32,295 nt of DNA from Acidobacteriota bacterium. GTDB taxonomy: Bacteria > Acidobacteriota > Vicinamibacteria > Fen-336. The position numbers and the translations under genes were made by a program. Each line of letters opens with the position of its first letter. The stretch's first letter is position 1. The DNA lies in assembly GCA_003223555.1 (NCBI GenBank), contig QHVM01000054.1, forward strand, positions 28,787 through 61,081. Direction: 5' to 3'. The notes under the pieces were generated by a model that saw only the letters and a program-made list of their open reading frames with translations, was not told the origin of the DNA and searched no databases. Positions 1-32,295 of the stretch are shown in pieces.

Positions 1-740
1 AGGTTGCGGCCCTGATAGAGCTCGGCCTGGTCGGGCTCGTAGTACACCATCGCGTCCATGCTGTTCGCGTCCGGCAAGGTGAAGTCCATCAGCTCCAGCT
101 CCACCGGCACCCCCCGCGTCTCGCCGTCCGCCTTCAAGGCGAGCGCGCCCTCGTAGATCCCGGGCCGCCGGCCGCGGCCGGTGTAGACCTCGATCCAGAC
201 GGCCTGGCTCCGGCGCGGCGCCACCTTCAGCGGGAAGCCTCCCCGCCCGGCCCGGGCGTTCTCGGGCACCAGCTGCACCGGCTTCCAGCCCGTGAGGTCC
301 TTCGGGGACGCCGGGCTGTCCGGCTTCCAGGCCCAGTCCGCGTGCGTGGGCTGCGTCACGTTCATGTAGTGGACCGAGAAGAGCTGGATCGGCCGTCCCA
401 CCGCGTCGGAAGGATCGGCGGCCGGCGGCGCGTAGGCGATGCGACCTTCGCCGCCGCGCCGGCGCAGCCCGGGCATCGACGCGGACAGCGCGCCGATGCC
501 CTTCGCGTCGGCCTCGACGATCACCTGGACGGCGATGACCTCGTTGCCCGCGCCGAAGAGCCGGATGGTCTTTCCGTCCCACGCCGAGTTGCGGCCCTTG
601 GCCGGATGCGCGAGGTCGTCCTGCTTCACCTTCTCGCCGTCGTTCACCGCCCAGACGGCGGCGACGCCGGCCTCGGCTCGGGCGGTCGCCAGGGCCGAGG
701 CCAGCGCGAGGGCGGCCGTGGCCGCCCTACTGGATCTCAT
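1..740 (-). CDS. Exported GH-associated (DUF4091/GH123-N-like) protein, 3' part missing
   Basis: The reading frame starts at the ATG at 740 and stays open to the left edge, giving 246 residues of a longer protein. Residues 1-24 look like a Sec signal peptide (Arg-rich start, Ala/Leu-rich core, cut near ARAEA-G). The rest matches the N-terminal beta-sandwich found ahead of glycoside-hydrolase-like TIM barrels in DUF4091/GH123-type proteins: IRLFGAGNEVIAVQVIV near 60, AVWIEVYTGRGRRPGIYEG near 186, and VELELMDFTLPD near 215. The catalytic part lies outside the window, so activity is inferred. The start overlaps the end of the upstream beta-helix gene by 14 nt, making it the last visible gene of the 13-gene minus-strand operon. 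Role: probably extracytoplasmic glycan processing. Family call moderate, gene reality strong. Confidence 0.75.
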   Translation of the reverse strand, partial: MRSSRAATAALALASALATARAEAGVAAVWAVNDGEKVKQDDLAHPAKGRNSAWDGKTIRLFGAGNEVIAVQVIVEADAKGIGALSASMPGLRRRGGEGRIAYAPPAADPSDAVGRPIQLFSVHYMNVTQPTHADWAWKPDSPASPKDLTGWKPVQLVPENARAGRGGFPLKVAPRRSQAVWIEVYTGRGRRPGIYEGALALKADGETRGVPVELELMDFTLPDANSMDAMVYYEPDQAELYQGRN

Positions 741-2172
741 AACAGCCGATGTCGGGCCGCGCCGACCGCGCGCTGCCCCGGATGTCGTCGGCCGGAGCGT
801 GGGCGGCGTCGGCGTTGTCGATGAGAGGGCTGCCCGCCGCCGCGTTGCCGTAGGTATCGGCCAGCCTCAGGAACACCTGGCGGATGGTCGTGGACCCGTC
901 GGCGAACGTGCCGGTGGCGGGGTTCCACCGGGGCGTCCCCGCCGGGGCGGGGTTCGTGAGCAGCGGGTCGGCCACGCGGCGGGCGGGGTCGTCGGTGTAG
1001 TTGATCATGTCGGTGGCGTCGGTCGGGATCGCCGCTCCTCCGTTCCAGTACAGGTTGTTGCTCAGCACGTAGGAGGCGGTCTGGCCGAAGGGCGTGTCGT
1101 CGAAGTCGTTCATGGTCCCGGTCGGATCGGCCCACACGTTGTTGTACATGAGGATGTTCTGGTTGGGGGGGTTCTGCTTCTCGTCGTTGAGGCGGAACGC
1201 GTAGGAGACCGCGGGCAGGTCGCCGCTGACCGTGTTGTTGCGGAAGGTCACGTCCTTGCACCCCTTCACGCCGAAGGGCGCCCGCATCGTGAAGGGCGAG
1301 TTGCCGAGCATCAGGTTGTTCTCGATGAGCACGCTGAACGCCTCGAAGTTCCTGGTCCCGTCCTCCCCGCACAGCACGAAGTTGTGGCCGGTCGTGCCCT
1401 CCCAGTGCAGGAACACGTTGCGGCGCACGGTGATGTTGCGGCTGCCGAGGTAGGCGTCCCGGCTGCCGTTGCTGTCCTTGATCACGATGAAGCTGCTCGT
1501 CGAGCTGTCGTTGACGCGCCCGCTGCCCTCGAAGTCGTTGAAGAACACGTTGTCCTGGACGGTGACGAACTCCTCGCTGTTGATGTCCATGTGCTCGTCG
1601 GAGCCGGTCTGGTTGTAGAACATGTTCCCCTGCACGGTGATGTTGACCGCCGAGTTGTTGATCTTGAGCAGGTCGTTGTCGAAGCTGTCGTGGATCACGT
1701 TGTTCTGGATGACGATGTCGTGCACGGCCTTGTTCCCCCCCCCGTCGATGTGGAACACGATGGGGTTGCGGGTGCCCGGCACGTGGGCGATGTCGAAGCC
1801 GTCGAAGGTGATGCCGGCGGCGGGGCTGGTGTTCCCGAAGGAGGTCACCACCTGGTCGTTGTTTCGCAGCGCGGCCTGGTACGGCACCTCGGCGCGGATC
1901 GTGCAGCCGAGCGTGCAGACCCTCTGCAAGCGCACCCGGCCGTTGTAGGTGCCGGGGCGGACCAGGATCGTGCTCCCGTCGGGGATCGCGCCCAGGGCGT
2001 GCTCGATGGTCGCCCACGGCTTCATGAGGCTGCCGTCGCCGGTGGTGTCGCTGCCGTAGGTGGCGACGTAGTACGTAGTCGATTGGCTGCGGCCGGGCGG
2101 GGGGCCCGTCAGCGCCAGGAGCCCGATCAGGGCGAAGGGCAGGACACGGGCGGGAACCGTTTTCGCGTTCAT
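727..2172 (-). CDS. Secreted right-handed parallel beta-helix protein (PL-like)
   Basis: 481 aa. The ATG at 2172 is chosen because AAGGAGGA lies just upstream and a signal peptide follows (MNAKTVPARVLPFALIGLLA, cut near GRSQS). Residues about 33-75 carry a DUF1565-type start (YYVATYGSDTTGDGS, then ILVRPGTYNG). Next come many short beta-helix coils rich in Asn turns (IVIQNNVIHDS, ITVQGNMFYNQ, VTVQDNVFFND, ITVRRNVFLHW, VLIENNLMLGN, VTFRNNTVSG). The C-terminus resembles a choice-of-anchor-Q end (GSPLIDNADA, then DIRGSARSARPDIGCYE). Polysaccharide lyases of families such as PL6 and PL9 share this fold, but I cannot assign catalytic residues, so substrate is unknown. The start is 16 nt after the stop of the next gene upstream. 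It contains a G9 coding tract at 1735-1743. Confidence 0.85.
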   Translation of the reverse strand: MNAKTVPARVLPFALIGLLALTGPPPGRSQSTTYYVATYGSDTTGDGSLMKPWATIEHALGAIPDGSTILVRPGTYNGRVRLQRVCTLGCTIRAEVPYQAALRNNDQVVTSFGNTSPAAGITFDGFDIAHVPGTRNPIVFHIDGGGNKAVHDIVIQNNVIHDSFDNDLLKINNSAVNITVQGNMFYNQTGSDEHMDINSEEFVTVQDNVFFNDFEGSGRVNDSSTSSFIVIKDSNGSRDAYLGSRNITVRRNVFLHWEGTTGHNFVLCGEDGTRNFEAFSVLIENNLMLGNSPFTMRAPFGVKGCKDVTFRNNTVSGDLPAVSYAFRLNDEKQNPPNQNILMYNNVWADPTGTMNDFDDTPFGQTASYVLSNNLYWNGGAAIPTDATDMINYTDDPARRVADPLLTNPAPAGTPRWNPATGTFADGSTTIRQVFLRLADTYGNAAAGSPLIDNADAAHAPADDIRGSARSARPDIGCYEIQ

Positions 2173-2188
2173 CGCATCCTCCTTGACG

Positions 2189-3937
2189 CTACTGCTGGTT
2201 GGCCATGGCCCACGACAACGCCGCCGACGGACGGTGCTCCCAGCCGTACTTGCGCCAGGGCGACACGCGGTAGGCGGCCAGGCCGGAGGCCGGCGCATCG
2301 GGCCGGATCCAGTAGTTCACGCCGATGTCGTAGGTGAAGTAGAGGTCGGTGGCCCGCTGGGTGAGCACGGGGTCGGGCGTGCCCAGCACGGCCGCGAAGT
2401 AGCCGGCCCACGCGGTGGCCGCTCCTACCTCGAGGGCGTGCTCCTCCATGTACTGCCGGCTGCGCATGTCGATCGTGCCGTCGTAGCGGGTGAGGTAGTC
2501 GGCATACCACAGCGGGCCGCTGTAGTTGTCGTACTGGTAGGCGGTGTCGGCGCGGGTGGCCGTCTTCTCGAAGTTGCCCATGCGCTTGATGAAGCTCGCC
2601 ACGCTGACGTCCTCGCTGACCGCGTAGGTCCGCAGCATGGCGTCCACCAGCAGGACGCTCATCCAGGGCGAGGCCAGGTAGGCCTTGCGGGTGCCCTCGC
2701 TGTGCTGCGCTCCCGTGTGGTACAGCCCGCCGTCCACGCGTGGCGACGGGATCTGTCCATCCGCCCCGTTCTGGTGCCAGATGTAGTCGCCGTAGATCGT
2801 CTGCAACCCCGCCTTGTACGCGTCGCCCAGCACCTCGTAGGCCACCACGTTCGCCAGCAGCTTGAAGGCCGCGTGACGCTCGGTCCAGAAGCCGAGGCTG
2901 GGGCTCCAGCGGCTGGGGAACGAGGCCAGGGAATTGACGACGAGGGGGATCTTCGCGCGCGGGTTGTCGTCCCCGGTCAGCCAATGGCTGTAGGCGAGGC
3001 ACTCGTTGTAGCTGTACTTCAGGTCGGTCGGGTTGAGGTCGAACCGGCCATTCGCGTCGAGGTGGTTGTCGTAGAAGTCCCCCGCCCGCACCGCTTCCCG
3101 CAGCGCCTTGAAGAAGCCGCTCCGGAAGTAGAGCACGTAGAGCGACGCGGCGCGGTCGTAGAGCCAGGGCTCGTAGTCGGTCTTGTACGGGCAGTAGTTC
3201 TTCGCCGCGACCCGGGGGTCGTCCTCGTTGACGAGGGTGAACGAGTTGTTCTTCGCCGCGTGTTGCTGCTCCTCGAAGCCCGGCCAGTGCTCCACGGCGT
3301 CCATGGCGTAGGGATCGTCGCGCGCTTCGGCGACCCCGGGGTCGAAGGCGTCCATCCGGGTCAGCTTCAGGACGCCCTCGGCGAGATGGTCGGGAGGCAG
3401 CACCGCGTACACGTCCGGCTCGTAGACGCCGTCGGCGGCCACGTAGCTGCCCGAGGTGACGAGGTGCCATGCGGTCCGCGGATTGGTGAAGCTGGGCCGG
3501 CTCTGGGTGCGGCTCGTGAGGCCCCACTCCACGGTGACCGTCTCGAAGCTGGGATAGGTCACGGCGAAGGTGTATTGGATCTGGACGCGGGCCACGCGCA
3601 CCGACTGGCCGTCCAGGGCGGGATTGGTCGTGTGGCGCCAGGGCGTGAGCTGCTCGACCCAGGCCGCGACCTCCGACCCGCTCTTGAGGACGCGGACGTT
3701 GGCCAGGCCGGCCACGGTGACCGAGCCGCGCGGGAACGGCACGCCAAGGGTGACGAGCTTCGCCACGCCGGGCGCCACGCTCTCGGTGGGGTACAGCTTG
3801 ACGACGATGCTCCCCGACGGCTGGGCGGGAGCCAGGAACGGCTCGGCCGCGAACGCCGTTCCAGAGGCGAGGAGCAGGAGACAGGAAGCGACGAGCCGGG
3901 CCCCGCGCCCGGCGGAGGGACATCGTTTCTGGGCCAT
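2189..3937 (-). CDS. Secreted protein, possible PcRGLX/YetA-like (RIFT-barrel) carbohydrate-active protein
   Basis: 582 aa. The ATG at 3937 has AAGGAG eight bases upstream and opens a signal peptide (Arg-rich start, then LVASCLLLLASGTAFA). Residues about 45-125 contain VTLGVPFPRGSVTVAGLANV, VRVLKSGSEVAAWVEQLTPW and VRVARVQIQY; this pattern resembles the N-terminal RIFT barrel of PcRGLX/YetA-type exo-rhamnogalacturonan lyases, but from memory only. The C-terminal half is rich in Trp and Tyr and alternates helical segments, as in an alpha/alpha-toroid enzyme (SGPLWYADYLTRYDGTIDM, VGAATAWAGYFAAVLG). No catalytic residues can be named. It starts 2 nt after the preceding beta-helix gene stops, so translation is probably coupled. 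It may act with the flanking beta-helix proteins on an extracellular polysaccharide. Confidence 0.8.
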   Translation of the reverse strand: MAQKRCPSAGRGARLVASCLLLLASGTAFAAEPFLAPAQPSGSIVVKLYPTESVAPGVAKLVTLGVPFPRGSVTVAGLANVRVLKSGSEVAAWVEQLTPWRHTTNPALDGQSVRVARVQIQYTFAVTYPSFETVTVEWGLTSRTQSRPSFTNPRTAWHLVTSGSYVAADGVYEPDVYAVLPPDHLAEGVLKLTRMDAFDPGVAEARDDPYAMDAVEHWPGFEEQQHAAKNNSFTLVNEDDPRVAAKNYCPYKTDYEPWLYDRAASLYVLYFRSGFFKALREAVRAGDFYDNHLDANGRFDLNPTDLKYSYNECLAYSHWLTGDDNPRAKIPLVVNSLASFPSRWSPSLGFWTERHAAFKLLANVVAYEVLGDAYKAGLQTIYGDYIWHQNGADGQIPSPRVDGGLYHTGAQHSEGTRKAYLASPWMSVLLVDAMLRTYAVSEDVSVASFIKRMGNFEKTATRADTAYQYDNYSGPLWYADYLTRYDGTIDMRSRQYMEEHALEVGAATAWAGYFAAVLGTPDPVLTQRATDLYFTYDIGVNYWIRPDAPASGLAAYRVSPWRKYGWEHRPSAALSWAMANQQ

Positions 3938-3939
3938 GT

Positions 3940-5667
3940 TCACTCTCCTTTGTGACGTGAGGGCTCGTTGCCGCGCTCGTCGGCGGAGGCGAGGGCGCCG
4001 ATGTCGGCGCGGGTCCGCCGGCGGCCGGCCAGGTCGCGGGGCGGCGTTTCCGTGGGATCGCCGCGGTCGCCGAGGAGTCGCGAGCCGGGCCGTGGACGGA
4101 AATCGGGCCGGTCCGGGTTCAGCCGCCACCAGTGCCCCTCGACGACGACCCACGGCTGCTCGCCGTAGCGCACGAACTCGGAGGCGAGCTGGGCGCGGGT
4201 CAGGCCCACCACCGAGTGGCTCCGCCCGTCGTCGTCGAGGCTGACGGCCAGGACCTTGAGGCTCTCGGCCATCGGCACCCGGCCCGTCTCCCCCCCGGCC
4301 ACGTAGGCCACCCGGCCGGCGACGTTGAAGCCGGAGTCCAGCCGGTAGACGCTGGTGTTGAAGACCTCGATCGACGGACCGGCGTCGTTGATCACCACGT
4401 TGTTGCGCGCGCGCATGCCCCAGCTCCCGTTGCGGACGTGCAGCGCGCCCCGGCCCGGGTTGGCCATGAGCACGGTGTTGTTGCGGACCACGTTGGAGTG
4501 GCAGCCCCAGAGCGGCAGGTCGTCCGGGCCCTTGACCGCGTCGGGGGCCGACGGACCGGGGACGGCGTAGGCGGCGTCGTAGGGGTTGGCATCGTCCCAC
4601 TGGGCGATGCCGTGGTTGAAGTTGCCGTAGATGAGGTTGTTCTGGACGAGCGACTCCTGCAGCGCGGCCAGGTTCAGCGAGCCGCCCCCGCCCTGGCCGT
4701 TCTCGTTGACGACGTTGTCCTCGATGATGAAGTTGATTCCCTTGCCGTCGGGGAAGTTGTTCTCGCCGAACAGCTCGGTCGCCCGCTTCAGCAAGGCGAG
4801 CGCCCAGGCCCGCGTCGGCTCCTCCTTGGGGAAGCCGCGGAGAGCGGGGTGCTTCAGCACCTCGCGGAACGAGCTGACGGGGTCGATGTTGCACTGCAGG
4901 CCGCCCGAGCGGCTGCCGAAGAAGACGTTGCGGCGGATGACGTAGTCGTCCGAGCCGTCCGACGCGTAGCCGGAGTGCTCGTCCTTCGAGAACGCGAAGA
5001 GGCTGTCCTCGATGAGCACGGTGTGGGTGTCGGTGGAGTGGAAGCCCCACTTGCGGTGGTGATGGGAGAAGTTGCGCACGAGGGCGATGTGGTGGGACAG
5101 CCGGGAGCTGCGGCCGAAGTCTCCGTCCATCATCACCCCCGCCCGGGGGCCCTGGGCCGGGCGGTCGGGAGAGTTGCTGCCCGCGATCTCGAAGCCCTCC
5201 AGGATCGCGTGGTGGGCGGAGCGGAACAGGACCATCCATTCCGGGTCGGGGCCGGCGCGGTCGATGGTGACCGCTCCCGGCACGCCGAGGGCCTTGAAGT
5301 GGACGTATCGGAGGTCGCCCGCGTCGGGCTTGTCGTCCAGCACGAAGCCGGCGTAGGCGCCGGGAGCCACCGCGACGAGGTCGCCGCCGCGGGCGGCGTC
5401 GGCCGCCTCCTGCAGGGTCGCGAGCACGCGGTCGACCCCGTACGTCCGGGCCGGGCCGGCGGGCGCCCCGTCGCGCGCGTTGAGGTCGATGGGGGCCACC
5501 CGCAGCGTCCGGGAGGGCGAGGGCGACGTGTCCACCAGCAACACGCGCGGGTAACGGTCCTGCACGCGGAAGCTGCGCCGGACCCACTCGTCGGAGTCCC
5601 GCGTCTTCACGAAGACCGGGCTCGGAAGCGGCGCGGCCAGCACGAGGCCGACCAGGGCGGGGATCAT
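3940..5667 (-). CDS. Secreted right-handed parallel beta-helix protein
   Basis: 575 aa. ATG at 5667 overlaps the symporter stop as ATGA, with GGGGAAGG upstream. The start MIPALVGLVLAAPLPSP is a short, weak signal peptide. A beta-helix N-cap motif is seen near residues 90-120 (LQEAADAARGGDLVAVAPGAYAG), followed by coils such as HAILEGFEIAGSN, HTVLIEDSLFAF, YVIRRNVFFG, INFIIEDNVVNENG, LVQNNLIYGN and NVVRNNTVLM. The His-rich stretch HHIALVRNFSHHHRKWGFHS near residues 180-199 is conspicuous and could be a metal or substrate site. The C-terminus ends in an anchor-Q-like PGSRLLGDRGDP and DLAGRRRTRADIGA. Polysaccharide lyase or glycan-binding role is inferred from fold and operon. It is a different protein from the beta-helix gene at 727-2172, not a simple duplicate. 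Confidence 0.85.
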   Translation of the reverse strand: MIPALVGLVLAAPLPSPVFVKTRDSDEWVRRSFRVQDRYPRVLLVDTSPSPSRTLRVAPIDLNARDGAPAGPARTYGVDRVLATLQEAADAARGGDLVAVAPGAYAGFVLDDKPDAGDLRYVHFKALGVPGAVTIDRAGPDPEWMVLFRSAHHAILEGFEIAGSNSPDRPAQGPRAGVMMDGDFGRSSRLSHHIALVRNFSHHHRKWGFHSTDTHTVLIEDSLFAFSKDEHSGYASDGSDDYVIRRNVFFGSRSGGLQCNIDPVSSFREVLKHPALRGFPKEEPTRAWALALLKRATELFGENNFPDGKGINFIIEDNVVNENGQGGGGSLNLAALQESLVQNNLIYGNFNHGIAQWDDANPYDAAYAVPGPSAPDAVKGPDDLPLWGCHSNVVRNNTVLMANPGRGALHVRNGSWGMRARNNVVINDAGPSIEVFNTSVYRLDSGFNVAGRVAYVAGGETGRVPMAESLKVLAVSLDDDGRSHSVVGLTRAQLASEFVRYGEQPWVVVEGHWWRLNPDRPDFRPRPGSRLLGDRGDPTETPPRDLAGRRRTRADIGALASADERGNEPSRHKGE

Positions 5668-7352
5668 GCCGCCTTCCCCTCGGCCCGGGCCGGCGCGCCG
5701 CGCACGAGCGCGAGCGCGGCCGCGATCGCGAGCGTGATCGCGGCGTACACGATCACCGTGGCGCGCTCGCCCGGCCGGGCGTAGACGACCAGGAACAGGC
5801 TGGCCAGGCCGACCCCGGCGGTCATTCGCGCCAGGAAGCGGAACACGGCCGCCGTCGGGTCGGGGACGTCGTGCAGCTCGGCGGCCACGTCCACCGGAGT
5901 GTCCAGGCGGCGGAACAGCGCCTCGCGGCGGGCGGTGGGGGCGCGGCCGGGCACCAGCGCCGAGGCCAGGAACACGCCGAACGAGGAGGGGATGATGATC
6001 GCCACGTTCTGCACCAGCGTCCACTGGGCGACGAACGCGCCGTAGCAGCCGAGCGCCAGGCCGACGGCGAACGACGCCAGGCCCGACCAGCTCGGGGTGC
6101 GCCGGACGACGAGGCCGAGGAGCGCCGGCGGGCCGTAGGCCAGCGACATGACGGTGTTGAAGGTCAGCATCACCTCGAAGATGCTCGCCCCGCGCGCGGC
6201 CATCGCGGCCGCGACCGCGGTGATCGCGGCCCCCACGCCGAAGGTGGCGATCCAGCCCACGATCAAGAGCTCCCTCTCCCCGGCCTTCCGCGCGAACAGC
6301 GTCTGGTAGATGTCCTTGGAGATGACGGCGGAGTGCATGTTGAAGAGGCCCGAGAGGCTGGACATGGTGGCGCTGAACATCGCCGCGAGCATGATGCCGA
6401 CGAGGCCGGTCGGCAGCAGCGTGAGCGCGGCCACCGCGTAGGAGGCCTCGTGGGGGTTGGCGTAGCCGGGCCACAACGCGTGCAGGTCCGGATACAGGAC
6501 CCGCATCGCGAGCGGGGGCACGAACCAGATGAAGGCCCCGACGAGGAAGAGCCCGAAACAGAGCAGGGCGACCTTCTTCGCCGAGCGCTCGTCGTCCACG
6601 CTGAAGTAGCGCTGGGCCATGGCCGCGGTGTTGTAGCCGAAGCTCACCATGACCGTCCAGGAGAGCACGTAGATCCAGCCCGGGCCGGGATGGGAGAGCG
6701 ACTTCATCTCGGGGGGCAGCGCGGCCAGCAGGCCGCCCAGACCGCCGACGCGGGCGAGCGAGGCGAAGAACATCACGAGCGTGAACGGCATGAGGATCAC
6801 GGCCTGGAGGAAGTCGGTGATGACCACCGCCCACAGCCCGCCCACGACGCAGTAGGCGAGGATCACCGCCCCGCAGCCGACGATGGTCCAGGTGAGGGGA
6901 AGGCCCGAGGTGGAGGCGACGAAGAGCCCCAGCCCGTAGAGCATGCTCGCCCCGGTGAAGAGCTGGAAGAACACCGTCGTCCATGAGAAGGCCTGCCGCG
7001 TGCTCTCGTCGAAGCGCTCCACCAGGTACTCCATCACGGTCGAGATGCGGGCCCGGCGCCAGCGCACGGCGAAGACGAAGTAGCCGAGCAGGAACGTCAC
7101 CGCGTTGCCGATGTAGAGAAGGATCGCCACCACGCCCTGCTGGTAGGCCAGGCCGGCCGCCCCGGTGAACGTCCAGGCGCTGAACCCGCTCATGAACGAG
7201 CTGAGGCCGGCCACCAGCCACGGGATCCGGTTGCCGCCCTTGAAGTAGTCGGACGCTCCGCGGTTGAAGCGCGCCGAGTAGAAGCCGATCGCGAGCATGA
7301 GGGCCATGTAGACCGCGATCACGACGTAGTCGACCGTGGAGGCGGTCTTCAC
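5664..7352 (-). CDS. Sodium:solute symporter family (SSS) transporter
   Basis: 562 aa inner-membrane protein. The GTG at 7352 forms a GTGA overlap with the upstream stop and has AAGGAG upstream. The SSS signature is clear: VDYVVIAVYMALMLAIGFYSARFN as TM1, SDYFKGGNRIPWLVAGLSSFMSGFSAWTF around the sodium/substrate site, then about a dozen further hydrophobic segments and FSATMSSLSGLFNMHSAVISKDIY (SSS TM8-like). Most relatives of this subgroup take up sugars or sugar acids with Na+; the substrate here is probably an oligosaccharide or monosaccharide released by the exported proteins next door, which is inference. It sits between the DUF5107-TPR gene and the beta-helix gene. A second, unrelated sugar-type transporter (MFS) lies in the same operon. 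Confidence 0.93.
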   Translation of the reverse strand: MKTASTVDYVVIAVYMALMLAIGFYSARFNRGASDYFKGGNRIPWLVAGLSSFMSGFSAWTFTGAAGLAYQQGVVAILLYIGNAVTFLLGYFVFAVRWRRARISTVMEYLVERFDESTRQAFSWTTVFFQLFTGASMLYGLGLFVASTSGLPLTWTIVGCGAVILAYCVVGGLWAVVITDFLQAVILMPFTLVMFFASLARVGGLGGLLAALPPEMKSLSHPGPGWIYVLSWTVMVSFGYNTAAMAQRYFSVDDERSAKKVALLCFGLFLVGAFIWFVPPLAMRVLYPDLHALWPGYANPHEASYAVAALTLLPTGLVGIMLAAMFSATMSSLSGLFNMHSAVISKDIYQTLFARKAGERELLIVGWIATFGVGAAITAVAAAMAARGASIFEVMLTFNTVMSLAYGPPALLGLVVRRTPSWSGLASFAVGLALGCYGAFVAQWTLVQNVAIIIPSSFGVFLASALVPGRAPTARREALFRRLDTPVDVAAELHDVPDPTAAVFRFLARMTAGVGLASLFLVVYARPGERATVIVYAAITLAIAAALALVRGAPARAEGKAA

Positions 7353-10300
7353 GGCTCCGCTCCTTCGAGCGCCCTCCGGCTCAGGAAATGGGCGAGGCGC
7401 ACGTCGGGAAGCATGAGCGCCCGCTGGAAGCGCTCCTTCGCCTCCTCCTCGCGCCCGAGCGCTCGCAGCGTCATGCCCTGCGCGTGCGCCACCGCGCCGG
7501 GAAAGTTCGTCCCCCCCGCCAGGAACGCCTCCGACTGGGCGAGAGAGTCCTCGAGGCGCTTCCGCCACGCCGCCTCGCCGGCGCCGCCGAGCTTGCGCGC
7601 CGCGAAGTACGCGTAGGGGAGGGCGCGGAAGAAGGCGTCCCTGGCCTCCGTGGCCTTCCGCCAGTGCTCCTTCGCCTCGGCGTCGTGGCCGGCCGCGGCC
7701 TCCACGACGCCGAGCAGGTACTGGCTGCGCGGCGCGGCCAGGAACGCCTCGAGGCCGTCGTGGGTGAACGACAGCCCCGGCACCTCGCGCCCGAGGCCGC
7801 GGGCGATCGCCACCGCCTCCTCGGCCCGGCCGGCGCGGACCCGGTCGAGCGCCTTCTGCAGCTCGACCTCGAGGTAGACCTGGCGCACGTTGGTGCCTTG
7901 CTCGGCGCGGGGGAAGAAACGCCCGGCGAAGAGCGCCTCCCCCTCGTCGGCGCGGCCGCCCTCGGCGAGCGCGAGAGCCAGCTTCTGCACGAGGCTGGGG
8001 GGCATCGTGGCCCGGTCGGGATAGCGCGAGAGGGCCGCGATGCGCTCGGCGGCCGGCCGGCCGAGGATGCTCATGGCCTGGTCGACGCCGAGGTACAGGT
8101 CGAGGTTGGTCGGATCGGCGCCCATGCCCTCGAGGAAGACCTCCAGCGCCGCCCTGGCGTCGTGGCCCACCTGCAGCAGCGTCAGGCCGAGGTTGCGGTG
8201 GAGGACCGGGATCTTGCGGTCGAGGCGCCGCGCCTGCTCCCATTCCTTCTGGGCGGCCTCGGCCATGCCGCCCGAGAGATAGAGCGAGCCGAGGAGGTAA
8301 CGCGCGGTGGCGTCCTGGGGGTCGGCCTCCAGCGCGGCGCGGAGCACGGGGAAGCTCTCGGGCCGGCTCGGGAACACGTAGCGCGTCGACATCCTGGAAG
8401 CCGCCGCGAAGTCGGCCGCGCCGGACTCGCCCCGCTCCTGCCGGCAGTAACCGCGGTAGTAGGCCACCTCGGGGTCGTCCTGGGGCGCGGGCGCGCCCGG
8501 CTCGGAGTAGACGCCGGCGCCTTTCGGGTAGCGGCGGTCGAGGAGGTCGAGGGCGTCGTCCCAGGCGCCGAGCGCCATGTAGGCCACGGCCAGGTTCAAC
8601 ACGCGGTCGGGATCGCCGGCCAGGTGCGTCCAGAGGGCCGGGTCGGAGGCGCCGAGGCGCTGGGCCTCGTAGCGCAGGCTGGAGCGGGCGGGGTCGACGC
8701 GCCGCCAGGCGCGGACGCGCTCGCGCGCCTCGGCCAGCCGGCCGGCGCGGCGCAGCAGCGCGACCTCCATCGCCCCCGCGCCGGCCTTCGCGGCGTCACT
8801 GTGGCTCGCGTCGAGCCGGGCCAGCTCGAGCAGGGCGGCGGCGCGGAACGCGCGGAAGTGCTGGGCCTTCTCCCACTCCGCGCGCGCCTTGCGCTCGTCT
8901 CCGCGCCGGGCGTACGCGAGGGCGAGGTAATGCTGAAGCTCCGCGTCGTTGGTCACGCGCTCCGCGGCGGCGCCCAGCAGCGCCACCGCCTCGTCGTATC
9001 TCTTCAGCCCGACCGCCAGCCGTCCGGCGGCCTTCTGCAGCGCGAAGCTGCCGGGGAACCGTTTCCGGCCCGCCTGGTACGTATCCCAGGCCCCGAACAG
9101 GTTGCCGTCGAGCTCCTGGTCGGTGCCGAGCCGCAGGAAGTCCTCGTCGGTGCGCTTGTCCGGCGGGGGATACTCGTAGGCGGGCTGCGGGCCGAGCTTG
9201 ATCTCGCCGGCGGGCGTGAAGTCGAACTGATCCTCGGTGTGGGCGAGCAGGACCTTGCCCGCGCCGTCCGCCACCTCCACCGTATAACGCTGGGCGGCGG
9301 AGAGGCCGGGGAACGTCTTCGTCAGCGCGCCGGACGGCGTGAGCGTCAGTGGAATGGAAGCGGCGACCGCGTCGCCGTCCTTCACCCGCAGCGTTCCGCC
9401 CCGCACCGTGCGGTTGACGTTGACGCCGACCCTGAGGTCGGCCGCGCCGCCGGCGGTGGACCCGCGGGTCATGTACACGACCGCGTCCAGGTTCGCCCGC
9501 GTGATGCCGCCGATCTCGCGCACCGGCATCCAATACTCGCTGAACTGGACGGATTCCTGCGGCTGCAGGAATCCGTAGGTCTCCTGGTTGCGGAAGATCC
9601 CGGCCTGCACCTCGACGTACGCGCTGTCGTCGTCGGAGAGGGCCTTGCGCCAGTCGAGACCGTCGGCGTCGGCCCCCCACGACCAGAACTTCTTGGCCGG
9701 CGCGTCCATCGGAGAGGAATAGTGGACGGAGCCGGCGCGGGTGCGGGGATGGTAGACGCCCATGTACGGCTCGCGGCTGCCGTGGCTGAAGAGGGAGACC
9801 GGCCCGTAGATGTGGTTCCCGGGCCGGGTCAGGTCGACACCGGCCATGTTCACCGGCCAGGTGTCCACGTCCCGGAACCCGTGCGAGGCCGTGAAGCGCT
9901 GCGGGTAGTGGATCCGGCTGTCGTCCCAGACGCGCACGCCGGCGTTGCTCCACCAGTAGAAGCGGTGGCGCAGGGAGGTGGGGTTCTCGAGGATGATCGA
10001 CTGCTCGAGGAGCGAGCGGCCCGGCCGCAGCGTCAGCCCCACCCGCCACCGCATGCCGTACACGCGGTCCGTATTGCCGATCCACACCGATGCGCTGCCG
10101 TCGGGGTTGGTGGTGGTGGCCCAGTCCACCGGCGAGACCGTCACCCAGTTGTGGGAAACGGGGAAGTTGAACTCGATGCCGAGGGCCACCCACGAGCCGC
10201 GGTAGCTGACCTGGGCCTTCTTGAGCGCGGTCTGCGCGTAGAACATGTCGGCCCCGTTCGCCTTGTCCACGCAGTTGTAGAGGTGGCCGCCGAGGTCGGG

Positions 10301-10600
10301 CATCACGACGCAGCGCAGGTACTCGTTCTCGAGGTTCAGCGTGCGCCATCGCTGCACGGAGCGGTGGTCGGTGAGGTTCTCGCGGATCGTGTAGGGATAG
10401 TTGAAGCGGCGGGTCTGGAAAAGGTCGAAGGGCGGGTTGAAGTCGGGCAGGCCCTCCTCGTAGGTGGGGATGTCCATCGTCGCTTCCCACACCCGCACCG
10501 CCGCCGCCGGAGCCGGCGGCCGGGCGGCCGCCGCCTGGGCGGCGAAGGCCGGCCCAGCCACGGCGAGGAGCGCCACCGTCCGAGCGATGAGCGTCTTCAT
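7349..10600 (-). CDS. Exported DUF5107 protein with long C-terminal TPR region
   Basis: 1083 aa. ATG at 10600 overlaps the upstream stop (ATGA), with GGAAAGGA upstream. A signal peptide is evident (MKTLIARTVALLAVAGPAFA). Residues about 65-370 match DUF5107, a galactose-mutarotase-like beta-sandwich: LNLENEYLRCVVMPDLGGHLYNCVDK, GSWVALGIEFNFPVSHNW, HRFYWWSNAGVRVWD, with many Trp, Tyr, Glu and Asp as in a sugar-binding cleft. A short Ig-like linker follows (about 380-470). From about 485 to the end there are repeated Ala/Leu-rich helical pairs of TPR type (ATARYLLGSLYLSGGMAEAAQKEWEQARRL is one). DUF5107 has no firm biochemical role that I know; its company with lyase-like and GH-like genes suggests a carbohydrate-active or carbohydrate-binding periplasmic protein. 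Confidence 0.9.
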   Translation of the reverse strand: MKTLIARTVALLAVAGPAFAAQAAAARPPAPAAAVRVWEATMDIPTYEEGLPDFNPPFDLFQTRRFNYPYTIRENLTDHRSVQRWRTLNLENEYLRCVVMPDLGGHLYNCVDKANGADMFYAQTALKKAQVSYRGSWVALGIEFNFPVSHNWVTVSPVDWATTTNPDGSASVWIGNTDRVYGMRWRVGLTLRPGRSLLEQSIILENPTSLRHRFYWWSNAGVRVWDDSRIHYPQRFTASHGFRDVDTWPVNMAGVDLTRPGNHIYGPVSLFSHGSREPYMGVYHPRTRAGSVHYSSPMDAPAKKFWSWGADADGLDWRKALSDDDSAYVEVQAGIFRNQETYGFLQPQESVQFSEYWMPVREIGGITRANLDAVVYMTRGSTAGGAADLRVGVNVNRTVRGGTLRVKDGDAVAASIPLTLTPSGALTKTFPGLSAAQRYTVEVADGAGKVLLAHTEDQFDFTPAGEIKLGPQPAYEYPPPDKRTDEDFLRLGTDQELDGNLFGAWDTYQAGRKRFPGSFALQKAAGRLAVGLKRYDEAVALLGAAAERVTNDAELQHYLALAYARRGDERKARAEWEKAQHFRAFRAAALLELARLDASHSDAAKAGAGAMEVALLRRAGRLAEARERVRAWRRVDPARSSLRYEAQRLGASDPALWTHLAGDPDRVLNLAVAYMALGAWDDALDLLDRRYPKGAGVYSEPGAPAPQDDPEVAYYRGYCRQERGESGAADFAAASRMSTRYVFPSRPESFPVLRAALEADPQDATARYLLGSLYLSGGMAEAAQKEWEQARRLDRKIPVLHRNLGLTLLQVGHDARAALEVFLEGMGADPTNLDLYLGVDQAMSILGRPAAERIAALSRYPDRATMPPSLVQKLALALAEGGRADEGEALFAGRFFPRAEQGTNVRQVYLEVELQKALDRVRAGRAEEAVAIARGLGREVPGLSFTHDGLEAFLAAPRSQYLLGVVEAAAGHDAEAKEHWRKATEARDAFFRALPYAYFAARKLGGAGEAAWRKRLEDSLAQSEAFLAGGTNFPGAVAHAQGMTLRALGREEEAKERFQRALMLPDVRLAHFLSRRALEGAEP

Positions 10601-12240
10601 GAATCCGTCCTTTCCACGAGGGCCGCCGAGTCCTCGTCGAGCATCAGCGTCGCGTGGGGGTGGCGCCTCAGGACCGACGCGGGGCAGGCCCTCGTGACCG
10701 GGCCGTCAAGGGCGGCCCGGATGGCCGCCCGCTTGGCGGGACCGGGCACGACGGCGACCGCCCGCGGCACCGCCATGATGAAGGGAATGGTCAGGGAGAA
10801 GGCGGTGCGCGGCACGTCCTCCAGGCGGGGGAACGAGCCGTCGTGGACCTGCTGGCGGCGGCAGGGCTCGTCCAGCTCCACCACGCGGACGTCCGTCTTC
10901 TCGGCGAAGTCGCAGACCGGCGGGTCGATGAAGGCGAGGTGCCCGTTTTCGCCCACCCCGAGGATCGCCAGCCCCGGCCGCTCGCGCTGGAGGAGCGCGG
11001 CGTAGCGGGCGCACTCGCCGGCCTGGTCGGCGGCCTCGCCGTCCAGGCCGTGGAAGGCGCGCACCGGCACGTGGTCGAAGAGGCGGTCGGCGAGGAAGCG
11101 GCGGAAGGATGCCGGGTGGCGCGGCCCGATGCCCACGTACTCGTCGAGGTGGAAAGCGGTGAGCTTCCGCCACGGGAGGGTGGCCTCCACCCGCAGCGCC
11201 GCCAGCAGCTCGTTCTGCGACGGCGCGGAGGCGAAGACGACCGCCGCGCGGCCGTCGCGGTCGACCATCTGCCGGATGCGCGCCGACACAAGCGCGGCCG
11301 CCGCGCGTCCCACCGCCGGCCGGTCGGGATGGACCTGAACCGCCAGCCGGCCGCGGCCGAGATCCCGGGACGGAGCCTCCGCCGGGGTCGATTCGTCCTC
11401 GCCCCGCGCGCGGCGCAGGGCCGCCGCCGCCCAGCCGGCGAAGCGGGGCAGCGCCACTTCCGGCTCCTCTATCGCGGGATGCCACCGCTTCTCCCACTCG
11501 AAGGAGACGAAGCCCTCGTAGCCGGCGCGATGGAGGAGGGCCAGGACCTCGTCCGCCGGGAACTCACCCTCGCCAGGAAGCGCCGGCGTCCAGCCGCCGC
11601 CCGCGGCACCGCGCCCTTCCGCCCGCCGCAGGTCCTTCAGGTGGACGTGGCGGATGCGCGAGCCCAGCCGGCGCGGGCCCTCCGCCGGCGGCTCGCCCTG
11701 CTCGAACGCGTTGGCCGGATCCCACACGACACCCGCGCGGGGCGAGCGCACAAGCTCCAGCACCGACCGCGTCTGGGCGGCGCAGGCGAAATCGCCGTGC
11801 GACTCGAGCCACACCTCCACCCCCGTGTCGCGGGATTCTGCGGCCAGCGCCTCCATGGCCTCCACGATCCATTCCCGCGTCGCGGCGAGGTCGGCCCCCG
11901 GCTGCACCCGGTCGCCGAAGACCCGGATGCCCGGTGCCCCCAGCCGTGCCGCCAGGTCCAGGCTCCGCGCCGCCTCGTCGCGGGCGCGGGCGCGGACGGC
12001 GGGGTCCGGATCGTGGAAGAACGAGCGCGTGTCCACGCAGCTCACGGAGAGGCCGGCGTCGCGGAGCCGCTCCCGCGTCTGCCCGAGGCCGCTCCCGCTC
12101 AGCTCGGGGCGGCGCCAGAGCGCATCGTCGCCTTCCAGGAAGCGCAGCTCGACGCCGTCGTAGCCCTCGCGTCCGGCGACGTCGAGGACACGTTCCAGGC
12201 TCCAGGACGGGCATCCGAGGGTGGAGAAGCTCAGCTTCAC
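10597..12240 (-). CDS. Fusion: sugar isomerase/epimerase TIM barrel + glucosamine-6-phosphate deaminase (NagB-like)
   Basis: 547 aa from a GTG at 12240 (GTGA overlap with the dehydrogenase gene, GGAGCGG upstream). Residues 1-270 are an AP-endonuclease-2/xylose-isomerase-like TIM barrel with plausible metal ligands E146 (VWLESHGD), D174 (VWDPANAF), H200 (HVHLKD) and E248 (VSFEWEKRW). A 20-30 residue Glu/Ala/Arg linker follows. Residues about 295-547 are a complete NagB-type domain: AFHLDEYVGIGPRHPASF with D366 as the equivalent of the catalytic Asp72 of E. coli NagB, and GVGENGHLAFIDP with H434 as the His143 equivalent. The NEP motif is changed to IDP, so Glu148 is replaced by D439. Reaction inferred: isomerisation or epimerisation of one sugar and deaminating isomerisation of a hexosamine-6-phosphate. 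No stop or frameshift separates the halves. Confidence 0.9.
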   Translation of the reverse strand: MKLSFSTLGCPSWSLERVLDVAGREGYDGVELRFLEGDDALWRRPELSGSGLGQTRERLRDAGLSVSCVDTRSFFHDPDPAVRARARDEAARSLDLAARLGAPGIRVFGDRVQPGADLAATREWIVEAMEALAAESRDTGVEVWLESHGDFACAAQTRSVLELVRSPRAGVVWDPANAFEQGEPPAEGPRRLGSRIRHVHLKDLRRAEGRGAAGGGWTPALPGEGEFPADEVLALLHRAGYEGFVSFEWEKRWHPAIEEPEVALPRFAGWAAAALRRARGEDESTPAEAPSRDLGRGRLAVQVHPDRPAVGRAAAALVSARIRQMVDRDGRAAVVFASAPSQNELLAALRVEATLPWRKLTAFHLDEYVGIGPRHPASFRRFLADRLFDHVPVRAFHGLDGEAADQAGECARYAALLQRERPGLAILGVGENGHLAFIDPPVCDFAEKTDVRVVELDEPCRRQQVHDGSFPRLEDVPRTAFSLTIPFIMAVPRAVAVVPGPAKRAAIRAALDGPVTRACPASVLRRHPHATLMLDEDSAALVERTDS

Positions 12241-13253
12241 GACATCCGCTCCAGCATCGCCGTCGTCACCCGGTTGCGCACGGGACGGCCGCTTGCGAAG
12301 CGCTCGAGGTCGTCCAGCACGACGTCCGCCATCTGCCGCCGGACGGCGGCCTGGGCCGAGCCCACGTGCGGCGTCAGCACCGCGCCCCGGGCCCGCCGCA
12401 GCGGGTGGCGCAGGGGCAGCGGCTCCAGCGGATCGGTCACGTCGAGGGCGCAGCGCAGGCGGCCGCGGCCCACCTCGCGGGTGAGGGCGTCCAGGTCCAG
12501 GAGGCCGCCGCGGGCCACGTTGATCACCGTCGCGCCGTCGGGCAGGCGCGCGAGGGCGCGTGCATCGATCATGCCGCGCGTCTCGTCGGTGAGGGCGGTG
12601 GCCAGGACGAGGAACGGAGACGCCGCCAGCACGCGCCGGAGCGGCGCCAGGTCCGCCCCGTGGCGGCGGACCTGGGCGCGGGAGGCGTAGGGGTCGTGGA
12701 CGAGCAGCCGGACGCCGAAGGGGCGGAGCAGCTCGGCGACCGCCTGGCCGATGCGGCCGAAGCCGACCAGGCCCACCCTTCGCCCCCGCAACGTCTCGTC
12801 TCCCGCGCCGCGCGTGTGCAGGCGCGTGTAGACGCGGTTCGAGGGCCGGCGCAGCGCCTCGCGGTAGGCCTCGAGGTTGCGGGCCGAGTGGAGGAGCAGC
12901 GCCACCGCCAGCTCGGCCACGTAGGGGGCCATGGGCGCGGCGGCGTTGGTGATGGTGAGGCGCTCGAAGAGCGGGCGCGCGAAGCGGCCCTTCACCTCGC
13001 CGCCGCAGTGGGCGACGAGCCGCAGGCGCGGAGCCGACTCGGGCAGCGACGCGTCGAAGCGGGGGCTGTCCCAGGTCGTGAGGAGCGCGTCGGCCTGCGC
13101 GAGCAGGGATCGCACGGCTGGGGTGAGCGAGCGGGCCCCGGTCCGCCGCCAGCGGTAGAGCCGGGACAGCCGGCTCCGCCGCGCCGCGTCGAAGAAGGAG
13201 CCGAAGAGCGCCTCCCCGGCCAGCGCAACCAGGAACGGCCGCGACCTCGTCAA
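12237..13253 (-). CDS. D-2-hydroxyacid dehydrogenase (NAD-dependent)
   Basis: 338 aa if started at the TTG at 13253, which overlaps the MFS stop as TTGA; AAGG lies just upstream, and I see no better start in frame. The fold is the formate/glycerate dehydrogenase family: nucleotide-binding [10 protein letters not shown] (G164, G166, G169), and the catalytic triad appears as R248 (NVARGGLLD), E277 ([10 protein letters not shown]) and H296 (LTPHVGSAQ). It would reduce a 2-keto acid such as hydroxypyruvate, or oxidise a D-2-hydroxy acid, using NAD(P)H in the cytoplasm. In this operon a role in handling sugar-acid or keto-acid intermediates is likely but not proven. Length and motifs are normal for the family; only the rare start codon is odd. 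Confidence 0.88.
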
Positions 13254-14536
13254 ATGACCTTCACCACGCCCTGCCCCGAGCGCGCGTCGTTGCGCACGAG
13301 CAGCAGCACCAGCCCCGCCGCCAGCAGCGGCACCAGGCTGGCCGTGACGAGGATGGGCTTGAAGGAGAAGCGATCGGCGACGATGCCGATGAGGAACGTG
13401 GACACGATGGTGCCCGCCCCGGCCGCCGCCCCCGCCATGCCCGCCACGGAGGCGACCGCCCCGCTCTCGAAGAGATCGGCCGGCAGCGCCAGGGCCATCG
13501 TGGAAAGCGCGGCGTAGGAGAACGTGGCCACCGCGAAACAGGCCACCAGGGGCACGAAGGTCGAGAGGTACGCGGCGGGGATCAGCATCAGGACGCCGAA
13601 GGCGCCGCCCACGATGAGCGCCTTGCGGGCGCGGCCCACGCTCCAGCCCCGGCGGATGAGGAAGCTCGACCAGCCTCCGCCGAAGAAGTTGCCGAGGTCG
13701 GCGGCGAGGAAGGGCACCCAGAAGCCGGTCGCGGTGTCCTCCAGCTTGAATCCCTTGCTGGCCAGGTAGATCGCGAACCAGTCGGTGATCATGAACCACA
13801 CCGGGTCGCTCAGGCCCCGGGCCGCGATGACTCCCCAGGTCTGCGGGAGGGCGAGCAGCGTGCCCCAGCCCGGCGACGGCCGTGCCGCCGCCCCCGGCGC
13901 GCTCGCGGCACGCTCGGCCGCGCGGTCGTCGAGGATCATCCGCAGCTCGTCGGAGCCGAGGCGGGGGTGCGCCTCCGGCGGGTGGTAGCTGCGCCGCCAG
14001 AGGAGGAGCCACAGCAGGCCGAGGGTGCCGGTGACGAGGAAGGCCGGCCTCCAGCCCCCCAGCCTCGTGTAGAGCAAGGGCACGAGGACGACCGCGATGG
14101 CGGCCCCGAAGGACGACCCGCTGTCGAACAGCGCCACCGCCCACCCGCGCTCTCGCCGCGGGAACCACTCCGCCACCGCCTTCGTCGCCCCCGGCCAGTT
14201 GGCCGCCTCGCCGGCCCCGAGCAGGAAGCGCAGGGCGCAGAAGCTGCGGAGGCCGGTGGCGAGAGAGGTGAGCATGGCCGCCGCCGAGTACCACAACACG
14301 GCGAGGCTCAGGCCGCGGCGCGTCCCGACGCGGTCGAGCAGCCGGCCGGTGACGGCCTGCATCACCGTGTAGGCGATGCGGAACGAGATGATGACCAGGG
14401 CGAAGCTCTCGTTCGTCCAGTGGAACTCGACCTTCAGGCGCGGGCCGAGGACGCTCAGCGTCTGGCGGTCGATGTAGTTGACGACGGTCGAGAGGAGGAG
14501 CAGCGTGCCGATCCACCACCGGTATCGCCCCTTCAC
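13250..14536 (-). CDS. MFS transporter, hexuronate/anion-cation symporter (ExuT)-like
   Basis: 428 aa, starting at the GTG at 14536 (GTGA overlap with the WD40 gene; GGAAGGGAC upstream). Residues 8-32 read [24 protein letters not shown], the hallmark first helix (NYIDR) of the ACS family, which includes ExuT, GarP and related sugar-acid carriers. The loop between helices 2 and 3 has [12 protein letters not shown] (MFS motif A), and [24 protein letters not shown] follows, as in hexuronate carriers. Twelve hydrophobic segments can be traced. Substrate inferred: a uronate or other acidic sugar entering the cytoplasm with H+ or Na+. With the SSS gene it gives the operon two import routes, suggesting at least two classes of degradation product. 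Confidence 0.92.
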
Positions 14537-15450
14537 GTCCCTTCCCACTCCAGCTGCCAGACGAGGACCTTGCGGTCGTAGGTGCCGGCGGCCGCCCAGC
14601 GCCCGTCGGGGCTCAGGGAGACCGAGAGCACCGCCCCCGACGTCTTCTCCGTCCACGCGCACTGGCCGCTCGCGGTGTTCCAGAGCCGCACCGTCCTGTC
14701 CTCGCCGCCGGTGAGCGCCCACCGGCCGTCACCCTTGAAGCAGACCCCCCGCGCCGCTTCCGCATGTCCCTCCAGCGTGCGCAGGCCGCGGCCGGAATCG
14801 AGGTCCCACAGCCTCACCGTGCGGTCGCGGCTGGCCGAGAGGGCCTGGCGACCGTCCGGGCTCGAGGCCGCGGAGTAGACGGCGTCGGTGTGGCCTTCGA
14901 GGACGCGCAGCCCGGCTCCGCTCGCGGCATCCCACACGCGCACGCTGCGGTCCATGCCCGCCGACACGATGCGTCCCCCGTCGGGCGTGAAGCCGACCGA
15001 GCGCACCCACCCCCCGTGGCCGTGCAGGACGTGGACAGCCCGGCCGCTCTCCAGCTCCCACACGCGCACGGTCCCGTCCACCCCGCCGGACACGGCCAGC
15101 CGCCCGGCGGCGTCGAAGGCCACCGTGCTCACCTCTCCCTCGTGGCCCTTGAAGTCGTGGCGGACAGCCCCGCTGTCGACGTCCCACAGGCGGACGATCC
15201 CTTCGCCGGCCACCAGCTCCCCGCTGGCGGACAGCGCCCGCCGGCCGTCGGGGGCGAGGGCGACCGCGTTGACGTCGTGGGTCAGGCCTTCGAAGGTGCG
15301 CAGGCAACGGCCCGCGGGCAGCTCCCAGAGGCGCAGCGTCCGGTCGAGGCTGCCCGACAGCACGACCCGGCCGTCGGCCCCCACGCAGACCGAGCTGACG
15401 CGGCGCGTGTGGCCCGGGAAGGCGTCGAGGGCGGCGGGCGGCTTCGTCAT
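14533..15450 (-). CDS. Stand-alone seven-bladed WD40 beta-propeller protein
   Basis: 305 aa from the ATG at 15450 (ATGA overlap with the kinase gene; no Shine-Dalgarno, so translation is probably coupled). There is no signal peptide and no other domain. Seven WD-type repeats fill the whole protein: LRLWEL, VRLWDV, VRVWEL, VRVWDA, VRLWDL, VRLWNT and VLVWQL close the blades, and GHxxxVxSV-type motifs open most of them ([35 protein letters not shown]). Such propellers bind proteins or small ligands and are usually fused to kinases or caspase-like domains in bacteria. A free cytoplasmic propeller wedged between a sugar kinase and a sugar transporter gene is unusual; it may scaffold or regulate the pathway. 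No partner is evident from sequence. Confidence 0.93.
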
Positions 15451-16373
15451 TGGAGGGGGGTGATCGTGACGCGGGGCAGCAGCGCCTCCACGTCCTCCCG
15501 CCGCACGACTCCGGTCTCCGCCGTCATCGCGTTGGCCGCGCCGCAGGCCACGCCCAGGCGCAGGGCGTCCTCGGCCGCGGCGCTCCGGGCCAGGGCCACC
15601 GCCATCCCGCCGAGGAGGCAGTCCCCCGAGCCCACCGGGTTCGCGGCCGGCACCGCCACCGCCGCATGAAAGGCCCGGCCCTGCCAGCACCCGACCGCGC
15701 CCTCCGCGCCCAGCGAGACGATGGGGAGCGCGATGCCCCGGGCCTCGAGGGCCCGCGCGGCGCGGGCGGCGCCGTCCACCCCGGCCACCGGCCCTTCCAG
15801 CAGCGCGGCGGCCTCGTCGCGGTTCGGCTTGATCAGGAACGGCCGCGCCTGCGCCGCCCGCCGGAGCGGCTCGCCGCTCGTATCGACGCCGCAGCGGAGG
15901 CCGGCCGCCCCGAGCGCGGACACCAGCTCGGCATAATCCGAGTCCGCCATGCCCGGGGGGAGGCTGCCGCACAGCAGAGCCAGCCGGGCCTCCGCGGCCA
16001 GCGTCCGGAAGCGGCCCAGGATCTCCTGGCGGGTGGGGGCATCCACGGTTGGCCCGGGCTCGAGCAGCTCGGTCACCGCGCCCTCGCCGTCACGGACGGC
16101 CAGGCAGGTGCGCAGGCCGGCCTCGATGGGCACTCCGTGGAACTCCACCCCGCGGCCTCCCAGGAACTCCTCGAAGAGCGCGCGGTGGGCCCCGTCGATG
16201 AGGCCCACCAGCCGGACCCGCTCGCCGAGGGCGGCGACGGTGAGCGCGACGTGGACGCCCTTCCCGCCCGGCCACGCGCGGACCTCGCGCACGCGGCTCA
16301 CCCCGCCGATCCGGATGAGGTCGGTCTGCATCGACTTGTCGAGCGACGTGTTGAACCCTCCCACGGTAATCAC
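15447..16373 (-). CDS. PfkB-family sugar-phosphate kinase, 1-phosphofructokinase/tagatose-6-phosphate kinase type
   Basis: 308 aa from the GTG at 16373 (GTGA overlap; no clear Shine-Dalgarno). The layout is that of the LacC/FruK/PfkB subgroup: start ITVGGFNTSLDKSM, substrate loop PGGKGVHVALTVAALG at 36-50, LLCGSLPPGM at 133-142, IKPNRDEA at 181-188, and the catalytic GSGD at 248-251 (D251 as base). This subgroup phosphorylates a sugar phosphate, for example tagatose-6-phosphate to the 1,6-bisphosphate. Placement two genes after an AgaS-type isomerase, and opposite an FbaB-type aldolase, supports tagatose-6-phosphate kinase, but fructose-1-phosphate or fructose-6-phosphate remain possible. The usual Asp ahead of the GSGD motif (DPVGSGD) is Asn here (NPVGSGD). 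Confidence 0.88.
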   Translation of the reverse strand: MITVGGFNTSLDKSMQTDLIRIGGVSRVREVRAWPGGKGVHVALTVAALGERVRLVGLIDGAHRALFEEFLGGRGVEFHGVPIEAGLRTCLAVRDGEGAVTELLEPGPTVDAPTRQEILGRFRTLAAEARLALLCGSLPPGMADSDYAELVSALGAAGLRCGVDTSGEPLRRAAQARPFLIKPNRDEAAALLEGPVAGVDGAARAARALEARGIALPIVSLGAEGAVGCWQGRAFHAAVAVPAANPVGSGDCLLGGMAVALARSAAAEDALRLGVACGAANAMTAETGVVRREDVEALLPRVTITPLQ

Positions 16374-17296
16374 GCGCGAGGCCGCACGAGGCGCTCCGCT
16401 TCTTGCGAGGTGGCCTGTCGCGACGTGCCGCCCAGGCCGCGCGTGGAGAGGCTGCCGCAAGCGGCGCCCCACTTGAGGCATTCCTCCACCGGCCGCCCGG
16501 CCAGCCAGGCGTGCAGGAAGCCGGCGTTGAAGGAGTCGCCCGCCCCCGTGGTGTCGACGGCCTCGACATCGTAGGCCTCGACCAGGAGGAGGCCCCCGTC
16601 CTCGCCCAGCGTCGCGCAACCCTGCGCGCCCAGCTTGGCCACCGTCCGCGCGCGGCCGCCGGCGAGCTTGCGCAGCGCCTCGGGGACGGAGTCGGTGCCC
16701 GCGATGGCGCGGACCTCCACCTCGTTGGGGAAGAACAGGTCGACCTCGGCCAGCGTGTCGAGGAGGTCATTCTCCCAGCGCTCCGCGGGATCGTAGCCCG
16801 GGTCGAGGGAGGTGGTGAGGCCGGCCGCCCGCGCGCGGGCGAAGAGCGACCGGCAGCCGGGCCGCAGCCCTTCCTGCAGGAAGTAGGACGAGACGTGGAG
16901 GTGGCGGTGGCCGCGCAGCGCGGCGTCGGGGACGTCGGCCGCCCGCAACGCGCCCATTGCGCCGATGAAGGACACCAGGGCCCGGTCGCGCGCGGAGGTG
17001 AGGGACACCGTCAGGCCCGTCTTGAGCGCGGGATCGCGCACGACGCGGGTCACGTCGATGCGCGCCTCGGCCAGGGCGGCGACGCAGAAATCGCCCCCCG
17101 GGTCGGCGCCGACCTTGCCCAGGAACGCCACCGCATCGCCCAGCCGGGCGAGGCCCGTGGCGCAGATGGCGGAGGCGCTGCCGAGGGTCATCACGCAGTC
17201 GTCGACGACCACCTCCTTGCCGACCGCGGGAAAGGCGTGGTACCCCTGGAGGATCAGGTCGGGGTTCAGCTCTCCCACCACGAGGACCGACGCCAC
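16370..17296 (-). CDS. PfkB-family carbohydrate kinase (ribokinase-like)
   Basis: 308 aa from the GTG at 17296, one base after the AgaS-like stop, with a strong GGAGG upstream. It belongs to the ribokinase branch, not the LacC/FruK branch of its neighbour: VVGELNPDLIL start, GSASAICATGLARLG substrate region at 39-53, FFPNEVEVRAIAG near 188-200, and the catalytic DTTGAGDSFNAGF at 248-260 with D254 as base. These enzymes phosphorylate a free sugar or sugar acid with ATP; possible substrates include a hexosamine, 2-keto-3-deoxygluconate or a ketose. Two different PfkB kinases in a row suggest successive phosphorylation (free sugar, then sugar phosphate), or two parallel branches. Specificity is not readable from the sequence. 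Confidence 0.9.
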   Translation of the reverse strand: MASVLVVGELNPDLILQGYHAFPAVGKEVVVDDCVMTLGSASAICATGLARLGDAVAFLGKVGADPGGDFCVAALAEARIDVTRVVRDPALKTGLTVSLTSARDRALVSFIGAMGALRAADVPDAALRGHRHLHVSSYFLQEGLRPGCRSLFARARAAGLTTSLDPGYDPAERWENDLLDTLAEVDLFFPNEVEVRAIAGTDSVPEALRKLAGGRARTVAKLGAQGCATLGEDGGLLLVEAYDVEAVDTTGAGDSFNAGFLHAWLAGRPVEECLKWGAACGSLSTRGLGGTSRQATSQEAERLVRPRA

Positions 17297-17297
17297 G

Positions 17298-18587
17298 TCA
17301 GGTCCTCCGGTGGATCGCGAAGCTCTCCACCACGCGGCTGATGACGCCGTCGTCGGAGGGGGAGTCCGGGCGCCAGCCGGTGGCCAGGCAACGGAACAAG
17401 GCGAGGAGCTGGCCCACCAGCACGTCGAGGACGGGGACGTCGTCGTCCTCGACCGAGCCCAGTCCGGGCGCGTCGACCACGAGGTCGCCGGGCGAGACCA
17501 GGTCGGACGGCACGTCGGCCCCGACGAGCACCTTGCGCGCGCCCAGGTCCTTGCGGTTCAGCTCGCGCACCAGGTCCGCCTCGTAGGCCCGGACCACCTC
17601 GTCGGTGGACAGGAAACAGACGACGAGGGCCCCTTCGTCCACCGCGCACATCGGGCCGTGGCGGAGGCCGAGGTAGGTCTCGGGGAAGGTCATCACGCGC
17701 CCGGCCGTCATCTCCAGCATCTTCAGGGCCGCCTCCCGGGCGGAGCCGTAGCGTCCCCCGCTGCCGAGGTACACGGCCGAGCGAAACTCGCTGCGGGCGG
17801 CGGCGGCGAGGCCGTCGCCGTGGCGGAGGATCACCTGCGCGCCCAGGCCGGCCAGGCGGGACACCCGCTCCTCGTAGCCCGGCGGGTCACCGGTCAGGGC
17901 GAGGAACCGGGCGGCCAGCACCATGTTGGTGAAGCTGCTGGTCATGACGAGGCTGCGGTCGTGCGTCTTGTCGTCGAGGACCACCGTCGCCACCCGCTCG
18001 TCACCGGCGCCGCTCACGGCCAGCCGGCCATGGCGGTTGCACGTGATGACGAGGTGCCGGCAGTCGGGAACGGCCCGCAGGCCGTCGAGCACGGCCTCGC
18101 TCTCGGGGCTGTTGCCCGAGCGGGCGAACGAGACCACCAGGCACGGCGCCGCGCGCGGCAGGTGGCCGCGGGGATGGGTGAGCAGCTCGCCGGAGGCGAC
18201 CGCCTGCGCCGGGATGCCGAGGGCGCTCTGGAGCCCGGGGGCCAGGCATTCGCCCGCGTAGAGCGAGCTGCCGGAGCCGGTCAGGACCAGGAAGCCCGGA
18301 CGATCGCTGCCGGTGACGTGAGCGAGGACGGCGCGAAGCTCGCCGGCGCGGGGAGCGAGGTTGCGCGCCGTCTCCACCCAGGTGTACGGCTGCTGCGCGA
18401 TCTCCCGCAGCGTGTGGAGATAGCCGCGGCGCGTCTGCTCCTCGGGCGCCGCCGCGAGAAGCGCGCCCAGCTCGCCGCCAGCGCCGGCCACGAGGCGCAG
18501 CCAATCGTCGACCGAGGTCTGCAGGGCGCGTCCCACCTCGGCGGGGGCGGTCTCCAACGGCTTTCCCTTGTGGCGGAGTCGGTCCAA
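17298..18587 (-). CDS. agaS: SIS-domain sugar isomerase/deaminase, AgaS-like
   Basis: 429 aa from a TTG at 18587, with GGAAGGA six bases upstream; no better start is visible. Two SIS domains are present: LTGSGSSLYAGE at 102-113 with FARSGNSPES near 154, and YLGSGGRYGSAREAALKMLEM at 273-293 with FPETYLGLRHGPM following. MTSSFTNM near 215-222 is typical of AgaS, which converts galactosamine-6-phosphate to tagatose-6-phosphate and ammonia. The N-terminus is longer than in E. coli AgaS (about 384 aa). It is the first gene of the 13-gene minus-strand operon and is read away from the divergent aldolase gene. The nearby kinase and aldolase complete a plausible tagatose pathway. A related role (GlmS-like isomerase half) is less likely, as there is no glutaminase domain. 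Confidence 0.85.
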   Translation of the reverse strand: MDRLRHKGKPLETAPAEVGRALQTSVDDWLRLVAGAGGELGALLAAAPEEQTRRGYLHTLREIAQQPYTWVETARNLAPRAGELRAVLAHVTGSDRPGFLVLTGSGSSLYAGECLAPGLQSALGIPAQAVASGELLTHPRGHLPRAAPCLVVSFARSGNSPESEAVLDGLRAVPDCRHLVITCNRHGRLAVSGAGDERVATVVLDDKTHDRSLVMTSSFTNMVLAARFLALTGDPPGYEERVSRLAGLGAQVILRHGDGLAAAARSEFRSAVYLGSGGRYGSAREAALKMLEMTAGRVMTFPETYLGLRHGPMCAVDEGALVVCFLSTDEVVRAYEADLVRELNRKDLGARKVLVGADVPSDLVSPGDLVVDAPGLGSVEDDDVPVLDVLVGQLLALFRCLATGWRPDSPSDDGVISRVVESFAIHRRT

Positions 18588-18602
18588 GCCGGTCCTTCCC
18601 CC

Positions 18603-18628
18603 CTCGCGTGGAATGAATCCACGCTTGC
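18603..18628. repeat. Palindromic element copy 1, between the divergent operons
   Basis: The core GCGTGGAATGAATCCACGC (18606-18624) has perfect 7-bp arms around a 5-nt centre. A second copy at 19735-19760 matches 21 of 26 positions; two of the five differences fall on paired positions and preserve pairing (T-A becomes C-G). This copy sits 16 nt upstream of the AgaS TTG and 20 nt upstream of the aldolase -35 box, so it could be an operator for both directions, a leader hairpin, or a REP-like repeat. Confidence 0.7.
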
Positions 18629-18647
18629 CGACGCCCGTGTCCCTGGG

Positions 18648-18676
18648 TTGACAGGGAGTCCGGTGGCGTCTATAAG
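18648..18676 (+). promoter_or_regulatory. Sigma70-type promoter of the aldolase operon
   Basis: TTGACA at 18648-18653, a 17-bp spacer, and TATAAG at 18671-18676: a perfect -35 and a 5/6 -10 in DNA of otherwise very high GC. The start point would fall near 18683, giving a leader of about 15 nt before the GTG at 18698. The palindromic element lies just upstream, and AGAAAAGG at 18683-18690 serves as ribosome-binding site. Confidence 0.8.
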
Positions 18677-18697
18677 TCGACGAGAAAAGGCAAGCGG

Positions 18698-19636
18698 GTG
18701 AAGGCTATCGAAACCAAACGAAAGAGTCAACCCCTTCGGGTATCCGAGCCCGGCGCCGCCCTCGCCCACCTCTCCCTCTCCCACGGCAAGCGAGTGCGGC
18801 TGTGGCGGATGCTGTACGCCCATGGTCCGGCCAACGGAACGCTGCTCGTCCTGCCCCTCGACCAGGGGCTCGAGCACGGCCCGGCCGACTTCTTCCCCAA
18901 CCCCGCCGCGCTCGACCCGGACTTCCAGTTCCGGCTCGCGCTCGAGGGTGGTTATTCGGCGATCGCCCTCGGCGTGGGCCTGGCCGAGAAGTACATGCGC
19001 GAGTACGCCGGACGCGTGCCGCTCATCCTGAAGCTGAACGGCAAGACGAACATCCCGGACGACGAGGAAGCGGTCTCGCCGCTCGCTGCCGACGTGGAGG
19101 ACGCGGTGCGCCTGGGGGCGGACGCGGTGGGCTACACGCTCTACGTGGGCTCGCCGCGCCAGGACGACGAGATCCGCCAGCTCCGCGGCGTGCGCAAGGA
19201 CTGCGAGCGGCTCGGCATGCCCCTCGTCATGTGGGCCTATCCCCGCGGACGCGCGGTGGAGGCCAAGGGCGGCAAGGGCACGCTCTTCGCCCAGGACTAC
19301 GCCGCCCGGGTGGCCGAGGAGCTGGGGGCCGACCTGGCCAAGCTCCACGAGCCGAACGAGGACGACGAGCGCTCGCCCGCCGCGTACCGCGCGCTGCGCG
19401 AGCCGCCCCCGGCGCGGCTGCGCCGGGTTGTGCGATCGGCGGGCCGGGTCATGGTCCTCTTCTCCGGAGGGGTGAAGCAGGACGACGACGAGGCCGTGCT
19501 GAGGAAGGTGAAGCTGTACATGGAGTGCGGCGCGGCCGGGGTGATGTTCGGCCGGAACATGTGGCTGCGCTCGTTCGACCACGCGCTCGAGCTGACTCGC
19601 CAGGTGCACCGCATCATGGGCCGTCATCCCCGCTGA
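18698..19636 (+). CDS. fbaB: Class I fructose/tagatose-bisphosphate aldolase, FbaB-type
   Basis: 312 aa from the GTG at 18698, with AAAAGG upstream and a good promoter. The protein follows E. coli FbaB closely: LPLDQGLEHGPADFFPNPAA at 52-71, VPLILKLNGK at 107-116, ADAVGYTLYVGS at 141-152, VMWAYPRG near 177-184, and a lysine in ADLAKLHEPN (K215) at the Schiff-base position. FLFSGG-like VLFSGGVK near 253-260 forms the phosphate site. It cleaves a ketose-1,6-bisphosphate into dihydroxyacetone phosphate and glyceraldehyde-3-phosphate. Beside AgaS- and LacC-like genes, tagatose-1,6-bisphosphate is a likely natural substrate. The amidohydrolase follows 19 nt downstream in the same operon. Confidence 0.88.
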   Translation: MKAIETKRKSQPLRVSEPGAALAHLSLSHGKRVRLWRMLYAHGPANGTLLVLPLDQGLEHGPADFFPNPAALDPDFQFRLALEGGYSAIALGVGLAEKYMREYAGRVPLILKLNGKTNIPDDEEAVSPLAADVEDAVRLGADAVGYTLYVGSPRQDDEIRQLRGVRKDCERLGMPLVMWAYPRGRAVEAKGGKGTLFAQDYAARVAEELGADLAKLHEPNEDDERSPAAYRALREPPPARLRRVVRSAGRVMVLFSGGVKQDDDEAVLRKVKLYMECGAAGVMFGRNMWLRSFDHALELTRQVHRIMGRHPR

Positions 19637-19655
19637 CTCCCGAGGAGGACCCGAG

Positions 19656-20909
19656 ATGAGCATCAACCGCAGGCAGTGGCTGGCTCGCCTCGCCGCCGGT
19701 GGCGCCGGCCTGCTGCTTCCCTCGCGTTCTTTCGCTCGCGCGGAGTCAATCCGCGCTCGCTCATCGGGCGGGGGGGCCGCTCCTGCGCTGCGACCGGAAG
19801 CGCCGCCGTCTCCGTCCCCGAGGCCGGCCGGCTGCCCTCTCCCGCTGGCGGACTTCCAGCCCCGGAGCATGCTCCACGTGGCCGAGCACAAGGTCCTGCG
19901 CGCGCGCTTCCCCGTGATCGACATCCACACCCACCTCGGTTGGTCGAAGGGCGAGGAGGTCAGCTTCTTGGCCACGCCGGCCGAGCTTCTCCCGGTGATG
20001 GACGGCAAGAACGTCCGCACCATGGTGAACCTGACCGGCGGCAGCGGGGCGGGGCTCGCCCAGTCCATCCGCACCTTCGAAGGCGCGGCGCCGGGGCGCT
20101 TCCTGACGTTCACCGAGCCGTCGTGGCACCGGGTCGCCCAGCCCGGCTACGCCCAGTGGCAGGCCGACGAGATCGAGCGCGCCAAGAGGGCGGGGGCCAG
20201 GGGCCTCAAGGTCTTGAAGACCCTCGGCCTGTTCCTGCGCGAGAACGGGACCACCGGCTCGCTGGTGAAGATCGACGACCCGCGGTTCGACCCGATGTGG
20301 GACGCGTGCGGCCGGCTGGGCCTGCCGGTGGCCATCCACGTCTCGGACCCGGAGGCGTTCTTCACGCCCATCGACCGCTTCAACGAGCGCTACGACGAGC
20401 TGGGGAACCATCCCGACTGGTCGTTCTACGACCGCGACTTCCCGAGCAACGCGGAGCTGCTCGAGGCGCGCAACCGCATGTTCGCCCGCCACCCGAACAC
20501 CCGGTTCATCGTGCTCCACGTCGGCAACAACGCCGAGAACCTCGGCTTCGTGTCCGAGAACCTCGACCGCTTCCCGAACACCGTGGTCGACATCGCCGCC
20601 CGCATCGGCGAGCTGGGCCGCCAGCCGCGCACCGCGCGGCGGTTCGTCGACAAGTACCAGGACCGGGTGCTCTTCGGCACCGACGCCGTGCCCCCGCCCG
20701 ACGGCGACAAGTACCCGCAGCAGGTCTTCAAGGACGAGCTGTACGAGATCTACTACCGCTTCCTGGAAAGCGAGGACGAATACTTCGACTACGCGCCGGC
20801 GGCGGTGCCGCCCCAGGGCCGGTGGCGCATCTACGGGCTCGGCCTGCCGGAGACGATCCTCGAGAAGGTCTACCACGACAACGCGGCCCGCCTCCTCGGT
20901 CTGGCGTGA
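19656..20909 (+). CDS. Amidohydrolase-2 family protein with Tat-like signal
   Basis: 417 aa, ATG at 19656 after a strong GAGGAGG. The start MSINRRQWLARLAAGGAGLLL has a twin Arg followed by a hydrophobic stretch, suggesting Tat export. Residues about 28-62 are a low-complexity Arg/Ser/Gly/Pro linker that contains the second palindromic element and a G7 tract. The catalytic barrel begins with the metal motif VIDIHTHLGW, continues with AIHVSD and IVLHVGNNAEN (further His ligands), and has FGTDAV (metal-binding Asp) near residue 346. The family (Amidohydro_2, PF04909) includes decarboxylases and lactone hydrolases such as LigI-type enzymes. It is not a NagA-type N-acetylhexosamine deacetylase. 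Substrate unknown; a sugar lactone would suit the context. The GNAT start overlaps its stop. Confidence 0.9.
   Translation: MSINRRQWLARLAAGGAGLLLPSRSFARAESIRARSSGGGAAPALRPEAPPSPSPRPAGCPLPLADFQPRSMLHVAEHKVLRARFPVIDIHTHLGWSKGEEVSFLATPAELLPVMDGKNVRTMVNLTGGSGAGLAQSIRTFEGAAPGRFLTFTEPSWHRVAQPGYAQWQADEIERAKRAGARGLKVLKTLGLFLRENGTTGSLVKIDDPRFDPMWDACGRLGLPVAIHVSDPEAFFTPIDRFNERYDELGNHPDWSFYDRDFPSNAELLEARNRMFARHPNTRFIVLHVGNNAENLGFVSENLDRFPNTVVDIAARIGELGRQPRTARRFVDKYQDRVLFGTDAVPPPDGDKYPQQVFKDELYEIYYRFLESEDEYFDYAPAAVPPQGRWRIYGLGLPETILEKVYHDNAARLLGLA
19735..19760. repeat. Palindromic element copy 2, inside the amidohydrolase gene
   Basis: Core GCGCGGAGTCAATCCGCGC (19738-19756), with 7-bp perfect arms and a 5-nt centre. 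It shares 21 of 26 bases with the intergenic copy at 18603-18628, including a compensatory change in the stem. It codes for the residues following the signal peptide (about codons 27-35, ARAESIRAR), in a region that is not conserved catalytic sequence. This could be an in-frame inserted repeat or an intragenic operator. Confidence 0.65.
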
Positions 20910-21751
20910 CGGAGATCCGGCCCCTGAGGCCGGACGATGTCCGGGAGGGTCTCCGCTTCTGTCGGGCCAGCGGCTGGAACCAGCGGGAGGAGGACTGGCG
21001 CGCGCTCCTCGCGCTGAACCCGGACGGCTTCGTGGCCGCCGACTCCGACGGCCGCCTGGTCGGCACCGGCGGTGCCATCCGTTACGGCGACACGCTCGGC
21101 TGGGTTTGCATGATCCTCGTCGACCCCGAGTGGCGCGGCTGGGGCGTCGGCACCCGCATCATGGAGGAGGTCCTGGGCCGCGTCGCGGGCCTGGCGCTCG
21201 TCGGGCTGGACGCGACGCCGGGTGGCCGTCCCGTCTACCTCAAGCTCGGCTTCCGCGACGCGCGGCCGCTCGCGCGTCTCGAGACGCGCGTCGGGACTTC
21301 ACTGGGCGATCACGCCCGTGGGGCTCGCCCTCTCGCGGCGGCGGACCTCCCGGCGGTCCTGGACTGGGACCGGCGCGCCTTCGGAGCCGACCGCGCCGCC
21401 GTGCTGCGCTGGCTCTTCGGCCAGGCGCCGGAGTACGCCTGGTGCGTGGAGAGCGGGGCAGGGCTGGCGGGTTACTGCCTCGGCCGTCACGGCCACAACG
21501 CGGAGCACGTGGGTCCGCTCGTGGCCCGCGGGGCCGAGACGGCCCGCGATCTCCTCACGGCCTGCCTGGGCCCGCACGCGGGACGGAGGTTCTATCTCGA
21601 TGCGCCTCGAGATGAGCCGGCATGGCTGGCCGTCCTGGCCGGGCTGGGCTTCGCCGAGCAGCGTCCGTTCACGCGCATGTACCGCGGCGACGGCACCGCG
21701 CCCGGCCGGCCGCGGGAGGTCTTCGCCGTCGTCGGTCCCGAGTTCGGTTAG
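20906..21751 (+). CDS. GNAT acetyltransferase, YitH/HolE-like two-domain type
   Basis: 281 aa from the GTG at 20906, overlapping the amidohydrolase stop as GTGA. The N-terminal half is a GNAT domain: TEIRPLRPDDV, then EDWRALLALNPDGFVA, GWVCMILVDPEWRGWGVGTRIMEEVL (the RGWGVG acetyl-CoA loop) and LDATPGGRPVYLKLGF. The second half (about 140-281) is the companion domain seen in YitH-like proteins (Acetyltransf_18), including DWDRRAFGADRAAVLRWLF and GYCLGRHGHNAEHVGPLVA. It should transfer an acetyl group from acetyl-CoA to an amine in the cytoplasm; an amino-sugar substrate is an attractive guess given the operon, but unproven. It is the last gene of this unit, ending 9 nt from the convergent sulfatase-like gene. 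Confidence 0.9.
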   Translation: MTEIRPLRPDDVREGLRFCRASGWNQREEDWRALLALNPDGFVAADSDGRLVGTGGAIRYGDTLGWVCMILVDPEWRGWGVGTRIMEEVLGRVAGLALVGLDATPGGRPVYLKLGFRDARPLARLETRVGTSLGDHARGARPLAAADLPAVLDWDRRAFGADRAAVLRWLFGQAPEYAWCVESGAGLAGYCLGRHGHNAEHVGPLVARGAETARDLLTACLGPHAGRRFYLDAPRDEPAWLAVLAGLGFAEQRPFTRMYRGDGTAPGRPREVFAVVGPEFG

Positions 21752-21760
21752 GCCGATCCA

Positions 21761-23959
21761 TCAGGAGCCGGTGATCTCCTTCAGCGTGCGGGCCACGTCC
21801 GGCTGCTTCGGATCGATTCGCAGCGACTCGCCGAAGGCCGCCGCCGCCCCCGGCCGGTCGCCGAGCGCGAGCTTGGCCAGGGCGAGGCCGTTGAGCGCCA
21901 TGCTGGACCGCGGGCCGACGGCGAGCGCCTTCTCGAAGAAGGGCAGCGCTTCGGCCGGATGGCCGGTCGAGGCGAGCGCGCCGGCCAGGTAGAGCAGCGC
22001 CTCCCCGTGGCCGGGCTCCCGCTCCACCGCCCGGCGGAACAGCGCGATGGCCTCGGTGGCTCGTCCCGCCCGCATCCTCAGCACGCCGAGCTTCGAGAGG
22101 GCGCCGGCATCGCCGGGCTCGACCTCGAGGATCCGCGAGTAGCGCGTCTCGGCGGCGTCGAGCCGGCCCTCGAGGAGCGCCAGGTCGCCCAGGCCGCGCA
22201 GCGCCTCGAGGTGGTCGGGGGCGAGGCTCAGCACGTGCTCATAGGCCGCGGCCGCGTCACCGTTCTTCCGTTCCTCGATGCGGACCTCGGCCAGCGACAG
22301 CCACGGCTCGGGGAAGCGAGGGTTGTCCCGGGCCGTGCGCTCGAGCACGCCGGCCGCCTCGGCGAGGCGGCCGGAAAAACGCAGGTTGTCGCCCAGCACG
22401 ACGGCGTCCTCGGCGGTGAGCTGTCCTTCCTTCTCGAGGCGCCGCAGCTCCGCGACGGCCAGGTCGTGCTGCCCGCCGGCCGCGTAGGCGACAGCGAGGG
22501 TCCGGCGCGCCATCAGGAGGCCCGGATCTTCGGCGAGCACCGACCTCAGCTCGCGGATCGCCAGCGCCGGATCGGTCCGCGCGGCGGACGTGCCTCGGTT
22601 GAGGCGCGTCAGCAACCGCACGCCGTCCTTGGGATCGCGCCGGGCGGCGCCGGAGGCCGTCTGTCCGCGCCCGCCGCTCACGTAGCCGAGCGCGGCCAGC
22701 CGCTCGGCCGTCTCCCCGTCCACCGCGACCGCCGCCGAAGGGACGGGGCGCGACACCGCGGCGGCCAGCGTCCGGCGCAGCTCCCCGGCCAGGCCCGCCT
22801 CCTGCGCCACGCGGTTCGTCTTCTCCGCCGCGTCGGCCTCCAGGTCGTACAGCTCGGGCCGGGGCGCGTCGATGAGCTTGAAGCGCGCGGTCCTCCAGGC
22901 GTGCAGCGGCGCCCAGCCCAGCTCCCGCTCCGCGTAGAGCGACTCGGCGTACGCGGCGGCGTCGCTCATCCCGCGGCCTTCCGCGGCCGGCCGCAACGAG
23001 CGCCCCTCGAGCTCCGCGCGGGGGGCGATGCCGGCGTAGTCGAGCAGCGTCGGCAGGAGGTCGATGCCGCGCGCCACCGTGGCGCTGACGCGGCCGGCGG
23101 CGACCGCCGGCCCGGCCATGATCCAGGGCACCCGGAGCGTCGCGTCGTACACGAACAGGCCATGGGTGTCCTCGCCGTGTTCGCCCAGAGCCTCGCCGTG
23201 GTCGGCGGTGACGAGGACCAGCGTGCGCCCGAGCCTTCCCGGCTCTCCTTCATCGAGCGCCCGGAGCAGGCGCGCGAGCTGCACGTCCACGAAGGCGATC
23301 TCGCCGTCGTAGGGGGCCGTCCGGAAGCGCCCGGCCAGCGTCGCGGGCGGCTCGTAGGGAGCGTGCGGATCGTAATAGTGCACCCAGAGGAAGAAGGGTG
23401 TGCCGGACGGTGGTGCCGGCCCCGCCAGCCAGCGCAAGGCCGCGTCGGTCGTGGCGTCGGCGAGGCGCTCGACGTAGGGTGTGCGGCGAGGGTCGTTGCC
23501 GCGCGGCAGGTGGTCGTCGTAGGTGTCGAACCCCCGGTCGAACCCGAACCGGCGGTCGAGAGGGAAGCCGGACACGAAGGCGGCCGTGCGATAGCCGGCC
23601 TGCCGGAAGTCCTCCGCGGCAGTCTTCACCCCAGCGGGGATCGCGTAACCGCCGTTGTCGCGGAACCCGTGGCCGAGCGGCGTGCGGCCGGTCAGCAGCG
23701 ACGCGTGGGACGGGCCGGTGAGCGGCACGTGGGCGACGGCGGTGGCGAAGCGGACGCCGCGGGCGGCCAGGCCGTCGATCGTCGGGGTCAGGGCCGCCGC
23801 ATGGCCATAGCAGCCGAGGTGGTCGGCGCGCAGCGTGTCGATCGTGACCAGCAGCACGTTCGGCCGCGGGCCCGAACCGCGAGCCGGGCCCTCGGGTCGG
23901 CAGGCGGCGGTCCCACAACACAAAACGATGGCGAGCACGACCCAGGACCTGCTCCTCAT
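21761..23959 (-). CDS. Sulfatase-fold hydrolase fused to TPRs, probable lipoprotein
   Basis: 732 aa from the ATG at 23959; no clear Shine-Dalgarno. The start MRSRSWVVLAIVLCCGTAAC has a plausible lipobox with C20. Residues about 33-400 have the alkaline-phosphatase/sulfatase fold: metal residues in LLVTIDTLRADHLGCYG (D41, D46) and LVTADHGEALGEHG (D253, H254). The place of the formylglycine-forming Cys/Ser is Thr81 (LTGPSHASLLTGR), so a true sulfatase activity is unlikely; phosphate-type chemistry or transfer fits better. A linker and Tyr/Val/Ser/Gly boundary (ALGYVSG) lead to about seven TPRs from residue 480 to the end. It is convergent with the GNAT gene and divergent from the receptor gene. 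Cell-envelope localisation is inferred. Confidence 0.88.
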   Translation of the reverse strand: MRSRSWVVLAIVLCCGTAACRPEGPARGSGPRPNVLLVTIDTLRADHLGCYGHAAALTPTIDGLAARGVRFATAVAHVPLTGPSHASLLTGRTPLGHGFRDNGGYAIPAGVKTAAEDFRQAGYRTAAFVSGFPLDRRFGFDRGFDTYDDHLPRGNDPRRTPYVERLADATTDAALRWLAGPAPPSGTPFFLWVHYYDPHAPYEPPATLAGRFRTAPYDGEIAFVDVQLARLLRALDEGEPGRLGRTLVLVTADHGEALGEHGEDTHGLFVYDATLRVPWIMAGPAVAAGRVSATVARGIDLLPTLLDYAGIAPRAELEGRSLRPAAEGRGMSDAAAYAESLYAERELGWAPLHAWRTARFKLIDAPRPELYDLEADAAEKTNRVAQEAGLAGELRRTLAAAVSRPVPSAAVAVDGETAERLAALGYVSGGRGQTASGAARRDPKDGVRLLTRLNRGTSAARTDPALAIRELRSVLAEDPGLLMARRTLAVAYAAGGQHDLAVAELRRLEKEGQLTAEDAVVLGDNLRFSGRLAEAAGVLERTARDNPRFPEPWLSLAEVRIEERKNGDAAAAYEHVLSLAPDHLEALRGLGDLALLEGRLDAAETRYSRILEVEPGDAGALSKLGVLRMRAGRATEAIALFRRAVEREPGHGEALLYLAGALASTGHPAEALPFFEKALAVGPRSSMALNGLALAKLALGDRPGAAAAFGESLRIDPKQPDVARTLKEITGS

Positions 23960-24026
23960 GGCGGCACTGGAAAGCGTACAGAAGCCGCATCCAGCCCTCA
24001 ACCGGAACGGGGCCCGGGAAAAGAGT

Positions 24027-24054
24027 TTGACAGCAGCCAAAGAAAAGGTATAGA
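24027..24054 (+). promoter_or_regulatory. Sigma70-type promoter of the TonB receptor operon
   Basis: TTGACA at 24027-24032, a 16-bp spacer, and TATAGA at 24049-24054. The start point would be near 24061, leaving a leader of about 80 nt in which I see no riboswitch or attenuator. A TTTC-repeat operator candidate covers the spacer and -10 box. Confidence 0.78.
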
Positions 24055-24056
24055 AA
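24037..24056 (-). promoter_or_regulatory. Candidate AgaR/DeoR-type operator
   Basis: Read on the minus strand this is TTTCTATACCTTTTCTTTGG, an AT-rich series of TTTC-like units resembling operators of DeoR-family regulators such as E. coli AgaR (about 16 of 20 positions by my hand alignment to the remembered consensus). It overlaps the receptor promoter, and a DeoR-family gene is the last gene of that operon, which suggests autorepression. The 10-mer AGAAAAGG(T/C)A recurs at 18683-18692 by the aldolase start point. Confidence 0.45.
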
Positions 24057-24142
24057 GCCACATCGGCTATCGTTTCCTTGCGATTGTTCGCTCGACCGGC
24101 ACGAGGGGCCACCAGTGCGGCCGCTCACCGAGGAGGAAGAAC

Positions 24143-27100
24143 ATGCGACGGGTATTCCTGGTCCTGCTGGTGGCCGTGGGCCTCGCCGGCGCCGCCCACG
24201 CCCAGACGTTCCTGGGGACGATCCGCGGCACCGTCGTCGACCCGCAGGGCGCGGCGGTCAGGGACGCCGCCGTGCTCGTCGTCGACGAGAGCACGGGCGT
24301 GCCGCGCGCGGTGGGGACCGATTCGGAGGGCCGCTTCGAGGCCACGAGCCTCCGGCCGGGCACCTACCGCGTCGAGGTGACGACGCCGAACTTCAAGAAG
24401 TTCGAGCGGACCGGCGTCCTGCTGCGGGCGGCAGGCACCGCGCTCGTGGACGTGAGGCTCGAGCTCGGCGGAAGGACGGAGTCGGTCATCGTCTCCGCGG
24501 AGGCGATCAACAACATCACGCTCGACAGCGGCGCGATCACCCGCGGGCTCGACGAGCAGCAGCTCCACGACCTGCCGCGGAACAGCCGGGACATCCAGTC
24601 CTTCCTGCTGCTGAACCCCAACGTCCTCGGCGGCTTCGACGACATCCAGTTCCTGGGCGGCCGCAGCTACGGCGTCAGTTATATCCAGGACGGCCAGGCC
24701 TCGACCAACGCCATCTTCGGCACGGTGGGCAACTCGGCCCCGGGCCTCGACGCGATCTCGGAGCTGCAGGTCCTCTCCAACTCCTACAGCGCGGAGTACG
24801 GCGGCCTGGCCGGAGTGCTGGTCACCACCAAGCGCGGAGGCAGCAACTACCGCGGCACCGCCTTCTACGACTTCAACTCGAACGGCCTCAACGCCCTCAC
24901 CTACAACCAGAAGCTGGGGCTGGGTCCGGAAGACCTGGCCGGCCTGCGCAGCGACCCCAACTCCGACACCCATCAGCACCGCTGGGGGGCCAGCCTCGGC
25001 GGGCCGATCAAGAGCGGCAAGACCTTCTTCTATGCCAACTACGAGGGATCGAACGACAAGGCCATCTTCGGGGGCAGCCGGGCCACCGTGCCCACCGCGG
25101 CCATGCGCAACGGCGACTTCCGCGGGACGGCCATCAACCCGCGCGATCCATTGACCGGACAGCCCTTTCCCGGCCAGGTGATCCCGGCCGACCGCATCAG
25201 CCCCCAGGCCCGGAAGATCATGGACTTCTTCTACCCGCTCCCCAACCGCGGCACGATCTCGAACGGGTACGGGATCTTCCAGCAGTTCGTGCCCGAGACC
25301 CGGAACCGCAACCGGGCCGACCTCCGCCTCGACCACGAGGCCACCAAGAACGACTCGATCTTCCTGCGCGGCAGCTACCAGCACTTCGACCCCAACGCCA
25401 TCACCTTCGAGGCCGGCAACGCGCTCACGAACATGCCGATCCTCAATCGCAAGCTGGACACCGCCTCGGGCATCGGCGGCTGGACCAAGATCTTCTCCAG
25501 CACGGTGGTCAACGAATTCCGCGTCGGGTACAACTATGACAAGACGTCGCGGCAGAGCACGTTCCTGAACGCCAAGGTCACCGACCAGCTCGGCCTCGAG
25601 CACCCGCCCAGCATCCCCGCCGATCGCCGCGGCTTCCCGTCCTTCCAGTTCACCTCCGGGTCGAACCGGCCCACGAACATCAACGACGCCGGCCGGGCCG
25701 TGGACCGCACGATCATCCAGAACGCGCTCTCGGTCGCCGACAACCTCTCCTGGATCATGGGCGGCCACTCGTTTCGGGCCGGCGCGCTCTTCAACCGCAA
25801 CATGGCCCGCGACGGCTTCGGCACCGGCATCAACTACGGCGGCCGTTACCAGTTCAACGGCGGCTTCACGGGAAACGCCTTCAGCGACTTCCTGCTCGGC
25901 CTGCCCCGCCAGTCGCTGGACCAGGTGGTCAACCGCGGGCCGATGGACGGCCACTCCAACGACTTCGCCGCCTACGTCCAGTACGACTGGAAGGCGAGCA
26001 AGGACCTGACCGTCTACCTCGGCGCGCGCTACGAGATCGTGGGCGTCTGGCATGAGAAGAACCAGCAGCTCGCCAACTTCGTCGTCCTGCCCGACGGCGG
26101 CCACCACGTGGTCCCCAACGCCACCGTCGCCGCGGCGCTGCCGCCGGCGGTCATCGCCTTCAACCGGACGCTGCTGGCCGACTCGCTCGGCCTCTCCGAC
26201 GCCCTCATCAAGACCGACAAGAACAACATCAGTCCCCGGGTGGGGTTCGCCTGGCGGCTCACCGGCGACGACAAGACGGTGTTGCGCGGCGGCTTCGGCC
26301 TCTTCCACCCGACCGTCGCCGTCCAGGGCGTGCGCGACCTCCTGGCCACCAACGAGTTCCGGTATGGAGTCACGCGGCGCGGGGTCACGCTCGCCCACGG
26401 CTACTCCACGGGATCCATCTTTCTCGATCCCGGCGACTACGGCAGCGAGGGCGTCGACCCCAACATCCAGAGCCCGGACATCTATCAGTACAACCTGACC
26501 CTCGAGCGGACCCTGCCGGGAAGCGTCGGCCTGCGCGTCAGCTACATCGGATCCACGATGCGCAAGCTGCTCGTCAACAAGTTCCTGAACGACCTGCCCG
26601 CCAGCACGAGGCCGTGGGATCCCGAGAACGAGGACGACCTCGCTCGTCTCCCACTCTTCCCGTACGTCAACCTCTTCACCAACCTCACATACAACCTGGG
26701 CAGCGGCCAGCTCCACGCCGGACAGCTCGAGCTGACGCGGCACTGGAGGAACGGGCTCGCCCTCGACGTCGCCTACACCCTCGCCCACTCGAGCAGCAAC
26801 GCCCCCGACTCGGGCAACAGCAGCCTCGGCGTGGTCATGTACGACTCGTTCGACATCGAGAAAGACCGCGGTCCCGACCCGAACGTGGTGAAGCACCGGA
26901 TCGTGGCCAACGGCACCTGGGAGATCCCGGTCGGCCACGGGCGCGCCCACGGCGCGAATATGCCCGGCTGGGCGAACGCGCTCTTCGGCGGATGGACGGT
27001 GTCGACGATCTTCCAGGCCCGTAGCGGGCCCAACCTGACCCCGTGGTTCAGCGGCTACTACACGACCAGCCCCTGGAACACCGCCCACGCCCTGGACGCT

Positions 27101-27523
27101 CTCGGCAACTGCTTCGCCGATTGCTGGAGACCCGATCAGATCGGCGATCCTGCCCCCGGCGGATCCCGCGACCGCTTCTTCAACCTGGCCGCCTATGCGC
27201 TGCCGGGCCCGGGGCAGTACGGAAGCGCCAAGAAGGGCAGCCTGCTCGGGCCGGGCACCTGGGTCGTGAACTTCGCCTTCTACAAGGACGTCGTGGCCCG
27301 GAAGGACTTCCACCTGCAGCTCTCGGCGCTGCTGGACAACGCGTTCAACCATCCCCAGTTCTTCACGGCCTACGGAGACGACTTCTCCAATCTGAGTGAC
27401 TTCCTGAACGACGGGGTGGCCGACAACGGCACCACCGGGGTGCTCGGCGGGGGCTCGATCGCGAACGTGGAGGGGTTCGCGACCGGGAGGGTCTTCCGAC
27501 TAGGCATAAGGGCGACGTTCTAG
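24143..27523 (+). CDS. Oar-like TonB-dependent outer-membrane receptor with CarboxypepD_reg domain
   Basis: 1126 aa from the ATG at 24143, preceded by GAGGAGGAAG. Signal peptide MRRVFLVLLVAVGLAGAAHA-Q. Residues about 23-105 form a carboxypeptidase-regulatory-like beta-sandwich (GTIRGTVVDPQGAAVRDAAVLVVDESTG, then LRPGTYRVEVTTPNFKK). The plug follows at about 115-230 (LPRNSRDIQSFLLLNPNV, GLDAISELQVLSNSYSAEYGGLAGVLVTTKRGGSNYRG). The remainder is a beta-barrel with alternating aromatic strands, ending in RLGIRATF with the terminal Phe typical of BAM substrates. This architecture is abundant in Acidobacteriota and serves uptake of large ligands such as oligosaccharides; its ligand here is inferred from the locus. 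There is no SusD-like gene beside it. The next gene starts 2 nt after its stop. Confidence 0.95.
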   Translation: MRRVFLVLLVAVGLAGAAHAQTFLGTIRGTVVDPQGAAVRDAAVLVVDESTGVPRAVGTDSEGRFEATSLRPGTYRVEVTTPNFKKFERTGVLLRAAGTALVDVRLELGGRTESVIVSAEAINNITLDSGAITRGLDEQQLHDLPRNSRDIQSFLLLNPNVLGGFDDIQFLGGRSYGVSYIQDGQASTNAIFGTVGNSAPGLDAISELQVLSNSYSAEYGGLAGVLVTTKRGGSNYRGTAFYDFNSNGLNALTYNQKLGLGPEDLAGLRSDPNSDTHQHRWGASLGGPIKSGKTFFYANYEGSNDKAIFGGSRATVPTAAMRNGDFRGTAINPRDPLTGQPFPGQVIPADRISPQARKIMDFFYPLPNRGTISNGYGIFQQFVPETRNRNRADLRLDHEATKNDSIFLRGSYQHFDPNAITFEAGNALTNMPILNRKLDTASGIGGWTKIFSSTVVNEFRVGYNYDKTSRQSTFLNAKVTDQLGLEHPPSIPADRRGFPSFQFTSGSNRPTNINDAGRAVDRTIIQNALSVADNLSWIMGGHSFRAGALFNRNMARDGFGTGINYGGRYQFNGGFTGNAFSDFLLGLPRQSLDQVVNRGPMDGHSNDFAAYVQYDWKASKDLTVYLGARYEIVGVWHEKNQQLANFVVLPDGGHHVVPNATVAAALPPAVIAFNRTLLADSLGLSDALIKTDKNNISPRVGFAWRLTGDDKTVLRGGFGLFHPTVAVQGVRDLLATNEFRYGVTRRGVTLAHGYSTGSIFLDPGDYGSEGVDPNIQSPDIYQYNLTLERTLPGSVGLRVSYIGSTMRKLLVNKFLNDLPASTRPWDPENEDDLARLPLFPYVNLFTNLTYNLGSGQLHAGQLELTRHWRNGLALDVAYTLAHSSSNAPDSGNSSLGVVMYDSFDIEKDRGPDPNVVKHRIVANGTWEIPVGHGRAHGANMPGWANALFGGWTVSTIFQARSGPNLTPWFSGYYTTSPWNTAHALDALGNCFADCWRPDQIGDPAPGGSRDRFFNLAAYALPGPGQYGSAKKGSLLGPGTWVVNFAFYKDVVARKDFHLQLSALLDNAFNHPQFFTAYGDDFSNLSDFLNDGVADNGTTGVLGGGSIANVEGFATGRVFRLGIRATF

Positions 27524-27525
27524 AG

Positions 27526-28569
27526 TTGGACGCGGCGGCGCTCCCGGTGACGATCGAGGACGACGGGCAGCTCGAGGAGCTGCTCTCCCGGCCGTCCCCG
27601 GCCGACGTGGCCTTCGCGCGTACGCTCGCCGGCGACGTCCTGGTCCTGGGCGCGGGGGGGAAGATGGGCCCGTCGCTCGCCCGCCGCGTCCGCCGCGCCC
27701 TCGACGCGGCGGGGGTGAAGCGACGGGTGGTGGCCGCCTCGCGCTTCTCGGAGCCGGGCCTGGCGGCCGCTCTCGAGCGCGACGGGATCGACGCCATCCC
27801 GTGCGACCTCCTCGACCCGGACGCGGTGGCCCGCTTGCCGGCGGCCGGCGACGTGCTCTTCCTGGCCGGGATGAAGTTCGGGTCGGCGGACCGGCCCGAC
27901 CTGACCTGGGTCCTCAACACGGTCGTGCCGGCCCAGGCCGCCCGTCGCTACCCGGCGAGCCGGATCGTCGTCTTCTCCACCGGCAACGTCTATCCCTTCG
28001 TCGACGCTTCGTCGTCCGGCTCGATCGAGAGCGACCCTCCCGGCCCGGCGGGGGAGTACGCGCAGAGCTGCCTGGGCCGTGAACGCGTGTTCGAGTACTT
28101 CTCGCGGGAGAACGGCACCCGCGGCCTCGTCTTCCGCCTCAACTACGCGACCGACCTGCGTTACGGCGTGCTGGTGGACGTCGCCCGTCAGGCATGGGCG
28201 GGAGAGCCGGTGGACCTGACCGTCCCGCGGGTCAACGCCATCTGGCAAGGGGACGCGAACTCGTACGCCTTCCGTGCGCTAGGTCTGGCCGAGTCCCCGC
28301 CGCGCCCGCTCAACGTGACGGGGCGGGGCACGGTCGCGGTACGGGATGCGGCCGAGCGGTTCGGCCGGCGCTTCGGCCGGCCGGTCCGCTTCACGGGAGC
28401 CGAAGGGCCGGTGGCGCTCCTGAGCGACGCCTCACGCTGCCACCAGCTCCTCGGCGACCCCGAGGTGCCTCTCGAGCGCCTGCTGGAGTGGACCGCACGC
28501 TGGGTGGAGGCGGGCGGACGCAGCCTCGGCAAGCCGACGAAGTTCGAGCGGGTCGATGGCCGTTTCTGA
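27526..28569 (+). CDS. NAD-dependent epimerase/dehydratase (extended SDR)-like protein with altered active site
   Basis: 347 aa from a TTG at 27526, two bases after the receptor stop; no clear Shine-Dalgarno, so translational coupling is likely. A GTG at 27547 is an alternative. Residues about 38-50 have the Rossmann glycine motif (VLVLGAGGKMGPSLA), and VVFSTGNVYPF near 148-158 supplies the usual Ser. The SDR YxxxK motif should lie in GEYAQSCLGRER, but Y178 is followed four places later by C182 and not Lys. The protein may therefore be a divergent reductase or epimerase, or bind nucleotide sugar without normal SDR catalysis. It overlaps the DapA-family gene by 14 nt, so the two are probably used together in sugar or sugar-acid metabolism. 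Confidence 0.85.
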   Translation: MDAAALPVTIEDDGQLEELLSRPSPADVAFARTLAGDVLVLGAGGKMGPSLARRVRRALDAAGVKRRVVAASRFSEPGLAAALERDGIDAIPCDLLDPDAVARLPAAGDVLFLAGMKFGSADRPDLTWVLNTVVPAQAARRYPASRIVVFSTGNVYPFVDASSSGSIESDPPGPAGEYAQSCLGRERVFEYFSRENGTRGLVFRLNYATDLRYGVLVDVARQAWAGEPVDLTVPRVNAIWQGDANSYAFRALGLAESPPRPLNVTGRGTVAVRDAAERFGRRFGRPVRFTGAEGPVALLSDASRCHQLLGDPEVPLERLLEWTARWVEAGGRSLGKPTKFERVDGRF

Positions 28570-29617
28570 GCTGCTGCGCGCCGCGCTCCTGCGCGGCCTG
28601 GTGATCCCCGCCCATCCCCTCGCGCTCACCGCCGAGCGGAAGCTCGACGAGCGCCGGCAGCTCGCCCTCACCCGCTACTACTGCGCCGCCCGCGCGGGCG
28701 GCGTCGCGGTGGGCGTGCACACCACGCAGTTCGCCATCCGGGATGCGAAGGTGGGGCTGCTGGAGCCGGTGCTGCGCCTGGCGATGGGCGCCGTTCGGCG
28801 TCACGAAGAAGCGACCGGCACGCGGCTCGTCACGGTGGCCGGGGTCTGCGGGGCGACGCGGCAGGCGGTGGCGGAGGCGGAGCTGGCCCGCGCGCTGGGA
28901 TACGACCTGGGCCTGCTCAGCCTGGGGGCGCTGCCCGACGCCACGAACGAAGAGCTGGTCGCCCACTGCCAGCGGGTGGCGGAGGTATTGCCGCTCTTCG
29001 GCTTCTATCTCCAGCCGGCGGTGGGCGGGCGCGTGCTGGGCTACGGCTTCTGGCGCGCGCTGTTGGAGCTGCCGGAGCTGGCCGCGATCAAGGTCGCGCC
29101 CTTCGACCGCTACCGGACGCTCGAGGTGGCCCGGGCGCTCGCCGACGCCGGGCGGGGCGACGAGGTCGCCCTCTACACCGGCAACGACGACAGCATCGTG
29201 GCCGACCTCCTCACCGCCTTCCCGGCCGGGACCGGCGGCCGCGAGCCGGCGGTGCGCTTCGCCGGCGGGCTGCTCGGGCAATGGGCGGTGTGGACGAGCC
29301 GGGCCGTGGAGCTGCTGGAGCGCGCGCGCGAGTGCCGGACCGCGGGACGGGGCGCCCTGGAGCTTCTGGCCGAAGGCGCCCAGCTCACCGACGCGAACGG
29401 GGCGATCTTCGACACGCGGCACGGCTTCGCCGGCTGCATCCCGGGCATCCACGAGGTGCTGCGCGGCCAGGGCCTGCTCGCGGGGCGATGGTGCCTCGAT
29501 CCGGACGAGGAGCTGTCGCCGGGCCAGCTCGAGGAGATCGAGCGCGTGCGCGCCGCCTACCCGCGGCTGGCCGACGACGCCTTCGTGGCCGAGAACCGGG
29601 AACGATGGCTGGCCTGA
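28556..29617 (+). CDS. DapA/NanA-family aldolase (dihydrodipicolinate synthase family)
   Basis: 353 aa from the ATG at 28556, overlapping the epimerase-like gene by 14 nt; GAGCGGG upstream. The TIM-barrel family features are present: AGGVAVGVHTTQF at 47-59 in place of the canonical GGTTGE loop, FGFYLQPAVGG at 148-158 with Y151 as the catalytic Tyr candidate, and ELAAIKVAPFDRYRTL with K179 as Schiff-base lysine. It is longer than typical DapA (about 290-300 aa), with an extra C-terminal helical part. Family members split or condense pyruvate with aldehydes: lysine synthesis, N-acetylneuraminate or 2-keto-3-deoxy-sugar-acid cleavage. In a sugar operon, with a divergent pyruvate loop, 2-keto-3-deoxy acid cleavage is the better guess than lysine synthesis. 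Confidence 0.9.
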   Translation: MAVSELLRAALLRGLVIPAHPLALTAERKLDERRQLALTRYYCAARAGGVAVGVHTTQFAIRDAKVGLLEPVLRLAMGAVRRHEEATGTRLVTVAGVCGATRQAVAEAELARALGYDLGLLSLGALPDATNEELVAHCQRVAEVLPLFGFYLQPAVGGRVLGYGFWRALLELPELAAIKVAPFDRYRTLEVARALADAGRGDEVALYTGNDDSIVADLLTAFPAGTGGREPAVRFAGGLLGQWAVWTSRAVELLERARECRTAGRGALELLAEGAQLTDANGAIFDTRHGFAGCIPGIHEVLRGQGLLAGRWCLDPDEELSPGQLEEIERVRAAYPRLADDAFVAENRERWLA

Positions 29618-30396
29618 GCCCGACCCGGCTGCTGGTGGAGGAGCGGCGCCGGAAGATCATCGACCTCGTCGACAAGCAGGGCCGGGTCACGGTGGAGGAC
29701 CTGGTCAAGCGCTTCGCCGTCTCCGCGGTGACGGTGCGCGGCGACCTCGACTCCCTGTCCCGCGGAGGGGCGGTGGTCCGCTCCCACGGCGGGGCCCTGA
29801 AGCGCATCGGCGCGCTACAGGACGTCCCCATCGGCGTCAAGGAGACGCTCCACCACGGGGAGAAGGTGCGCATCGGCTACGCGGCCGCCCAGATGATCCG
29901 GGAGGGCGAGACGGTGATGATGGACTCCGGGACCACCACCGCGGAGATCGCCCGCCAGATCAAGTTCCTCAAGCTGAAGTCGCTCACCGTCATCACCAAC
30001 GCCCTCAACATCGCCATGGAGCTGGCCAACCTGCCCCACGTGCGGGTGATCATGATCGGCGGGATCCTGCGCCAGATGTCCTATTCGCTCGTCGGCCCCC
30101 ACGCCGAGCACACCCTGCGCGGCCTCAACGCCGACCGGCTGTTCCTGGGCGTCGACGGCCTCGACCCCGACATCGGCCTCTCCACGCCCGACGTGCTGGA
30201 GGCCCAGCTCAACGCGATCATGATCCGCGTCTCGCGGGAGGTGATCGTGGTCGCCGACTCCAGCAAGTTCCGGCGCCGGAGCCTGTCCGTTATCGCCAGC
30301 CTGGACCTGGTCCACAAGGTCATCACCGACGACCGGGCGTCCCGGGAGATGCTCGACGGCCTGAAGGCCCAGAACGTCGAGGTGATGGTCGTGTAG
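29605..30396 (+). CDS. DeoR-family transcriptional repressor, AgaR/GlpR-like
   Basis: 263 aa from the ATG at 29605, overlapping the aldolase gene by 13 nt; GGGAA upstream. Residues about 10-65 are the DeoR winged helix (ERRRKIIDLVDKQGRVTVEDLVKRFAVSAVTVRGDLDSLSRGGAVVRSHGGA). The rest is the sugar-phosphate-sensing domain: MMDSGTTTAEIARQI near 104-118, TVITNALNIAMEL, VIMIGGILRQMSYSLVGPHAE, FLGVDGLDPDIGLSTPD and VVADSSKFRRRS. Such regulators respond to a phosphorylated sugar, for AgaR a galactosamine-pathway intermediate. As last gene of the receptor operon it probably represses its own promoter at 24027-24054 and perhaps the operons diverging at 18588-18697. Very clear family call; the target set is inferred. 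Confidence 0.94.
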   Translation: MAGLSPTRLLVEERRRKIIDLVDKQGRVTVEDLVKRFAVSAVTVRGDLDSLSRGGAVVRSHGGALKRIGALQDVPIGVKETLHHGEKVRIGYAAAQMIREGETVMMDSGTTTAEIARQIKFLKLKSLTVITNALNIAMELANLPHVRVIMIGGILRQMSYSLVGPHAEHTLRGLNADRLFLGVDGLDPDIGLSTPDVLEAQLNAIMIRVSREVIVVADSSKFRRRSLSVIASLDLVHKVITDDRASREMLDGLKAQNVEVMVV

Positions 30397-30402
30397 TTCC
30401 GC

Positions 30403-30430
30403 TTGACAGCCGGCCGGTGTCCGAAATAGT
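30403..30430 (+). promoter_or_regulatory. Promoter of the Rrf2 gene
   Basis: TTGACA at 30403-30408, 16-bp spacer, AATAGT at 30425-30430 (4/6 to the -10 consensus). A GC palindrome (CCGGCCGG, 30410-30417) lies in the spacer. The -10 overlaps the GTCTAGT motif shared with the porin upstream region, so regulation by the Rrf2 protein itself is likely. Confidence 0.6.
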
Positions 30431-30437
30431 CTAGTGA
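30423..30437 (+). promoter_or_regulatory. Candidate Rrf2 operator, copy 1
   Basis: GAAATAGTCTAGTGA shares 11 of 15 positions, including the 7-mer GTCTAGT, with 30944-30958 ahead of the porin gene. Such an AT-rich word is rare in this GC-rich DNA. It overlaps the -10 box of the Rrf2 gene. Downstream, TATGGA occurs twice (30441-30446 and 30450-30455). Confidence 0.45.
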
Positions 30438-30455
30438 CCCTATGGACATTATGGA

Positions 30456-30920
30456 GTGAAGATCTCCCACCGGGGCCTCTACGGGCTCAAGGCCCTGACC
30501 CACCTGGCCGAGGCCTATGACCGGGGCCTGGTGAAGATCCACGAGATCGCCGAGGAGGAGTCGATCCCCGAGAAGTTCCTGGAGGGCATCCTGGTGACGC
30601 TCAAGAACGCGCGCCTGGTGAGCAGCCAGCGCGGCCGCGAGGGGGGCTACCGGCTGCGCCGTCCGCCCCCGGAGATATTGCTGGGGGACGTGGTCCGGAT
30701 GATCGACGGCCCCCTGGCCCCGTTCGGCGACGCCGTCGAGCTGGCCCACCGCGTCCGCACCGAGCCTCGCCACGCCGGGCTCTTCGACCTGTTCCTCGAG
30801 GTCCGGAACGCGGCCGCCCGGATCCTGGACCATACCAGCCTGGCCGACCTCGTCGAGCGCAACCGCCGGATCCTCGTCCGGCGGTCGGCGCGGGCGGCGC
30901 CCGCGGCGGCCCGCAAGTGA
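30456..30920 (+). CDS. Rrf2-family transcriptional regulator lacking Fe-S cysteines
   Basis: 154 aa from the GTG at 30456, the first start in frame; the leader is only about 19 nt. Residues 1-85 form the Rrf2 winged helix: KISHRGLYGLKALTHLAEAY, IHEIAEEESIPEKFLEGILVTLKNARLVSSQRGREGGYRL (the wing with GREGGY), then LGDVVRMIDGPLAP. In IscR/NsrR-type members three cysteines after this point bind an Fe-S cluster; here the whole protein has no Cys. It therefore belongs with cluster-free members such as CymR, which control sulfur metabolism by other means. The C-terminal helix SLADLVERNRRILVRR is a usual dimer element. The porin gene starts 133 nt further on, with a similar upstream motif. Confidence 0.92.
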   Translation: MKISHRGLYGLKALTHLAEAYDRGLVKIHEIAEEESIPEKFLEGILVTLKNARLVSSQRGREGGYRLRRPPPEILLGDVVRMIDGPLAPFGDAVELAHRVRTEPRHAGLFDLFLEVRNAAARILDHTSLADLVERNRRILVRRSARAAPAAARK

Positions 30921-30943
30921 CCGCGCCCGTTACTTTCGGGACA

Positions 30944-30966
30944 GAATATGTCTAGTAATAAACTAG
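30944..30966 (+). promoter_or_regulatory. Candidate Rrf2 operator, copy 2, upstream of the porin gene
   Basis: GAATATGTCTAGTAA (30944-30958) repeats the motif found at the Rrf2 promoter. It is embedded in two nested dyads: GACA-GAATA-TGTC (30940-30952) and CTAGT-AATAA-ACTAG (30952-30966). The AT-rich patch is the likely promoter region of the porin gene, but no convincing -35/-10 pair can be fixed. Confidence 0.45.
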
Positions 30967-31052
30967 GGTTTGAGGAGTTTACCGCCAACGAGCGAGCACC
31001 GGCCCACCGGATGACCGGAGGCACGGGGGCGGGCGCGAGCCCGAGATCAGTG

Positions 31053-32295
31053 ATGAAGCGTCTGGGGTCGTGGTTGGCGGCGGGAGCCGCGGTGGCGGCT
31101 CTCGCGCCGGCCCCTGGGCTGTGGGCGGGAGACGAGAAGGACGCAGGGAAGGTGGCGCAACCGGCCGCAGGGAAGCCCACGGAGGCGAAGCCCGCCGAGA
31201 AGACGAAGGAGGAAAAACCCGCCGAGAAGCCGAAGGAGCCGGAGGTGAAGGTCTCGGCCGGCCCGGACGGTTTCGTGATCCAGTCCGGCAACCCTGACTT
31301 CAGGATCAGGCTCGGCGGCTACGCGCAGGCCGACGGTCGCTTCTACGCCCAGGACAAGGACAGCGTCGGCACCAACACGTTCCTGCTGCGGCGCGCGCGT
31401 CCCATCCTCCAGGGGACGGTCGCGAGGTACTTCGACTTCTACCTCAACCCCGACTTCGGCCAGGGCCAGACGGTTCTCTTCGACGCCTACGTGAACGTGC
31501 GGCCCTCGTCGAAGCTGCAGCTCAGGATCGGGAAGTTCAAGCCTCCCGTCGGCCTCGAGCGGCTCTTCTCGGCGCAGAACCTGCTCTTCGCCGAGCGGGC
31601 CCTGCCGACGGCGCTCGTCCCCAATCGTGACGTGGGCGCGCAGGTCCACGGTGAGCTGGGGAGCGGCGTCGTCAACTATGCCGTAGGCGTCTTCGACGGC
31701 GCCGTCGACGGGGCGCTCATCGACACCGATGGGAACGACGGCAAGGACGTGGCGGGACGCCTCTTCCTGCAGCCCTTCGCGCGCGTCGAGTCGAGCGCGC
31801 TGAAAGGGCTCGGCCTCGGTTTCTCGGCGAGCCGCGGCAAGCAGCTGGGCACGCTGCCGTCGTTCCGGAGCGGCGGCCAGGTGGTCTTCTTCAGTTATCT
31901 GGCCTCCGCCACCGCCGACGGCACCCGCACCCGGATCTCTCCCCAGGGCTCGTTCTACCTGGGGCCCGTCGGCGTCCTCGGCGAGTGGGTCCGCTCACGA
32001 CAGCAGGTCCGCAAGGGAACCGACGCGGCTCAAGTCGCCAACGCGGCGTGGGAGGTGAGCGCCTCCGTCGTGCTGACCGGAGAGCCGGCGACCGCGTCCG
32101 GCGTCCGTCCCCGGCGCCCGTTCGACCCGGCCCAGCGCACGTGGGGCGCGCTGGAGCTGGCGGCGCGGGTGAACCAGCTCAGCGTCGACGGCACCGCGTT
32201 TTCGCGCGGGTTCGCCGACCCCACGAAGTCGGCGCGCGAGGCCCGGGCGTGGGCCGTCGGCCTGAACTGGTACTTGAACCGGAACTTCAAGTACG
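31053..32295 (+). CDS. Phosphate-selective porin (OprO/OprP)-like outer-membrane protein, 3' end missing
   Basis: Open to the right edge; 414 residues visible. The ATG at 31053 is chosen for the signal peptide that follows (MKRLGSWLAAGAAVAALAPAPGLWA); an in-frame ATG at 31011 and GTG at 31050 are alternatives, and no strong Shine-Dalgarno decides. Residues about 26-70 are a Lys/Glu/Pro/Ala-rich linker, possibly periplasmic or peptidoglycan-facing. The barrel begins at about 80 with RIRLGGYAQADGRFY and has the OprO/P marks FLLRRARPILQGTVARYFDFYLNPDFGQG, LQLRIGKFKPPVGLERL and PNRDVGAQVHGEL. Related porins take up phosphate, polyphosphate, sulfate or other anions. With a CymR-like regulator upstream, an anion/sulfur role is a reasonable guess. 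Confidence 0.9.
   Translation, partial: MKRLGSWLAAGAAVAALAPAPGLWAGDEKDAGKVAQPAAGKPTEAKPAEKTKEEKPAEKPKEPEVKVSAGPDGFVIQSGNPDFRIRLGGYAQADGRFYAQDKDSVGTNTFLLRRARPILQGTVARYFDFYLNPDFGQGQTVLFDAYVNVRPSSKLQLRIGKFKPPVGLERLFSAQNLLFAERALPTALVPNRDVGAQVHGELGSGVVNYAVGVFDGAVDGALIDTDGNDGKDVAGRLFLQPFARVESSALKGLGLGFSASRGKQLGTLPSFRSGGQVVFFSYLASATADGTRTRISPQGSFYLGPVGVLGEWVRSRQQVRKGTDAAQVANAAWEVSASVVLTGEPATASGVRPRRPFDPAQRTWGALELAARVNQLSVDGTAFSRGFADPTKSAREARAWAVGLNWYLNRNFKY

Follow-up and report, generated by a model that had tools for sequence, protein, structure and literature searches.

Two palindromes beside an aldolase gene as probable members of a dispersed hairpin repeat family in one Acidobacteriota family

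The window analysed here, a 32,295-nt stretch of DNA from an Acidobacteriota bacterium, carries two similar palindromes, separated by 1.1 kb, around a single transcription unit. The locus raises the question of what such a pair represents, and an earlier note on this DNA offered three alternatives: a mobile REP-like element, an RNA hairpin, or an operator pair that could loop the DNA over 1.1 kb. As shown below, the first is favored by copies that are dispersed, lineage-restricted, intergenic and present or absent between relatives, and the looping operator pair fails. Both palindromes very probably belong to a repeat family. The fuller proposal, also probable, is that this family is REP/MITE-like, dispersed and non-autonomous. 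Its less certain part is a spread via a trans-acting factor that would read the hairpin apex.

The two palindromes and their neighboring genes

The sequence at positions 18603–18628 (CTCGCGTGGAATGAATCCACGCTTGC, copy 1, plus strand) and that at positions 19735–19760 (CTCGCGCGGAGTCAATCCGCGCTCGC, copy 2, plus strand) show an identity of 21/26, in agreement with the 21 positions first reported for this 26-bp pair. The perfect 7-bp arms and 5-nt centers described there are also found. In copy 1 the stem is formed by positions 18606–18612 and 18618–18624 with the loop ATGAA (18613–18617), and in copy 2 by positions 19738–19744 and 19750–19756 with the loop GTCAA (19745–19749). The compensatory stem change is present as well, i.e. 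the T18609–A18621 pair of copy 1 is C19741–G19753 in copy 2. The pattern GCGYGGA-N5-TCCRCGC has two exact matches in the window where 0.02 are expected, and none of 100 shuffles reaches two. The covariance model introduced below matches copy 1 with 26.3 bits and copy 2 with 34.4 bits. An Rfam scan of the window and nine loci gave no element above the gathering score, the sole match being a tRNA.

Copy 1 is a lone short core hairpin. It sits, as had been stated, in the intergenic region between two divergent genes and is upstream of both: 28 bp from the start of a gene for an AgaS-type SIS-domain sugar isomerase (17298–18587, minus strand; Pfam SIS, with TIGR02815 below cut-off) and 83 bp from the gene for a DeoC/FbaB-type class I aldolase (18698–19636, plus strand; Pfam DeoC 1.1e-36, with NF006704 below cut-off). 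A likely aldolase promoter, TTGACA-17-TATAAG (18648–18676, plus strand), is seen in the sequence downstream of copy 1; the promoter scan did not list it because a T is required there as the sixth base of the −10 box.

Copy 2 lies within a gene for a Tat-signal amidohydrolase (19656–20909, plus strand; Pfam Amidohydro_2 1.2e-27), the gene in which it had been placed. It is in the reading frame just after the Tat signal peptide, and the N-terminus reads MSINRRQWLARLAAGGAGLLLP. Comparison with other copies of subfamily A (see below) gives an approximate full extent of 19728–19778 (plus strand), with the form TCTTTCGCTCGCGC-core-GCGCTCGCTCATCGGGCGGGGGGGCC. Only the left half of its second, G-rich hairpin remains, i.e. 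this subfamily-A element is truncated there.

Elsewhere in the window, at positions 10597–12240, a single open reading frame fuses a xylose-isomerase-like TIM barrel (AP_endonuc_2) with a glucosamine-6-phosphate deaminase-like domain. It sits in an apparent sugar catabolic cluster.

Copy number, hairpin structure and placement

The window spans positions 28787–61081 of contig C75 in genome G000, a 5.39-Mb draft that is 98% complete. In the earlier note, many dispersed copies of GCGYGGA-N5-TCCRCGC were taken as the mark of a REP-like family. The pattern occurs at 21 dispersed places in the whole genome and the reversed pattern at none; its frequency is therefore far above chance. The relaxed core GGA-RTGAA-TCC gives about 145 matches (71 + 74) against one for the control, and inspection of the copies shows that the outer arms differ while GGA-RTGAA-TCC persists. 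A covariance model was built from 70 distinct hairpins and applied at E ≤ 0.01, the number of scored candidates being capped at 150 for each genome. It has at least 139 matches in G000 and at least 133 in G001, a genome of the same genus. In the broad sense of the term, these are the size and number of a REP, an imperfect palindrome of 20–40 bp with many copies per genome.

The stems covary, with a score of 0.391 for the real alignment; shuffled sequences give 0.144 and slid partners no more than 0.158. Ten of the 13 stem pairs change on both sides and the three apical pairs are invariant in this set, which was selected for the core. As the copies were picked by core plus partial pairing, the apical pairs are fixed by construction and pairing is somewhat inflated. 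Where a perfect 8-bp stem closes a 5-nt loop in the G000 loci retrieved, the loop is far more often GTGAA or ATGAA than any other sequence; this ranking is an illustration and not a test because the loci were fetched for holding the core. Compensated replacement extends even to the apical G-C pairs, as seen in variants with GAAGTGAATTC and CGAGTGAATCG. One copy common to G000 and G001 (L111/L158) differs at two compensated stem pairs and one loop base, with no pair broken. Selection on the dyad, which the earlier note had argued for, is thus upheld at the level of the family by covariation and at this one orthologous site.

There are at least five composite subfamilies. In subfamily A the core hairpin is followed by TC(A/T)T(C/T)GAG and a G6/C6 hairpin; in B the G6/C6 hairpin comes first and the core after it, and some members have a second upstream RTGAA hairpin. 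Subfamily C is a ~110-bp element in which an outer stem of the GCGGCGCG type encloses the core hairpin, D consists of a GCGCGCATTCGCGC hairpin plus the core, and E has the core enclosed by an outer stem. A TCATC[GA]AG-like motif is enriched near the core, but this depends on the subfamily. Since the subfamilies are heterogeneous, a single mechanism for all copies is an assumption. In B2 copies (L122, L135, L115 and others) the second hairpin, GGCGGCGAAGTGAATTCGCCGCC, lies ~45 nt 5′ of the core; it has the same RTGAA apex, and a compensated A-T replaces a stem G-C.

Placement was analyzed in 74 genome stretches with a simple home-made codon-based gene finder. Here 103 of 116 copies are intergenic (about 89%), 11 are in predicted CDS and two are at edges, although about 88–89% of the DNA, or of random positions, is coding. 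The repeats are thus mostly extragenic, as are REPs in the broad sense. Copy 2 was tallied as intergenic because the amidohydrolase start assigned by the gene finder was too far downstream; it is really in frame. The intergenic copies lie between co-directional (58), convergent (28) and divergent (17) gene pairs. Neighboring copies no more than 300 bp apart are direct, i.e. on the same strand, in 28 of 29 cases and inverted in one, and head-to-tail arrays are frequent. Members of subfamilies B–E are mostly downstream of genes (small counts). Copies of subfamily A (e.g. L011, L015, L016, L020, L021, L023, L099) are mostly antisense to the next gene and tend to lie in its 5′ region, and also occur in divergent regions; the counts are small here as well.

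These data bear on the possibility that the sequences are functional RNA hairpins, transcribed with their neighbors mostly at 3′ ends, with an RNA-binding protein or RNase that would read the RUGAA loop and set mRNA stability or termination, mobility being secondary. Stem covariation, the convergent or downstream position of subfamilies B–E and the unbroken compensated pairs of L111/L158 speak for this explanation. Against it stand subfamily A, where none of 17 clusters is convergent, the lack of a terminator-like T-run near copy 1, and orthologous sites that often have no copy. The RNA explanation is considered unlikely.

Distribution among relatives and the search for a mobilizing enzyme

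Within the same family, model matches number 44, 21 and 8 in the genomes of genus g6, 25 in G010, 19 in G008, 12 in G003, 6 in G007 and 1 in G009, and there are none in G002, G004, G005 and G012. Among 297 genomes across the phylum, none outside the family has more than 16 core matches, and most of the extra-family matches listed are without paired arms. The elements are restricted to a single family of this phylum.

The closest aldolase loci come from soil Acidobacteria MAGs, AA35 (92%) and AA29 (77%). In a comparison of 1300 bases the AA35 locus is identical to that of G001; the AA29 locus matches that of G010 at the stretches compared. The dyad at site 1 is absent in four relatives from the same family (G001, G010, G012 and G009), all of which keep the aldolase and the TTGACA and TATAAA-like boxes. 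The dyad at site 2 is also absent in these relatives apart from G009, which informs site 1 only because no Tat amidohydrolase was seen in its stretch. The amidohydrolase of G000 is a net 13 codons longer than its G001 orthologue, and copy 2 is an in-frame insertion. No tested relative has the dyads, so parsimony favors a gain of both copies in the lineage of G000. Copy 1 would have landed upstream of a pre-existing aldolase promoter to which it does not belong. Copy 2 would have landed in what may be a tolerant linker after the Tat signal and been retained because the frame was kept.

These comparisons decide against the idea that a local sugar-gene regulator uses the two dyads as operators and loops the DNA between 18.6 and 19.7 kb. 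In favor of it are the similarity of the dyads, their spacing of 1.1 kb around a single transcription unit and the likely promoter close downstream of the first. An operator would, however, be expected to persist at orthologous promoters and to be linked to a regulon, and the four relatives have the same aldolase and promoter with neither dyad (G009 counting for site 1 only). A set of 63 homologous aldolase loci likewise has no confident copy, and sugar operons are not where the copies concentrate. More than 100 copies lie elsewhere in the genome, the arms vary freely, and no Pfam family has more than three members among 140 genes neighboring the copies. The operator explanation is therefore extremely unlikely.

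The repeat family shows insertion polymorphism between close relatives, as do MITEs. An insert of about 150 bp right after a stop codon in G001 is missing in G000 (L170/L013), further presence/absence sites are L023/L190, L140/L174 and L090/L178, and the array at L125/L181 has three units in one genome and one in the other. In orthologous genes of two species, copies of opposite orientation are present at the same spot (L141 2525 and L200 2011).

Clear flanking direct repeats are found at only 3 of 87 clusters, with lengths of 21, 49 and 71 bp; target-site duplications are thus not a general feature. Long flanking duplications are more frequent than at random positions, yet not general. The copies concerned are bracketed by 71 bp at L023 1405–1636, 49 bp at L101 2359–2578 and 21 bp at L097 2488–2579. 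These duplications derive from the adjoining gene ends, unlike ordinary short target-site duplications. No autonomous transposon that shares terminal inverted repeats with the elements was identified.

Several candidate movers were rejected. Y1_Tnp (RAYT/IS200-type) was sought in 14 genomes of the family and is not found in G000, G001, G006, G010, G011 and G013, nor in genus g6. It is thus absent where the elements are abundant, and the two family members that carry it (G004 and G012) have no model matches. As the genomes are incomplete drafts, the absence of RAYT is strong but not final. Reverse transcriptase is absent from G000 and does not track the elements; IS110 is present in single copies that show no correlation with element number.

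The elements are numerous and mostly intergenic, often stand head to tail, pair an invariant apex with covarying stems, and show insertion differences between relatives. The free variation of the stems together with a fixed apex fits recognition of the apex by a trans-acting factor. Such a factor would recognize the apex (A-RTGAA-T, closed by the stem), probably on single-stranded DNA, and would insert copies in trans at gene ends, which would spread the elements. Judged from the conservation of the apex, its recognition by a mobilizing factor has about an even chance of being correct. A broader and more tentative proposal, possible but doubtful, is that the elements form a REP-like superfamily defined by the apex A-RTGAA-T, with a mover neither of the RAYT/IS200 type nor based on reverse transcriptase. 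This mover would read the apex of single-stranded hairpins, tolerate nearly any stem and build multi-hairpin elements, all in one soil Acidobacteriota family.

Comparison with known repeat families

The BOX and RUP repeats of pneumococcus are modular, intergenic and stem-loop forming, with a variable number of internal units. The Acidobacteriota elements share all of these properties, but their sequence is unrelated and a related IS transposase was not found for them. Palindromic elements of Rickettsia are tolerated as in-frame insertions within protein genes. Copy 2 is likewise a palindrome inserted in frame in a protein gene; here, however, only a minority of copies is coding, and the phylum and the sequence are different. 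BOX and RUP are the subject of PMC3049150, and the Rickettsia elements are mentioned in PMC3733652. A prior description of the present family as an Acidobacteria REP or MITE was not found in the open-access literature searched, which need not mean that none exists; matches to the core sequence there are unrelated papers that contain primers.

The closest likeness is to REPs (PMC3733652, PMC2817692), which are also short palindromes with more than 100 copies, mostly intergenic and enriched at convergent sites, with compensated stems and some in-frame intragenic copies. The elements could be drifted CGTC REPs or drifted members of the RAYT-mobilized GTAG superfamily. They match the REPs of PMC3733652 in size, in dispersal, in their placement between genes, convergent ones included, and in having in-frame intragenic copies, and the Pseudomonas entomophila REP Pent1 (PMC2817692) has a similar apex, GGATTCATCC. 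A GTAG-type foot is nevertheless not found, with just 17 of 116 copies showing GTAG or CTAC 45 nt or less from the core, and the draft genomes G000, G001, G006, G010, G011 and G013 have no cognate RAYT. Inspection of the alignment and copies showed no unpaired CGTC tag, CCA tail or 8–9 bp stem whose first two positions are A-T; CGTC is present in subfamily C, but within a paired stem. CGTC REPs have an unpaired tag and form mostly inverted dimers (PMC3733652), against 28 direct pairs and one inverted pair of neighbors here. Descent from either superfamily is very unlikely.

In these elements it is the apex A-RTGAA-T that is conserved, whereas in REPs it is the unpaired foot. Arrays are direct and not inverted, multi-hairpin composites occur, and the element-rich genomes checked have no RAYT. 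With a REP-like location and copy number, but without the foot motifs or dimer orientation of the GTAG and CGTC superfamilies, the family is classed as a REP/MITE variant that belongs to neither. A palindrome pair that resembles a looping operator appears to be part of a genome-wide repeat family. This adds, from a lineage that lacks the usual REP transposase, a set of hairpins whose apex is fixed and whose stems are free. For CGTC REPs a transposase is likewise not known (PMC3733652). With a second orphan family, whose insertions differ at many sites between sequenced relatives, it becomes easier to test what moves such repeats.
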